A stretch of DNA of 52,636 bases, taken from a virus. Made by a program: the position numbers and the translations under genes. The stretch is taken from IMG/VR virus record IMGVR_UViG_3300029258_002308, positions 1 through 52,636 of that record, one strand, 5' to 3'. The notes under the pieces were generated by a model. That model worked only from the letters and a program-made list of their open reading frames with translations. It made no database searches and was not told where the DNA came from. Below, one piece after another: positions 1-52,636 of this stretch (its first letter is position 1; every line of letters begins with the position of its first letter).

Positions 1-40
1 TGGCAGGAGATCATATTGAATGAAGTGAGCGAATTAGAAA

Positions 41-682
41 ATGCAGGAACAGTTAGTGGGGCTGCACCGAGCAAGTGAAATGCTTGGTGTAACCAATGTT
101 ACACTTAGAAATTGGGATAAAGAAGGTAAGTTAAAAGCACTCAAGACACCAGGGGGGCATCGTCGTTGGCGGCTCTCCGATCTTCTTGCCTTTCAAGGCA
201 TCTCTCCCGAAGATACGTCCGAAAAAGAAGAACTTATTGCAATATACGGGCGTGTCTCTTCTCACGATCAAAAGCAGAAGGGCGATCTTGACCGCCAAGT
301 TGGTCGATTGGCTACCTATTGTGGTAAAAAGAAATACAAGGTGGCCCATACTCTTCAAGATGTTGGATCAGGTATGTCCGACAATCGCCCTCGGCTCAAT
401 CGGTTGTTCAAACTGGTTGAAGACCATTCTATCACCAAAGTTGTGGTAGAGCATAAGGATCGGCTCACACGCTTCAATTTTGGGGTTTATGAGCGTTTCT
501 TTAGTTCTCATGGTGTGATGATTGAGTGTACCGAAGACAAGCGAGAGAAGACCTACGAACAGGAACTTGTAGATGATATGATTTCGCTCATGTCTTCATT
601 CTCGGCTAAAATTTATGGTAAGAGAAGTGCAGAGAATAGAAGAAAGAAGAAAGAGGCGGCGATGAAGGAGACGGTGAAATGA
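41..682 (+). CDS. tnpA: IS607-family serine recombinase (TnpA)
   Basis: Site-specific serine recombinase that would move the IS607-type element through a phosphoserine intermediate. Residues 6-50 form a MerR-like helix-turn-helix (RASEMLGVTNVTLRNW, then GGHRRWR). Residues 66-200 form the resolvase catalytic domain: the nucleophile lies in AIYGRVSSHDQ, and DRLTRF is the typical arginine-bearing segment. The MerR-then-resolvase order and 213 aa length are diagnostic of IS607 transposases. The stop overlaps the next start (ATGA), so translation of the inserted endonuclease gene is probably coupled. The matching TnpB gene lies about 1.8 kb downstream. Confidence 0.93.
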   Translation: MQEQLVGLHRASEMLGVTNVTLRNWDKEGKLKALKTPGGHRRWRLSDLLAFQGISPEDTSEKEELIAIYGRVSSHDQKQKGDLDRQVGRLATYCGKKKYKVAHTLQDVGSGMSDNRPRLNRLFKLVEDHSITKVVVEHKDRLTRFNFGVYERFFSSHGVMIECTEDKREKTYEQELVDDMISLMSSFSAKIYGKRSAENRRKKKEAAMKETVK

Positions 683-2154
683 GCAAGTATATCGGACAAA
701 CATTCAATCACTTAACTATTCAGAGTATATGGGCAGATGATGGTAGGCAATTTTGTGATGTTCGATGTTCTTGTGGAAACACACGAATTACAAGGTTGGA
801 TCGAGTTGTAAATGGCCGGGTGATAAGTTGTGGTTGCAAAAGGAGAGTTCCAAACCACAATAGACCTTCACAGAAAAAATTGTTGAAAGATTACAATGAT
901 TTGAGGGTAATGGAGATCGCCAAGAAATACAATGTTTGTGTTGCAACTGTTTATAAATGGCTCAAATTCTATGAAATAAAACCTGTTAAAAATAGGGCAA
1001 TGACCAAAAAACCTAGTAAAGATGAATTACTTAAACTATGTGATGAGTTTGAATCGGCTGCTGCGATTGGAAGACATTGTGATGCTACCACTAGATCGGT
1101 ACTTAATTGGTGTAAGGATTACGGAATAGAATGTCCGAGGGGTTGGGATGAATACGAGAAACCCAACAGAGAAACATTGGCAGCAATGATGATGGGGGAA
1201 ACAAGAAAAACTGCCGCCCGAAAAAGGGGATGTAGTCCTTCACTGTTAGATCGTTGGATGAGGCAATATGATTTAAGTAAATTTGAATGTGAAAATGGGT
1301 ATAAATTAGAATTGCCCAATTCGTTTACCAACGTGCAATCAGATGTGGTAAAAGGTGTATTGTTGGGAGATGCCTCCATACCTTGGACAACAATAGAAAG
1401 GAATAGTGGTTTATCTTATGGTCAAGAATCTAGCAAAGAGGACTATGTTCGGCATATTGCCGATATAATGTATCCATTTGTAACTAGAAGTCCATTTACA
1501 TCTTGGCATTTGAAGCCAATTAGAAGAGATGGTAAAGTAATACACGACCATTGTGACCATAACAAAATTAGTGGAAGGTGTTATATCACAAGTCATGTTC
1601 ATCCTTTGTTTAGTGGCTTGCGGGGAAAATGGTATTTGCATCCAAGCAAAAAACGGTCAAAGAAAATAGTCCCGAGGGACTTGGTTCTTAACTGGCGTAT
1701 TTTTGCATATTGGATGTGCGACGATGGCTACAATAAAACTGGTTATGGAGAAAATTGGGAACGGGTAATTAAGTTGTATACCGATTCTTTTGGGTTTGAT
1801 GATGTTGAATTTTTAATCAGCAGGATGTCTATAGATTTAGGCGTAACATCGAAGATAAATCAACGAGAAGGCAAGCCCACAATTCGTATTAGCAGTGCTG
1901 ACTACGATCATGTAATTGACAATATAGCCCCATACATTACGGTGCCTAGTATGAAATATAAGATCGACAAATCTCCTAAAAAATACAGGTCTAAGTTATT
2001 GACTGATTCACAAATCAGTGAACTTAAAGAACAATGGAAGTGTGGCAAGTTGAAAAATAAACAGTCACAATTCGCCAGGAAATTTGGAGTTAGTCATACG
2101 GTAATCAATAAAACCATTAGATCATTTCAATACGAAGCCAAGAATGGAGAATAG
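679..2154 (+). CDS. LAGLIDADG-type homing endonuclease with zinc and HTH domains
   Basis: Probable DNA endonuclease of 491 aa. The N-terminal 55 residues carry a zinc-binding segment (CSCG at 30-33, SCGC at 50-53) common in phage homing and regulatory proteins. Residues 65-200 hold about three helix-turn-helix repeats (for example MEIAKKYNVCVATVYKWL). The catalytic core has two LAGLIDADG-like helices: VVKGVLLGDA (Asp231) and RIFAYWMCDDG (Asp349). The C-terminus has another HTH (QFARKFGVSHTVINK). It overlaps tnpA by 4 nt and the next gene by 11 nt, so it sits inside the IS607 operon rather than beside it. It looks more AT-rich than the replication genes, consistent with recent arrival. Confidence 0.85.
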   Translation: MSKYIGQTFNHLTIQSIWADDGRQFCDVRCSCGNTRITRLDRVVNGRVISCGCKRRVPNHNRPSQKKLLKDYNDLRVMEIAKKYNVCVATVYKWLKFYEIKPVKNRAMTKKPSKDELLKLCDEFESAAAIGRHCDATTRSVLNWCKDYGIECPRGWDEYEKPNRETLAAMMMGETRKTAARKRGCSPSLLDRWMRQYDLSKFECENGYKLELPNSFTNVQSDVVKGVLLGDASIPWTTIERNSGLSYGQESSKEDYVRHIADIMYPFVTRSPFTSWHLKPIRRDGKVIHDHCDHNKISGRCYITSHVHPLFSGLRGKWYLHPSKKRSKKIVPRDLVLNWRIFAYWMCDDGYNKTGYGENWERVIKLYTDSFGFDDVEFLISRMSIDLGVTSKINQREGKPTIRISSADYDHVIDNIAPYITVPSMKYKIDKSPKKYRSKLLTDSQISELKEQWKCGKLKNKQSQFARKFGVSHTVINKTIRSFQYEAKNGE

Positions 2155-2536
2155 AGTGTCAAAGATCATTTTACATACACCTAGATTTATGCGGGACGAT
2201 AAGACAACTACTGAGTTTGAGGCAACTGATATTATACAAATAAAATCGGTTGCAGGAGATGACGACAATGGCGGTTCACATTTCTGGGTAAGGGGTATAG
2301 CCGAGAGGCAGCATTGTTTAGAAAGTGCTAATGATCTGAGAAAATTAGTTGAAAAGCACAAAAATGATCCCCAACAACCGATCACGATGGGCGATGTTCA
2401 TATCGGTGATGTTTTTAAGCAAAATGGAATCAATTTCTTTTGGAAAGATGTCAGGTTCCAAACGGGACTCGCTGTAGGATTTTTCTTAGGGATCATCACA
2501 TCATACATTGCCGCATGGCTTTGGAGTATAAGTTGA
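2144..2536 (+). CDS. Small protein with C-terminal transmembrane helix
   Basis: Unrecognised 130-aa protein. The first 100 residues are soluble and charged. Residues about 106-127 form one hydrophobic helix (GLAVGFFLGIITSYIAAWLW), predicting a tail-anchored membrane protein with the N-terminus in the cytoplasm. It starts inside the end of the LAGLIDADG gene and overlaps the tnpB start by 22 nt, so it appears to be a passenger of the transposon operon. No known IS607 accessory function matches it. Confidence 0.7.
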   Translation: MENRVSKIILHTPRFMRDDKTTTEFEATDIIQIKSVAGDDDNGGSHFWVRGIAERQHCLESANDLRKLVEKHKNDPQQPITMGDVHIGDVFKQNGINFFWKDVRFQTGLAVGFFLGIITSYIAAWLWSIS

Positions 2537-3624
2537 AACTAAAACGCAGCAGTAGATGCACATTGAAGTTCGCTACCGAAGCGAAGAGACAGAAACTCAA
2601 GACCACACTTGAAGAGTACGGTCAAGTGGTTAATTTCTTCATTGATCGGTTCTGGGAAAATATCCCTAAGAAGGGCGAACTACTAAAAGACATTGTGAAT
2701 CTACCTGATACATGGTTATCTGCGAGGTTGAGAAAAGTTGCCGCCCGTGAAGCAATAGACCTAATTAAATCAGTCAAAGAATCAGGAAGAACCACCAAAC
2801 CCATCCATTCTGGTAAGAGGATGCATGTTTCTTCTACGATTGCAAACCTACAAATCCACAGGACTGCCAAAACCTTTGATTGCTGGCTTCATCTGGCCAG
2901 CATAGGCAACAACACCATCCTTGATCTACCCATCAAAGGACACAAACATATCAATCGTCTAATGGCACTTGGCAAACAACTCCAATCCTATATCATCACA
3001 GAAGATCAAGTTCAATTCTGTTTCCAAATCGAAACTGGCCCGAAGGCAGAACAGGGCGAGGTAGTTGGAATCGACACAGGAATCAACGCTCTGGCGACTT
3101 TGGATGACGGACAACAATACGGAATGCAAGTTAAAAAGCAGATAGAACGAATCAAAAACAAAGAACATGGAAGCAACAAGCAGAAAAAGGCACGGAGAGC
3201 GTTAAAGCAATATATGGACGAAACTGCCAAACGGGTAGTTTCTAACAAAAGGTTGGTCGTAGTAGAAGGTTTGAAGAAAATGAACCAGAAGACCAAACTC
3301 ACACGACGGGTGAGTAAAAATATCCGTCGTTCTCTCGGTGCATGGTGTTATCGTTACTGGTTAAACAGGATACAAATGGCGTGTGAAAATAACCGTGTTA
3401 GTTTCAGAACAGTCAATCCTGCATACACCAGTCAGCGATGCTATGCTTGTGGTCATACTGAGAGTGGGAATCGTAACAGAGAGATATTTAAGTGCAAGAG
3501 TTGTGGCTATACTTGTAATGCTGATGTTAATGCAGCCAAGAATATCTTGTTTCGGTTTCTAAGTGGACCTTACGGTGCCGCTTACAAACCTCCTGATCTT
3601 GACAAATCCCTTGTATTTTGCTAG
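2515..3624 (+). CDS. tnpB: TnpB, RNA-guided nuclease of IS607/IS605-type elements
   Basis: A 369-aa TnpB. All three RuvC acidic residues are visible: Asp187 in VVGIDTG, Glu251 in VVVEGLKK and Asp337 in CNADVNAAKN. The zinc ribbon uses Cys309/312 and Cys327/330 (CYACG, CKSCG). TnpB proteins are nucleases guided by an omega RNA derived from the 3' end of the element. The intact triad suggests an active enzyme. I chose ATG 2515 because an in-frame start at 2440 would add 25 residues unlike any TnpB N-terminus. The omega RNA should overlap the 3' end of the gene and extend past 3624. Confidence 0.95.
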   Translation: MALEYKLKLKRSSRCTLKFATEAKRQKLKTTLEEYGQVVNFFIDRFWENIPKKGELLKDIVNLPDTWLSARLRKVAAREAIDLIKSVKESGRTTKPIHSGKRMHVSSTIANLQIHRTAKTFDCWLHLASIGNNTILDLPIKGHKHINRLMALGKQLQSYIITEDQVQFCFQIETGPKAEQGEVVGIDTGINALATLDDGQQYGMQVKKQIERIKNKEHGSNKQKKARRALKQYMDETAKRVVSNKRLVVVEGLKKMNQKTKLTRRVSKNIRRSLGAWCYRYWLNRIQMACENNRVSFRTVNPAYTSQRCYACGHTESGNRNREIFKCKSCGYTCNADVNAAKNILFRFLSGPYGAAYKPPDLDKSLVFC

Positions 3625-3662
3625 GTTAGATTTTTATAGTTTTGGAGGAACGGTTTAAAAAA

Positions 3663-4004
3663 ATGCCGCTCAGTCGTAGGATCGCCAAAGCTCTTAGGAA
3701 AGGGCAATCTGTTGAGATCAATGGAGAAACTTTTATTTCTATCGAACATATGACCAACAAGCATCAAAAGTCAGCAATTGATCGATATGGTTTGACAAGT
3801 CTGAAACCAGGGGATAGGGTGGTTTGTTATGTTTATGGATTATTGGAAGTTCGTACTATCGAAAAAATCAAACAAAGAAATTATCTTCCTCGATTCAAGG
3901 TGGGAAAGAAAACCGATGATATAAAAGAATGGGTTGGGAAAACCAAAATTCTTGGTGTAAAAGAAGAATCGTTCATGGAAGAACTAGTTTACGAATTGGA
4001 ATAA
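3663..4004 (+). CDS. Hypothetical protein
   Basis: About 113 aa, unrecognised. It is basic at the N-terminus (SRRIAKALRKGQ) and has beta-rich segments with a GDRVVCYVYG turn. ATG 3663 is preferred. An in-frame TTG at 3642 lies within the TTGGAGG that supplies the ribosome binding site, although the gap from GGAGG to ATG is rather long (14 nt). The gene ends two bases before the HNH gene and may belong to the same insertion cluster. Confidence 0.6.
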   Translation: MPLSRRIAKALRKGQSVEINGETFISIEHMTNKHQKSAIDRYGLTSLKPGDRVVCYVYGLLEVRTIEKIKQRNYLPRFKVGKKTDDIKEWVGKTKILGVKEESFMEELVYELE

Positions 4005-4006
4005 CA

Positions 4007-4600
4007 ATGATAACACTTTCGGAAAGGTTAATTCGACTTGGTTATAGTGATTATCAATCTTATTTGCGTTCTGAGCATTGGAGTCAAAAAAAGCGGCAAT
4101 ATCTTAGCTCTAATTCTCCCAAATATTGCTTAATTTGTGGCAATAGCCAATATGATTTACATCATCTCACATACGAACGGTTAGGTAATGAATTGATTTC
4201 AGATTTATTTCCTCTTTGCAGGAGGTGTCATAGGATATTACATGATTACACAAAAAAGAAGCGTTGTGGCTTAAACAATATGCAGCACATATTAGAGGAA
4301 GCTTTTGGACTTGATAGAGAGGCAGCGGCTTCTAAAATGATAACGGTCGGTAAAGAAGTGTCTAAAGAGAAAAAAATACGATTAGTTCATCCGTTTTGTG
4401 GTAATTGTGGGAAAAAATATTCAGTATTTGTTGAGATATTTGAAATTGAATTAGCTTGGTTTAAGCAACGAAAAGAGAAATGGCTTTGTAAGAAATGTCG
4501 GCCTTGTAAAATTAGTACAGGGCGAAGAGCTAAAATAAAGTACAAGAAAACAAAAAAAACACTCGCCCGCCTTGAGGCGAGTGTTTGGCAAGAAGAATAA
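4007..4600 (+). CDS. HNH homing-type endonuclease with two zinc sites
   Basis: A 197-aa HNH nuclease. The core reads CLIC (41-44), DLHHLTYERLGNE (His52/His53, Asn61), then CRRCH (71-75), the usual Cys-flanked beta-beta-alpha metal fold. A second CxxC pair cluster (CGNCGKK and CKKCRPC) lies near the C-terminus and could bind DNA or zinc. ATG 4007 is chosen because an upstream in-frame start would run far into the preceding gene. The base composition is AT-rich. Free-standing HNH genes of this kind are typical mobile endonucleases of large phages. Confidence 0.85.
   Translation: MITLSERLIRLGYSDYQSYLRSEHWSQKKRQYLSSNSPKYCLICGNSQYDLHHLTYERLGNELISDLFPLCRRCHRILHDYTKKKRCGLNNMQHILEEAFGLDREAAASKMITVGKEVSKEKKIRLVHPFCGNCGKKYSVFVEIFEIELAWFKQRKEKWLCKKCRPCKISTGRRAKIKYKKTKKTLARLEASVWQEE
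4557..4586. repeat. Perfect 11-bp inverted repeat at the 3' end of the HNH gene
   Basis: AAACACTCGCC (4557-4567) and GGCGAGTGTTT (4576-4586) are perfect complements with an 8-nt loop. The hairpin is inside coding sequence, 14 nt before the stop. An A-tract (4552-4559) precedes the left arm and becomes a U-tract on the minus strand, so it resembles a minus-strand terminator more than a plus-strand one. Confidence 0.7.
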
Positions 4601-4646
4601 CAATGCCACAACATAAGACAATACTAAGAATACTAAGGTAAGAATT

Positions 4647-4952
4647 ATGCTGAGTGAAATTGAATCCGAATTTATGTCAATCGTTTATCGAGTGTTGAAG
4701 GAATGCGAAAAAGCTCGAAAAAAACATGGGCCATTCCATTCCACCCATGAGGCGTATGCTGTCATCAAAGAGGAGCTTGAAGAATGGTGGGACACGGTCA
4801 AAGCAGACGAACCCGATGATGATGAATTGGTTAGCGTTGCGGCTATGGCAATCACAGCAATTGTAGAATTACAAGGAAAGAACTTAAGTGAGCATTACGT
4901 TCTCGACGGCTCTAAAAAAACTAACGAAGCAGAACATTCTACTGACTCTTGA
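4647..4952 (+). CDS. MazG-like nucleotide pyrophosphohydrolase
   Basis: A 101-aa protein of the all-alpha NTP pyrophosphatase type. The metal-binding signature is seen as EELEEWWDTVK (about 41-51), followed by a helix with DDDELVSVAAMAITA. MazG-like phage enzymes hydrolyse non-canonical or excess (d)NTPs or alarmones. The gene overlaps the 5' end of the polymerase gene by 65 nt, consistent with a shared nucleotide or replication role. The assignment rests on motif pattern alone. Confidence 0.6.
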   Translation: MLSEIESEFMSIVYRVLKECEKARKKHGPFHSTHEAYAVIKEELEEWWDTVKADEPDDDELVSVAAMAITAIVELQGKNLSEHYVLDGSKKTNEAEHSTDS

Positions 4953-6162
4953 TCCCGACGTTCTTGACTTCACGAACAAAGACAAGCAGGCGAAGTTAAT
5001 TATACAAGGGGCTGGCATGAAGATTGCTGCCCCTCTTTCGCATGACTGCGAGAGACTTTTGAATATCGTTGGTGGTCTTTCTCTTTGTTTCGATGAAAGC
5101 TTGATTCTTGCTTGGGATATAAAACCGCTTTTCTCGTTCTTCAAAGCCATTACCGGAGCAGATTTGAATCTAGGTCGAATTTGGGACCTCAAAATCATAG
5201 AGAAATTCTATGGTATCGAGGGGTATGCACCCAAAACCGTAGAGAAAGCCCTTAGTAGATTGGCCAAACTGCCGTTGGAAGGTTTTTCTTCACTCTACAA
5301 TCAAGTCTATTATCCTCTCATTACAACCGTCATTCCTCAGATGGAAGCGACTGGCGTGGCTCATCGTGGGAAGAAGAAGATTCTTCATCCATTTTTTGAA
5401 ATTGAAGAGCATGCTAATGGTCGGTTAAAATGCAGAAAAGCGTTTTATCGGAGTTATTTACCTCACAATTTGAGTTCGGAGGATAAGGAAAATCTCGCCC
5501 CAGTCGATTATGATGATGTGTTTGTCTATTTCGATTTCAAAAGCTATGAGGTGGCCGTTCTTCAATGGTTATCGGGCGACATTAAGTTGGGAAAGGCTTT
5601 AAGTTCTGGAAATGCCTATGAGTATATCTGGTCGGCGGTAACTTCGTTACAGCCCGACACGCAATCTGAAAAACGTGGAAAATTACTCTTTTTACCCATG
5701 ATTTTTGGTCTCGGGCCGCGAACACTGGCAAAAGATTTTAAAATTGATGAGAAAACGGCCCGTGAGTTAATAAATAGGTTCAATCACTCTTTTCCCACGG
5801 CCTTTACGTGGATAGAAAGTCAGGGTGTAGACGATGATAATTACGCTACGGACCACTTTGGACGTAGAAGAAAAATCGAACAAGGCAACGAATACCTAGT
5901 GCGGAACTTTTCAGTTCAAGCACCCGCATCGATAATCAGTTTGAAAAAACTAGTTAAATTGCATGAAAAAACCAAAGATTTTTCGAAACTTTGCTTTCAT
6001 TTGCATGATGGTTTCTGTATACTTGTCAATAAGGGCGAAATTAGAAGAGCCGCAAATATCGGCACTGAGGTTCTTGAGGCCCCTGATAATCTATTCCCAG
6101 ACTTAAAGTTGAAAGTCAGTTGTGTGTGGGGAAGGCGACTAGATCAGTTGAAAACAATCTAA
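4888..6162 (+). CDS. polA: Family A DNA polymerase, polymerase domain only
   Basis: A 424-aa PolA-type polymerase lacking a recognisable exonuclease domain. Motif A is VYFDFKSYEVAVLQWLSGD (Asp216, Glu221). Motif B is KRGKLLFLPMIFGLG (Lys265). Motif C is FHLHDGF (His373, Asp374). Aligned to E. coli Pol I, Phe762 is replaced by Leu269 and Tyr766 by Phe273, and the Glu after the motif C Asp (HDE) is Gly375. Start GTG 4888 follows AAGGAAAG at 4873-4880. The N-terminal 150 residues may be a degenerate exonuclease-like domain. This is probably the replicative polymerase of the phage. Confidence 0.9.
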   Translation: MSITFSTALKKLTKQNILLTLDPDVLDFTNKDKQAKLIIQGAGMKIAAPLSHDCERLLNIVGGLSLCFDESLILAWDIKPLFSFFKAITGADLNLGRIWDLKIIEKFYGIEGYAPKTVEKALSRLAKLPLEGFSSLYNQVYYPLITTVIPQMEATGVAHRGKKKILHPFFEIEEHANGRLKCRKAFYRSYLPHNLSSEDKENLAPVDYDDVFVYFDFKSYEVAVLQWLSGDIKLGKALSSGNAYEYIWSAVTSLQPDTQSEKRGKLLFLPMIFGLGPRTLAKDFKIDEKTARELINRFNHSFPTAFTWIESQGVDDDNYATDHFGRRRKIEQGNEYLVRNFSVQAPASIISLKKLVKLHEKTKDFSKLCFHLHDGFCILVNKGEIRRAANIGTEVLEAPDNLFPDLKLKVSCVWGRRLDQLKTI

Positions 6163-6174
6163 TCAAGGAGAAAG

Positions 6175-6744
6175 GTGCGAAAAGCAATCACTGAACAATT
6201 CCCGGTAGGTGAAGAGGAATATCTAGAACTTGATAAGAAATTCGGAAATCTGGCAAACTACGCAGGATGGCAACTTATCAAGAAAAACAACAGGAACAAT
6301 CACACCGACGATCACCAAGATGTGGCACAAGAATTGAGGATAGCACTTATTCAGGCAGGTTCTTACTACAAGCGACAGGTTTATATCGAAAAATGTTTAT
6401 CGCTTTGTTTTGAGTATGTCTATGATCCCTTTGTTCGCCAAATCGTGGAGCAACTTCAATTTTTATGGAAAAACAAGACTCGACATGGAGCTAATAAACA
6501 GAAGTATGGTCCACATCAAGAACGGCTCTTGGAAAAGATCGTTCGATCCTACGTGCCTGCCCATAAGAGGCCATCTAAGAAGGCCCATTTAGTCGTGGAC
6601 TCCAAATTTGCGACCTACTGCAAGGCTATTACTTGGAATCGACAGAAGGCCTTGGGCAAAAAAATCACCCGAGAGAAATCTATTCGTGCCAATTCAGTTT
6701 CATTATCTGAATATGATTACCTGGGTCCCGACAATCGACCTTAG
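6175..6744 (+). CDS. Sigma-70-region-2-like phage protein
   Basis: A 189-aa protein starting at GTG 6175 behind AAGGAG (6164-6169). The segment DDHQDVAQELRIALIQAGS (about 45-63) resembles sigma region 2 or ECF helices (the DLVQEGxIALI pattern). No clear region 4 HTH is visible, and the C-terminus is basic. It may be a phage transcription factor or a diverged sigma-like protein. It sits between polymerase and helicase genes, so a replication accessory role is an alternative. Confidence 0.4.
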   Translation: MRKAITEQFPVGEEEYLELDKKFGNLANYAGWQLIKKNNRNNHTDDHQDVAQELRIALIQAGSYYKRQVYIEKCLSLCFEYVYDPFVRQIVEQLQFLWKNKTRHGANKQKYGPHQERLLEKIVRSYVPAHKRPSKKAHLVVDSKFATYCKAITWNRQKALGKKITREKSIRANSVSLSEYDYLGPDNRP

Positions 6745-6762
6745 TAGATACTACATATCTAT

Positions 6763-7164
6763 ATGACTAAGATCGATCAAAAGACATTTTACGAAAAATT
6801 CGAAAAGAAACGAACCAAAAAGGATGGCAAGTACACTCCCACATTCGATCTTAATGTCCTTTTAACTTTGGCTTGGCATTTCCGACCTAAACACTTTTTG
6901 GAATTTGGAGTACAGGAAGGCACAACAGCCGGAATCCTTCTAGAACTATGTCCTTGGATTGAGAAATACACAGGTATCGATGTACCTCCTAATTTTAAAA
7001 CCAAGTGGAAAGCCCAACAAAGTGAAGTCCCTAAAAAAGCTGGAGGATTGGTTGATGATCCTCGTTTCAATGTTATCGTATTGGAGAAAGGAACAGCGGA
7101 ACTTGAGGTCAACAAAATGAATTTTGTTGACTGCTGCTTCTTTGTTGATCTAGACAAAATCTAG
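6763..7164 (+). CDS. Short class I SAM methyltransferase-like protein
   Basis: 133 aa. Motif I of the Rossmann methyltransferase fold is present (FLEFGVQEGTTAGILLE, about 46-62), then strand 2 with an acidic end (YTGIDVP). The sequence stops right after strand 4 (DCCFFVDLD), where typical family members continue for 60-100 residues. It therefore looks C-terminally truncated or minimal. No matching continuation is seen in the other frames of the 44-nt gap. Activity is doubtful. Confidence 0.55.
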   Translation: MTKIDQKTFYEKFEKKRTKKDGKYTPTFDLNVLLTLAWHFRPKHFLEFGVQEGTTAGILLELCPWIEKYTGIDVPPNFKTKWKAQQSEVPKKAGGLVDDPRFNVIVLEKGTAELEVNKMNFVDCCFFVDLDKI

Positions 7165-7208
7165 GATTTCTGCTAAATTATTTTCTGAGAAAGAGCGATA
7201 GGTAGAAT

Positions 7209-8822
7209 ATGACAGATTTTATCGACCCCGACGACGATTTGACGGAAGAAGAGCTAGAGCAGCTTGAAAGTCTAACCGATCCCGATGCCGAAGAGGATTC
7301 CGAGTTCAAGTGGGACGAGGAATTTCAACGGTACATTCTTGCCATGCTTGTCTCGGACAAGCATTTTTTAGTTCAGAGTCTACCTCTGGTTCAACCTAAA
7401 TACTTTACTGATGATGTTCATAAACTGATTTGTAAACTTCTATTCGGGTATTTTGAGAAATACAAAGTTCTCGCCAAAAAGCCGTGGATCGTTCAGGAAG
7501 TCAAAGACCACATTGCGGAAAAGAACGACGAAATCCAACTACACTATCTTACCGAACTTAACAAGGTTTATGAATATTATACTCCCGGTGTTGAATCAAG
7601 AGACTATCTTCTCGATAAGATTGTCCACTTCGCCAAGATGCAGGCAATTAAGGTTTCATTCAACAAGTGTCTCACCGTTATTAAGAAGGACCCTGAAAAC
7701 GATGATACCTGGATGAAAATCGGAGACATACTACGTGATGCTTTGCTTGTAGACAAAAACTTTGATCCCGGCCTGGATTATTTTCAATCATATGAGGAGC
7801 GATATGAGCAGCTTAAGGAGGATGAAGCCCTAGAGGTTTTTACAACCGGATTCAAGAGTATAGATAACAATCTTTTATCGGGCGGGCCCACGCGAGGCGA
7901 GGTTTATGCGGTCATTGCTCTTTCGGGAGTTGGGAAATCGCTGAACCTCGTTACCGCCGCATTGAAAAACGTGCTGTTGGGCAAAAAGGTTCTTTACATT
8001 TCGCTGGAAATGGATGAGGGGAAAATTGCCGAGCGTTTTGATGCACAATTGGCGGCGGTTGATATTAACAAATTGCTAGATCACAAAGAACTTATCAAAC
8101 AGGCTTTTGATGAGCAACTAGATGAACAAGAAGATCCCCGAACACTTATCATCAAACAATTTGCTCCCGGAGTGATGGATGTCAATACGCTTCGAGCATA
8201 TCTTCAACAGTTGTATTTGATTGACTTCCGGCCTGATATGGTCATCGTAGACTACATCGGTGAAATGAAGGATTATCCCGGCATTCCCACTTGGCAATCT
8301 CGATACCGAATTATCCGAGATCTTAGACGACTTGCAAAAGAAGAAGAAATCTGCATCTTGACTGCCATGCAAGCCAACAAGAGTGCCCGTGAGGCCCAAG
8401 AATTAACTGATCGATGGGGAAATCTTCAAACGGGTGTTATTGATGATGATAATCTCGCGGATGCCCACGGACAAGTTAAACCTCTTGATGGTTGGTGGTC
8501 TATCAATCAAACTCATTTCGAAAAAAAAGCCGGAATTGCAAGAGTATTTTTTGGAAAAGCAAGACATGGGAAAAGTCGTTTTATCTTTTGGATTGAATAC
8601 AACGAGAAAACTTTGGCAATGACTGAAATTTCTGAAAAAAAGTTCAGCGAAAAAATAAAAAAAGAGCAGGCGGATTCAGTTACCAGAATGCAGGATTTAC
8701 CACAAAAACAATATCCTGATGGGAAAAAAGGAACCAAGGTTAGCCAAATGATAGGTAATAACTCTACTGTAAATAAAGAACCGACAATCCCCAAATCACA
8801 TGAAGGAACAAACAATGAGTGA
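7209..8822 (+). CDS. Replicative DNA helicase, DnaB/T4 gp41 type
   Basis: A 537-aa hexameric helicase expected to unwind the fork 5'-3'. The N-terminal part (about 1-200) is acidic then helical, as in DnaB N-domains. The RecA-like core starts with FTTGFKSIDNNLLSGG. Walker A is ALSGVGKS (about 237-244), an acidic LEMDEGKIAERF segment follows, and Walker B is MVIVDYIGEM. A long polar Lys-rich tail (last 70 residues) may contact a primase or loader. It overlaps the start of the UvsY-like gene by 8 nt. Confidence 0.92.
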   Translation: MTDFIDPDDDLTEEELEQLESLTDPDAEEDSEFKWDEEFQRYILAMLVSDKHFLVQSLPLVQPKYFTDDVHKLICKLLFGYFEKYKVLAKKPWIVQEVKDHIAEKNDEIQLHYLTELNKVYEYYTPGVESRDYLLDKIVHFAKMQAIKVSFNKCLTVIKKDPENDDTWMKIGDILRDALLVDKNFDPGLDYFQSYEERYEQLKEDEALEVFTTGFKSIDNNLLSGGPTRGEVYAVIALSGVGKSLNLVTAALKNVLLGKKVLYISLEMDEGKIAERFDAQLAAVDINKLLDHKELIKQAFDEQLDEQEDPRTLIIKQFAPGVMDVNTLRAYLQQLYLIDFRPDMVIVDYIGEMKDYPGIPTWQSRYRIIRDLRRLAKEEEICILTAMQANKSAREAQELTDRWGNLQTGVIDDDNLADAHGQVKPLDGWWSINQTHFEKKAGIARVFFGKARHGKSRFIFWIEYNEKTLAMTEISEKKFSEKIKKEQADSVTRMQDLPQKQYPDGKKGTKVSQMIGNNSTVNKEPTIPKSHEGTNNE

Positions 8823-9333
8823 CATAAAAAAACTTATTGATCCTAAAGATCTTCCCCCTGACAACAAGAGAGTTGTTAAATTGGGAGCCGAAGAAATCGT
8901 TCTTGATGCCGACCGACTTTTATTCAATGAAGCAAGTCTAAGTCACTTCCAAGATCGCTTGGCGGTTTGGTATGACTATTTTGGAGAGAAACAAGGCCTA
9001 GCAGAATATCTTGTTGCCCGTCGAGAAGCAGAATATGATTCTGTTTATTCAGCAACCTTCGCCCAGCACAAAGAGGATGGGGCGACCGACAAATTAGCCG
9101 AAGCTCGTTCTAAAAGCGATTCTGATGTTTTGGAAGCTAAAAAGAAAGTGGCTTTAGCCAAACAACGACTCACCCAGATAAAACAGCACATCAAATCCTG
9201 GGATAAGGCACATGATAATGCCAAGGAGTGTGGTTATATGGTCCGTAAGGAAATGGACAAACTTCAAAGTGAAATCTACCACAAGAATCATGAACTAGCG
9301 GAACAGACAAAGAAGTACCTAGAGAATAGCTAA
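8815..9333 (+). CDS. UvsY-like recombination mediator (putative)
   Basis: About 172 aa from ATG 8815. Layout follows T4 UvsY: a short acidic N-terminus, a helix with DADRLLFNEASLSHFQDRLA, a charged helical centre, then a D-VLEAKKKVALAKQRL helix and a final segment WDKAHDNAKECGYMVRKEMD, comparable to the UvsY helix ending in AIKSRGFAIKHIQDM. UvsY loads UvsX onto gp32-covered ssDNA, and both partners are encoded in this window. Similarity is by pattern, so the name is inference. It is convergent with the sulfotransferase gene; their stop codons overlap. Confidence 0.5.
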   Translation: MSDIKKLIDPKDLPPDNKRVVKLGAEEIVLDADRLLFNEASLSHFQDRLAVWYDYFGEKQGLAEYLVARREAEYDSVYSATFAQHKEDGATDKLAEARSKSDSDVLEAKKKVALAKQRLTQIKQHIKSWDKAHDNAKECGYMVRKEMDKLQSEIYHKNHELAEQTKKYLENS

Positions 9334-9881
9334 AATTTCTCTTTACATGGAAACGGGATGGTTGGGATCGGTCTATTCAAGAAACCACAAAGAGGCGGCC
9401 AGCCATCCCCTTCTATTATGTTCATCTTGAGCAAACGATCTGCCTGAATCTCTTCTACTACTCGTCGGTTGTGATCGTTGAAAGCCTTTTGGTATAGGAA
9501 CTTGTTGGGAATAGCACAACCATACACGATATCGTGAACAGCGGACATTAGTAGGTTGTATCGATGGCAATTTATCACACGATTGACATGCCTTACCATT
9601 CCTTCAAACCAATCATCGCAATCTCTGAGCGTTAGAATGAATTTGCAATCTGGGTAGGCTTCTCCAATCTCTCTGTAGAAGTGGGCGGCGGGAATATCAA
9701 CCACAGCATCTACATCGTCATATCTTAAAAAATGTGGGTCTTTCGCTTCGCCTATCAAAATATCCGTTAGTCTCTCGGGAGCCCAATGAAGACAGCGGTA
9801 ACCCAGATGGTTGAGGGCCGCAGCTAGGGAGTGGGTTCCAGTTTTGCTTAGTCCTACACCCAGTATTTTTAAGCCCATCAT
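9330..9881 (-). CDS. Sulfotransferase-family protein
   Basis: A 183-aa P-loop protein. The PAPS 5'-phosphosulfate loop is at the N-terminus (VGLSKTGTHSLAAALNHLGY, about 9-28), and the later strand KFILTLRDCDDWFEG matches the 3'-phosphate-binding Arg strand of the family. The start at 9881 forms ATGA with the upstream stop and follows GGGAG. It would transfer sulfate from PAPS to a sugar or other acceptor. It is the last gene of a three-gene minus-strand arm with two glycosyltransferases, suggesting sulfation of a glycan. About 60-100 residues shorter than many cellular members. Confidence 0.8.
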   Translation of the reverse strand: MMGLKILGVGLSKTGTHSLAAALNHLGYRCLHWAPERLTDILIGEAKDPHFLRYDDVDAVVDIPAAHFYREIGEAYPDCKFILTLRDCDDWFEGMVRHVNRVINCHRYNLLMSAVHDIVYGCAIPNKFLYQKAFNDHNRRVVEEIQADRLLKMNIIEGDGWPPLCGFLNRPIPTIPFPCKEKF

Positions 9882-10615
9882 AGATACTCCCGCCTTAGCC
9901 TGTCGTATATGCTGTCTTTGACGCATTCGTTTTTAGAAACGTAATTATACAGATGAACCGTATAAGCCCAGTCTGGGATCTCTGCGTTGGGTTCTTTGAA
10001 CATCCTCTCGCTTTCTTTGAAACCGAAGGGGCAAAACACATGCTGTTCGGTTTTATATTTCTCTAGACCGTGTTTGAAGGCATGCTTCGTAAAAACGACA
10101 GTACCCCACATTCCGAATTTTCTGGGATGTCTCCCTTCTTGAGCCATAGGCTCGATCTCCTCGATAATACTCTGAAGGAAAGGAGCTTCTTTGGGTGCTT
10201 TGAATGTTCCGTTGATGATGTTGAAGGGGTAGTTTTTCAATTCTGGTCTGGGTATTGCGTCGATTCCCGTCAACACGTATTCCTCTGTAAAATCAAATGG
10301 CTTGACGCACACCCCATCCATATTGACCCACCAACCACCGTATTTGTGGATGAGCTTGTATCTGAAATAATTGGCAAAGGTTTGCTTTGTGTGTTTAAAA
10401 CGTTGTTGCGGATGTAGGTTTTCAAACCACTTTCTGCAAACGCTTCTAGGGATAATCTCAGAGGCATCCCTGATGGCTACGCCATCAGGGATGCTTTTCA
10501 TATTTCGATAAACCCACAAATTAAACTCATGTCCATGGGTTAGATGGGATTTCGCGGTTATAATGCCGAACTCGTTAAGATCGGTTCCGATCCATAGGGA
10601 ATTGATTGTTGTCAT
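9878..10615 (-). CDS. Glycosyltransferase, GT32/capsular polysaccharide type
   Basis: About 245 aa from ATG 10615, which forms ATGA with the preceding gene. The family signature is QTFANYFRYKLIHKYGGWW followed by VNMDGVCVKPF, where most relatives have a DxD sugar-nucleotide site; here it reads NMD, so the first acidic residue is replaced. The rest (GTFKAPKEAPFLQ, W-G-T-V-VFTKHAF) fits the fold. It probably adds a sugar to a cell-surface or virion glycan together with its neighbours. A perfect 14-bp hairpin sits inside the gene. Confidence 0.75.
   Translation of the reverse strand: MTTINSLWIGTDLNEFGIITAKSHLTHGHEFNLWVYRNMKSIPDGVAIRDASEIIPRSVCRKWFENLHPQQRFKHTKQTFANYFRYKLIHKYGGWWVNMDGVCVKPFDFTEEYVLTGIDAIPRPELKNYPFNIINGTFKAPKEAPFLQSIIEEIEPMAQEGRHPRKFGMWGTVVFTKHAFKHGLEKYKTEQHVFCPFGFKESERMFKEPNAEIPDWAYTVHLYNYVSKNECVKDSIYDRLRREYL
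10464..10494. repeat. Perfect 14-bp inverted repeat with 3-nt loop, inside a CDS
   Basis: GCATCCCTGATGGC (10464-10477), loop TAC, GCCATCAGGGATGC (10481-10494). On the plus strand it is followed by TTTT, giving terminator-like form, although the gene here is on the minus strand. It is fully within the glycosyltransferase coding sequence and encodes part of IPDGVAIRDAS. Confidence 0.85.
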
Positions 10616-11445
10616 AGCATTTTTACTGTTATGAAAGGAGGAAATTCCCAAGAGGTCCAATCGTAAACGTTGTGAAGTGTATGGGGAAAGAAATATCCCC
10701 TCCGATGTTTGTCGATGTATGTATATCCGTACTTATTCATGATGTATTTTCTCGACCTTACAAGTTTTTCTCCGTAGCGTATGTTATAGTATTTTGTTTC
10801 GTCTTCTTGAACGTGTTTGTGTTTGACCCAAGTATTGGGAGAGAAGGTTACTCGGAGACTCTTTGGGAATCGGAAATAGAAATCTTCGTGTTCTTGAGCA
10901 GGAATCTCATCAATCCATTTAATATTCCATTTATCGAAATCGTCTGTTTTTCCAAGGAAGAAATTTTCAGCAAATTGGCAGCCACAATAAACCGCATCTC
11001 CGATCTGTTTATATTGGATTCTTGCGAGATCATAGAAGTGCATCATGACTCCTTCTTGGTAACTGAAGAAGCCCACGAATCTTCGAATCCTGGGTTTACC
11101 GACATCCCATAAACAGCCAGAGGAGATCGTACCATCCACTTCTCGGAGGATTGCATACAGTTTTTCGACTTTGCCCGGTTCATCCAGTATTTGGTCGTGG
11201 TCGAGTAGCAGGAAGTAAGGTGTATCGACTTTGCCAAGCAGAAAATTTCTACCGCCGCCTAAGCCTATATCGTATTCCTGCTGATAGAAGGTTACATCCT
11301 TGAATTTCGAAAAATGCGATTGAGAAAGGCCATAACTATCATCAGCGATGATGATCGGATAGTCGTAGTATTTTCGGACGCATTCGACACATTCTATTGC
11401 TAGTTTATGCCTCAGGTGGGACTTAATTAGAACAGTAACCTTCAT
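10612..11445 (-). CDS. Glycosyltransferase family 2-like protein
   Basis: A 277-aa GT-A-fold transferase. The N-terminus VTVLIKSHLRHKLAIECVECV and IIIADDSYG are the typical first strands. The nucleotide-sugar DxD lies in YFLLLDHDQI (about residues 77-86), and the acceptor or base region is PAQEHEDFYFRF. It is the first gene of the minus-strand arm of the glycan island. Its start is only 14 bp from the divergent start at 11460, so no separate promoter pair fits between them. Confidence 0.85.
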   Translation of the reverse strand: MKVTVLIKSHLRHKLAIECVECVRKYYDYPIIIADDSYGLSQSHFSKFKDVTFYQQEYDIGLGGGRNFLLGKVDTPYFLLLDHDQILDEPGKVEKLYAILREVDGTISSGCLWDVGKPRIRRFVGFFSYQEGVMMHFYDLARIQYKQIGDAVYCGCQFAENFFLGKTDDFDKWNIKWIDEIPAQEHEDFYFRFPKSLRVTFSPNTWVKHKHVQEDETKYYNIRYGEKLVRSRKYIMNKYGYTYIDKHRRGYFFPHTLHNVYDWTSWEFPPFITVKML

Positions 11446-11459
11446 GATTTAACTTAGTA

Positions 11460-12164
11460 ATGCACATAGCCTATTTCATCTACACCGGCAGTCCGACAGT
11501 ATTGATGCTCAAATGCATTGAAAGTCTTCGTCGTTATTCCGATTGTCGAATCATATTCTATACGGACGATCTATTCCCGAGAGAGTTCTTTCAGAGAATT
11601 GAATTTTTAAGTCTTGACGATAGGTGGCCAAATCGAAGGATGACCCACCGCATGGAGTTGACATTAGAACTACCCGTAGAAGAAGACGACCAGATTTTGG
11701 TTTTAGATCTTGATCTGATATTTCAAGACAATCCGTTTCAAGTATTTGATGAGGATTTTGATTTCTTTCATACCACTAGACATTTTAAGTCGAACTACAG
11801 AGTGAATGGTGGTGTCTGGGGCTTCAGAAACAATCCTAGATCAAGGAAGTTGTTGAGATTTATGGTCGATCAAGCCAAAATTCCAACGTGGGCACCCTAT
11901 ACAGCATTCAGAGAGAAGTTTCGGATTTTTGACGACAGGGGACTTGATTGGTGGGTGGATCAAGATTTGTTGTGCGTGTTAAGTGAAAACACTCCACCTA
12001 TGAAAGTTTCCATACACGACGCAGGGTGGAAGTACAATTTGTGTCCACCTAGCGGTGGTGGGATCTCATTGACCTCCGAAGGATTGCGTGAATTTTATAA
12101 GATGTCTTCTGAGTCGGTCGTACTACACTACAAAGAACTCAAAAGCATGTTGCCGTTATTATGA
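11460..12164 (+). CDS. Glycosyltransferase-like protein, GT8-like
   Basis: 234 aa. It contains the acidic strand QILVLDLDLIF (DxD, about residues 79-89), a conserved RVNGGVWGFRNNP turn and WWVDQDLL, all usual in GT-A enzymes of the glycogenin or galactosyltransferase group. The hydrophobic start AYFIYTGSP opens the Rossmann-like half. Its stop overlaps the next start (ATGA). It forms the plus-strand arm of the glycan island with the following gene. Confidence 0.65.
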   Translation: MHIAYFIYTGSPTVLMLKCIESLRRYSDCRIIFYTDDLFPREFFQRIEFLSLDDRWPNRRMTHRMELTLELPVEEDDQILVLDLDLIFQDNPFQVFDEDFDFFHTTRHFKSNYRVNGGVWGFRNNPRSRKLLRFMVDQAKIPTWAPYTAFREKFRIFDDRGLDWWVDQDLLCVLSENTPPMKVSIHDAGWKYNLCPPSGGGISLTSEGLREFYKMSSESVVLHYKELKSMLPLL

Positions 12165-13024
12165 AAATCGGAATTGTTACTTTCGTTCACGGCTGGTATT
12201 TAGACTACATTCCCATATATGTCTATTCGATAAGACAAGCTTACCCGGAATATGACATCAAGATCTTTATTCCTGGTAAATTGCCGGAACATTTAAAGGG
12301 AGACTTTCAGGTCGAGGAGAACTTCCTCGTAGAACACAGCCAATCCGATGATCCGACAAAGAAACCCTATTACCTGCGATGGCTTATTCCTTACGAATAT
12401 CTCAATGAGTTCGATGGGGTATTCATATGTGACGTAGATTTATTGATGTTGCGGGAGAAGCCGATGATGCACGATCAACGCATGGAGGTATGCAAGAAAA
12501 CAGGTCTGCCATTTGCGAACTTCGTTCGTCGGCCCCATCCCAGTTTTCCGAAGCGAATTACTGGCTGGCACTTTTTGATTACCGAGCCGTACTACAAAAA
12601 GGTCAACCCCATTATCGAGAGCATTCTGTCCGATTCTAACTTTGATATTTCGAACCCACCGAGCTACTGCTACGACAATGGCACCGGAGAAAAACAATGG
12701 GGTCAAGAGGCACTCCTATATCAAATGATGCATCTGGCTTTTGGCGACATTGATGATAAGATTGCAGAAGATCGACTTCACATGTCGTATCACCATGGTC
12801 TTCATCTAGGTCCTTTTCGGGGCGAGCTATCACAATTGGTCAGGGCTAAAAATCCAAAGGGAATCAAGCATTTGGGTCGAAATCTAAAATACTGGAACTC
12901 GGAGATTTTGAATTTACTAACAGATCGAGTTTTCTTAAAGCTATTAGATGAGATTAAGGAAGAAAGGGTTAGAAAGGTCTTTGAAAAAGTCCAACTTCAT
13001 TTTTTGGGCCCTAATATACTTTAG
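12161..13024 (+). CDS. Glycosyltransferase-like protein
   Basis: 287 aa. GT-A features: MKIGIVTFVHGWYLDYIPIY at the N-terminus, then FDGVFICDVDLLMLRE with a DxD (about residues 84-99), and a later WGQEALLYQMMH helix as in GT8/GT24 enzymes. It is translationally coupled to the gene before it. It is followed by the 423-bp intergenic region with a terminator. Substrate unknown. Confidence 0.6.
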   Translation: MKIGIVTFVHGWYLDYIPIYVYSIRQAYPEYDIKIFIPGKLPEHLKGDFQVEENFLVEHSQSDDPTKKPYYLRWLIPYEYLNEFDGVFICDVDLLMLREKPMMHDQRMEVCKKTGLPFANFVRRPHPSFPKRITGWHFLITEPYYKKVNPIIESILSDSNFDISNPPSYCYDNGTGEKQWGQEALLYQMMHLAFGDIDDKIAEDRLHMSYHHGLHLGPFRGELSQLVRAKNPKGIKHLGRNLKYWNSEILNLLTDRVFLKLLDEIKEERVRKVFEKVQLHFLGPNIL

Positions 13025-13295
13025 ATGAAGAGGATCGAATCGAACAAATTGATTTCATTCGTTAGGCTCGAAGTTCATATGTACTTTGGTGAAAATGTCG
13101 CTCTAAACGAATGTAATAAATCATATATATATTTGCCTTGACCGATCCTGTCTTCAACCGTGATGCTGGGTCGAGTGGCTCTAGGCCGTATGACAGAGAC
13201 ATCGATATTCACGGTAGATTGCGGAGTACGGTTGTTGGATGCTTCTACGTGAGGCACAACAAAAACGCAGTTTGGGAATAAAACCCAGTCGAGGC

Positions 13296-13337
13296 AGGGA
13301 GACACCATGAATGTGTAGTGATGTCTCCCTTGTTTTT
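13296..13337 (+). terminator. Rho-independent terminator after the glycosyltransferase arm
   Basis: AGGGAGACA (13296-13304) pairs with TGTCTCCCT (13322-13330), followed by TGTTTTT. The 17-nt loop is long, but stem and U-run are in the right order for the plus strand. Confidence 0.65.
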
Positions 13338-13367
13338 GGAAAAATTATCCTCCCGTTCTATATAAGG

Positions 13368-13416
13368 GCGGCCCTCTTCGAGTCCGCTAGGCAATTGGGC
13401 GATAGGGGAGGGTCGC
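13368..13416 (+). promoter_or_regulatory. Stem-loop leader of unknown type
   Basis: GCGGCCCTC (13368-13376) can pair with GAGGGTCGC (13408-13416) with one G-U pair, enclosing a 31-nt loop. It ends 31 nt before the GTG start at 13448. It does not match a riboswitch class I know; it may be a structured 5' UTR. Confidence 0.4.
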
Positions 13417-13447
13417 TTGGTTTAACTAGAAAGATCAGTCCACTACC

Positions 13448-14068
13448 GTGAACTTACCAGAAATATACCGCAACGTTAATGGGGAATTAGACAAAGGTCT
13501 CGTCAATTCCTGTATCTTGTTAGATAGACTTCGTGTAGCAGACGAAATCTACCGCAAGAGTTCTTTATACCAAGACCCTCGGTATATTCCATTTTACTAT
13601 CATCTTGGCAAGTTCATCACTCCACAAGGCCTATTTCAGATAGGTTTGGGTCTCGGATTTCCGATATGCTCCCTTTTACAGAGTTGCAAAACTCTGAAAA
13701 GAATCTTCACGTTCCAACCGAAGTCCGATGGTTTTTTCTCGGCCCGGTTGGCTTTGTCAAATATCAGGGACTTTCATCGAGGCGACCTCGGATATAGTTA
13801 CGGAGGAATAGGTGATGAAGAATTTGTCACCAACTTCGAAACGGGCAACTGGGATTTAGCTTTCATAAACGTGGAAACGTCCTTGGATTTGTACCGCGAT
13901 TATCTCGACCTTATATGGCAACAACTGCCTTTAGACGGCATAATTGTCATGGATTATCTTTCTAGTTACCAAGAATCTAATGAAGCATTTACGACTTTCT
14001 GCAAAATCGTAAACCGCGAACCGGTCATTTTCAAAACACGATTCGGCACCGGCATTATTCAAAAGTAA
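13448..14068 (+). CDS. Methyltransferase-fold protein
   Basis: 206 aa from a GTG start. It has a Rossmann methyltransferase layout: glycine-rich loop LFQIGLGLGFPICSLLQ (about 62-78), a post-loop strand RIFTFQP, then NWDLAFINVETSLDLYRDYL and a strand PLDGIIVMDYLS, as in the Methyltransf_24-type families. The acidic SAM ribose-binding residue after strand 2 is not obvious, so enzymatic activity is uncertain. It directly precedes a gp23-like gene. Confidence 0.5.
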   Translation: MNLPEIYRNVNGELDKGLVNSCILLDRLRVADEIYRKSSLYQDPRYIPFYYHLGKFITPQGLFQIGLGLGFPICSLLQSCKTLKRIFTFQPKSDGFFSARLALSNIRDFHRGDLGYSYGGIGDEEFVTNFETGNWDLAFINVETSLDLYRDYLDLIWQQLPLDGIIVMDYLSSYQESNEAFTTFCKIVNREPVIFKTRFGTGIIQK

Positions 14069-14079
14069 CTAGGAGAAAA

Positions 14080-14985
14080 ATGGATACAGAGACAAAAAAT
14101 CGACAGGTAAAAGAAACCACATCATTATGGGAAGGCACAGGCCTGCTTAAAGAACTCGACAATCAAGAAGACCGCATGATTGTTGCGGTAGTTATGGAAA
14201 ATCAACGTGTTTGGAATGAAAGAAGTCCCGATGTACCGCAATGGAAAAGAATGAGTATTCCATTCATCCGCCGAATTTTTGGACACTTCCTGCCTTCTCG
14301 ACTCGTTTCCGTTCAACCCATGTTGGAATCAACCGATATGTATCTGTGGCGGGATAAGTACGGCAATCTCCAGAGAGGCGAAGTGGTTGCTAGAATGCGG
14401 GCATTACCGGTGGAAGTGCCAGCAATACAACCCACGGGTAGAACTAAGGAACACAACTTAGACGAGGAAGCCAAGCACTGTGCGAAGATCAGTGAAGTAG
14501 CCCATGACTATATTTGCAGGGAAATTTTCAATGATTTACTTAATGTGGCGGGTCAGAATCTTATTCACCAATGGAAATCACCCAACAGGTTCTTGGATTT
14601 TCTGAGAGTCAATGGTGCTTCATCAACATCGAAAGTGGTGGGGCATCGAGCAAATTGGGCAATCATACCACAGCAATTTATAGAAGTTGTTAAGAAACAT
14701 GAAGACTTCAGGTCGGGGAAGAATGATCCCTCCAAATATTCCCAATTTGAAGGCACAGTGGGCATGTTGAGAATTTTCAGTGGACTCAAGGGAGATACCA
14801 TTCTAATGGGTTATAAGGGAGACAACTATGATGCTGGCTACTTCTATTGTCCCTATATCATGGGCGTCACAACCAATGAGGGGGGTCAGGTTTTGGCTCA
14901 GTACGGCAAGAAATGCATCAACAAGGATTACTACGCAAAAATCAAAGTTGAAGGCTACTCTGATACTGAAAAAGGAGGGAAATGA
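14080..14985 (+). CDS. T4 gp23-like major capsid family protein (short)
   Basis: 301 aa with two recognisable gp23 landmarks. RMSIPFIRRIF then LVSVQPM (57-81) matches the gp23 region RAIPNLIAFD.CGVQPM. GYKGDNYDAGYFYCPYIMG (244-262) matches GYKGxNEMDAGIYYAPYV. T4 gp23 is 521 aa, so this is a shortened relative and could be a minor or decoration capsid protein, or the main capsid protein of a divergent phage. Not enough is seen to decide. Its stop overlaps the next start. Confidence 0.7.
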   Translation: MDTETKNRQVKETTSLWEGTGLLKELDNQEDRMIVAVVMENQRVWNERSPDVPQWKRMSIPFIRRIFGHFLPSRLVSVQPMLESTDMYLWRDKYGNLQRGEVVARMRALPVEVPAIQPTGRTKEHNLDEEAKHCAKISEVAHDYICREIFNDLLNVAGQNLIHQWKSPNRFLDFLRVNGASSTSKVVGHRANWAIIPQQFIEVVKKHEDFRSGKNDPSKYSQFEGTVGMLRIFSGLKGDTILMGYKGDNYDAGYFYCPYIMGVTTNEGGQVLAQYGKKCINKDYYAKIKVEGYSDTEKGGK

Positions 14986-15206
14986 ATCTTAAAAACGGTG
15001 AAGTAGAATATTTCGACGGTACTGTATGCGGCATTCAAACAGAATTTGGTTTCTTAAATCGTTTTGATACATTGGATGGACTTCTAACTAGAGGAAAAAC
15101 TAGGTGTATAACTTATCCTCATCTTTGCGATGGTGAAGTTAAAAACGAGTCTGAGGATATCTTGTTTTGTCGAAAGTGCGGAATTAGATGGAAAAGACTT
15201 GATTGA
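14982..15206 (+). CDS. Small zinc-ribbon-like protein
   Basis: A 74-aa unrecognised protein. Cys residues near the C-terminus (HLCDGEV and FCRKCGIRW) could form a zinc ribbon. It is coupled to the capsid-like gene by an ATGA overlap. Confidence 0.6.
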   Translation: MNLKNGEVEYFDGTVCGIQTEFGFLNRFDTLDGLLTRGKTRCITYPHLCDGEVKNESEDILFCRKCGIRWKRLD

Positions 15207-15294
15207 GCAAACTGGATGTGTAAAATAGAAGTCGAAAGGGGACAAAATAACAGAAAAGACACAACTTAAAGGCGTACTGGTTTTCTACATCGAC

Positions 15295-15612
15295 GTGGGA
15301 CAACTTCCTCCATTTCGGGCAGAAGCATTTGTTGAGAGGATGAAAGACAAATTCAAAAGCGGAGGTGGCAAAGATATGCCGCCCGAAGTGGCGATGATTT
15401 GGATTCCGGTTAGGAATCAATGCACAGAAGTTGATTATGTTGCCTTTGAAGCTGTTAATGACCGTAAAATTGAAAGACTAACAGACATATTGAAAGAATG
15501 GGAGGATGAATGGGATGAACACTTGGAGGAAGCTGAAGCCGAGGCCGAAAAAGCAAAAGCCGAGGTCAAGCCAGAACCCACGTTTTTAGATAAGCTGAAG
15601 TTTTGGAGGTAA
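15295..15612 (+). CDS. Hypothetical protein; true start probably upstream
   Basis: 105 aa from GTG 15295, with an acidic Ala/Glu helix near the C-terminus. The frame is open back to 15229 and the added residues (LKGVLVFYIDVGQLPP) read as natural protein and match a domain in the gene at 16384 (LKGLIVCYVYCDG). A purine-rich AAAGGGG (15235-15241) precedes an ATA codon at 15247, so initiation there is possible although not canonical. Function unknown. It overlaps the next gene by 10 nt. Confidence 0.65.
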   Translation: MGQLPPFRAEAFVERMKDKFKSGGGKDMPPEVAMIWIPVRNQCTEVDYVAFEAVNDRKIERLTDILKEWEDEWDEHLEEAEAEAEKAKAEVKPEPTFLDKLKFWR

Positions 15613-16382
15613 GTATCGGATACGAAGTAACATACCACTACCGTGAAGAAGTAGAGGGTTCCAAAGGACAGTACGAAGAAGAAATCAAGCAAAAAACCGC
15701 AAAGATTGGAAAGGGTTTTGAAGAAGTTTCTTTGGAGGTTCTTGCTGGAAAAATCATCGCTCAACTAGCTCGTCGCAACATTCTAGTCGTTGACGTAGAA
15801 ATCCACGAATACGTGCGAAAGAAGCTCAGTTATCGGGAATCGCCAGATGGAATCCTTATCAAAAACAAGAAATTCCGATTTGACGACGGGGCGGTCGTAG
15901 AAGCAGGAATTGAAGATCCTGGTGCCAAAGAAGAATTGGCCGAACTGCTGGCCAACAATCCTGAGTTGCTTCAAAACAATTCGGCTCTCTCGAAACCTCT
16001 TCAGCCCCAACCGCAAACGAATCTCGCTCCCCGGCCTCAGGCCCCGGCCACGTTGTCGGGAAGACGACCGATTCGTCACGAAATCTACGATCCCGATATT
16101 GCTTCCGAACATAGGGTAATTCAAAGAGGGTTGAAATTCACCAAAGGAAAACGCTATCCCATCTTTGAAGAGAACACAAGAGTAGAAGGCAGCGGGATCA
16201 TCATGTACACAACCGTGGATGATGCTGGCAAAGAAACTGAAATTGGCAACGAGTGTTTCACCGTGCCCACTCAAGGCATTCGCTATGAGAATGTGGTGAA
16301 AGAAGACAAGGCAGAAGACATAGATCTTTGGGGATCTACACAACAGGTCTCCTCAGACATGCCGGATTTAAGGGGAGGCTAG
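15603..16382 (+). CDS. Hypothetical protein, possibly structural
   Basis: 259 aa. The N-terminal 100 residues are alpha/beta (VSLEVLAGKIIAQLARRNILVV, VEIHEYVRKKLSYRE), followed by a Pro/Gln-rich linker (about 134-152) and a C-terminal beta-rich part. The only usual start codon is TTG 15603, but it lies inside TTGGAGG. The Shine-Dalgarno GGAGGT is 5 nt before an in-frame ATC at 15615, so the real start may be non-canonical. No family recognised. Confidence 0.7.
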   Translation: MEVSIGYEVTYHYREEVEGSKGQYEEEIKQKTAKIGKGFEEVSLEVLAGKIIAQLARRNILVVDVEIHEYVRKKLSYRESPDGILIKNKKFRFDDGAVVEAGIEDPGAKEELAELLANNPELLQNNSALSKPLQPQPQTNLAPRPQAPATLSGRRPIRHEIYDPDIASEHRVIQRGLKFTKGKRYPIFEENTRVEGSGIIMYTTVDDAGKETEIGNECFTVPTQGIRYENVVKEDKAEDIDLWGSTQQVSSDMPDLRGG

Positions 16383-16383
16383 G

Positions 16384-17103
16384 ATGAGATCAGAAGTGGA
16401 CGATGCAAAGTGGTTTGAAGACAAGAAGAAGCCTTCTGTGGAAACCGAAATCTCTTTCGTGAATGGTAGAACCAGAAAGAAGTTTATCTACAACAACGAG
16501 AAGTTTCCAAACGTCAGAAAACAACATGGGGCGGAATGCGACTGCGATTACTGTAACCCTCGATGCCCGCTACCATCAGCACCACCAATAACAACTGAAA
16601 AGGATCTTTATATGTACATTGACAGAACTTGGAACTTGAAGCCCAAAACCAACGAATTGGGTGAGGAGATCGACTATGTCGAACTCAAAGAACCTACCGA
16701 AACGGAAATAGAGGACGCTAGAGAAAATTGTGCGACTACCAAGACAGTCGGTAAAAAGCAATGTGCCCCACCATTTGGAGCCGATGCAATTCCAATGGGC
16801 GATTCGATCATCTGTTGGGCGAATGCTCAATTGGACATGGCTTACCAAGAAGAGTTGGCCGAACAACAACGGTTGGAAGAGCTAATCGGCGTAGAAAGCA
16901 CGGTCGAATACCAGGAAAAGAGCAATCTTAAAGGACTGATTGTTTGTTATGTTTACTGTGATGGTGCTTGGAGCAGCAACATTGAATTAGATCGACAAAA
17001 GGAAGAATGGGACCCGATTCTAACAGGACTAATGGACGATTATGAAACGGTCTATCTTCCCGTACAAGACGGACATAGCCGCATTGAAATAGTGAATTTT
17101 TAG
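16384..17103 (+). CDS. Hypothetical protein with Cys-rich N-terminal half
   Basis: 239 aa. The N-terminal half has a Cys cluster (ECDCDYCNPRCPLP, about 51-64). The C-terminal ~60 residues (LKGLIVCYVYCDGAWSSNIE onward, with ETVYLPVQDG) look like a paralogue of the protein encoded at 15295. One base separates it from the preceding stop. Probably part of a virion or assembly operon; no function can be assigned. Confidence 0.7.
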   Translation: MRSEVDDAKWFEDKKKPSVETEISFVNGRTRKKFIYNNEKFPNVRKQHGAECDCDYCNPRCPLPSAPPITTEKDLYMYIDRTWNLKPKTNELGEEIDYVELKEPTETEIEDARENCATTKTVGKKQCAPPFGADAIPMGDSIICWANAQLDMAYQEELAEQQRLEELIGVESTVEYQEKSNLKGLIVCYVYCDGAWSSNIELDRQKEEWDPILTGLMDDYETVYLPVQDGHSRIEIVNF

Positions 17104-17139
17104 ATGTCAAATGCAGCAACATCGTAAAATGGAAGTAAT

Positions 17140-17559
17140 ATGAGCAAAAAGAAATTGCAAGAGAAAAAGAAAAAGGCCCGCGAGAGAAGGGCAAAGGCCA
17201 AGGTCCTCAAAGCCAGAGCCAAAAAGAGGGCAGAGGCCAAGCATGAAAGAGAGGTTGCGAAAATTGACAGGAAATACAGTGAGAAACCGCAACCGTACTT
17301 GAAACCTGAAACACGGCTAAGAATCAACCAAGAACAAGCCGAGGCCGACAGGCAGAAAGACGAAGAAATCAAAAAACAGCTAGAACACAACGTTAAGATC
17401 CTCAAAGCTCTAGAAGAGGAATACTTGGCCGAACAAGAAGCTAGAAAGCAAGCCAACGAGTCGTTGGAAGCCGAAGGGCATGAAACACTGCAAGAGAAAC
17501 TTGATGTGCTGGCCAAGAGAGCGGAGAAAGAACAGAAAGAAAAAGAGAATGACAACTAG
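17140..17559 (+). CDS. Lys/Glu-rich coiled-coil protein
   Basis: 139 aa, strongly basic in the first 60 residues (KKKLQEKKKKARERRAKAK), then acidic-helical. Predicted as one long coiled coil broken by EKPQPYLKPE (about 48-57). It could be a DNA-binding or scaffold-like protein; no family recognised. Confidence 0.7.
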   Translation: MSKKKLQEKKKKARERRAKAKVLKARAKKRAEAKHEREVAKIDRKYSEKPQPYLKPETRLRINQEQAEADRQKDEEIKKQLEHNVKILKALEEEYLAEQEARKQANESLEAEGHETLQEKLDVLAKRAEKEQKEKENDN

Positions 17560-17857
17560 GGAATATCTTCAAAAATGGGCCTGTTGGTATGGCCGATGTC
17601 AGGCAGCGTACCCTTATACCTTCTGCGGTGGTGAGGAACAGTCTCAAAACAACGTAGAAAAATGGTTTCAAACGCTTCAAGCTAGATTTCTAAGTAATTA
17701 CTCCAAGGCCTATCAAAAAGAAATGAATCAGGTCGGGGTCATGTATGATGATCCATGTAACTTGATCCACAATGGCCTCAAAGAAGAGCCTGATGCTATG
17801 GAGATCCTCTTGGATAGCATTCAAGAAATTAGTGATCTAGAAACAACTGGGCAATAA
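17549..17857 (+). CDS. Hypothetical protein
   Basis: About 102 aa from ATG 17549, overlapping the end of the coiled-coil gene by 11 nt. The N-terminus is aromatic and Cys-containing (WACWYGRCQAAYPYTFCGG), the remainder helical and acidic. Not recognised. Confidence 0.65.
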   Translation: MTTREYLQKWACWYGRCQAAYPYTFCGGEEQSQNNVEKWFQTLQARFLSNYSKAYQKEMNQVGVMYDDPCNLIHNGLKEEPDAMEILLDSIQEISDLETTGQ

Positions 17858-17934
17858 TTTTCGTTAGACCTTACACTCCTATAGGGTATCACGTCTTTTA
17901 ATCACATCTACTTTCACACCTAAGGAGTATTATT

Positions 17935-18393
17935 ATGCTAGGTCAACACGACAAGTGTCCTGAAGACACTGTTTTCAAAAGGCAGTTTCGTTGGGCAGCA
18001 AAATTCAAAAAGAACGAAGAGGTCCTGTACGAAGGCTTCGTGAAAGTGCCCGCTCGACCGAATGTAGAGGAAGAAGAAATCAACTACCTGTGCAAGAAAA
18101 TGTGGATTCCGGGTAAAGCATCCTGGGAACAGATCTCGATCAGCCAATACGGAGTGAAGGATCTGGAAAAATGGCTGAAAGACATTGAAGACCTAAACGA
18201 GGTAGAGTTAGTTCTTTACGATGGCTGCGGTATACCGTTGGAAAAATGGGTTTTACACGAAGCCCGAGTTCCCGGCTTTAGGGTAACGGCCTACTTGGAT
18301 GATCCATATCCTTACAATACGGAAGTAGATATAAGGTACACAAAAGTGGATTTCATTCCTCAAGGGGAAAAGCCACACTTTGACCCTAAATAG
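17935..18393 (+). CDS. T4 gp19-like tail tube-family protein (putative)
   Basis: 152 aa with a good ribosome binding site (AAGGAG, 8 nt before ATG). The stretch VELVLYDGCGIPLEKWVLHE (about 94-113) and the final strand EVDIRYTKVDF resemble gp19/tail-tube proteins, where a strand with LYDGCG...W.L is followed by an RYD/RYS strand near the C-terminus. Length is close to T4 gp19 (163 aa). The assignment is by pattern only; a baseplate or other tube-fold protein is possible. Confidence 0.5.
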   Translation: MLGQHDKCPEDTVFKRQFRWAAKFKKNEEVLYEGFVKVPARPNVEEEEINYLCKKMWIPGKASWEQISISQYGVKDLEKWLKDIEDLNEVELVLYDGCGIPLEKWVLHEARVPGFRVTAYLDDPYPYNTEVDIRYTKVDFIPQGEKPHFDPK

Positions 18394-18396
18394 GGT

Positions 18397-18933
18397 ATGG
18401 ATTTCAAAAACTGGTTAGAACAAGAAAACGACAAGCTTCTAATCCTAATGCGAGGTATCTCAGGTAGCGGGAAATCTACGACCGCCCGACAAATCGCAGC
18501 AGGGAGAGGGGTGATTTTCTCCACCGATGACTACATGGAAGGAGAAGATCTTAATGACTATCGAGCCAATTTTGATATGGTTTCGGAGAAGGGCCTGTTA
18601 CCTCATCTTCACAAAATGAACCAAGAAAGGACCGCCCAAGCCATGAAATCCGGTATTTCTCCCATCATTGTTGATAATACAAACGTCGAGAAATGGCATA
18701 TGGAACCATATGTCAAACTTGCCAAAGATTACGGCTACCGCGTTGAATTTGCTATGTCGCCTTACATGGAAGAACTAGCAAAGCTTCTAGAAGATCAAGA
18801 GGCCAATCATCTTAAGCTCCGCATAGCTGCCCGGCAATTAGCCAAGAGAAATCTCCACGGAATCCCTCCCGATAGAATCATGAACCAACTAGAAAAGTGG
18901 CATCCTGACCCAAAAATTGAGGATTTTAGCTAG
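18397..18933 (+). CDS. P-loop kinase, N4BP2/polynucleotide-kinase-like
   Basis: 178 aa. Walker A is RGISGSGKST (19-28), followed by IFSTDDYMEG, then IIVDNTNVEKWHMEPYVKLA, the usual lid or strand signature of AAA_33 small kinases. Substrate may be a nucleic acid 5' end or a small molecule. The first residues MDFKNWLEQE match the N-terminus of the protein at 39866 (MDFKEWLKIQE), a possible capsid-targeting peptide. No ribosome binding site precedes the ATG; the gap from the previous stop is three bases. Confidence 0.75.
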   Translation: MDFKNWLEQENDKLLILMRGISGSGKSTTARQIAAGRGVIFSTDDYMEGEDLNDYRANFDMVSEKGLLPHLHKMNQERTAQAMKSGISPIIVDNTNVEKWHMEPYVKLAKDYGYRVEFAMSPYMEELAKLLEDQEANHLKLRIAARQLAKRNLHGIPPDRIMNQLEKWHPDPKIEDFS

Positions 18934-18954
18934 CTAGATCGATTTCTAGCTAAA
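18925..18954. repeat. 9-bp inverted repeat before the gp32-like gene
   Basis: TTTAGCTAG (18925-18933) and CTAGCTAAA (18946-18954) are perfect complements with a 12-nt spacer. It overlaps the kinase stop codon and ends 5 nt before the -35 box, so it could be an operator or a weak terminator. Confidence 0.55.
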
Positions 18955-18959
18955 TCGTA

Positions 18960-18989
18960 TTGACATTTCCTCCGATCATTTGTTATAAC
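18960..18989 (+). promoter_or_regulatory. Sigma-70-type promoter for the gp32-like gene
   Basis: TTGACA (18960-18965) and TATAAC (18984-18989), spacing 18, with an extended -10 TG (18981-18982). It lies 37 nt before the ATG, which has GGAGG nearby. A strong host-like promoter, fitting a highly expressed ssDNA-binding protein. Confidence 0.75.
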
Positions 18990-19026
18990 TAGATCACAAC
19001 CAAGTAACAGACTAACGGAGGTAACT

Positions 19027-19986
19027 ATGTCTAACTTGAATCTGAACGCTCTTCTAGAGGAGCATGCTCGTTTAAAAGAAGAGGACCAACGAGGTAACTT
19101 TCTACAGAACTTCGTAAAGATGCCCGAAGGCAAGGGAAGCGTTACTATTCGGTTACTTCCCCCTGCCGCTGCCGGGATGTTTGGAAGGGACGATAATCCC
19201 TTCTATCAATGGACCCGAATCCATCGCGTTAACAACAAAAGCCTACACGATCCCCGAGTGCTGGTCGATGGAAAATGGGTCGGAAAGAATCCAATCGGAG
19301 ATTATTTGAGATGGCTTTGGAAGGAAGCTGAAAAGGCCGATTCGGATGAAGAATTGAGGATGAAAACCCTTTATCGTCAAATCAAGCCAATCGAAAGATA
19401 CTACTACAATTGCATCGTCAGGAAAGAAGTTGACGAAAACGGCAATGAAAAACCCAATGTCGGCCCGAAGATTCTTTCCGTTGGAAAAACGCTCCATCAG
19501 ATCATTTTGACCGGTATTTGCGGTGACGATGATCTGGGAATCAAGGGTAAGGGTGATGTCACTGACGTGAAGAACGGCTATGACTTCAGGATTATGAAGA
19601 CGATCAGACGGTCGGGTGACGATACCTTCCCCAATTACGATCAATCTCGTTTTGTTGACGAAGCTAGTCCTCTTGGTACTCCCGAAGAGGTTGAAAAGTG
19701 GCTCGCCAACCTCAATGATCTCGTTGCTCTGCGGGTCCTCAAGACTCCTGAAGAACTGGAGCATGAACTTCAATGCCATCTCGGCCTGAAGCAAGATAGC
19801 TCTACCGATTTCGACCCGACCAAGTTCCAGAAAGTCAAAGAGCCGGAAGTCGTGGTGGAAAAGACAGTGACTACTGTTGATGAGACCCCTGAAGCGGATG
19901 CTCCAACAGAATCGGATACGGACGGTTCGGAAGAACTGGCTGCCGAGGATTTTGTGGCTCGGATCAAAAATCTTCCCACATCGTAA
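19027..19986 (+). CDS. ssDNA-binding protein, T4 gp32-like
   Basis: A 319-aa single-stranded DNA-binding protein. The N-terminal basic or hydrophobic segment is followed by an OB-fold-like core: GKGSVTIRLLPP, then FYQWTRIHRVN, the Tyr/Cys-rich RYYYNCIVRKE, and GPKILSVGKTLHQIIL, matching gp32 features. The C-terminus is acidic (residues about 275-308) and ends in DFVARIKNL, as in gp32 tails that bind partners. It has its own promoter and terminator. Expected partners in this window are UvsX and the UvsY-like protein. Confidence 0.9.
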   Translation: MSNLNLNALLEEHARLKEEDQRGNFLQNFVKMPEGKGSVTIRLLPPAAAGMFGRDDNPFYQWTRIHRVNNKSLHDPRVLVDGKWVGKNPIGDYLRWLWKEAEKADSDEELRMKTLYRQIKPIERYYYNCIVRKEVDENGNEKPNVGPKILSVGKTLHQIILTGICGDDDLGIKGKGDVTDVKNGYDFRIMKTIRRSGDDTFPNYDQSRFVDEASPLGTPEEVEKWLANLNDLVALRVLKTPEELEHELQCHLGLKQDSSTDFDPTKFQKVKEPEVVVEKTVTTVDETPEADAPTESDTDGSEELAAEDFVARIKNLPTS

Positions 19987-19995
19987 CTTTGTATG

Positions 19996-20032
19996 AGGCC
20001 CACTCCCGCCGCAGGCGGGAGTGGGCCTTTTT
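19996..20032 (+). terminator. Strong rho-independent terminator after the gp32-like gene
   Basis: AGGCCCACTCCCGCC (19996-20010), loop GCA, GGCGGGAGTGGGCCT (20014-20028), then a U-run (20028-20032). A perfect 15-bp GC-rich stem with T-tract, 10 nt past the stop codon. Confidence 0.95.
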
Positions 20033-20056
20033 CGAATTACAACCAGGAGATTTCCA

Positions 20057-20245
20057 ATGATTGACCTTAAAAAGTTTGGGGCCAAGGCGGTAACGATTCT
20101 TCCTGATTCGGTCATTCGGATTCAAAATTCCGACAAGGAAATAGAAATAAAGTTGTCGAAAGAAATCACAATCAAAGGTGGGAAATTTAGCCAGCAGATA
20201 GCGATACAAGGAGAGATATTGAAAGAAATGGAGAAAGAAAAATGA
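20057..20245 (+). CDS. Small hypothetical protein
   Basis: About 62 aa from ATG 20057 with AGGAG at 20045-20049. It is beta-rich and charged (VTILPDSVIRIQN, EIEIKLSKEITIKGG). Its stop overlaps the next start (ATGA). Function unknown. Confidence 0.65.
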   Translation: MIDLKKFGAKAVTILPDSVIRIQNSDKEIEIKLSKEITIKGGKFSQQIAIQGEILKEMEKEK

Positions 20246-20433
20246 AATTGATAGGCTACTTCATGTGCGGTATCGGCGGTGCGATGCTGGGGATCGTACT
20301 AAATCAACTTGAGGCCTCGGGATATCAATGGATTATAGGTCTTGGAGGTCTCGTTATAGCTCAGTTGGGTATAGGGGTCATTGTTATAGGTGGACAAATC
20401 GAAAGAGAACTCAAAAAGGAGAATAATGGCTAG
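20242..20433 (+). CDS. Small two-helix membrane protein
   Basis: 63 aa with two glycine-rich transmembrane segments (residues about 3-20 and 30-50) and a charged tail (GGQIERELKKENNG). It is coupled to its neighbours by overlaps on both sides. A holin-like fold is possible, but nothing specific shows this. Confidence 0.7.
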   Translation: MKLIGYFMCGIGGAMLGIVLNQLEASGYQWIIGLGGLVIAQLGIGVIVIGGQIERELKKENNG

Positions 20434-21613
20434 GAAAAAGAAAACTGACGAGGATTTTTTGGCGGAAATCGCTGAAGCGACTGGTGGTGAGACACTAGAA
20501 GAGGCGGGTCGAGTTCCCTACTGGATTGACTCTGGGAACTTGGCTTTGAATTTTACCTGTAGTGGGAAATTCATAGGAGGTGGATTTCCTGGTGGCAAAA
20601 TCGTCGAGGCATTTGGTCCTGAATCATCCGGCAAATCACTTGTTGGATATTGCTTTTTAGGGGCAGTACAACGAATGAAGGGCATTGGAGTTTGGTTAGA
20701 TTGCGAGCGTTCGGCTAATGCCGAATTTGCGTCCAGATGTGGTCACGTTAATCCTAAAACGCTTCCCGTTTATTATCCTATCACACTCGAAAATTGTGAG
20801 TTCACGATTATCGAGGTAGTCAAGGCTATTCGCGAGCATTACGGTCCCGACAAAGTTATTGGTATTGTTTGGGACAGCATTGGTGTCAATCCCACCAAGC
20901 GAGAATGGTTGGAAACAGATCTCCCGGAAAATCCCACTGCTGAACAACTTAAGAGGATCGGCGGGAATGAACGTCCTGGGGAGCGAGCTAGAAAGGCCAA
21001 CGGCATATTGAGAAAGCTGAATCCGTTCCTCAATGACATGAAGGCTACAATTTACATTGTCAATCAGGAGCGTAAGAAGATTGGTGTGCTTGTAGGTCCT
21101 AATACAACAACCAGTGGTGGTGGTGAAGCTTTGAAATATTATGCTTCTCTAAGGTTGCGGATGGGGGCACCCAAGGAATTTGTCCACAAAACCACGAAAT
21201 TCCCGTTGGGCGTCAATATGAAAATCAAGAACAAGAAGAATCGACATTTTACACCGGGTCTTCTGGCCGAGGACATTCCGTTGTTCTTTAACTCGGGCAT
21301 TCATCCTTTGGGTGGTTTGCTTCATGCTTTGGTCCTTTCGGGTCGTGTTACCGCCAAAAGTGGTGGTAATTACACCATTCAGGAACCTTGGGCCGGTGGC
21401 GAAACCATCAAGTTTAAAGCCACGCTTTCCAAACCCATGGAACCTGAACCACTTTTAAAATGCCCTGCCATGGTTGATGCCGATTCGCCTGAACAAATTC
21501 GAAGCTATCTTGACGAATGGCAGCAGTCTATCTCAACCTTGGATACCGCCGAGGAAATTGATGCGGGTAGTGATGTTGACCACCTTCTTGGAGATGATGT
21601 TAAAAATGGATAA
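20426..21613 (+). CDS. UvsX/RecA-like recombinase
   Basis: 395-aa strand-exchange ATPase. Walker A is GPESSGKS (64-71), followed by GVWLDCERSANAEF, and Walker B is VIGIVWDSIG. The switch region is IYIVNQERKKIG with a glycine-rich L2 loop (TTTSGGGEALKYYASLRLRM). The acidic C-terminal tail is like T4 UvsX. ATG 20426 is chosen for its AAGGAG at 20417-20422. It works with the gp32-like and UvsY-like proteins in recombination-dependent replication. Confidence 0.92.
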   Translation: MARKKKTDEDFLAEIAEATGGETLEEAGRVPYWIDSGNLALNFTCSGKFIGGGFPGGKIVEAFGPESSGKSLVGYCFLGAVQRMKGIGVWLDCERSANAEFASRCGHVNPKTLPVYYPITLENCEFTIIEVVKAIREHYGPDKVIGIVWDSIGVNPTKREWLETDLPENPTAEQLKRIGGNERPGERARKANGILRKLNPFLNDMKATIYIVNQERKKIGVLVGPNTTTSGGGEALKYYASLRLRMGAPKEFVHKTTKFPLGVNMKIKNKKNRHFTPGLLAEDIPLFFNSGIHPLGGLLHALVLSGRVTAKSGGNYTIQEPWAGGETIKFKATLSKPMEPEPLLKCPAMVDADSPEQIRSYLDEWQQSISTLDTAEEIDAGSDVDHLLGDDVKNG

Positions 21614-21800
21614 ACAACAAAAAGCTTTTCCGGGAACTCTGTCAAGACCTGACGGCGGAATGGATCTGCGGGACTATTTTGCAGCGGCGGTCATTACCGG
21701 CATTATGCCCGACAATGTTTTAGACATTGATAAAGTGTTCGAAGCCGCCAATAATGCCTATAAAATCGCTGATGCGATGATAGAAGCACGGGAAAAATGA
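21606..21800 (+). CDS. Small conserved phage protein
   Basis: 64 aa. The pattern GGMDLRDYFAAAVITGI...YKIADAMIEAREK is common in short proteins of many phages whose function is unknown. It starts inside the end of uvsX and overlaps the next gene by ATGA. Confidence 0.75.
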   Translation: MDKQQKAFPGTLSRPDGGMDLRDYFAAAVITGIMPDNVLDIDKVFEAANNAYKIADAMIEAREK

Positions 21801-22081
21801 ACCGGATCAAAATTGCAATTTGGTACTGCGTATTTTTAGTGATTGGTCTCATGGTTGGCTCCTATTGGGGCCAACAACGGGCCCATAATCAACCCGGAGC
21901 GACCGCCGACACAATTACCTTGGTTCGGCCACCGATTGTTCCGGGTCGCAAGTGGATTTTGATACATGCTTATTGGGAACACGTCCCTAAAAACTCGCCC
22001 TACTACGACTTTTATCGTGAGGAGCCATACAAAGGTGACATTAAATCTAGGGATTGGGGAAATGCTAAGGTAATACCTTGA
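21797..22081 (+). CDS. Single-pass membrane protein
   Basis: 94 aa. Residues about 5-24 (KIAIWYCVFLVIGLMVGSYW) form an N-terminal membrane anchor, followed by a short soluble domain with IPGRKWILIHAYWE. Not recognised. Coupled on both sides. Confidence 0.7.
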   Translation: MNRIKIAIWYCVFLVIGLMVGSYWGQQRAHNQPGATADTITLVRPPIVPGRKWILIHAYWEHVPKNSPYYDFYREEPYKGDIKSRDWGNAKVIP

Positions 22082-22326
22082 GTCTTGAAAGTTTAGAAAA
22101 ATTCATGGTCATTATCGAACGATTTGAAAAAGAACCCGATTTCTTTTTGCGGTGTGGTGTTGCAATAAGAGAGGCTATCAATTGGGCTATTGATAGAACA
22201 AGAACGGGTCGTAGATACATCCATCAACTTGAAAAAACCGAAAAAACTGCAATTGGGACCAAGGTAGAGATTTTACTAAAAAAACTTTTCCCCTTAGCAG
22301 GGGCTCAATTTTTGATTGTAAAATAG
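22078..22326 (+). CDS. NaeI-like restriction endonuclease, zero-frame part
   Basis: 82 codons from TTG 22078, coupled to the preceding stop. It encodes the N-terminal part of a NaeI-type nuclease domain: RTGRRYIHQLEKTEKTAIGT followed by VEILLKK, matching NaeI (RTGRWNFDQLHKTEKTHMGT). The frame stops at 22324 before the catalytic Asp/Lys motif. The rest of the domain continues in the -1 frame from the A7 run at 22278-22284. Alone, this product would lack the active site. Confidence 0.75.
   Translation: MSLESLEKFMVIIERFEKEPDFFLRCGVAIREAINWAIDRTRTGRRYIHQLEKTEKTAIGTKVEILLKKLFPLAGAQFLIVK
22278..22303 (+). promoter_or_regulatory. Candidate -1 frameshift signal (A7 slippery run plus hairpin)
   Basis: The run A-AAA-AAA (22278-22284) sits in zero frame as a slippery heptamer followed by C. 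Five nt downstream CCCC (22290-22293) can pair with GGGG (22300-22303) around a 6-nt loop. The -1 frame after this site carries the NaeI catalytic residues. Confidence 0.45.
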
Positions 22327-22622
22327 CTAAAGTTGAGTTCGATATAAAATTCACCATCCACAACAATTGGTCAATTCCTCCAGAAACATACAACAGAGCA
22401 GGACTTTGCTTATTGGCAAAATCAAATGATGAACAATTTTCGTTGGGGCTTTTTGAGGCAAAGAAAGATTACCTTACGAAAGGCGAAAATCGTGATAAAA
22501 AACTAACGATAAGCAAGAAAGGCAAAAACCGAATTGTTTGGTTTATTCAAGACGAACCGCTTCCTAAAAAACAGCGAAAACAAAAACTCAATCTACATCA
22601 AATGACTTTATTTGGAACATAA
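22284..22622 (+). CDS. NaeI-like restriction endonuclease, -1 frame part with active site
   Basis: No start codon of its own near the join; it continues the domain in the -1 frame. It has IFDCKIAKVEFDIKF, giving Asp...(9 residues)...Asp-x-Lys, the same spacing as NaeI Asp86/Asp95/Lys97. WSIPPE, LCLL and ENRDKKLT...W further match NaeI. Together with the zero-frame part this makes a domain of about 180 aa without the NaeI topoisomerase-like C-terminal domain. Either a programmed -1 frameshift, a mutation or a base-call error joins them. Confidence 0.75.
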   Translation, partial: TFPLSRGSIFDCKIAKVEFDIKFTIHNNWSIPPETYNRAGLCLLAKSNDEQFSLGLFEAKKDYLTKGENRDKKLTISKKGKNRIVWFIQDEPLPKKQRKQKLNLHQMTLFGT

Positions 22623-22952
22623 ATGAAACTAATTTATTTAGAATCCCCCTTCGCAGGCGAGGTCTGTCGCAACATAAAGTATGCGAGAGCAGCAATGGCC
22701 GATAGTCTGCGAAGGGGCGAATTTCCTTTTGCCTCACATCTCCTATACACCCAGGAAGGGATCTTGGACGACACGATTCCCGAGGAACGGAAGATGGGGA
22801 TGGAGGCTGGATTCGCTTTTGCCAAGAAATGTGACGCATCCGTTTTTTATACTGACTTAGGCATAAGCGACGGCATGAAAGAGGGAATCGAAAGAGCCAA
22901 GGAAGCTGGGCGGGAAATTGAGTACAGGACTTTACCCGAGTGGAACGAATAG
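22623..22952 (+). CDS. 2-deoxyribosyltransferase-like protein (DUF7768-like)
   Basis: 109 aa. YLESPFAGEVCRNIKYARAAM at the start, then FPFASHLLYTQEGILDD and GISDGMKEGIERAKEAG, the pattern of small nucleoside 2-deoxyribosyltransferase-like phage proteins. These may act on nucleosides or NAD-type molecules; activity here is inference. It follows directly on the NaeI-like gene stop. Confidence 0.7.
   Translation: MKLIYLESPFAGEVCRNIKYARAAMADSLRRGEFPFASHLLYTQEGILDDTIPEERKMGMEAGFAFAKKCDASVFYTDLGISDGMKEGIERAKEAGREIEYRTLPEWNE
22646..22717. repeat. 11-bp inverted repeat inside the deoxyribosyltransferase-like gene
   Basis: CCCCTTCGCAG (22646-22656) and CTGCGAAGGGG (22707-22717) are perfect complements separated by 50 nt, within the first 95 nt of the gene. 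It could fold as a long-range stem in the mRNA or be a protein-binding site. Confidence 0.5.
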
Positions 22953-23461
22953 AGAGCCTAGATGATTTGGTACAAGAGTTTATCACCAGAGATTTTCTTT
23001 GGAGCTTGCCTGACAAAGAATTTGGCATCATCATGTCTCCGATTGCGGAACGCTATGTAGCCAATCTTTTTAATTCTGAATTTGGGACGAAGTTCAAAAT
23101 AATCAATGGTAGGCATTATGACTTGGTAGACCCGAATATGATTCGACATCAAGTCAAGTTCAGAAAAGCCAAAGGCCGCACCCCCTACAGCCAACAACTC
23201 TACACGCACAATTGGCGACAGAAGTTGCAATACGGGGCGAAAGATTTCGACATTATGACTTTCGTCATTTGCCACAAGAATAAAAGGGAACCCAAAGACT
23301 GGTGCTTGTCAACGATCCCGGCCTACAAGTGCATTGATCCGAATAACAGGAAAAAACTTCTCAAGAACATCCCCGCGAAGTTGTTGAAATGGGGACAGGA
23401 TTGGAAGAAGAGGTTCGGTCACTATCTTAAAACAAAACACAAAAAGAGAGTAAACGCATGA
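22940..23461 (+). CDS. Putative PD-(D/E)XK-like nuclease
   Basis: 173 aa from GTG 22940, overlapping the preceding gene by 13 nt. HYDLVDPNMIRHQVKFRKAKG (about 58-78) resembles the PD-(D/E)XK core with Asp on one strand and Q-V-K on the next. The C-terminus is very basic. It sits two genes after the NaeI-like nuclease, so the two could form a nuclease pair. The evidence is a short motif only. Confidence 0.45.
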   Translation: MERIESLDDLVQEFITRDFLWSLPDKEFGIIMSPIAERYVANLFNSEFGTKFKIINGRHYDLVDPNMIRHQVKFRKAKGRTPYSQQLYTHNWRQKLQYGAKDFDIMTFVICHKNKREPKDWCLSTIPAYKCIDPNNRKKLLKNIPAKLLKWGQDWKKRFGHYLKTKHKKRVNA

Positions 23462-23655
23462 AAATTCCAAGGCCAGGGCCGCTTGTCTGGAAAATTGTAG
23501 CGATCATTTGGGTTATAGGCAGTGTAGCTAGACTTATTGCAAATAAGCCGTTTACTCATTGGGGTATAGCTCTTTTGATTGCCCTCGGCTGTTTCATAAT
23601 GGCCGACTTACAACAACTCATAGAATACCAGGAGAAAAGAGATGAAGAGACGTAA
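23458..23655 (+). CDS. Small membrane protein
   Basis: 65 aa with two hydrophobic helices (residues about 9-28 and 35-50) and a charged C-terminal tail. ATGA overlap with the preceding gene. Unknown function. Confidence 0.7.
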   Translation: MKIPRPGPLVWKIVAIIWVIGSVARLIANKPFTHWGIALLIALGCFIMADLQQLIEYQEKRDEET

Positions 23656-24064
23656 TTTTCTAGGTGCTTTTGGGGCCTTATTTGCCGTTCCGCTTTTATC
23701 GATCAAAAGCAAAGCATATGGCAATTCCCCTAAGGCAAAGACTGACAATTTTTTAGAAACAATCACAACAATGAGCGACAATTGGACTACCATTTTTTGG
23801 TGTAAACCTTCGAAAAATTCTGCGACTATTTTCACTGCCCTTATTTGCGGGAAAAGAATTGGCGAGTTTGGCGTAGGAAGCTTTAAATTGGAAGGAACTT
23901 TCTCGAAAGATGGTACGAAACGTAATTTTTCCACGACTTATCATAATACCGGCTACCAAGTCAAAACCAACTTAAAAAATGGTCTTTTTTCCATCGAGGT
24001 ACAAGGTGCAAAAGACCATATTGTTGATTGGGTCTGTGAATACCATGGAACAACGGTTTACTAA
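23642..24064 (+). CDS. Exported protein with Tat signal peptide
   Basis: 140 aa. The N-terminus MKRRNFLGAFGALFAVPLLS is a typical twin-arginine signal (RRxFL followed by a hydrophobic core), with a likely cleavage after KAYG (about 28). The mature part is beta-rich with Cys and aromatic residues, unrecognised. A Tat substrate implies export of a folded protein from a host with a Tat system. It lies among small membrane protein genes. Confidence 0.7.
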   Translation: MKRRNFLGAFGALFAVPLLSIKSKAYGNSPKAKTDNFLETITTMSDNWTTIFWCKPSKNSATIFTALICGKRIGEFGVGSFKLEGTFSKDGTKRNFSTTYHNTGYQVKTNLKNGLFSIEVQGAKDHIVDWVCEYHGTTVY

Positions 24065-24249
24065 TGAATATTAAAAAAGAAGCATGTTGGGTGGCTGCCA
24101 TAACACTTATCACTCTAGTAATAGCAACTTTGGTTTTTGATATTGGGAATACCATGATTTTTATATTCATTGCCGCCCAATTAGCAGGTCTGAATGTTTT
24201 CATCGGAAGCATAGCGAGACACCTGGAGGAAGAAAAGAAGAATGAATGA
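24064..24249 (+). CDS. Small two-helix membrane protein
   Basis: 61 aa with two transmembrane helices (residues about 8-26 and 31-50) and a charged C-terminus (RHLEEEKKNE). It starts at the last base of the preceding stop. Possibly an accessory to the exported protein; unproven. Confidence 0.7.
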   Translation: MNIKKEACWVAAITLITLVIATLVFDIGNTMIFIFIAAQLAGLNVFIGSIARHLEEEKKNE

Positions 24250-24502
24250 ACGACAAAGAATTTTAGAAATAAGCAAGAATGTCACAATTTCAGTATTAGA
24301 GCAAACCATGGCGGCCTTCATCGAAGCCACCACTCTAATGACAGACGAGGAACGAGGAATTTTGACGAAAATGATAACCGATCATAGCGACGAAAACGTC
24401 GAAATGATAGCCAAGCAGCCCGATCAGGTTGCTTTTCTGAGGATGTTGGCCTCGTATACTTGGGGACAAATTTTGGTGGGATTAGCCGATCAGACCAATT
24501 GA
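24242..24502 (+). CDS. Hypothetical helical protein
   Basis: 86 aa, acidic and helical (ILEISKNVTISVLEQTMAAF). No family recognised. The 3' end overlaps the convergent minus-strand gene by 13 bp. Confidence 0.65.
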   Translation: MNERQRILEISKNVTISVLEQTMAAFIEATTLMTDEERGILTKMITDHSDENVEMIAKQPDQVAFLRMLASYTWGQILVGLADQTN

Positions 24503-24957
24503 TACTCGCCTCGCTTGACTTTTTTGATTTCGTAGCCCTCTTCAATCAACTGCTTCCGCACGGCTGTAAAGTGATTGCAAAAACAGGCCAGACTAAGATT
24601 GTATCGCTTGTATCGTTGGGCCAAATCGGATAATCGGACTATTTTTCCCTTAAGGAGTTGTTTTTTGATCCATCGCCGGATGATCTTCGCATCGTGCCGC
24701 ATTTTGGACCGGCATCGGCTAATTCTAGGTACACGGACTTCTAGGATCTCAAAACTAGGTTTTTTGATCTGAGTCGAATCATCGCAGACGCTATTCGCCA
24801 GGGAAATTAGGTCCAGAACCTCCTCGTCGGTTCTAACTATAGACATTTCCGCGTCGAAGGCCTTGGAGAACTCGATCAATTGGTTGTAGTTCTTTTTGTC
24901 GGTGAAGAACTTCCGCTTGTCCTTCAACTCTATCATTAGACATTTTCTTCTAGGCAT
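24490..24957 (-). CDS. Hypothetical protein, conserved-looking
   Basis: 155 aa on the minus strand. The N-terminal part MIELKDKRKFFTDKKNYNQLIEFSKAF and SIVRTDEEVLDL read as a folded domain; the C-terminal ~60 residues are basic and helical (IIRRWIKKQLLKGKIVRLSDLAQRYKRYN), perhaps an HTH. Not recognised. A promoter-like sequence lies upstream at 24989-25018. Confidence 0.65.
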   Translation of the reverse strand: MPRRKCLMIELKDKRKFFTDKKNYNQLIEFSKAFDAEMSIVRTDEEVLDLISLANSVCDDSTQIKKPSFEILEVRVPRISRCRSKMRHDAKIIRRWIKKQLLKGKIVRLSDLAQRYKRYNLSLACFCNHFTAVRKQLIEEGYEIKKVKRGEYQLV

Positions 24958-24988
24958 GGAAATCCTCTTCTGAGATGTCTCTTGTCTA

Positions 24989-25018
24989 ATTTTACTAGAT
25001 CAGCTATACTAGATTCAA
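24989..25018 (-). promoter_or_regulatory. Candidate minus-strand sigma-70 promoter
   Basis: Read on the minus strand, TTGAAT (25018-25013) and TAAAAT (24994-24989) are spaced by 18 nt, upstream of the gene starting at 24957. Reasonable match to -35/-10 boxes, not tested. Confidence 0.4.
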
Positions 25019-25119
25019 GAGATGAACGTGAAAAATAGGAAAGGTACGCAAATCTATATAGACCACTCGCATCAGTTTTCCAGGCCGTACCCTAAGTTAA
25101 GATAGTAATACTATATAAA

Positions 25120-25581
25120 ATGATGATATACCTAGAAAAACCCGAGCAAATATTCGAAAATCTTCGCAGAGTGGCCGATCACTTAATACCGTATAATTTC
25201 CCCCTGGCGGCTATGGAACTTGAAGACGATATTGGGACCCTCAAACGGATGGCATTGACAGTCGATGGGTACGATGTCGTAGTCTGCTTTAACAAAGCTG
25301 ATTACGAAGATTATTACCTTGAAGTCTTCCAAGTGTTTTCCCGATACTCAATCTATTTGCCCTTTCATTTGGTTGTAAAGATGGCATGTAGTATGCTAGG
25401 CAATCAGCATCTCTCATTCATCGAGTTCTACCAAGATAATCGTAAAGTTTACTGCTGGTCCGTTTGTGTGGACGATAGTGGAAAACCCATTCCCTCTCAA
25501 ACCGAAGGTGAAGGTGTATCAAAACGATACGAAGGCTTGGAATACAAGCAGATGCACCCCAGTCAAATCAACCTGTATTAA
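25120..25581 (+). CDS. Hypothetical protein
   Basis: 153 aa. The middle part YYLEVFQVFSRYSIYLPFHLVVK and HLSFIEFYQDNRKVYCWSV looks like a conserved alpha/beta domain seen in uncharacterised phage proteins. It starts ATGATG; the next gene begins right after its stop. No function known. Confidence 0.65.
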   Translation: MMIYLEKPEQIFENLRRVADHLIPYNFPLAAMELEDDIGTLKRMALTVDGYDVVVCFNKADYEDYYLEVFQVFSRYSIYLPFHLVVKMACSMLGNQHLSFIEFYQDNRKVYCWSVCVDDSGKPIPSQTEGEGVSKRYEGLEYKQMHPSQINLY

Positions 25582-25953
25582 ATGTTTGGCGATTTCTACA
25601 ACGCAACAAACATGATGGATTTCTGGCGTCGTTGGAACCCAGGAATGGTCCGCACGATAAGGCTTTTGCACCTTAATCTGAGAAGAATTATGCCCCTTTG
25701 GGTCTCTTTGTTCATTCTCTTTTTGGTGAATGGGCTCCTTCACGATCTGGGCCTCTGGATCTTTTGTTTCTTCACGGGAGCCAGATTTATCCCCATGTTC
25801 ACGGTCATTTTTTTGGTGGCTCTTTTAACAATCTATCTGGAAAAGAAAACCGGAATTTCCAAGTGGCAACATTCCGTGGGAAGGGCATATGTGCTGTGTT
25901 GGTGGTTCGCCCTCTATCTTTTGTTGGCTTTTTTAGGCATTAGTAGCGTATAG
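25582..25953 (+). CDS. Mini MBOAT-like membrane protein
   Basis: 123 aa, membrane protein with about three or four hydrophobic helices. FGDFYNATNMMDFWRRWNP resembles the MBOAT acyltransferase signature (NF.SPY.A.S..EFWRRWH), and a following helix LFILFLVNGLLHD places a His where the MBOAT catalytic His lies. True MBOAT proteins have about 300-500 aa, so this would be a minimal remnant or a fragment. No other part of the family is visible. Confidence 0.5.
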   Translation: MFGDFYNATNMMDFWRRWNPGMVRTIRLLHLNLRRIMPLWVSLFILFLVNGLLHDLGLWIFCFFTGARFIPMFTVIFLVALLTIYLEKKTGISKWQHSVGRAYVLCWWFALYLLLAFLGISSV

Positions 25954-26009
25954 CTCGAAATACTAACCGTAAATATTTTAGTCCCTTTTTTACGGAGGTT
26001 TCGAGCTAT
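25950..26009 (+). promoter_or_regulatory. Two-stem hairpin covering the RBS and start of the 26008 gene
   Basis: Outer stem: ATAGCTCGAAA (25950-25960) with TTTCGAGCTAT (25999-26009), 11 bp perfect, whose right arm runs into the start codon. Inner stem: CCGTAAA (25967-25973) with TTTACGG (25989-25995). The Shine-Dalgarno ACGGAGG spans the junction between the stems. A fold of this kind would hide the ribosome binding site, suggesting translational control by temperature, protein or ribosome movement. Confidence 0.7.
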
Positions 26010-26298
26010 GGCAATCAATAGATTACAATATGTTCTCATTACCCAATTGCTGCAAGAAGGAGAAGTGGAACTCATCCTGCCCGATGGAATGGAATTGAGA
26101 GTTGGCATTACGCAAGAAGGGAAACACGGCCCGGAATTTACAGATGACTATTGTTGGATTACCGCCTCCCAAGGCGATAGATCGATCTCAATGGACTCGT
26201 ACAACCTAAACTTAGAATTTCCGCACAACAAAATCATGTGTGAAAACGATTTTGAAGATGATGAAGGGCAAGAAATGACTGTAGTAGAAGTCATATAG
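26008..26298 (+). CDS. Hypothetical acidic protein
   Basis: 96 aa, acidic, beta-rich (EVELILPDGMELRVGITQEG, CENDFEDDEGQEMTVVEVI). Unrecognised. Translation is probably governed by the hairpin at 25950-26009. It converges on the minus-strand gene, overlapping by 8 bp. Confidence 0.7.
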   Translation: MAINRLQYVLITQLLQEGEVELILPDGMELRVGITQEGKHGPEFTDDYCWITASQGDRSISMDSYNLNLEFPHNKIMCENDFEDDEGQEMTVVEVI

Positions 26299-26578
26299 TT
26301 TGCATGTGTCGAAGACTTCCATTATTGAGGAGATAAGCTTCGCTTGTCATATTGACTTCTTCGTTTCGATCTGCTAGATTGATTATGGATTCAATCCATA
26401 GAAGGAACCCATCTTCTTTCAATTCGAAACGAGACAAGGTCACCCTTTGAACCCTGATGTTTTCGGTGATGAAATGTTCTTTCGCAATTTTGGCTACGAA
26501 CGTGATAAGCTCCCGAGCATCAATAAATTCGGCCCATTTTGCTATTAAGATTTTTTCTAGTTTTTCGATGTTAATCAT
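26291..26578 (-). CDS. Hypothetical protein
   Basis: 95 aa on the minus strand. KWAEFIDARELITFVAKIAKEHF and VTLSRFELKEDGFLLWIE look like a real conserved domain of unknown function. No clear ribosome binding site upstream. The start is 12 bp from the divergent gene at 26591. Confidence 0.6.
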   Translation of the reverse strand: MINIEKLEKILIAKWAEFIDARELITFVAKIAKEHFITENIRVQRVTLSRFELKEDGFLLWIESIINLADRNEEVNMTSEAYLLNNGSLRHMQTI

Positions 26579-26590
26579 GGTGAGGTAAAA

Positions 26591-26848
26591 ATGAAAAAAA
26601 CTGCTTCCTTGGTAAGAGAGTACGTGCGTGAGCTTTCAGACGAGAATCTGAATGACATCATGCAAAAGTGGAGTCAGAAACTAGGTGGGGATTACGCTAG
26701 CCTTGCTTATTTTTTTCAAAAAAACCGAGCGATTGATGATCTGTTACGATCCGCCCAAAGTGCCGAAGAATGGTTTGATTTGGTGGATTTCATCGGTGAA
26801 GCAACCAATCGCGAATTAAAAAATAGAGGAGAACCCGTAGAAGCATAA
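26591..26848 (+). CDS. Hypothetical helical protein
   Basis: 85 aa, helical, with an aromatic-rich middle (DYASLAYFFQKN, EEWFDLVDFIGEA). GGTGAGGT precedes the ATG. No family recognised. Confidence 0.65.
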   Translation: MKKTASLVREYVRELSDENLNDIMQKWSQKLGGDYASLAYFFQKNRAIDDLLRSAQSAEEWFDLVDFIGEATNRELKNRGEPVEA

Positions 26849-26865
26849 GAATAGGAGATGATGCG

Positions 26866-27609
26866 ATGGGCGACGGAAGTAGATGTTATGTGAATAGTTG
26901 CAATGAAATCTCCGCAGCAGGGAGCGGGGCATGTGAACGACACCGTTTCGTCAAACACTTAGAGAATGCTAGCAAAACAGTGGCCTCCTGGCCCTTGTGG
27001 ATGCAGACAATTTTAGGAGGAAAGCCAATTGGAGGAAAGCCAATGAATGAATATGAATGTAAGATTAAATACACAACCCAGCCCACTTACAAAGGTACGC
27101 CTTTGAAAGATCTCAATCCTCTAACTGTTTTTCGATGGAGTGATGCCATATGGATGGTGTTAGGGTCGAAGGGTGCAAGGATGCGGGCCGCATTTCGTTT
27201 GAAGGGAGAGGGCTATGCAATAGCAAAGGAACTTGACGGACACCAAATGGTTTTCCCTCTCAAAAGCACTCTGACAATTGATTGTGGCGAGTCGGTTGAC
27301 GATCATCCGTGTTTTGTTGATACCGATTGTGAACGGGACACTGAAGAAGCATTCTTGACTGAAGCAAAAGAAGCATTCTTGAAAACGATACGGGATTTGC
27401 CCGGCAGCAGACCGGTCGGGTTTTATCTTCAAAACCGCTACCAGGATTCAGGTTGGGAGGAATTGAACGAATTTTATCATGATTATGACGAAGCTATTGA
27501 CAGTGCCCAAAGAAAATCGTTAGATTCTATTGCCTACGGGATGGTACGAATAGTCACTGAAGCAGGAATAGTTATGAAGACTTTCTCATGCGGTAAGGAA
27601 TGCAAATAG
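26866..27609 (+). CDS. Hypothetical protein with Cys/His N-terminus
   Basis: 247 aa. The N-terminal segment RCYVNSCNEISAAGSGACE then RH (about 6-26) could bind zinc. A short tandem repeat GGKPIGGKPMN (about 51-61) comes from a duplicated 15-bp stretch around 27016-27044. The rest is alpha/beta with FRWSDAIWMVLGSK and PVGFYLQNRYQDSGW. Unrecognised. The ATG of the helicase gene follows immediately on its stop. Confidence 0.6.
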   Translation: MGDGSRCYVNSCNEISAAGSGACERHRFVKHLENASKTVASWPLWMQTILGGKPIGGKPMNEYECKIKYTTQPTYKGTPLKDLNPLTVFRWSDAIWMVLGSKGARMRAAFRLKGEGYAIAKELDGHQMVFPLKSTLTIDCGESVDDHPCFVDTDCERDTEEAFLTEAKEAFLKTIRDLPGSRPVGFYLQNRYQDSGWEELNEFYHDYDEAIDSAQRKSLDSIAYGMVRIVTEAGIVMKTFSCGKECK

Positions 27610-29652
27610 ATGCCCCCAGTTATCAAACTGACCGATCAAAATGATCTGGTTCCTACAAATAAATTTCCTGATTACGCACACTTTCCTTTTGAGAATTTCA
27701 ATCCGGTTCAAAGTCGCATTTTTGAAATTTATGACAAGGATGCAAATGCGATAATTGCTGCCGCCACGGCATCAGGAAAGACCGGGTGTGCAGAATTTTT
27801 CATGAGTAATGAGGTACGTGTACGTGGTGGCAAAGCCCTTTATTTAGTGCCTTTAAAGGCCTTAGCAAAAGAAAAGATAGATGACTGGACCGATAAGACC
27901 CACCATTTTGGTGATCTCAAACTTTCGATTTGCACTGGTGATTATCGCCTTACCACTGCCCGCAAAAAAGAACTTGAAGCCGCCGATATTATCGTCATGA
28001 CTTCGGAAATGCTTTGTTCTCGCGTAAGGAACTATCAATCGGAACAGAACGAATTTCTCAAGAAGGTTGGGACGCTAATTGCGGACGAAATCCATCTTTT
28101 AACTGTTCCGAATCGAGGCGATCATCTTGAAGTTGGGTTGATGAAATTTACTCAACTCAATAATGACGTTCGTATTGTTGGGCTTTCAGCAACAATGCCA
28201 AACGTGAAACAAATTTCCGAATGGATCAGCTACACTTTAACTGGTAAACAAACATATTTGATAGATTCCAAATACCGCCCTTGTCCTTTGGGGATTCATT
28301 GGGAGGAATACAAGGATGGATTTCGCTATGAAACAAACGAACAAATCAAAATTGAGGCGGTTCTGGACATCGTTTGGGATTATCCCGATGACAAGTTTTT
28401 AATTTTTGTTCATACCAAACGCACTGGCGAAAAACTAAAAAATGCTCTGAAGGAACAGGGTATCAAATGTGAATATCACAATGCTGATCTGGAGAAAGAC
28501 AAACGACAAGCTCTAGAAAAACGATTTAGAGACGATAAATCTTTAAGAGTCCTTATTGCTACCTCAACCCTTGCTTGGGGCGTGAACAGTCCCGCCCGAA
28601 GAGTTGTTATTACCGGAGTTCACAGAGGGATCAGTGAAGTCGAATCCTATGACATCTGGCAGATGGCCGGTAGAGCCGGTCGTCCTGGATTCGATCCTCG
28701 CGGTGATGTCTATATTCTATTGCCGAGGAAGAAATTCGATTATCACTTTGACAGATTGTCGGAACCCGAAAACATCACTTCTCGGCTACTCGATCATTAT
28801 GGTGAGGACAAGAAACACTACAAGACGCTGGCCTTCCATCTAGTTAGTGAGATTCATCACGGCAACATCAAGACGATTGATGACATCCACAAATGGTTTG
28901 AACGGAGCTTGGCCCACTTTCAGAACCAGGATCTTTCGGAAAGCATTGTGGACGATACAATCGATCTTCTTGTACGATTCGGAGCGATTAGAGAAAACGA
29001 TGGTCAATACGAGGTTACGGCGGTCGGCAAGATTTCCAGCATGTTCTATTATAGTCCCTTCGACATAGCGGATTTAAGAAGGAATTTCAATTCCCTTTTT
29101 GAAAATGGGCATGAAAATTACGATTTGGCTGTTTCTATGGCCTTGGGAAATGTGGACTCCATCAGAATGGGATTTGTATCTAAGGCCGAAGAAGCGGAAA
29201 TGACAAGCTACTACGCAAAAATCACCGACAACTATGGAAGTGGAATTTTTGCTGATACCGCAATTAAGGGCGGCTATGCTCACTTTGTACTTTTGAACGG
29301 TCTAAGTCCAGGACCTTTTCAGGCGATGGTGAGAGGTCTCCAGTTCGATTTTCCGAGGACTGCGGCAGTTCTACAGGCTTTGGACTCTATGAGCGGTAAA
29401 TGGGGCCGTAGGAGCTTCCTAGAGGGCCTGGGGATGAGGATCGCCTATGGAGTGCGGGAGGAATTGATTATCTTTTGCAGATTACCTAATGTGGGTAAAG
29501 TTCGTGCTGAAAAACTCTACGCAGCCGGATTTCGAAATTTGAAAGACGTAGCAGATCGACCCGAACACGTTCAAAAGATCTTGAATATGAAGAAAGAAAG
29601 GATTGATGAGATCGTAGGTGCTGCCAAAAGCTTAATTTTGGTGGGTAGATAG
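27610..29652 (+). CDS. Ski2/Hel308-like superfamily 2 helicase
   Basis: 680 aa. Q-like motif FNPVQSRIF, Walker A AATASGKTG (Lys57), Walker B ADEIH (158-162), motif III GLSATMP, motif IV-V IFVHTKRTGEKL and ATSTLAWGVNSPA, and motif VI QMAGRAGRPG (351-360). A winged-helix region follows, and helix-hairpin-helix residues (LPNVGKVRAEKLYAAGF) near the C-terminus bind DNA as in Hel308. Probable role is remodelling forks or recombination intermediates alongside UvsX. This class is unusual in T4-like phages. Confidence 0.9.
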   Translation: MPPVIKLTDQNDLVPTNKFPDYAHFPFENFNPVQSRIFEIYDKDANAIIAAATASGKTGCAEFFMSNEVRVRGGKALYLVPLKALAKEKIDDWTDKTHHFGDLKLSICTGDYRLTTARKKELEAADIIVMTSEMLCSRVRNYQSEQNEFLKKVGTLIADEIHLLTVPNRGDHLEVGLMKFTQLNNDVRIVGLSATMPNVKQISEWISYTLTGKQTYLIDSKYRPCPLGIHWEEYKDGFRYETNEQIKIEAVLDIVWDYPDDKFLIFVHTKRTGEKLKNALKEQGIKCEYHNADLEKDKRQALEKRFRDDKSLRVLIATSTLAWGVNSPARRVVITGVHRGISEVESYDIWQMAGRAGRPGFDPRGDVYILLPRKKFDYHFDRLSEPENITSRLLDHYGEDKKHYKTLAFHLVSEIHHGNIKTIDDIHKWFERSLAHFQNQDLSESIVDDTIDLLVRFGAIRENDGQYEVTAVGKISSMFYYSPFDIADLRRNFNSLFENGHENYDLAVSMALGNVDSIRMGFVSKAEEAEMTSYYAKITDNYGSGIFADTAIKGGYAHFVLLNGLSPGPFQAMVRGLQFDFPRTAAVLQALDSMSGKWGRRSFLEGLGMRIAYGVREELIIFCRLPNVGKVRAEKLYAAGFRNLKDVADRPEHVQKILNMKKERIDEIVGAAKSLILVGR

Positions 29653-29655
29653 GGC

Positions 29656-29925
29656 ATGGGAATTGTAATTGATGATGGCAATTTTTGCGAGGATCTGGCA
29701 AGAGTCCTAAAGGAATGTTGTCATGATTTTCTTTGTGAGTGTTGTTGTTCCACCGGTGCTACTGGTGGGACCGGCCCTTTCTGGGAACCTGAAGGGGCTA
29801 CTGGTCCACCAATGTTGTATGTTAAAGAAAAGGGAATAATTGGCATCAATCAAGAGAAGCTTTTAGAACACATCAAAGCTCATTCAGATCTGGTCCAAAG
29901 AAACCCTCAGGATACTCAATCTTGA
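29656..29925 (+). CDS. Cys-rich protein with short collagen-like stretch
   Basis: 89 aa. A dense Cys block (ECCHDFLCECCCS, about 20-32) runs into a few Gly-X-Thr units (TGATGGTGPF, GATGPP). The same Gly-X-Thr style makes up the collagen-like fibres at 43.6-52.6 kb, so it may be a small virion-associated relative. The rest is ordinary sequence. Its 3' end overlaps the convergent gene by 53 bp. Confidence 0.6.
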   Translation: MGIVIDDGNFCEDLARVLKECCHDFLCECCCSTGATGGTGPFWEPEGATGPPMLYVKEKGIIGINQEKLLEHIKAHSDLVQRNPQDTQS

Positions 29926-30217
29926 CATTACCTTCTTGGGTAGGTTCACCCGTGATCGGATCTTCACACCAAAACCTAACTTCTTTTAGATGCTCACCAA
30001 GCGGTTCTACTACTTCTGGGTGATCTTCATCGATGGGAATAAATTCTGATTGAAAGAAACAATCATCCTCTGGATCTACAGGCAAATGAATTTCTTTTCC
30101 CGCATAGAGAACAGCTACATTGCAATGCCTCTTTCTTCGATGGAACAATTTACAGTTTTTACAAATTGGTTTTAGTGGTTTTTTCTTTTTGAACCATTTT
30201 CCAATCCATCCAAACAT
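29873..30217 (-). CDS. Hypothetical protein with Cys-containing core
   Basis: About 114 aa from ATG 30217, chosen over an in-frame start at 30262 because GAGGC lies just upstream. CKNCKLFHRRKRHCNVA and DDCFF could form a metal site. The N-terminus is basic (WFKKKKPLKP). Not recognised. Confidence 0.6.
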   Translation of the reverse strand: MFGWIGKWFKKKKPLKPICKNCKLFHRRKRHCNVAVLYAGKEIHLPVDPEDDCFFQSEFIPIDEDHPEVVEPLGEHLKEVRFWCEDPITGEPTQEGNVKIEYPEGFFGPDLNEL

Positions 30218-30231
30218 AATGCTGCCTCTAG

Positions 30232-30756
30232 TTAATTCGCCACAATAATACAAGCATACCAAATCCCCGATCTAGATTTCGCCATGGCCCCTCCCCAGAA
30301 TTTGTGTTTTTTGCTGGCAACGGACCAATGTCCTGAGCTTTGAGACCAGCAATTGAACATTTCGTAACCAAGGGCTGACATTGAATCGTTTACTTGCCAA
30401 GGCCAAGATTCGGCTGCTATTTCTGTAAAATGATATCCAGGCAATACGGTAGCCAATTCTTGCCTTCGATATTCCCATCTCTGATGTCCTTGAACATCGA
30501 CCGATGCTTGATATTGTGCATGAGCTTCGGCTGCTTCAACAAGGATTTTGTGTGGTTCTGATTTTTGAACTCTGGCACCCTCAAATTGGTTTCCTCCATC
30601 AATGAGTCCATTCATCGAGGGGCTCCATTGTTCTATTGGGGGTAGAGGGCTAACTTCCGGTGGAATAGGGAGACATCTAGGTCGAAAAGGTGGTGGTTCT
30701 AGATTGGGGGTTGCACATCCGACTAAAAGGGCCACAAGCATGATGTATTTTTTCAT
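30232..30756 (-). CDS. Lipoprotein with CAP/SCP-like domain
   Basis: 174 aa. A lipoprotein signal MKKYIMLVALLVGC has its lipobox at LVGC (Cys14), followed by a Pro-rich linker. The C-terminal part, with EAAEAHAQYQASVDVQGHQRW, then EIAAESWPWQVN and SSGHWSVASKKHKFWGGAMA and a final WYACIIV, follows the CAP (SCP/PR-1) pattern: His, a Glu-containing ES-W motif, a GHW block and a C-terminal WxxC strand. A phage lipoprotein could act at the host outer surface, for example in superinfection exclusion; this is inference. Confidence 0.6.
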   Translation of the reverse strand: MKKYIMLVALLVGCATPNLEPPPFRPRCLPIPPEVSPLPPIEQWSPSMNGLIDGGNQFEGARVQKSEPHKILVEAAEAHAQYQASVDVQGHQRWEYRRQELATVLPGYHFTEIAAESWPWQVNDSMSALGYEMFNCWSQSSGHWSVASKKHKFWGGAMAKSRSGIWYACIIVAN

Positions 30757-30757
30757 A

Positions 30758-30786
30758 TTGACCTTTTATCTAGATCTATTTATGAT
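30758..30786 (+). promoter_or_regulatory. Sigma-70-type promoter for the kinase-HNH-cupin gene
   Basis: TTGACC (30758-30763) and TATGAT (30781-30786), spacing 17, in the 58-bp gap between divergent genes. An AGGAGG ribosome binding site precedes the ATG at 30815. Confidence 0.65.
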
Positions 30787-30814
30787 ATCCCATATAACAG
30801 AGTAGGAGGTTGCC

Positions 30815-32353
30815 ATGTTTGTCATCGGTGTCTCAGGCCAACTTAGACAAGGCAAAGATATAGTAGCGGATTATTTAAGCTTACAACTAGACGGCCATAG
30901 AACTGCTTTTGCTGCGGCGGTAAAAGAGGTCTTCTGCCAAGCATTCTCCGTGGATTTAAATTTCGTTGAAGAGTGGAAAGTAAAAGATGAGCCGCCGCCC
31001 GGATTCGATGCGAATATCCGCACGGGCCTTCAAATGATAGGCGACGGATTCAGAAAACTCAAAAGTACCATTTGGTTGGATAGGTGCTTCGAAGATTTTG
31101 ATTTCCTCGATTGCCCCATCATCATAAGTGATACGCGATACGTTAATGAACTAAAAAAAGTGCATGAAGTCGGCGGAACAAACATTCTTGTTTACCGCCC
31201 TGGCTTCTTCAATAATGATCCTAACGGATCAGAGGCTCAAATTAAGCCGTTCGTTCAATACTTTCTAGATACGGGCGGTTTTGAAGGAATTGTTCATAAG
31301 GGATATCTGACCAATCCCCCTGAATTGGTTGATATTTTTATCAGGAATGATGGCACCCTGGAAGATTTGTATTCCAAAATTGATGAAATTGTGATTCCTT
31401 ATTTGGAGGAAAAATATGATATTTCACATCATTGTGGAAAGTGTGCAAAAAAAATTACGGGGCTATTTTGCTCAAAATCGTGTTCAGTCAAGGCAAGACC
31501 GAGAAAAGATTCTAGACAAACTTTCATTTGCCAAATCTGTCATAAAGAATTTTTATCATATGGACAACGTGTAGTATGTGGCCAAAAATGCAATGCAATT
31601 TTAATGGCACAAACAAGAATTGGTGAAAATAATCCCGCATTCAAACAGGATAAACCAATCGCCATTTGTAAAAATTGCGGCTATCAGTTTGAATATAGTA
31701 TGTGTGGCAGAAAAGATCCCCCACAATATTGCACTAAGGAATGTTGGGATAAATTTCAAAAAGGTAAAAATAAAGCTTTAGATGGACCTGCGATTTACGG
31801 AAATCCATATCCATCCGATTTTCATAAGATTAAAAAATCAGTCAGAAAAAGAGACGAGTATTCTTGTTGTTTGTGTGGATACAAAAGTCGTTCGATTTCT
31901 GTCCATCATATTGATTACAATAAAAGCAATAATGAATTGTGGAATTTAATTTCTATGTGCAAAAGATGTCATAATTTGACAAATTTTAATCGAGGATTCT
32001 GGCAGTTTTTGCTTACCGGCTTAATTTCTGGATCAAAATTAGTTAAGAAAGGATGGGGAGCAGAGATTCATTTGGTAAATCACGACAAGTATTGTCTTAA
32101 ATATCTAATTTTCTTTGAAGGCAAACGCTTTTCATATCATTTTCATGAAGTCAAGCAAGAATTATGGCATTGTGCATTTGGTCAATTCGATTTGTTATTG
32201 GATGGCGTAAAAACAACTTTTATTGCCGGACAAAAATTAGAATTATTGCCGAACCAAAAACATGAATTGCGGGCAAGAAAAAATTCTGCCTTAATAGAGG
32301 TTTCAACTACAGATTACCCTGAAGATTCTATCCGAATATGGAAAGGAGATTAA
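30815..32353 (+). CDS. Fusion: dNMP kinase-like + HNH endonuclease + cupin
   Basis: 512 aa in one frame. Residues 1-200: P-loop kinase like T4 gp1 (GVSGQLRQGKD, then IRTGLQMIGDGFR and IIISDTRYVNEL), a deoxynucleoside monophosphate kinase pattern. Residues about 205-400: several CxxC pairs, then an HNH core (CCLCG 351-355, SVHHIDYNKSNN with His364/365, Asn377, CKRCH 382-386). Residues about 414-512: a cupin with the full motif G-(5)-HFH-(4)-E-(6)-G (GKRFSYHFHEVKQE). The HNH segment is visibly more AT-rich, so it appears to have been inserted between or within two phage genes. Confidence 0.85.
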   Translation: MFVIGVSGQLRQGKDIVADYLSLQLDGHRTAFAAAVKEVFCQAFSVDLNFVEEWKVKDEPPPGFDANIRTGLQMIGDGFRKLKSTIWLDRCFEDFDFLDCPIIISDTRYVNELKKVHEVGGTNILVYRPGFFNNDPNGSEAQIKPFVQYFLDTGGFEGIVHKGYLTNPPELVDIFIRNDGTLEDLYSKIDEIVIPYLEEKYDISHHCGKCAKKITGLFCSKSCSVKARPRKDSRQTFICQICHKEFLSYGQRVVCGQKCNAILMAQTRIGENNPAFKQDKPIAICKNCGYQFEYSMCGRKDPPQYCTKECWDKFQKGKNKALDGPAIYGNPYPSDFHKIKKSVRKRDEYSCCLCGYKSRSISVHHIDYNKSNNELWNLISMCKRCHNLTNFNRGFWQFLLTGLISGSKLVKKGWGAEIHLVNHDKYCLKYLIFFEGKRFSYHFHEVKQELWHCAFGQFDLLLDGVKTTFIAGQKLELLPNQKHELRARKNSALIEVSTTDYPEDSIRIWKGD

Positions 32354-32354
32354 G

Positions 32355-32828
32355 ATGCCTTTAGATTTAGACAGCGTAAAAATGTATGAACCAACTATTG
32401 AAAAAGTTATTCGATTGGTGCTAGAACAGAAAAGACCAATCGATCAAGCTGATATGGTAAGGCGATTTGCGAGCAAGCTCGCAAATCGCCTTATCCTCGG
32501 GAACGAACCCGTTGTAGATCCAAATCTTACCCATTTGGTACAGATTTTTGCTGGAGTTATTGAATCAAAATACAGACTTCATCACTTCCAGCATTTCCAG
32601 ATTGCCGAAGAGTTCAATCATATTCTTTCCCGTGTTGTTGTCGGAGTGCTAGGGAAGGTGAATTTAAAGCAAAACGAGTTCTATGGGTTTAATTCCTATC
32701 TGAGGGAAACGCTCCTGGAAGCGGATCTTGTGGTTCTGGGAATGAACGATCCTTATCGGCAAAAAGCTGTTACCATGGCCCGAGGGGTCATCGCTGATAT
32801 CGTCAGAGAAACCCAGTGGATAACCTAA
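32355..32828 (+). CDS. Hypothetical protein
   Basis: 157 aa, mostly helical (LVEQKRPIDQADMVRRFASKLANR, FNSYLRETLLEADLVVLGM). AAGGAG precedes the ATG. No family recognised. It contains a 17-bp perfect hairpin at 32458-32493. Confidence 0.65.
   Translation: MPLDLDSVKMYEPTIEKVIRLVLEQKRPIDQADMVRRFASKLANRLILGNEPVVDPNLTHLVQIFAGVIESKYRLHHFQHFQIAEEFNHILSRVVVGVLGKVNLKQNEFYGFNSYLRETLLEADLVVLGMNDPYRQKAVTMARGVIADIVRETQWIT
32458..32493. repeat. Perfect 17-bp inverted repeat inside a CDS
   Basis: TAAGGCGATTTGCGAGC (32458-32474) and GCTCGCAAATCGCCTTA (32477-32493) are complete complements with only AA between them. It encodes MVRRFASKLANRLI and is not followed by a U-run. Confidence 0.9.
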
Positions 32829-32834
32829 AGGGGC

Positions 32835-33695
32835 ATGGCGAGGAAGAAGATGAGTGACGCAGTTCAGAATGTCAAATGGCTTCTAGAGCCCGAAGTATTC
32901 AATGACGAAGAGGCCCCAATCGTGGAGGCTTTGGATCGACTCGGATACGAGCATGTCGAAATCAAGTTTGGCAAGTCCTATGAGGACTATCTGCGATCAT
33001 TCAAGAATGACGATTGTGTCGTTTTTCATGGCAGCTTCCAGGCGGGTTTTTTCTTCTGGGGCAATACCCAATGGATTCCCGGAGTCTATTGCAATGATGC
33101 TGAATTTGAGTGCGTTTCCTACTATCCCAAGTTGGGACAATATTTGTTGAACTCACAATACATCATGTTGCCGTTCGGAGAACTGGACAGGTTCAAAAAC
33201 TGGTTGTTCGCAAAATTTCTCACCGACAACAAGTTGTTCGTTAGACCCGCCAGCGGAAGGAAATCGTTTACCGGGAATGTGTTCTCGGCGGCAACATGGG
33301 AGAAAGACATTAAGTTGGCGGCATTTTACAGTACACCCCCGGAAGCGATTGTAATCGTGGCCCCGGAAATTGAAATCGACAAAGAATGGCGACTGCTGGT
33401 GGTCGATGGAAAGGTCGTTACCGCTTCACAGTACAAAAGTATAGAAAGGCCAAAACCTCCTGCGGAGGTTTTGGCCTATGGACAAATGGTTATAGACGAA
33501 TCGGGCTTCGATCCACAGCCCGTGTGGGTTTTGGATATTTGTCTGGCCGAGGAAGAATACCACGTAGTTGAGGCGGGACCGTTTTCCTGTTGTGCCTTAT
33601 ACAATTGCGACCCAGAGATAGTCGTTCGGGAAGTTTCAAAAGTCGCTTTAAGGGATTGGGAAAATGTGGCAGAAGCCAAGAGGAAGAAGAGCTAA
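32835..33695 (+). CDS. ATP-grasp protein, R2K-type (DUF4343-like)
   Basis: 286 aa. Landmarks: KLFVRPASGRKSFTGNVFS (about 135-153), the substrate and ATP strands IEIDKEWRLLVVDGKVVTASQ, then the metal-ligand region PVWVLDICLAEEEYHVVEAG with an aspartate and glutamates. These fit the R2K clade of ATP-grasp enzymes found in phages and bacteria, which ligate a carboxylate to an amine. Substrate unknown. AAAGGGG precedes the ATG. Confidence 0.8.
   Translation: MARKKMSDAVQNVKWLLEPEVFNDEEAPIVEALDRLGYEHVEIKFGKSYEDYLRSFKNDDCVVFHGSFQAGFFFWGNTQWIPGVYCNDAEFECVSYYPKLGQYLLNSQYIMLPFGELDRFKNWLFAKFLTDNKLFVRPASGRKSFTGNVFSAATWEKDIKLAAFYSTPPEAIVIVAPEIEIDKEWRLLVVDGKVVTASQYKSIERPKPPAEVLAYGQMVIDESGFDPQPVWVLDICLAEEEYHVVEAGPFSCCALYNCDPEIVVREVSKVALRDWENVAEAKRKKS
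33447..33477. repeat. Perfect 14-bp inverted repeat with 3-nt loop, inside a CDS
   Basis: AGGCCAAAACCTCC (33447-33460), loop TGC, GGAGGTTTTGGCCT (33464-33477). It lies in the ATP-grasp gene and encodes RPKPPAEVLA. Confidence 0.9.
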
Positions 33696-33739
33696 AACTC
33701 TTGGCGAAACTGCAAAAGAAATACTGATAGGCAAGATTG

Positions 33740-34105
33740 ATGAAAAAGCTTACCATCGATTTCGTTAGGGCCGAGTTTAAGAAGTTGGGTTATACCCTGA
33801 TAACCAAAACATATCTGAATGCCAAGCAAATTCTTGAGGTGCGATGTAGGAAGGGCCATAAATGGGCCACCAATTGGAACAATTTTGCCAAAGGGGCTCG
33901 TTGCCGACATTGTTTTATGGAGAGTCAAGTTAAAGGCTGCAAAGCTCTCAAGAAGATTGTGTTGCGTGACAAATATTTTTCCATTAGTGGTGCGGCACGA
34001 ATACTAGGAGTGAAGGATGGCGACCTCCGCAGACGCAATTTCGGCACGGCCAAGAAATATTACAAGATCCAAGATATAAAAAAAATCGAGGAAATGATCG
34101 AATGA
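33740..34105 (+). CDS. Zinc-ribbon and HTH protein
   Basis: About 121 aa from ATG 33740. The zinc-ribbon-like segment is CRKGHKWATNWNNFAKGARC then RHC, a pattern frequent in phage homing-nuclease-associated proteins, followed by a MerR-like helix (FSISGAARILGVKDGDLRRR). It may bind DNA as a regulator, or be a leftover of a mobile endonuclease. It is coupled to the next gene by ATGA. Confidence 0.65.
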   Translation: MKKLTIDFVRAEFKKLGYTLITKTYLNAKQILEVRCRKGHKWATNWNNFAKGARCRHCFMESQVKGCKALKKIVLRDKYFSISGAARILGVKDGDLRRRNFGTAKKYYKIQDIKKIEEMIE

Positions 34106-34392
34106 AGATATACCTGAGAGACAGAAACCCAGAATTAGTCGAACATTGGGAATATTACTTCCAATTTTCAGATGACGTTCATGTTTCTTGTGGGGATATT
34201 TTTGCTCCCGGAGATCACATGAAAGTCGATGCCATCGTTAGCCCAGCAAATTCGTTCGGATACATGGACGGCGGCATCGATTTCATCTACAGCAGCGTCC
34301 TCGGCTGGAAAATGTCTGAGGATCTCCGAAGGGCGATTCATCAAAATCACGACGGAGAATTGCTAGTCGGCAATGCCCAAGTCATATATTAA
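34102..34392 (+). CDS. Macro domain protein, N-terminal part
   Basis: 96 aa. VDAIVSPANSFGYMDGGID (about 36-54) is the ADP-ribose-binding start of a macro domain, and the following helix and GELLVGNAQVIY fit. The frame ends at TAA 34390, where family members continue with PYLISAPTMRVP. That continuation is found in the +1 frame directly downstream (34373-34750), so the domain is split. Macro domains bind or remove ADP-ribose. Confidence 0.75.
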   Translation: MKIYLRDRNPELVEHWEYYFQFSDDVHVSCGDIFAPGDHMKVDAIVSPANSFGYMDGGIDFIYSSVLGWKMSEDLRRAIHQNHDGELLVGNAQVIY

Positions 34393-34750
34393 AGAAAGTA
34401 ATCCCAAGGCTAAAATTCAATATCTCATTAGTGCCCCAACGATGCGGGTCCCTATGAATGTCGCAAATACAGTCAATGCTTATCTCGCATTCAAAGCAGC
34501 AATAAAAGCAGTATTCTACCATCCCGGCATCAATTCTTTTGTTTGTCCTGGACTAGGCACCGCTGTTGGGGAAATGCCCTACAAACGATGTGCTGTTCAA
34601 ATGTTCGAAGCCTATCAAATGTACAAAGAGCCCGAGTGCTTCGACGTATTAGGTGCGGCTCACATTCATCATCACATGATGCTTAACGAGGACACTTATG
34701 ATGAAGTGTTCAAAGCAGAACATCCGGTTCCAAGAGTCAGAGATTTTTGA
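34373..34750 (+). CDS. Macro domain protein, C-terminal part
   Basis: 125 aa if started at ATG 34373, which has no ribosome binding site. It encodes the rest of the macro domain: IQYLISAPTMRVPMNVANTV and SFVCPGLGTAVGEMPYKRCA. It overlaps the first part by 20 nt in another frame. Loss of one AT unit in GTCATATATTAAAG would explain the break; adding AT restores one frame. Split genes, mutation or sequencing error are all possible. Confidence 0.75.
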   Translation: MPKSYIKESNPKAKIQYLISAPTMRVPMNVANTVNAYLAFKAAIKAVFYHPGINSFVCPGLGTAVGEMPYKRCAVQMFEAYQMYKEPECFDVLGAAHIHHHMMLNEDTYDEVFKAEHPVPRVRDF

Positions 34751-34759
34751 GGAAAAATT

Positions 34760-35704
34760 ATGCATTTAAACATTCCCGAAGTCAAGATTGGCAGTAAAAT
34801 CCTAATCGCTGGTGCGGGCGGGGGATTCGATGTGTATGCGGGTCTCCCGCTCGCTTATGAATGGATGATGAATCCGCCCGGAAATACGATTGCGGATTTT
34901 GAAATCGTTCTTGCTACTTTCTATGACAAGGTCGATGCCGATTTCGTCTATAGACCAACGGAACATGAAGACTATCCTTTGGGATACTACAGCTTCAATT
35001 TTGTTGAGCAATGTGTGGGTGTTGCTCATCAATGCTATACGATTGGACGGCATGGAGTTCAGCTTGTCCGAGAAGCTTACCAGGAGATTGTTGACAAGCA
35101 TAAAATCGACACGATCATTCTGATCGACGCGGGTGTCGATATTTTGATGAAAGGCGATGAGGACAATCACGGAACGATCCTGGAAGATTTTATCTCTTTG
35201 CTGGCTCTTTCAAAGGTTTTTGTACCAAACAGATATGTCGTCTGTCTTGGCTTTGGTTCTGAGACCGAAGAAGAGTTGAATCACTATCGTGTCCTGGAGA
35301 ATATCTCCCATCACTGTAAAATCGGGGATTTCTTGGGATCTTGTACCATGACCAGGAATATGGGTTGCTTCGCTTACTACCAAATAAAATGCATGGAGGC
35401 TTGGGAGAACGGCAGAAAAAGCCATATACATACGCGAATAATTCCCTCGGTAATGGGCAAATTTGGCAACTACCAGATGTATGACGATATTGACGCACGG
35501 GTCTGTGGTGAAACCGTAAATGCTACTGAAGCATTCATATCGCCCTTGCAAAGTATCTACTGGTGGTTTAGTCTGGAAGGAGTCGCTAGAGCGAATCGTT
35601 ATCGAGAGATTCTAGAACCATCGAGAACTTTTGTAGATGCGAAGTTAATGCTTCAATGCAAAACTAGGTGGAAGACTAGGTCTAAGGAGGAAATTCCACT
35701 ATGA
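34760..35704 (+). CDS. DUF1152-like protein
   Basis: 314 aa. ILIAGAGGGFDVYAGLPLAYEW (about 14-35) and the later DTIILIDAGVDILMKGDEDNHGT are the typical glycine-rich start and acidic strand of DUF1152 proteins; LGFGSETEEELNHYRVLENI also fits. The function of this family is not known. Placed next to a macro domain and an ATP-grasp gene, it may take part in nucleotide or ADP-ribose chemistry; this is inference. Confidence 0.8.
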   Translation: MHLNIPEVKIGSKILIAGAGGGFDVYAGLPLAYEWMMNPPGNTIADFEIVLATFYDKVDADFVYRPTEHEDYPLGYYSFNFVEQCVGVAHQCYTIGRHGVQLVREAYQEIVDKHKIDTIILIDAGVDILMKGDEDNHGTILEDFISLLALSKVFVPNRYVVCLGFGSETEEELNHYRVLENISHHCKIGDFLGSCTMTRNMGCFAYYQIKCMEAWENGRKSHIHTRIIPSVMGKFGNYQMYDDIDARVCGETVNATEAFISPLQSIYWWFSLEGVARANRYREILEPSRTFVDAKLMLQCKTRWKTRSKEEIPL

Positions 35705-36201
35705 AATTGATCTATATCGGAACACTAGTATTGATTTTTATTGTGGCAGCCGCCCTTTGTAGGGCCATGTATACTGCTGGATATGGCGATGGAATCGAGG
35801 AAGCCCCACAAGTTAGGATCGATGAAACGGAGGCTTATGCCCTTGGATGGAAAGAGGGGCGGGATATGCAAAGTTTTCTACCTGTTCCTGATAAATGGGT
35901 TGATGCCGAAAAAGCGAGAATTAGTTTCAAGGTTGAGGATGTCAAGGTGATCGGTATCTTGACCACTAATCCGAATGATGAAAATGGTTGTATTGCTTGG
36001 GAATGCCTTGAAGAAAATCAGCATCCTCACGTTTTGAAACATTATGGTTATGCTACCGATGAAGTTCCAGCAAACCGTTATTACTACATTGGCGTATGGA
36101 ATTGTCCCAATCCCTGGAAAAAGATAAAGGTTCCTGAGCAATAGTTGAAAATTCGAAGTTAATGCTTAACTGAAAAACTAGGAGGAGATTCCATTATGAA
36201 G
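35641..36201 (+). repeat. Direct repeat of a leader before two membrane-protein genes
   Basis: The sequence before the ATG at 35701 (from 35641, GAAGTTAATGCTTC...) is repeated before the ATG at 36196 (from 36155, GAAGTTAATGCTTA...). Both contain AAAACTAGG, a GGAGG-type ribosome binding site and ATTCCA just before ATGAA. The second copy lacks about 20 bp between two ACTAGG-like motifs. The first copy lies inside the end of the DUF1152 gene. Confidence 0.75.
35701..36144 (+). CDS. Single-pass membrane protein
   Basis: 147 aa. An N-terminal membrane segment (MKLIYIGTLVLIFIVAAAL) is followed by GYGDGIEEA and a soluble domain with two Cys-Trp stretches (CIAWECLEE, VWNCPNPWKK). Overlaps the end of the DUF1152 gene. 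Not recognised. Confidence 0.7.
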   Translation: MKLIYIGTLVLIFIVAAALCRAMYTAGYGDGIEEAPQVRIDETEAYALGWKEGRDMQSFLPVPDKWVDAEKARISFKVEDVKVIGILTTNPNDENGCIAWECLEENQHPHVLKHYGYATDEVPANRYYYIGVWNCPNPWKKIKVPEQ

Positions 36202-36540
36202 ACTTGGATTATGATTGTCTTTTTCTTATTCTGCTGTTTGTTATGTTTCTTTGCCGGATATCTCACAGGGAAACCGGGACGAATAGAGCCAGAGAAAATC
36301 GATCCCATCTGCGATTGCCAGAAACTTGATGTTTTGATCGAGAACGGATGGATCTATAAGATGCATGGTCCTGGCATGGGAAGGAATGTGTATGAAAAGT
36401 TCCATGGTTGCGAGATCAAGTATCGTAACGGCGACGTTTACATGAACGTGGAAAACACTGGAGATAACAGGAAAGATGCTATGCGTCCGTGTCTTGAAAA
36501 AGCCACCATTCTTATGAAAGGAGTAAAAAGTGCAAACTGA
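36196..36540 (+). CDS. Single-pass membrane protein, partner of the previous gene
   Basis: 114 aa. Membrane segment MKTWIMIVFFLFCCLLCFF then AGYLTGKPG and a soluble part with paired Cys residues (ICDCQK). The leader and the TM-then-GYxxG layout resemble the gene at 35701, suggesting a tandem duplication with divergence. Confidence 0.7.
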   Translation: MKTWIMIVFFLFCCLLCFFAGYLTGKPGRIEPEKIDPICDCQKLDVLIENGWIYKMHGPGMGRNVYEKFHGCEIKYRNGDVYMNVENTGDNRKDAMRPCLEKATILMKGVKSAN

Positions 36541-36700
36541 AATCGAAGATCATGTTATTAAGGTCTACAAGCGAATGTATGACATGGTTAAGGGCCGGGC
36601 GAACGTAAGATTCGATTCCGACGATGCTAGGGGAATGATGACCCAAGCCGCCGCCCGGCTTACGCAAGTGGTCATTCAAACAGAAAGGGATGGGCGATGA
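36530..36700 (+). CDS. Small hypothetical protein
   Basis: 56 aa from GTG 36530, with AAAGGAG at 36517-36523. It overlaps the previous gene's end and its own stop overlaps the next start (ATGA). Sequence is helical (YKRMYDMVKGRANV, MTQAAARLTQ). Confidence 0.65.
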   Translation: MQTEIEDHVIKVYKRMYDMVKGRANVRFDSDDARGMMTQAAARLTQVVIQTERDGR

Positions 36701-36867
36701 CTCGAAATGAAATCATGAGGCTTTTAGAGCAAACTTTCCATCAGATGTATTCCATGGCCAATATCACTACACGCGGCAGCAATGATGGACTCAATCAGGC
36801 CAGAGTCGATGTTTTGAAAGAGTCGGTGAAGATGACGAAACTGTTAGTCGAACAGGAGCAGCGTTAG
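36697..36867 (+). CDS. Small hypothetical protein
   Basis: 56 aa, same length as the gene before and with a similar pattern (TFHQMYSMANITTRG, DVLKESVKMTKLL), so possibly a diverged paralogue. Its 3' end overlaps the convergent minus-strand gene by 4 bp. Confidence 0.65.
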   Translation: MTRNEIMRLLEQTFHQMYSMANITTRGSNDGLNQARVDVLKESVKMTKLLVEQEQR

Positions 36868-37073
36868 GCCTGAGGATTCCATTTCTCGCCCGTAAGTTTG
36901 TTCCAGAAACCATCAAAGACGTATCTTAGTCCAAATTCGGTGGCTTCCAGATTATAGTGATATTCCCACTTCGGATCGTCCCTGGCGGGGATCTTCTTTA
37001 CTTTGTAGGTTACTTCGGTTTCAGCCCCATCTACGGGCCCACCGCCAGTGAAATAAGTCAATTCAGCTTCCAT
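36864..37073 (-). CDS. Small hypothetical protein
   Basis: 69 aa on the minus strand (ELTYFTGGGPVDGAETEVTYK, FGLRYVFDGFWNKLTG). AAGG precedes the ATG. It is the last gene of a minus-strand arm that begins at 39395. Unknown function. Confidence 0.6.
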   Translation of the reverse strand: MEAELTYFTGGGPVDGAETEVTYKVKKIPARDDPKWEYHYNLEATEFGLRYVFDGFWNKLTGEKWNPQA

Positions 37074-37085
37074 GCCTTAAAAGAG

Positions 37086-37748
37086 TCACTCGGTTCTTAA
37101 ATTTTGGTTTCTTATCTTCTTTTTTAGCTGCTCGATTTTTTGCTCAGTGTAGACTTCAAAGTCCCATCCTCGTACTTTGCAGGCATCTTCCGTGAAAAAC
37201 CACTTGTCTTTGTTTTTCCTTAGGCCGGTTTGGTTTGCCGGTTTTACCTCCCATACTTCATTGTGGCCATCTTCGAATGTAACAAAGATGTCTGGGGTGT
37301 ATTTGTGTACTTGCCCCTTGTTAATGTAGTCAATTTGGAAGGGCTCCACGTCATAAGCCCTAACCGTTTTGTCTTCGTCCAATAACTCAAAAACTGTCTT
37401 TTCCCAACCCGAACGATACTGAAAATACTTATTCATCTTGGTTGAAAGGTGCTTCCCCTGCCGAAATTTGGGTTTCCTAGTCTTTTTGCCGCCGAAATCC
37501 TTCCAAATTGTAGTTCTCATGGGACCGTTGTAATTTTTCAGACTTTCGGTCGGATGTCGAACTTTGAAGTGCATCTTCATATCGCGAACAGGAGCCCCAC
37601 ATCTTTTTAGAGGACAAACAATGTATTCACGGCCTTCTTCATGCTTGTCTAGGATGTGTGCTTTGTACTCCAGATAGTCCGTAAACTGCACTCCGCAAAC
37701 GAAACACTGCCACTTTCTTTGATGTTTGTCGGGTATGTCAAATTGCAT
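37086..37748 (-). CDS. TnsA/gp4-like nuclease with C2H2 zinc finger
   Basis: 220 aa. The N-terminus is a C2H2 zinc finger (WQCFVCGVQFTDYLEYKAHI then DKH). The C-terminal half is a PD-(D/E)XK nuclease: YRSGWEKTVFELL, VEPFQIDYI, TPDIFVTFEDGHNEVWEVKP, with catalytic Glu, Asp and Glu-x-Lys. This arrangement matches the TnsA N-domain and also T4 head-completion nuclease gp4. In the context of nearby capsid-like genes, the gp4-like role is preferred. Confidence 0.75.
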   Translation of the reverse strand: MQFDIPDKHQRKWQCFVCGVQFTDYLEYKAHILDKHEEGREYIVCPLKRCGAPVRDMKMHFKVRHPTESLKNYNGPMRTTIWKDFGGKKTRKPKFRQGKHLSTKMNKYFQYRSGWEKTVFELLDEDKTVRAYDVEPFQIDYINKGQVHKYTPDIFVTFEDGHNEVWEVKPANQTGLRKNKDKWFFTEDACKVRGWDFEVYTEQKIEQLKKKIRNQNLRTE

Positions 37749-38964
37749 TAGAATGTCTCATTGTTCTTATCAAAGATTTCTTTCCTTTGAAGGTAACATT
37801 CTGGGAATTAAGTTCTGATGTTGGTTTTGGCGGTAAAAGCTTTTGTGCCAATGTAGACAGGTTTTCAGGAAGTTGTTGAGCCAAGATTTTTATTTCCCTT
37901 GTCAAAGCATTTAACCTATTCTTGGTTGTTTCCATGTCTGAGGATACACTAGACCAACCCATCTCACGCATAACTTCCAGAGGTTGTGTAGAATCTATAG
38001 TGCTGCCTGGATAAAAGGCACTTAAATCTGCTCTTTCAATAAGATCAGAAGGCAAAGTTTTCATTCTTTGCAGTTGTAAACCAAGTAATCTATCTATTTC
38101 ATCTACATTAGCAAGAATTTTTGTCAAGGCAAATGTAGTCAACCCCCCAGATTGTTTCAGTAATGTTTCTTTGGTGCGATTTAGTGTGTTTTTGTAAGAT
38201 AGAGCTTTTTTTTGGTTCCAAGCAAAAGTGCATTGCCTCAATGAATTACCTAAAGCAAAATGGCAAACTAAAAAATGAGCCTCTCTTTCTTCCCGAGGTC
38301 CTTTTTGTGCCAATTCATTCAATGATCTTATCAACATGGCTTTTTCTTCTCGGGCCATTATTTCGGTATCTGGCATTTTGTAAGGAAGGCGACCTTGTAA
38401 CGATTTGCCAGCGGGAAAAGCAGACGGCTTGGGTTGTTTAAAAGGTCGATACATTCCCTTTCTCCCAGTTAAACCCCCAGGATCTTGTCCTTTAATCAAA
38501 CTAGGGATGTTTACATCATGATGTCTTTTGGATAACAAGGCTTTGCTTTTTAAAGGCACCAGGATCGATAAATAAGCTCCCAGATTGTTAATGGAGCGAT
38601 CTGTTTGTGTGAGAACCCTGTAAACATAACTAAAAATTTCTTGCGTAATATCATCTGCCAAAGAATCATCTTTAGTGCGTTTATAAGCTGTTCGAAACAC
38701 ACGATCTCTTAATCCAACCAGCGTATTTTCGGCATCATGCAATTTATTGCGAAGCTCTTCTTTGTTTAAACCTGCCTCTTTAGCCTCTTCAGGCAATCGA
38801 TTCCACCGATTCATTTGAGCATTCCACTGAATGATTTGCCCTGCTCTTGTTACGTCTTCTCCTTCGCACAGCATCAATCCTTCAAGAAAAATCAGATTCC
38901 ACACATGGTTGTGAATCTCTTCTATTAGTTCTGTTTCTTTTAGCCATTCTTTGAAAAGCATCAT
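37738..38964 (-). CDS. Sigma-region-2-like protein with possible capsid-targeting N-terminus
   Basis: 408 aa. The N-terminus MMLFKEWLKETELIEE carries the FKEWL peptide shared with the protein at 39866. Residues about 85-155 include AYKRTKDDSLADDITQEIFSYVYRVL, very close to the ECF sigma region 2 pattern. The C-terminal 200 residues are helical and unlike sigma region 4. It may be a transcription factor carried in the virion, or a structural protein with an accidental match. It overlaps the preceding gene by 4 nt. Confidence 0.5.
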   Translation of the reverse strand: MMLFKEWLKETELIEEIHNHVWNLIFLEGLMLCEGEDVTRAGQIIQWNAQMNRWNRLPEEAKEAGLNKEELRNKLHDAENTLVGLRDRVFRTAYKRTKDDSLADDITQEIFSYVYRVLTQTDRSINNLGAYLSILVPLKSKALLSKRHHDVNIPSLIKGQDPGGLTGRKGMYRPFKQPKPSAFPAGKSLQGRLPYKMPDTEIMAREEKAMLIRSLNELAQKGPREEREAHFLVCHFALGNSLRQCTFAWNQKKALSYKNTLNRTKETLLKQSGGLTTFALTKILANVDEIDRLLGLQLQRMKTLPSDLIERADLSAFYPGSTIDSTQPLEVMREMGWSSVSSDMETTKNRLNALTREIKILAQQLPENLSTLAQKLLPPKPTSELNSQNVTFKGKKSLIRTMRHSNAI

Positions 38965-39395
38965 TTCTCGTCCAATTTATCAATACCAGTGGGAGCATCA
39001 GGAGCATCGGGATCATCGTCATCCACGCCCAGATCAGCGGGTTCTCCGTTGCCAGCTAGTTTCTTTTTTACTTCTTCCTCGTCAATGATTTTCATATTCT
39101 TCACATCCTTGTAACCGAAGACCCTTTGGACCTTCTGGCCTTCCATTGCTTTTTTAAGGTCAAATGCGATGAAATTGGCCTCATCGAGCCAGCCTTTGCT
39201 GGTATCTTCATCGGGATTCTTCATTCTTGCAAAGGTTACCCTGCCGGATTCAGGAGTGCCAAAGATGGTCCCGTCTTTTCTAAAAAATAGGACGAGATCG
39301 TTGTTTTCTATCAGCGAATTGATCTTAACAGAGGACTCCGATTCGTCCCATCGATCCATCAATTCACGGAACTGCGAGAATGCTGGTGACTTCAT
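38961..39395 (-). CDS. Acidic hypothetical protein
   Basis: 144 aa. The N-terminus (MKSPAFSQFRELMDRWDESE) may belong to the set of related N-terminal peptides. The middle is alpha/beta with FRKDGTIFGTPESGRVTFA, and the C-terminus is a run of Asp (DDDDPDAPDAP). Start is 27 bp from the divergent gene at 39423. Possibly a prohead core protein. Confidence 0.6.
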   Translation of the reverse strand: MKSPAFSQFRELMDRWDESESSVKINSLIENNDLVLFFRKDGTIFGTPESGRVTFARMKNPDEDTSKGWLDEANFIAFDLKKAMEGQKVQRVFGYKDVKNMKIIDEEEVKKKLAGNGEPADLGVDDDDPDAPDAPTGIDKLDEK

Positions 39396-39422
39396 TTTTT
39401 ACCTCTAAACCTATATACCTAT

Positions 39423-39866
39423 ATGGAACCCATATCGTTCAGATTATTTATGGAACTAGAGGACAGCAAAGTTAATATGTTTACACAACTTGCTGATGAT
39501 TTAGGTGTCGATCCAAAAGCATTTGTTGGCCTCCCACAACCCGCTTCATTCTTTAAGTTGGGTGATATCTATAACCTTGGCATGTACAAAATCGTAGGTA
39601 TTGAAACCGATGATGAAGGACATCCAACTCATTGCAAAGTTCAACTTATTAACCATTTGAAAATGCCTAGAAAACGATATAAGGTGCAACGAGGAACAGT
39701 GATAAGGGTTCCTGACGATGAAGAGGAAGCAGATGATAAAATCAGATTGATTCCTGTGGATCAAGTACAAAATCTCATCGTCCAAGCTCTACAACAACAG
39801 CAACAACCTGAGATGGGAGGATTGCCAGGAGGCGAGATGCCCGGAATGGGAATGGGAATGATGTGA
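39423..39866 (+). CDS. Hypothetical protein with Gln-rich and Met/Gly-rich tail
   Basis: 147 aa. The N-terminus MEPISFRLFMELED resembles a capsid-targeting peptide. The core is beta-rich with a KVQRGTVIRVPDDEEE turn. The tail has a Gln run and then MGGLPGGEMPGMGMGM. Its stop and the next start overlap (TGATG). Not recognised. Confidence 0.65.
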   Translation: MEPISFRLFMELEDSKVNMFTQLADDLGVDPKAFVGLPQPASFFKLGDIYNLGMYKIVGIETDDEGHPTHCKVQLINHLKMPRKRYKVQRGTVIRVPDDEEEADDKIRLIPVDQVQNLIVQALQQQQQPEMGGLPGGEMPGMGMGMM

Positions 39867-40036
39867 TGGATTTCAAAGAGTGGCTAAAAATTCAAGAAGC
39901 TGGCACTAATACAGCCTGTATTGCGGTTTTTGCTCGTCCCGCACTTCCAGGTCCCGTAAGAAGAGTCTTTGCTTCGCATTGGGGGAAAGAGGACCCGTTT
40001 TTCAAGAAGAGGAAAAGAAAAAGAGGGAACAAATGA
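39866..40036 (+). CDS. Small basic protein with FKEWL N-terminus
   Basis: 56 aa (MDFKEWLKIQEAGTN..., ending in KKRKRKRGNK). The first 11 residues end in I-Q-E, which fits the (I/L)xE cleavage motif of T4 prohead protease gp21, followed by a basic mature peptide, like T4 internal proteins. It is coupled to both neighbours by overlaps. Confidence 0.65.
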   Translation: MDFKEWLKIQEAGTNTACIAVFARPALPGPVRRVFASHWGKEDPFFKKRKRKRGNK

Positions 40037-40836
40037 AATTTGAAGAATATTGTTTCAAGAAAGAAGTCAATGAAATGGCTGTCCAATTGGCCGAAGAAGG
40101 AGAAGATGGAACCTTCTTGATGGAGTGGTTGATTTTTCACTATCCAGAAAGAGCCCAAAAGATGAAGCTGATGGAGGCGGTTCCAATGCTTGGAGCCGGT
40201 TATCAAGTGAAAGGAGACCCAGAAATGCGGGTCGTAGAACCAGAACCGAAACCACAAATGACCAGTGCGGTTAGGAACCTAGACAAAATCATGGGTTTTT
40301 TCAACCGACTCAAAGATGTTATCGATCAAGAATACGAAGATGCCATCAGCAGGGGTGATCTTCAACATCGATGGGGAGAACTTTGGGGATCTGATAGAGA
40401 ATTAAGGCAATACATCGAAGACAACTTGAATGAATTAGGTTCGTATTTCGGAACAAAGGATATAGATAGTATTTTGAAGCAAACTCCCCGAGTCGCCTCC
40501 AGAAAAAACGTTCTGACGGTCAAAGAACGCAAAGATCCTTCACTTCAAAGCTTTGTGCCCGTTCTCCAAGGTCTTATTCAGGCATACGATAGGGCCAAAA
40601 AACAAAAAACCGCAGGCAGAGAACAAACAGGAATGGAAGCTCACTATAACGGACTGAAAGACGCTGTCGAAAGATTGAAACAAGATGTTGCCTATTTTCG
40701 AGAACTCTTTTCCGCACACACAGAAGGATGGAGAGTTCCTGCAAAGGCTTTTAGAAACTTGAAAGTTCAATATGTCCCTGAAGGGGGCATCAAACAACGA
40801 CATCCATCACCTGAATATAAAACCAGACGCATATAA
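40033..40836 (+). CDS. Helical hypothetical protein
   Basis: About 267 aa from ATG 40033 (ATGA overlap with the preceding gene). Mostly helical; KKEVNEMAVQLAEEGEDG, WGELWGSDRELRQYIEDNLNELG, and a Gln/Lys-rich centre. It could be a scaffold or internal protein given its neighbours, but no family is recognised. Confidence 0.65.
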   Translation: MKFEEYCFKKEVNEMAVQLAEEGEDGTFLMEWLIFHYPERAQKMKLMEAVPMLGAGYQVKGDPEMRVVEPEPKPQMTSAVRNLDKIMGFFNRLKDVIDQEYEDAISRGDLQHRWGELWGSDRELRQYIEDNLNELGSYFGTKDIDSILKQTPRVASRKNVLTVKERKDPSLQSFVPVLQGLIQAYDRAKKQKTAGREQTGMEAHYNGLKDAVERLKQDVAYFRELFSAHTEGWRVPAKAFRNLKVQYVPEGGIKQRHPSPEYKTRRI

Positions 40837-40840
40837 GAAA

Positions 40841-40871
40841 GACCCTTCCCCGGCTTCGCCGGGGAAGGGTC
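40841..40871. terminator. Bidirectional terminator between convergent operons
   Basis: GACCCTTCCCCGGC (40841-40854), loop TTC, GCCGGGGAAGGGTC (40858-40871). On the minus strand it is followed by TTTCTTAT, so it best serves the fibre operon; it also lies 4 nt past the plus-strand stop codon. Confidence 0.85.
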
Positions 40872-40895
40872 CTATAAAGGGTTTCCTGTGAGTGC

Positions 40896-41369
40896 TTAGA
40901 GTGGGATAACAGGGAACCCGTCTTGTTTGAGTTTTCGATAAAAGCAATTCGGGGAACAAAACGTCGAGTAATTTAAGACTCCTGCATACAAGAAAGCTGC
41001 TATACAAATCTCGGAACAATACCAATCTTCATCTTTTTGTTTTACAAAGGGTAATACAAACTGAATAATTCCACACCAATCGTAGTTTGCATTTTCTGCG
41101 GCTTTGACATCGCACCACTCTTTCATTTGATGCTCTTGTTTTTGGGTTGTGGACACTTCTACACAAACCCAATTTTTGGGAATAATGTGAATTTTCTTAT
41201 ATCTTACCCCTACTCCATCGTCTCTCCAAGAAGACGAAAAGCAAATTCCATCTGAAAACAGGAGTTCGGTATGGCTATATGGACCAAAAGTCCAAATGGA
41301 GATCACCTTATCTTTGAAATCTCCCGCCTCCCATGCTTTGTAAAACATTACTTTCATTTTACTCTTCAT
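40896..41369 (-). CDS. Papain-like (permuted NlpC/P60-type) hydrolase
   Basis: 157 aa. YSHTELLFSDG (catalytic His33) comes before the Cys in WYCSEICIAAFLYAG (Cys118), the circularly permuted order of YiiX/YaeF-type enzymes. These hydrolyse peptide, amide or thioester bonds. ATG 41369 overlaps the preceding stop; ATG 41357 with GAAGAG upstream is an alternative. It is the last gene of the fibre operon, so it may be a virion-associated peptidoglycan or lipid enzyme. Confidence 0.7.
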   Translation of the reverse strand: MKSKMKVMFYKAWEAGDFKDKVISIWTFGPYSHTELLFSDGICFSSSWRDDGVGVRYKKIHIIPKNWVCVEVSTTQKQEHQMKEWCDVKAAENANYDWCGIIQFVLPFVKQKDEDWYCSEICIAAFLYAGVLNYSTFCSPNCFYRKLKQDGFPVIPL

Positions 41370-42372
41370 CTTTCATTAAGCAATATAATGTAGTTGTTGC
41401 CCAAGTTCCCGTATGTTCTTTGGCAGTACAAACACGAATTTCTACACCTAGAGAATCTTTAATGTTTTTCATTGTGTTGTATTTGAATGGAAATATGACA
41501 ACATCTTTGTCAAATACTCTGAGACTTTCAGCGGTGAAACTAGGAATCACTGGATAACTACCTGTTGTTTCATACAGCAAATCACTCATAGTTTTATACC
41601 GCATTTCACCAATCTTAATTTTATTTGGCAAATCAGAGGGGTTATATGCCCAAGTCTCATATACAATATCAGCAGTGAAAGCACAATCTTTTGTAAATTG
41701 TGCTTCCGCATACATAAGTCTTAATTCTTTATTTGATGGTGGTGCCACCGTCCAGGTAAGTGTGGACGGGGCTTTTGAGAACGAAGCCCTTACTCTGTCC
41801 CCATTACTCAAAGCAGAATTAAAAGTAACTGTTCCATTTGTGTAGTCTACATCATAATCGCCCGTGGATGTATCTCCGAATGTATTTTGGGTTTTTTCAT
41901 CCCAAGTTTCTCCATCATCTTCGCTAGCTTCAACGACCATGCCCAGCGTTGGAGTGGCTGTAATTAAATCATTTTCAGCAAACATTTTACCATGATATAA
42001 ATCAATCCAGGGACCGGGATGTGTGCCATCTGTATTCCAAGTTGTCAAATCACCAGAATCCGTTAATTCAAATTCTGATACTGTTGTTGCATTAGGATAC
42101 CAAGATGTTTTATCGCAAAAATTGGGACAATAGTAATTTTGAGCATTGCCTTCTCTGGGTTGTTCAACTACTTCGATATACCCATCAGAGCTTGTGCTAA
42201 CACCAGATAATTCAACTGCCTCTTCTCCAAGAGTTTGCACAATAGAAATGGATTCTGTGTCTATTGTGTGATCGTCATTATTGGGGCATTTTGTTGGTGT
42301 TGTCTCTGCCCATGTATACACATTGGCTTCCTCTGTTTCACAGTAAATTTCGTATTTATAAACTGCTGGCAT
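41359..42372 (-). CDS. Modular virion protein, Cys-containing N-terminal module
   Basis: 337 aa. The N-terminal ~45 residues (YEIYCETEEANVYTWAETTP, CPNNDDHTIDTESISIV) are repeated in the protein at 42382. A long beta-rich body follows (DYDVDYTNGTVTFNSALSNGDRV, FSKAPSTLTWTVAPP), as in tail or fibre proteins. It lies downstream of the collagen-like genes in one minus-strand operon. Likely a fibre or fibre-attachment protein. Confidence 0.65.
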   Translation of the reverse strand: MPAVYKYEIYCETEEANVYTWAETTPTKCPNNDDHTIDTESISIVQTLGEEAVELSGVSTSSDGYIEVVEQPREGNAQNYYCPNFCDKTSWYPNATTVSEFELTDSGDLTTWNTDGTHPGPWIDLYHGKMFAENDLITATPTLGMVVEASEDDGETWDEKTQNTFGDTSTGDYDVDYTNGTVTFNSALSNGDRVRASFSKAPSTLTWTVAPPSNKELRLMYAEAQFTKDCAFTADIVYETWAYNPSDLPNKIKIGEMRYKTMSDLLYETTGSYPVIPSFTAESLRVFDKDVVIFPFKYNTMKNIKDSLGVEIRVCTAKEHTGTWATTTLYCLMKDEE

Positions 42373-42381
42373 AATTTTCTC

Positions 42382-42915
42382 CTATTCGCAACTACAGTAA
42401 CCGAGTCCGGTACTATAGACATAAGAATCGCTATCACTATTAGAACTTAATTTGACTTGAATTTGTAAAATAGCCGAACTTGTTGGTACATTCTCCAAAG
42501 TCTGATCCATAACAGTCTGGACGTTTTCTGTTGTCCATGTTGTCTGTCCTAATATATTGTTGTTTGTCATGTCTCTTAATCGGATATATGCAGTTCCCGT
42601 TGTGCCTGCTCTTGCTACTACGGCACTAAAACTACTAATTGGATGCATATCCCATCCCACATACATAAATTTAGCAATAGTTACCCAAGCGTCTTTGTCT
42701 ATTTTTCTATATGGTTTTCTATTTGATTCAACAAAATTGATATAACAATATGGATCGCCCTCTTCTTTTCCAGTTTGGATAACGGTAATTGAATCAGTAT
42801 CTATCGAATGTTCAGAATCATTCGGACATTCTGTAGGTTCGGTGGTTGTCCAAGATGTGTAAACATAAGTTTGTTCGGTTTCACACCAAATTCTAAAAAT
42901 ATATTTATCAGCCAT
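42382..42915 (-). CDS. Modular virion protein, linker between two module types
   Basis: 177 aa. N-terminal module FRIWCETEQTYVYTSWTTTE and CPNDSEHSIDTDSITVIQT is shared with the 41359 protein. The C-terminal ~90 residues (ISSFSAVVARAGTTGTAYIR, LRDMTNNNILGQTTW) are shared with the 42924 protein. So it combines the modules of both neighbours, suggesting duplication and shuffling. Confidence 0.65.
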   Translation of the reverse strand: MADKYIFRIWCETEQTYVYTSWTTTEPTECPNDSEHSIDTDSITVIQTGKEEGDPYCYINFVESNRKPYRKIDKDAWVTIAKFMYVGWDMHPISSFSAVVARAGTTGTAYIRLRDMTNNNILGQTTWTTENVQTVMDQTLENVPTSSAILQIQVKLSSNSDSDSYVYSTGLGYCSCE

Positions 42916-42923
42916 ACTTTACC

Positions 42924-43565
42924 TCATTTAATTTGGCAAGACCAAAGTCTTGGTTTTCCGCCTACGATTTTCCTCATTTGTATTTCAAATACAACATTGC
43001 TCGCTGGCACATTAGAAAAAGTATCTATCTCTATATGTTGATTAGCATTTGTCCAATTAGCTGTGCCTATTGTCTGGTTGTTCGTTACGTCCTGTATTCT
43101 CATTGCACCTTCACCTGCTGCACTTAAAGAAACTACACTCCACAATGTTGTAATTGGATAAGTGTTGTTTCCTTCAAATGCCATTGCAGCGAGTGTTGTC
43201 CAACTGGTTGTGTTTACTTCACTATACGGTTGAGATTGATTGTGCTGTGTTATTACGCAGCCACCAACAATTCCGCCACCCAAACTAGCCCAATTTAAAG
43301 TGTCTAAAGCTGATAAAGCGTCTTCTACATTTGTTACTCCTGATAAGATATTAGTAAAAGGCCCGCTCGCAAGAAGGTTCACAGCTAATCTTAAATTTAT
43401 CCAATTAGTTGTTTCTCCATCATCTGTTTTTACCCAATATGAATTATCTGATATATTCCAAGCTATAGAAGTTTTTAATCCAACTGTAGCCACAGAACTA
43501 GGGTCATGGTCTAAAGTATGGCAATAAGTTCCGTTGCCTAAATCTGTTGTTCCCAATATTGCCAT
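42924..43565 (-). CDS. Modular virion protein
   Basis: 213 aa. N-terminal half is unrelated to its neighbours (AILGTTDLGNGTYCHTLDHD). The C-terminal ~90 residues (AMAFEGNNTYPITTLWSVVS, RIQDVTNNQTIGTANW) match the end of the 42382 protein. It directly follows the collagen-like gene, so it is probably a fibre-associated beta-structured protein. Confidence 0.65.
   Translation of the reverse strand: MAILGTTDLGNGTYCHTLDHDPSSVATVGLKTSIAWNISDNSYWVKTDDGETTNWINLRLAVNLLASGPFTNILSGVTNVEDALSALDTLNWASLGGGIVGGCVITQHNQSQPYSEVNTTSWTTLAAMAFEGNNTYPITTLWSVVSLSAAGEGAMRIQDVTNNQTIGTANWTNANQHIEIDTFSNVPASNVVFEIQMRKIVGGKPRLWSCQIK

Positions 43566-52636
<9,071 letters not shown>

Follow-up and report, generated by a model that had tools for sequence, protein, structure and literature searches.

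A LAGLIDADG endonuclease gene as probable cargo of a phage-associated IS607 transposon

Elements of the IS607 family are usually described as minimal, two-gene transposons. In members such as ISXfa1 and ISFba1, these genes are tnpA, which encodes a serine recombinase, and tnpB (PMC10711439, PMC11061315, PMC6188088). IStrons are chimeras of an IS605/IS607-type element and another selfish element (PMC4227781), while transporter insertion sequences (tIS) are insertion sequences that hold passenger genes within their own ends (defined in PMC9330008). Giant viruses carry Fanzor-bearing mariner elements, with a transposase, an endonuclease, and a methyltransferase or Fanzor (PMC3627910).

The locus described here stands at the start of a viral DNA stretch of 52,636 nt, analysed as a whole and hereafter called the window (IMG/VR record IMGVR_UViG_3300029258_002308). 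The initial annotation had described a string of four overlapping open reading frames, for TnpA, a LAGLIDADG nuclease, a small membrane protein, and TnpB. All four were found in place and in frame (Table 1), and sequence or domain matches identify the three DNA-cleaving proteins of the string, i.e., the serine recombinase, the LAGLIDADG enzyme, and TnpB. By sequence comparison, the four genes are confirmed as parts of one IS607-family element.

As in other IS607 elements, TnpA combines an N-terminal HTH with a serine-recombinase domain, tnpB lies downstream, the right end (RE) is found just past tnpB, the ends (both in relatives, the RE in the window) have a GG-containing core, and RNA structure is present at the 3′ end of tnpB. 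Unlike them, the phage subfamily has an extra conserved gene of ~65 aa upstream of tnpA and variable cargo between tnpA and tnpB, occurs mainly in large phages, and has an RNA for which no matching family was found in Rfam. The window element joins an insertion sequence to another selfish element, as IStrons do, but what is added here is a set of protein-coding genes in the tnpA-tnpB interval and not a ribozyme at an end; an IStron or group I intron was ruled out on the lack of an Rfam match. Like tIS, it holds genes unrelated to transposition within its ends (both ends in relatives; homology and the RE in the window). It differs in that the vehicle also codes for an RNA-guided nuclease and the slot lies at one fixed internal place, and PMC9330008 describes tIS in general terms, without IS607. 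The Fanzor-bearing mariner elements are likewise virus-borne transposons that combine a transposase with endonuclease-type genes, but they reside in eukaryotic viruses, have a DDE transposase, and lack a tnpA-tnpB slot.

Table 1. Features of the element and its right flank in the window
Feature	Position	Strand	Remarks
C-terminal tail of ~65-aa gene upstream of tnpA	1..78	+	translation WQEIILNEVSELENAGTVSGAAPSK, then stop
tnpA, IS607-type serine transposase, 213 aa	41..682	+	N-terminal MerR-like HTH, C-terminal resolvase domain
Cargo gene 1, LAGLIDADG homing endonuclease, I-SceI-like, 491 aa	679..2154	+	
Cargo gene 2, 130 aa, one predicted C-terminal transmembrane helix	2144..2536	+	
tnpB, RNA-guided nuclease	2533..3624	+	start TTG 2533 by homology
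Covarying hairpin, part of omega RNA scaffold	3562..3582	+	within tnpB 3′ coding end
Right element end (RE)	3625..3654	+	ends in TATAGTTTTGGAGGAACGGT; shared GGT at 3652-3654
Expected omega RNA guide position, first ~20 nt of right flank	3655..3674	+	
First phage gene right of element	3663..4004	+	113 aa from ATG 3663

Genes of the element

The product of tnpA matches PF00239 (3.7e-21), PF00376 (6.1e-9), and the transposase family phrog_6620 (5.8e-53), and is 49-63% identical to the TnpAs of large viral contigs. The closest element, L017, holds on the same contig the best relative of the window tnpB (68% identity of the proteins) and one of the best relatives of tnpA (70%); its sequence is without the left end (LE) and the first ~29 aa of TnpA. 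Near DNA matches to the window were not found among phages, nor, with single-sequence patterns in viral_contigs, close relatives of the endonuclease, TnpB, or DNA polymerase.

Upstream of tnpA, the tail of a further reading frame resembles in alignment the C-termini of the upstream ORFs of relatives, a short match that was judged on position together with sequence. This ~65-aa gene gave profile matches in 67 of the 77 phage-clade loci and is absent from ordinary IS607, two exceptions at the level of loci having a second, ordinary tnpA; the gene marks the phage IS607 subfamily. A confident model (pLDDT 89) predicts a beta-beta-beta-alpha fold, which has no match in the PDB (best E 1.3). Because the contig begins within this conserved gene, the left end of the window element lies beyond the contig, and on that side the element is bounded by homology.

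The first cargo gene overlaps tnpA as ATGA. Its product belongs to LAGLIDADG_2 (PF03161, 3.9e-20) and matches I-SceI (PDB 1r7m, 1.2e-9) and 6x1j (1.9e-13), with which it shares a single-chain core with two motifs. Both motifs are intact, VLLGDAS near aa 226 and WMCDDG near aa 343, with their acidic residues in the homing endonuclease core. Unlike the I-SceI-type enzymes, it has an additional N-terminal zinc-finger-like segment and HTH repeats, and its gene lies in a transposon slot and not in an intron. Searches of phages by tblastn matched an N-terminal segment only. The second cargo gene has its hydrophobic helix at aa 108-130 (KD 1.85) and no family match in profile searches, as is also true of the nearest phage gene on the element's right side. 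Neither cargo product has close relatives in the collections searched. Together, the two genes part tnpA from tnpB by 1.85 kb.

The start of tnpB overlaps the stop of the second cargo gene as TTGA, as it does in L004 and L008; starts at 2440 and 2515 were set aside, as homology favours the TTG. TnpB matches PF07282 (1.2e-17), and its predicted structure gave Foldseek matches to AsCas12f, the TnpB of the IS607 element ISFba1, and ISDra2-type TnpB, up to 3e-18 (Cas12f, TnpB). The RuvC residues D187, E251, and D337 and the zinc-ribbon residues C309, C312, C327, and C330 are invariant in a 19-sequence alignment, by which measure the catalytic D-E-D and the four-Cys zinc ribbon are intact.

The hairpin in the 3′ coding region of tnpB covaries strongly, with 99.1% of cells paired and 20 double-change cells against at most 49% and at most 3 in slid controls, and on this evidence it is part of the omega RNA. 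This argument depends on covariation, as folding the 3′ end of the window element as a single sequence gives no significant result alone (z -1.3). The initial annotation had suggested a search for this RNA at about 3500-3750; its extent is shorter, as it lies within the 3′ end of tnpB and its scaffold ends at ~3654. From IS607 TnpB biology (PMC10711439, PMC11061315), the guide would be expected directly after it.

Contents of the tnpA-tnpB interval across the subfamily

Relatives were found via TnpA, and the phage-associated subfamily is counted here as the 60 distinct TnpAs that have a tnpB within reach. A tnpA-tnpB gap of at least 100 nt occurs in 36 of these 60 members, against none of 52 ordinary IS607 elements (Fisher 1e-13, an optimistic value as the rows are related) and none of the seven viral members of the ordinary clade. 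The largest ordinary gap is 96 nt, whereas subfamily gaps reach 5.3 kb, a value read in L032 from one TnpB cut at the locus end with the outer RE out of view. The remaining 24 members are free of cargo, and cargo presence changes 16 times on the TnpA tree. In the window, tnpB follows tnpA on the same strand and is not adjacent to it, as in the 36.

The cargo includes LAGLIDADG and GIY-YIG-like proteins, DNA methyltransferases, helicases, a Met-aminopeptidase, an MzaB-like ATPase, an R-M-like cluster, a nested IS607, and small unknowns. Several sets of related elements lie in unrelated flanks (L003/L004, L010/L012, L061/L064, L040/L043/L052, and L068/L069). In these, a first homologous block ends near the tnpA stop and a second begins no more than 4 nt from the start of tnpB, and the stretch that separates them differs in its cargo or in the cargo ends. 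L068 and L069 share both the element and a helicase cargo at different sites, and therefore cargo and element moved together. The core order of the subfamily is LE, the ~65-aa gene, tnpA, the cargo slot, tnpB with the overlapping omega RNA, and RE.

In another locus, L074, a LAGLIDADG ORF interrupts tnpA itself and no intact tnpB was found; for both reasons it was left out of the count of slot endonucleases.

The placement of a LAGLIDADG gene between tnpA and tnpB had been regarded as unusual. The gene order stands and recurs in relatives as tnpA-[cargo]-tnpB, with differing contents that include other LAGLIDADG genes, and the arrangement is one state of a slot for many unrelated genes and not a one-off parasite.

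Element ends and alternative explanations

We consider it very probable that the window holds one IS607 transposon of the phage subfamily, with its slot filled by the endonuclease and membrane protein genes. This reading draws on the sequence of its parts, RE, hairpin, and motifs, on the single-element architecture and slot contents of relatives, and on the finding of element plus cargo at different sites. "Passenger" is the supported description of the endonuclease.

On balance it is unlikely that the LAGLIDADG gene homes autonomously, as a parasite that inserted itself at the tnpA-tnpB junction and spreads between IS607 copies, with the other slot genes as unrelated accidents. Homing-type genes of different families do fill the slot in at least three cases (LAGLIDADG_2 in the window, LAGLIDADG_3 in L003, GIY-YIG-like in L052), and the interrupted tnpA of L074 would also fit. 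However, most slot contents are not endonucleases (methyltransferases, helicases, Met-aminopeptidase, ATPase, small unknowns), the slot is equally precise for both kinds of cargo, and no +/- allele pair was found for the window endonuclease.

Improbable, too, is a double-nuclease mobility module, in which the transposon has co-opted the endonuclease to help TnpB cut unoccupied sites. The operon-like ATGA overlap with tnpA, the intact catalytic motifs, and the recurrence of nuclease-type cargo would agree with it, but sister elements lack the endonuclease or carry very different cargo, 24 of 60 have none, and a LAGLIDADG enzyme, whose site is fixed and long, would not fit the diversity of flanks into which these elements have gone.

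That tnpA and tnpB are remnants of two elements, with the LAGLIDADG gene merely between them, is very improbable, even with the left end missing from the contig. In relatives, pairwise comparison defines both ends, and a single LE and a single RE bracket the unit; a tnpA and a tnpB each with its own ends and a LAGLIDADG gene outside both were not seen there, which supports the single unit originally proposed. In 23 of 23 relatives inspected, ACGGT is found no further than 36 nt from the stop of tnpB, and the RE motif is also present in the window. The window slot has no LE-like match, and its RE-like hexamers, only at 670 and 1652, are intragenic and without flanking RE sequence. Short-motif LE/RE scans are noisy and served only as a count against shuffles. 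Two separate elements were rejected on these ends, on the window scan, and on the co-occurrence of both genes' relatives in L017. Fifteen elements with identical ends sit in fifteen different flanks, and near-identical elements with different cargo have sharp common ends within unrelated phage flanks. Two exact-pattern scans of one collection with the joined flanks of L046 and L064 gave no empty site, an absence that is little proof.

A metagenome assembly or binning artefact is scarcely credible: the evidence comes wholly from assembled metagenomic viral contigs, which chimeras could affect, but the same element and cargo recur in different samples on long identical contigs (L046/L048/L075, L041/L042/L045, L010/L011, L019/L020), independent pairs repeatedly have their breakpoints at gene ends, and the genes overlap in frame.

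Proposed mobility and significance

For the cargo-bearing transposon, TnpA mobility, TnpB cutting, cargo exchange, and riding or homing of the endonuclease are proposed from IS607 biology. Excision and insertion of the unit would be the work of TnpA, through crossover at a short core that contains GG(T) and is present at both ends. TnpB and the omega RNA would cut copies of the site that lack the element, which would help the element to be kept or copied, slot contents included. Recombination between co-infecting phages may swap the cargo, and the breakpoints may fall at the ends of tnpA and tnpB because selection keeps these two genes intact. The endonuclease would ride as a passenger and probably also home into relatives without an endonuclease, which it would cut at a long fixed site.

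Tentatively, and with the odds somewhat against it, this phage-adapted lineage could be a general cargo vehicle. TnpB and the omega RNA would then act as a gene drive that spreads the element between co-infecting phages, and its single internal slot would be reloaded with genes of counter-defence and competition (methyltransferases, helicases, R-M-like sets, homing endonucleases); the endonuclease version would have an RNA-guided homing system and, independent of it, a protein-guided one in the same element.

No report of such an IS607 cargo slot was found in the open-access literature searched. Near-identical elements with different cargo offer a ready comparative set, and the tnpA-tnpB interval is a suggested place to find new phage accessory genes. 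A transposon that encodes an RNA-guided nuclease of its own thus appears to carry cargo from phage to phage. If this is true, the phage IS607 branch would be a small, self-selecting route for the trade of accessory genes between phages, and TnpB would gain a concrete role, that of driving cargo besides the element.

The gene string and the ends of its element

At the left edge of the window, a linear virus record of 52,636 bases, four genes overlap head to tail, and their ORF coordinates and domain matches both agree with the initial annotation, which had described a single string of tnpA, a LAGLIDADG gene, a gene for a small membrane protein, and tnpB. The start of tnpB was placed at TTG 2533 because the start residue of nearly all TnpB relatives aligns with this codon, and because it forms a TTGA overlap with the stop codon of the 130-aa ORF; on the same grounds, a start at 2440 was set aside.

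Features of the window and of related IS607 loci on other contigs (L-numbers)
Feature	Location	Match or property
tnpA	window 41-682	IS607-type serine transposase
491-aa ORF	window 679-2154	LAGLIDADG_2 (PF03161, 3.9e-20); sequence match to I-SceI
130-aa ORF	window 2144-2536	single C-terminal hydrophobic helix
tnpB	window, start 2533	Cas12f1-like domain
Hairpin	window 3562-3582	within the tnpB coding end
Right end	window 3649-3654	AACGGT
Endonuclease gene	window 4007-4600	HNH/DUF968-like
512-aa ORF	window 30815-32353	kinase-like, HNH, and cupin-like regions
Two tail-fibre ORFs	window 43566-51878, minus strand	giant, collagen-like; 1112 and 1253 aa
Small upstream gene	L002:5816-5989
Slot gene	window slot (the 491-aa ORF)	LAGLIDADG_2
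Slot gene	L003 slot	LAGLIDADG_3
Slot gene	L052 slot	GIY-YIG-like protein (phrog_314 homing endonuclease, 1e-4, weak)
Slot genes	L018, L044, L046/L048/L075 slots	DNA methyltransferases
Slot genes	L068, L069, L072, L203 slots	ResIII-type helicases
Slot gene	L054 slot	methionine aminopeptidase-type M24 peptidase
Slot gene	L087 slot	MzaB-like ATPase
Slot gene	L030 slot	DUF4238
Slot gene	L040 slot	YopX
Four slot genes	L032:6678-12018 (5.3-kb slot)	ResIII helicase, Eco57I-like methylase, 246-aa unknown ORF, N6-methylase
Nested second IS607	L070:5983-10425 slot	complete, ordinary-clade; tnpA 6632-7237, tnpB 7234-8409
Methyltransferase island	L074:4757-11141	IS607 element akin to L044/L046

The window also carries phage genes, i.e., those for a DnaB-like helicase, a UvsX-like recombinase, and collagen-like tail fibres, and its family-A polymerase has its nearest relative (32%) in a 595-kb uncultured phage. 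Across the two tail-fibre ORFs, the GC content jumps to ~0.6 and the AT skew to -0.5. The 512-aa ORF combines an N-terminus like a deoxynucleotide monophosphate kinase with a central HNH region (274-394) and a cupin-like C-terminus (407-512), and is either a fusion or the product of an in-frame HNH insertion.

Relatives of TnpA were first collected by a pattern search of viral contigs (49-63% identity); the set was enlarged with an alignment, A1, and with contigs of bacterial and archaeal genomes, and a repeat scan of the viral contigs with a second alignment returned mostly the same contigs. The comparative evidence comes from metagenomic contigs throughout. When related elements lying in unrelated flanks were compared in pairs, two homologous blocks emerged: the left one runs from the left end through a small ORF to tnpA, and the right one comprises tnpB with the right end. 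Both outer boundaries are sharply defined and conserved; the left one reads GGGT(T/A)..AAC(A/T)G and the right one ..ACGGT, which ends at most 36 nt past the tnpB stop in 23 of the 23 relatives inspected. Bases 1-78 of the window read as the tail of the small upstream ORF, and the left end lies off the window; by the position of the right end, the HNH/DUF968-like gene, two genes to the right, falls outside the element. Exact-pattern scans found no empty site. The possibility that tnpA and tnpB belong to two separate elements was not borne out, because the closest relative of TnpB and one of the closest of TnpA (68% and 70%, respectively) lie on a single contig, L017, and because one left and one right end bracket the relatives' units.

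Directly upstream of tnpA, a gene of 52-90 aa occurs at 67 of the 77 loci of the phage-associated IS607 branch, with examples across L002-L090, and at three additional loci (L007, L010, and L018) where it was recognised by eye. Not found beside ordinary IS607 TnpAs, this gene of ~65 aa is a hallmark of the phage subfamily. Its product is modelled by AlphaFold as a confident beta-beta-beta-alpha fold (pLDDT 89) with no match in Pfam, PHROG, or the PDB, and our guess is that it serves as a TnpA cofactor or regulator.

A cargo slot between tnpA and tnpB

Among the distinct subfamily members with tnpB in reach, 36 of 60 have a tnpA-tnpB gap of at least 100 nt (maximum 5,340 nt), whereas none of 52 do in the ordinary IS607 clade (largest gap 96), including its viral members (0/7). 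Fisher's p-value for this contrast takes the rows as independent and ignores their relatedness, a problem partly answered by the viral-only control and by at least 16 changes in cargo presence along the TnpA tree. Five independent sets of near-identical elements show homology that restarts no more than 4 nt from the tnpB start; the left homology ends at the tnpA stop or up to ~110 nt before it. L003 and L004, for instance, are 92-93% identical in both blocks and differ in cargo, the former carrying a 663-aa LAGLIDADG ORF and a 146-aa ORF, the latter a 109-aa ORF. In L068 and L069, which occupy different insertion sites, the helicase cargo is the same; element and cargo therefore moved together.

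Besides the genes listed in the table, many slot genes encode small proteins of no named family, and L071, where tnpB was not found, likewise carries a DNA methyltransferase. The L032 set of a helicase and two methylases resembles a restriction-modification set as phage transposon cargo. The collections searched hold no close relatives of the endonuclease and membrane protein of the window. At L074, the element has become a methyltransferase island, with a C5 methyltransferase gene upstream of a tnpA that is itself interrupted by a LAGLIDADG ORF, and with N6/N4, Dam, D12, and second C5 methyltransferase genes following downstream; a zinc-finger fragment there resembles the N-terminus of the window endonuclease, and only a 49-bp remnant of tnpB was found.

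TnpB and a candidate omega RNA

In TnpB, the RuvC residues (D187, E251, and D337) and all four cysteines of the zinc ribbon are invariant in 19 sequences, and the model of the window protein (pLDDT 84) matches Cas12f and TnpB structures, including the TnpB of IS607 ISFba1 (8iaz) and a TnpB-omegaRNA complex (8h1j). Alignment of the last 151 nt ahead of the right end revealed a hairpin in which 99.1% of cells are paired and 20 cells are changed on both sides; none of 500 shuffles reaches its level of pairing or covariation, and shifting one partner by 1-3 columns lowers the pairing to at most 49%. With this covariation, the hairpin fits the expectation for an omega RNA that overlaps tnpB, and no Rfam family matched the RNA of the tnpB 3' end. 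In the window (3504-3654) and its relatives, the loop of the hairpin contains an invariant TACGGT that resembles the AACGGT at the right terminus (columns 92-97 and 170-175 of A5, the alignment of the 3' region up to the right end); the resemblance may reflect pairing or a TnpA-binding repeat.

Probable mobility of the element and its nearest precedents

The architecture, the ends, the slot, the co-movement of cargo, the intact catalytic motifs, and the RNA hairpin are established at the level of sequence. By analogy with work on IS607 (PMC10711439, PMC11061315, PMC6188088), TnpA would cross over at a GG-containing core via a circular intermediate, and TnpB would cut unoccupied sites, so that the element is retained or spread; in PMC11870625, such cutting is described as a gene drive by which IS elements act in plasmids. 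Cargo would turn over by exchange between co-infecting phages, with no special recombination needed, because any exchange that leaves tnpA and tnpB intact would have its breakpoints at the ends of these genes. The most fitting description of the LAGLIDADG endonuclease is a passenger that may also home on its own.

None of the open-access papers searched joins IS607, TnpB, and LAGLIDADG, which is weak evidence as most subscription papers fall outside this scope, and none has IS607 with "jumbo phage". Neither the passages found in the literature on IS607 and "passenger gene", including PMC3627910, nor the cargo or passenger passages of PMC9956272, PMC11061315, PMC10711439, and PMC11870625 describe such a tnpA-tnpB slot. 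The nearest precedents are IStrons (PMC4227781) and the mariner elements of giant viruses with endonuclease and methyltransferase genes (PMC3627910). The subfamily acts like the transporter IS, a term from PMC9330008, and we file it as a branch of IS607 with this behaviour.
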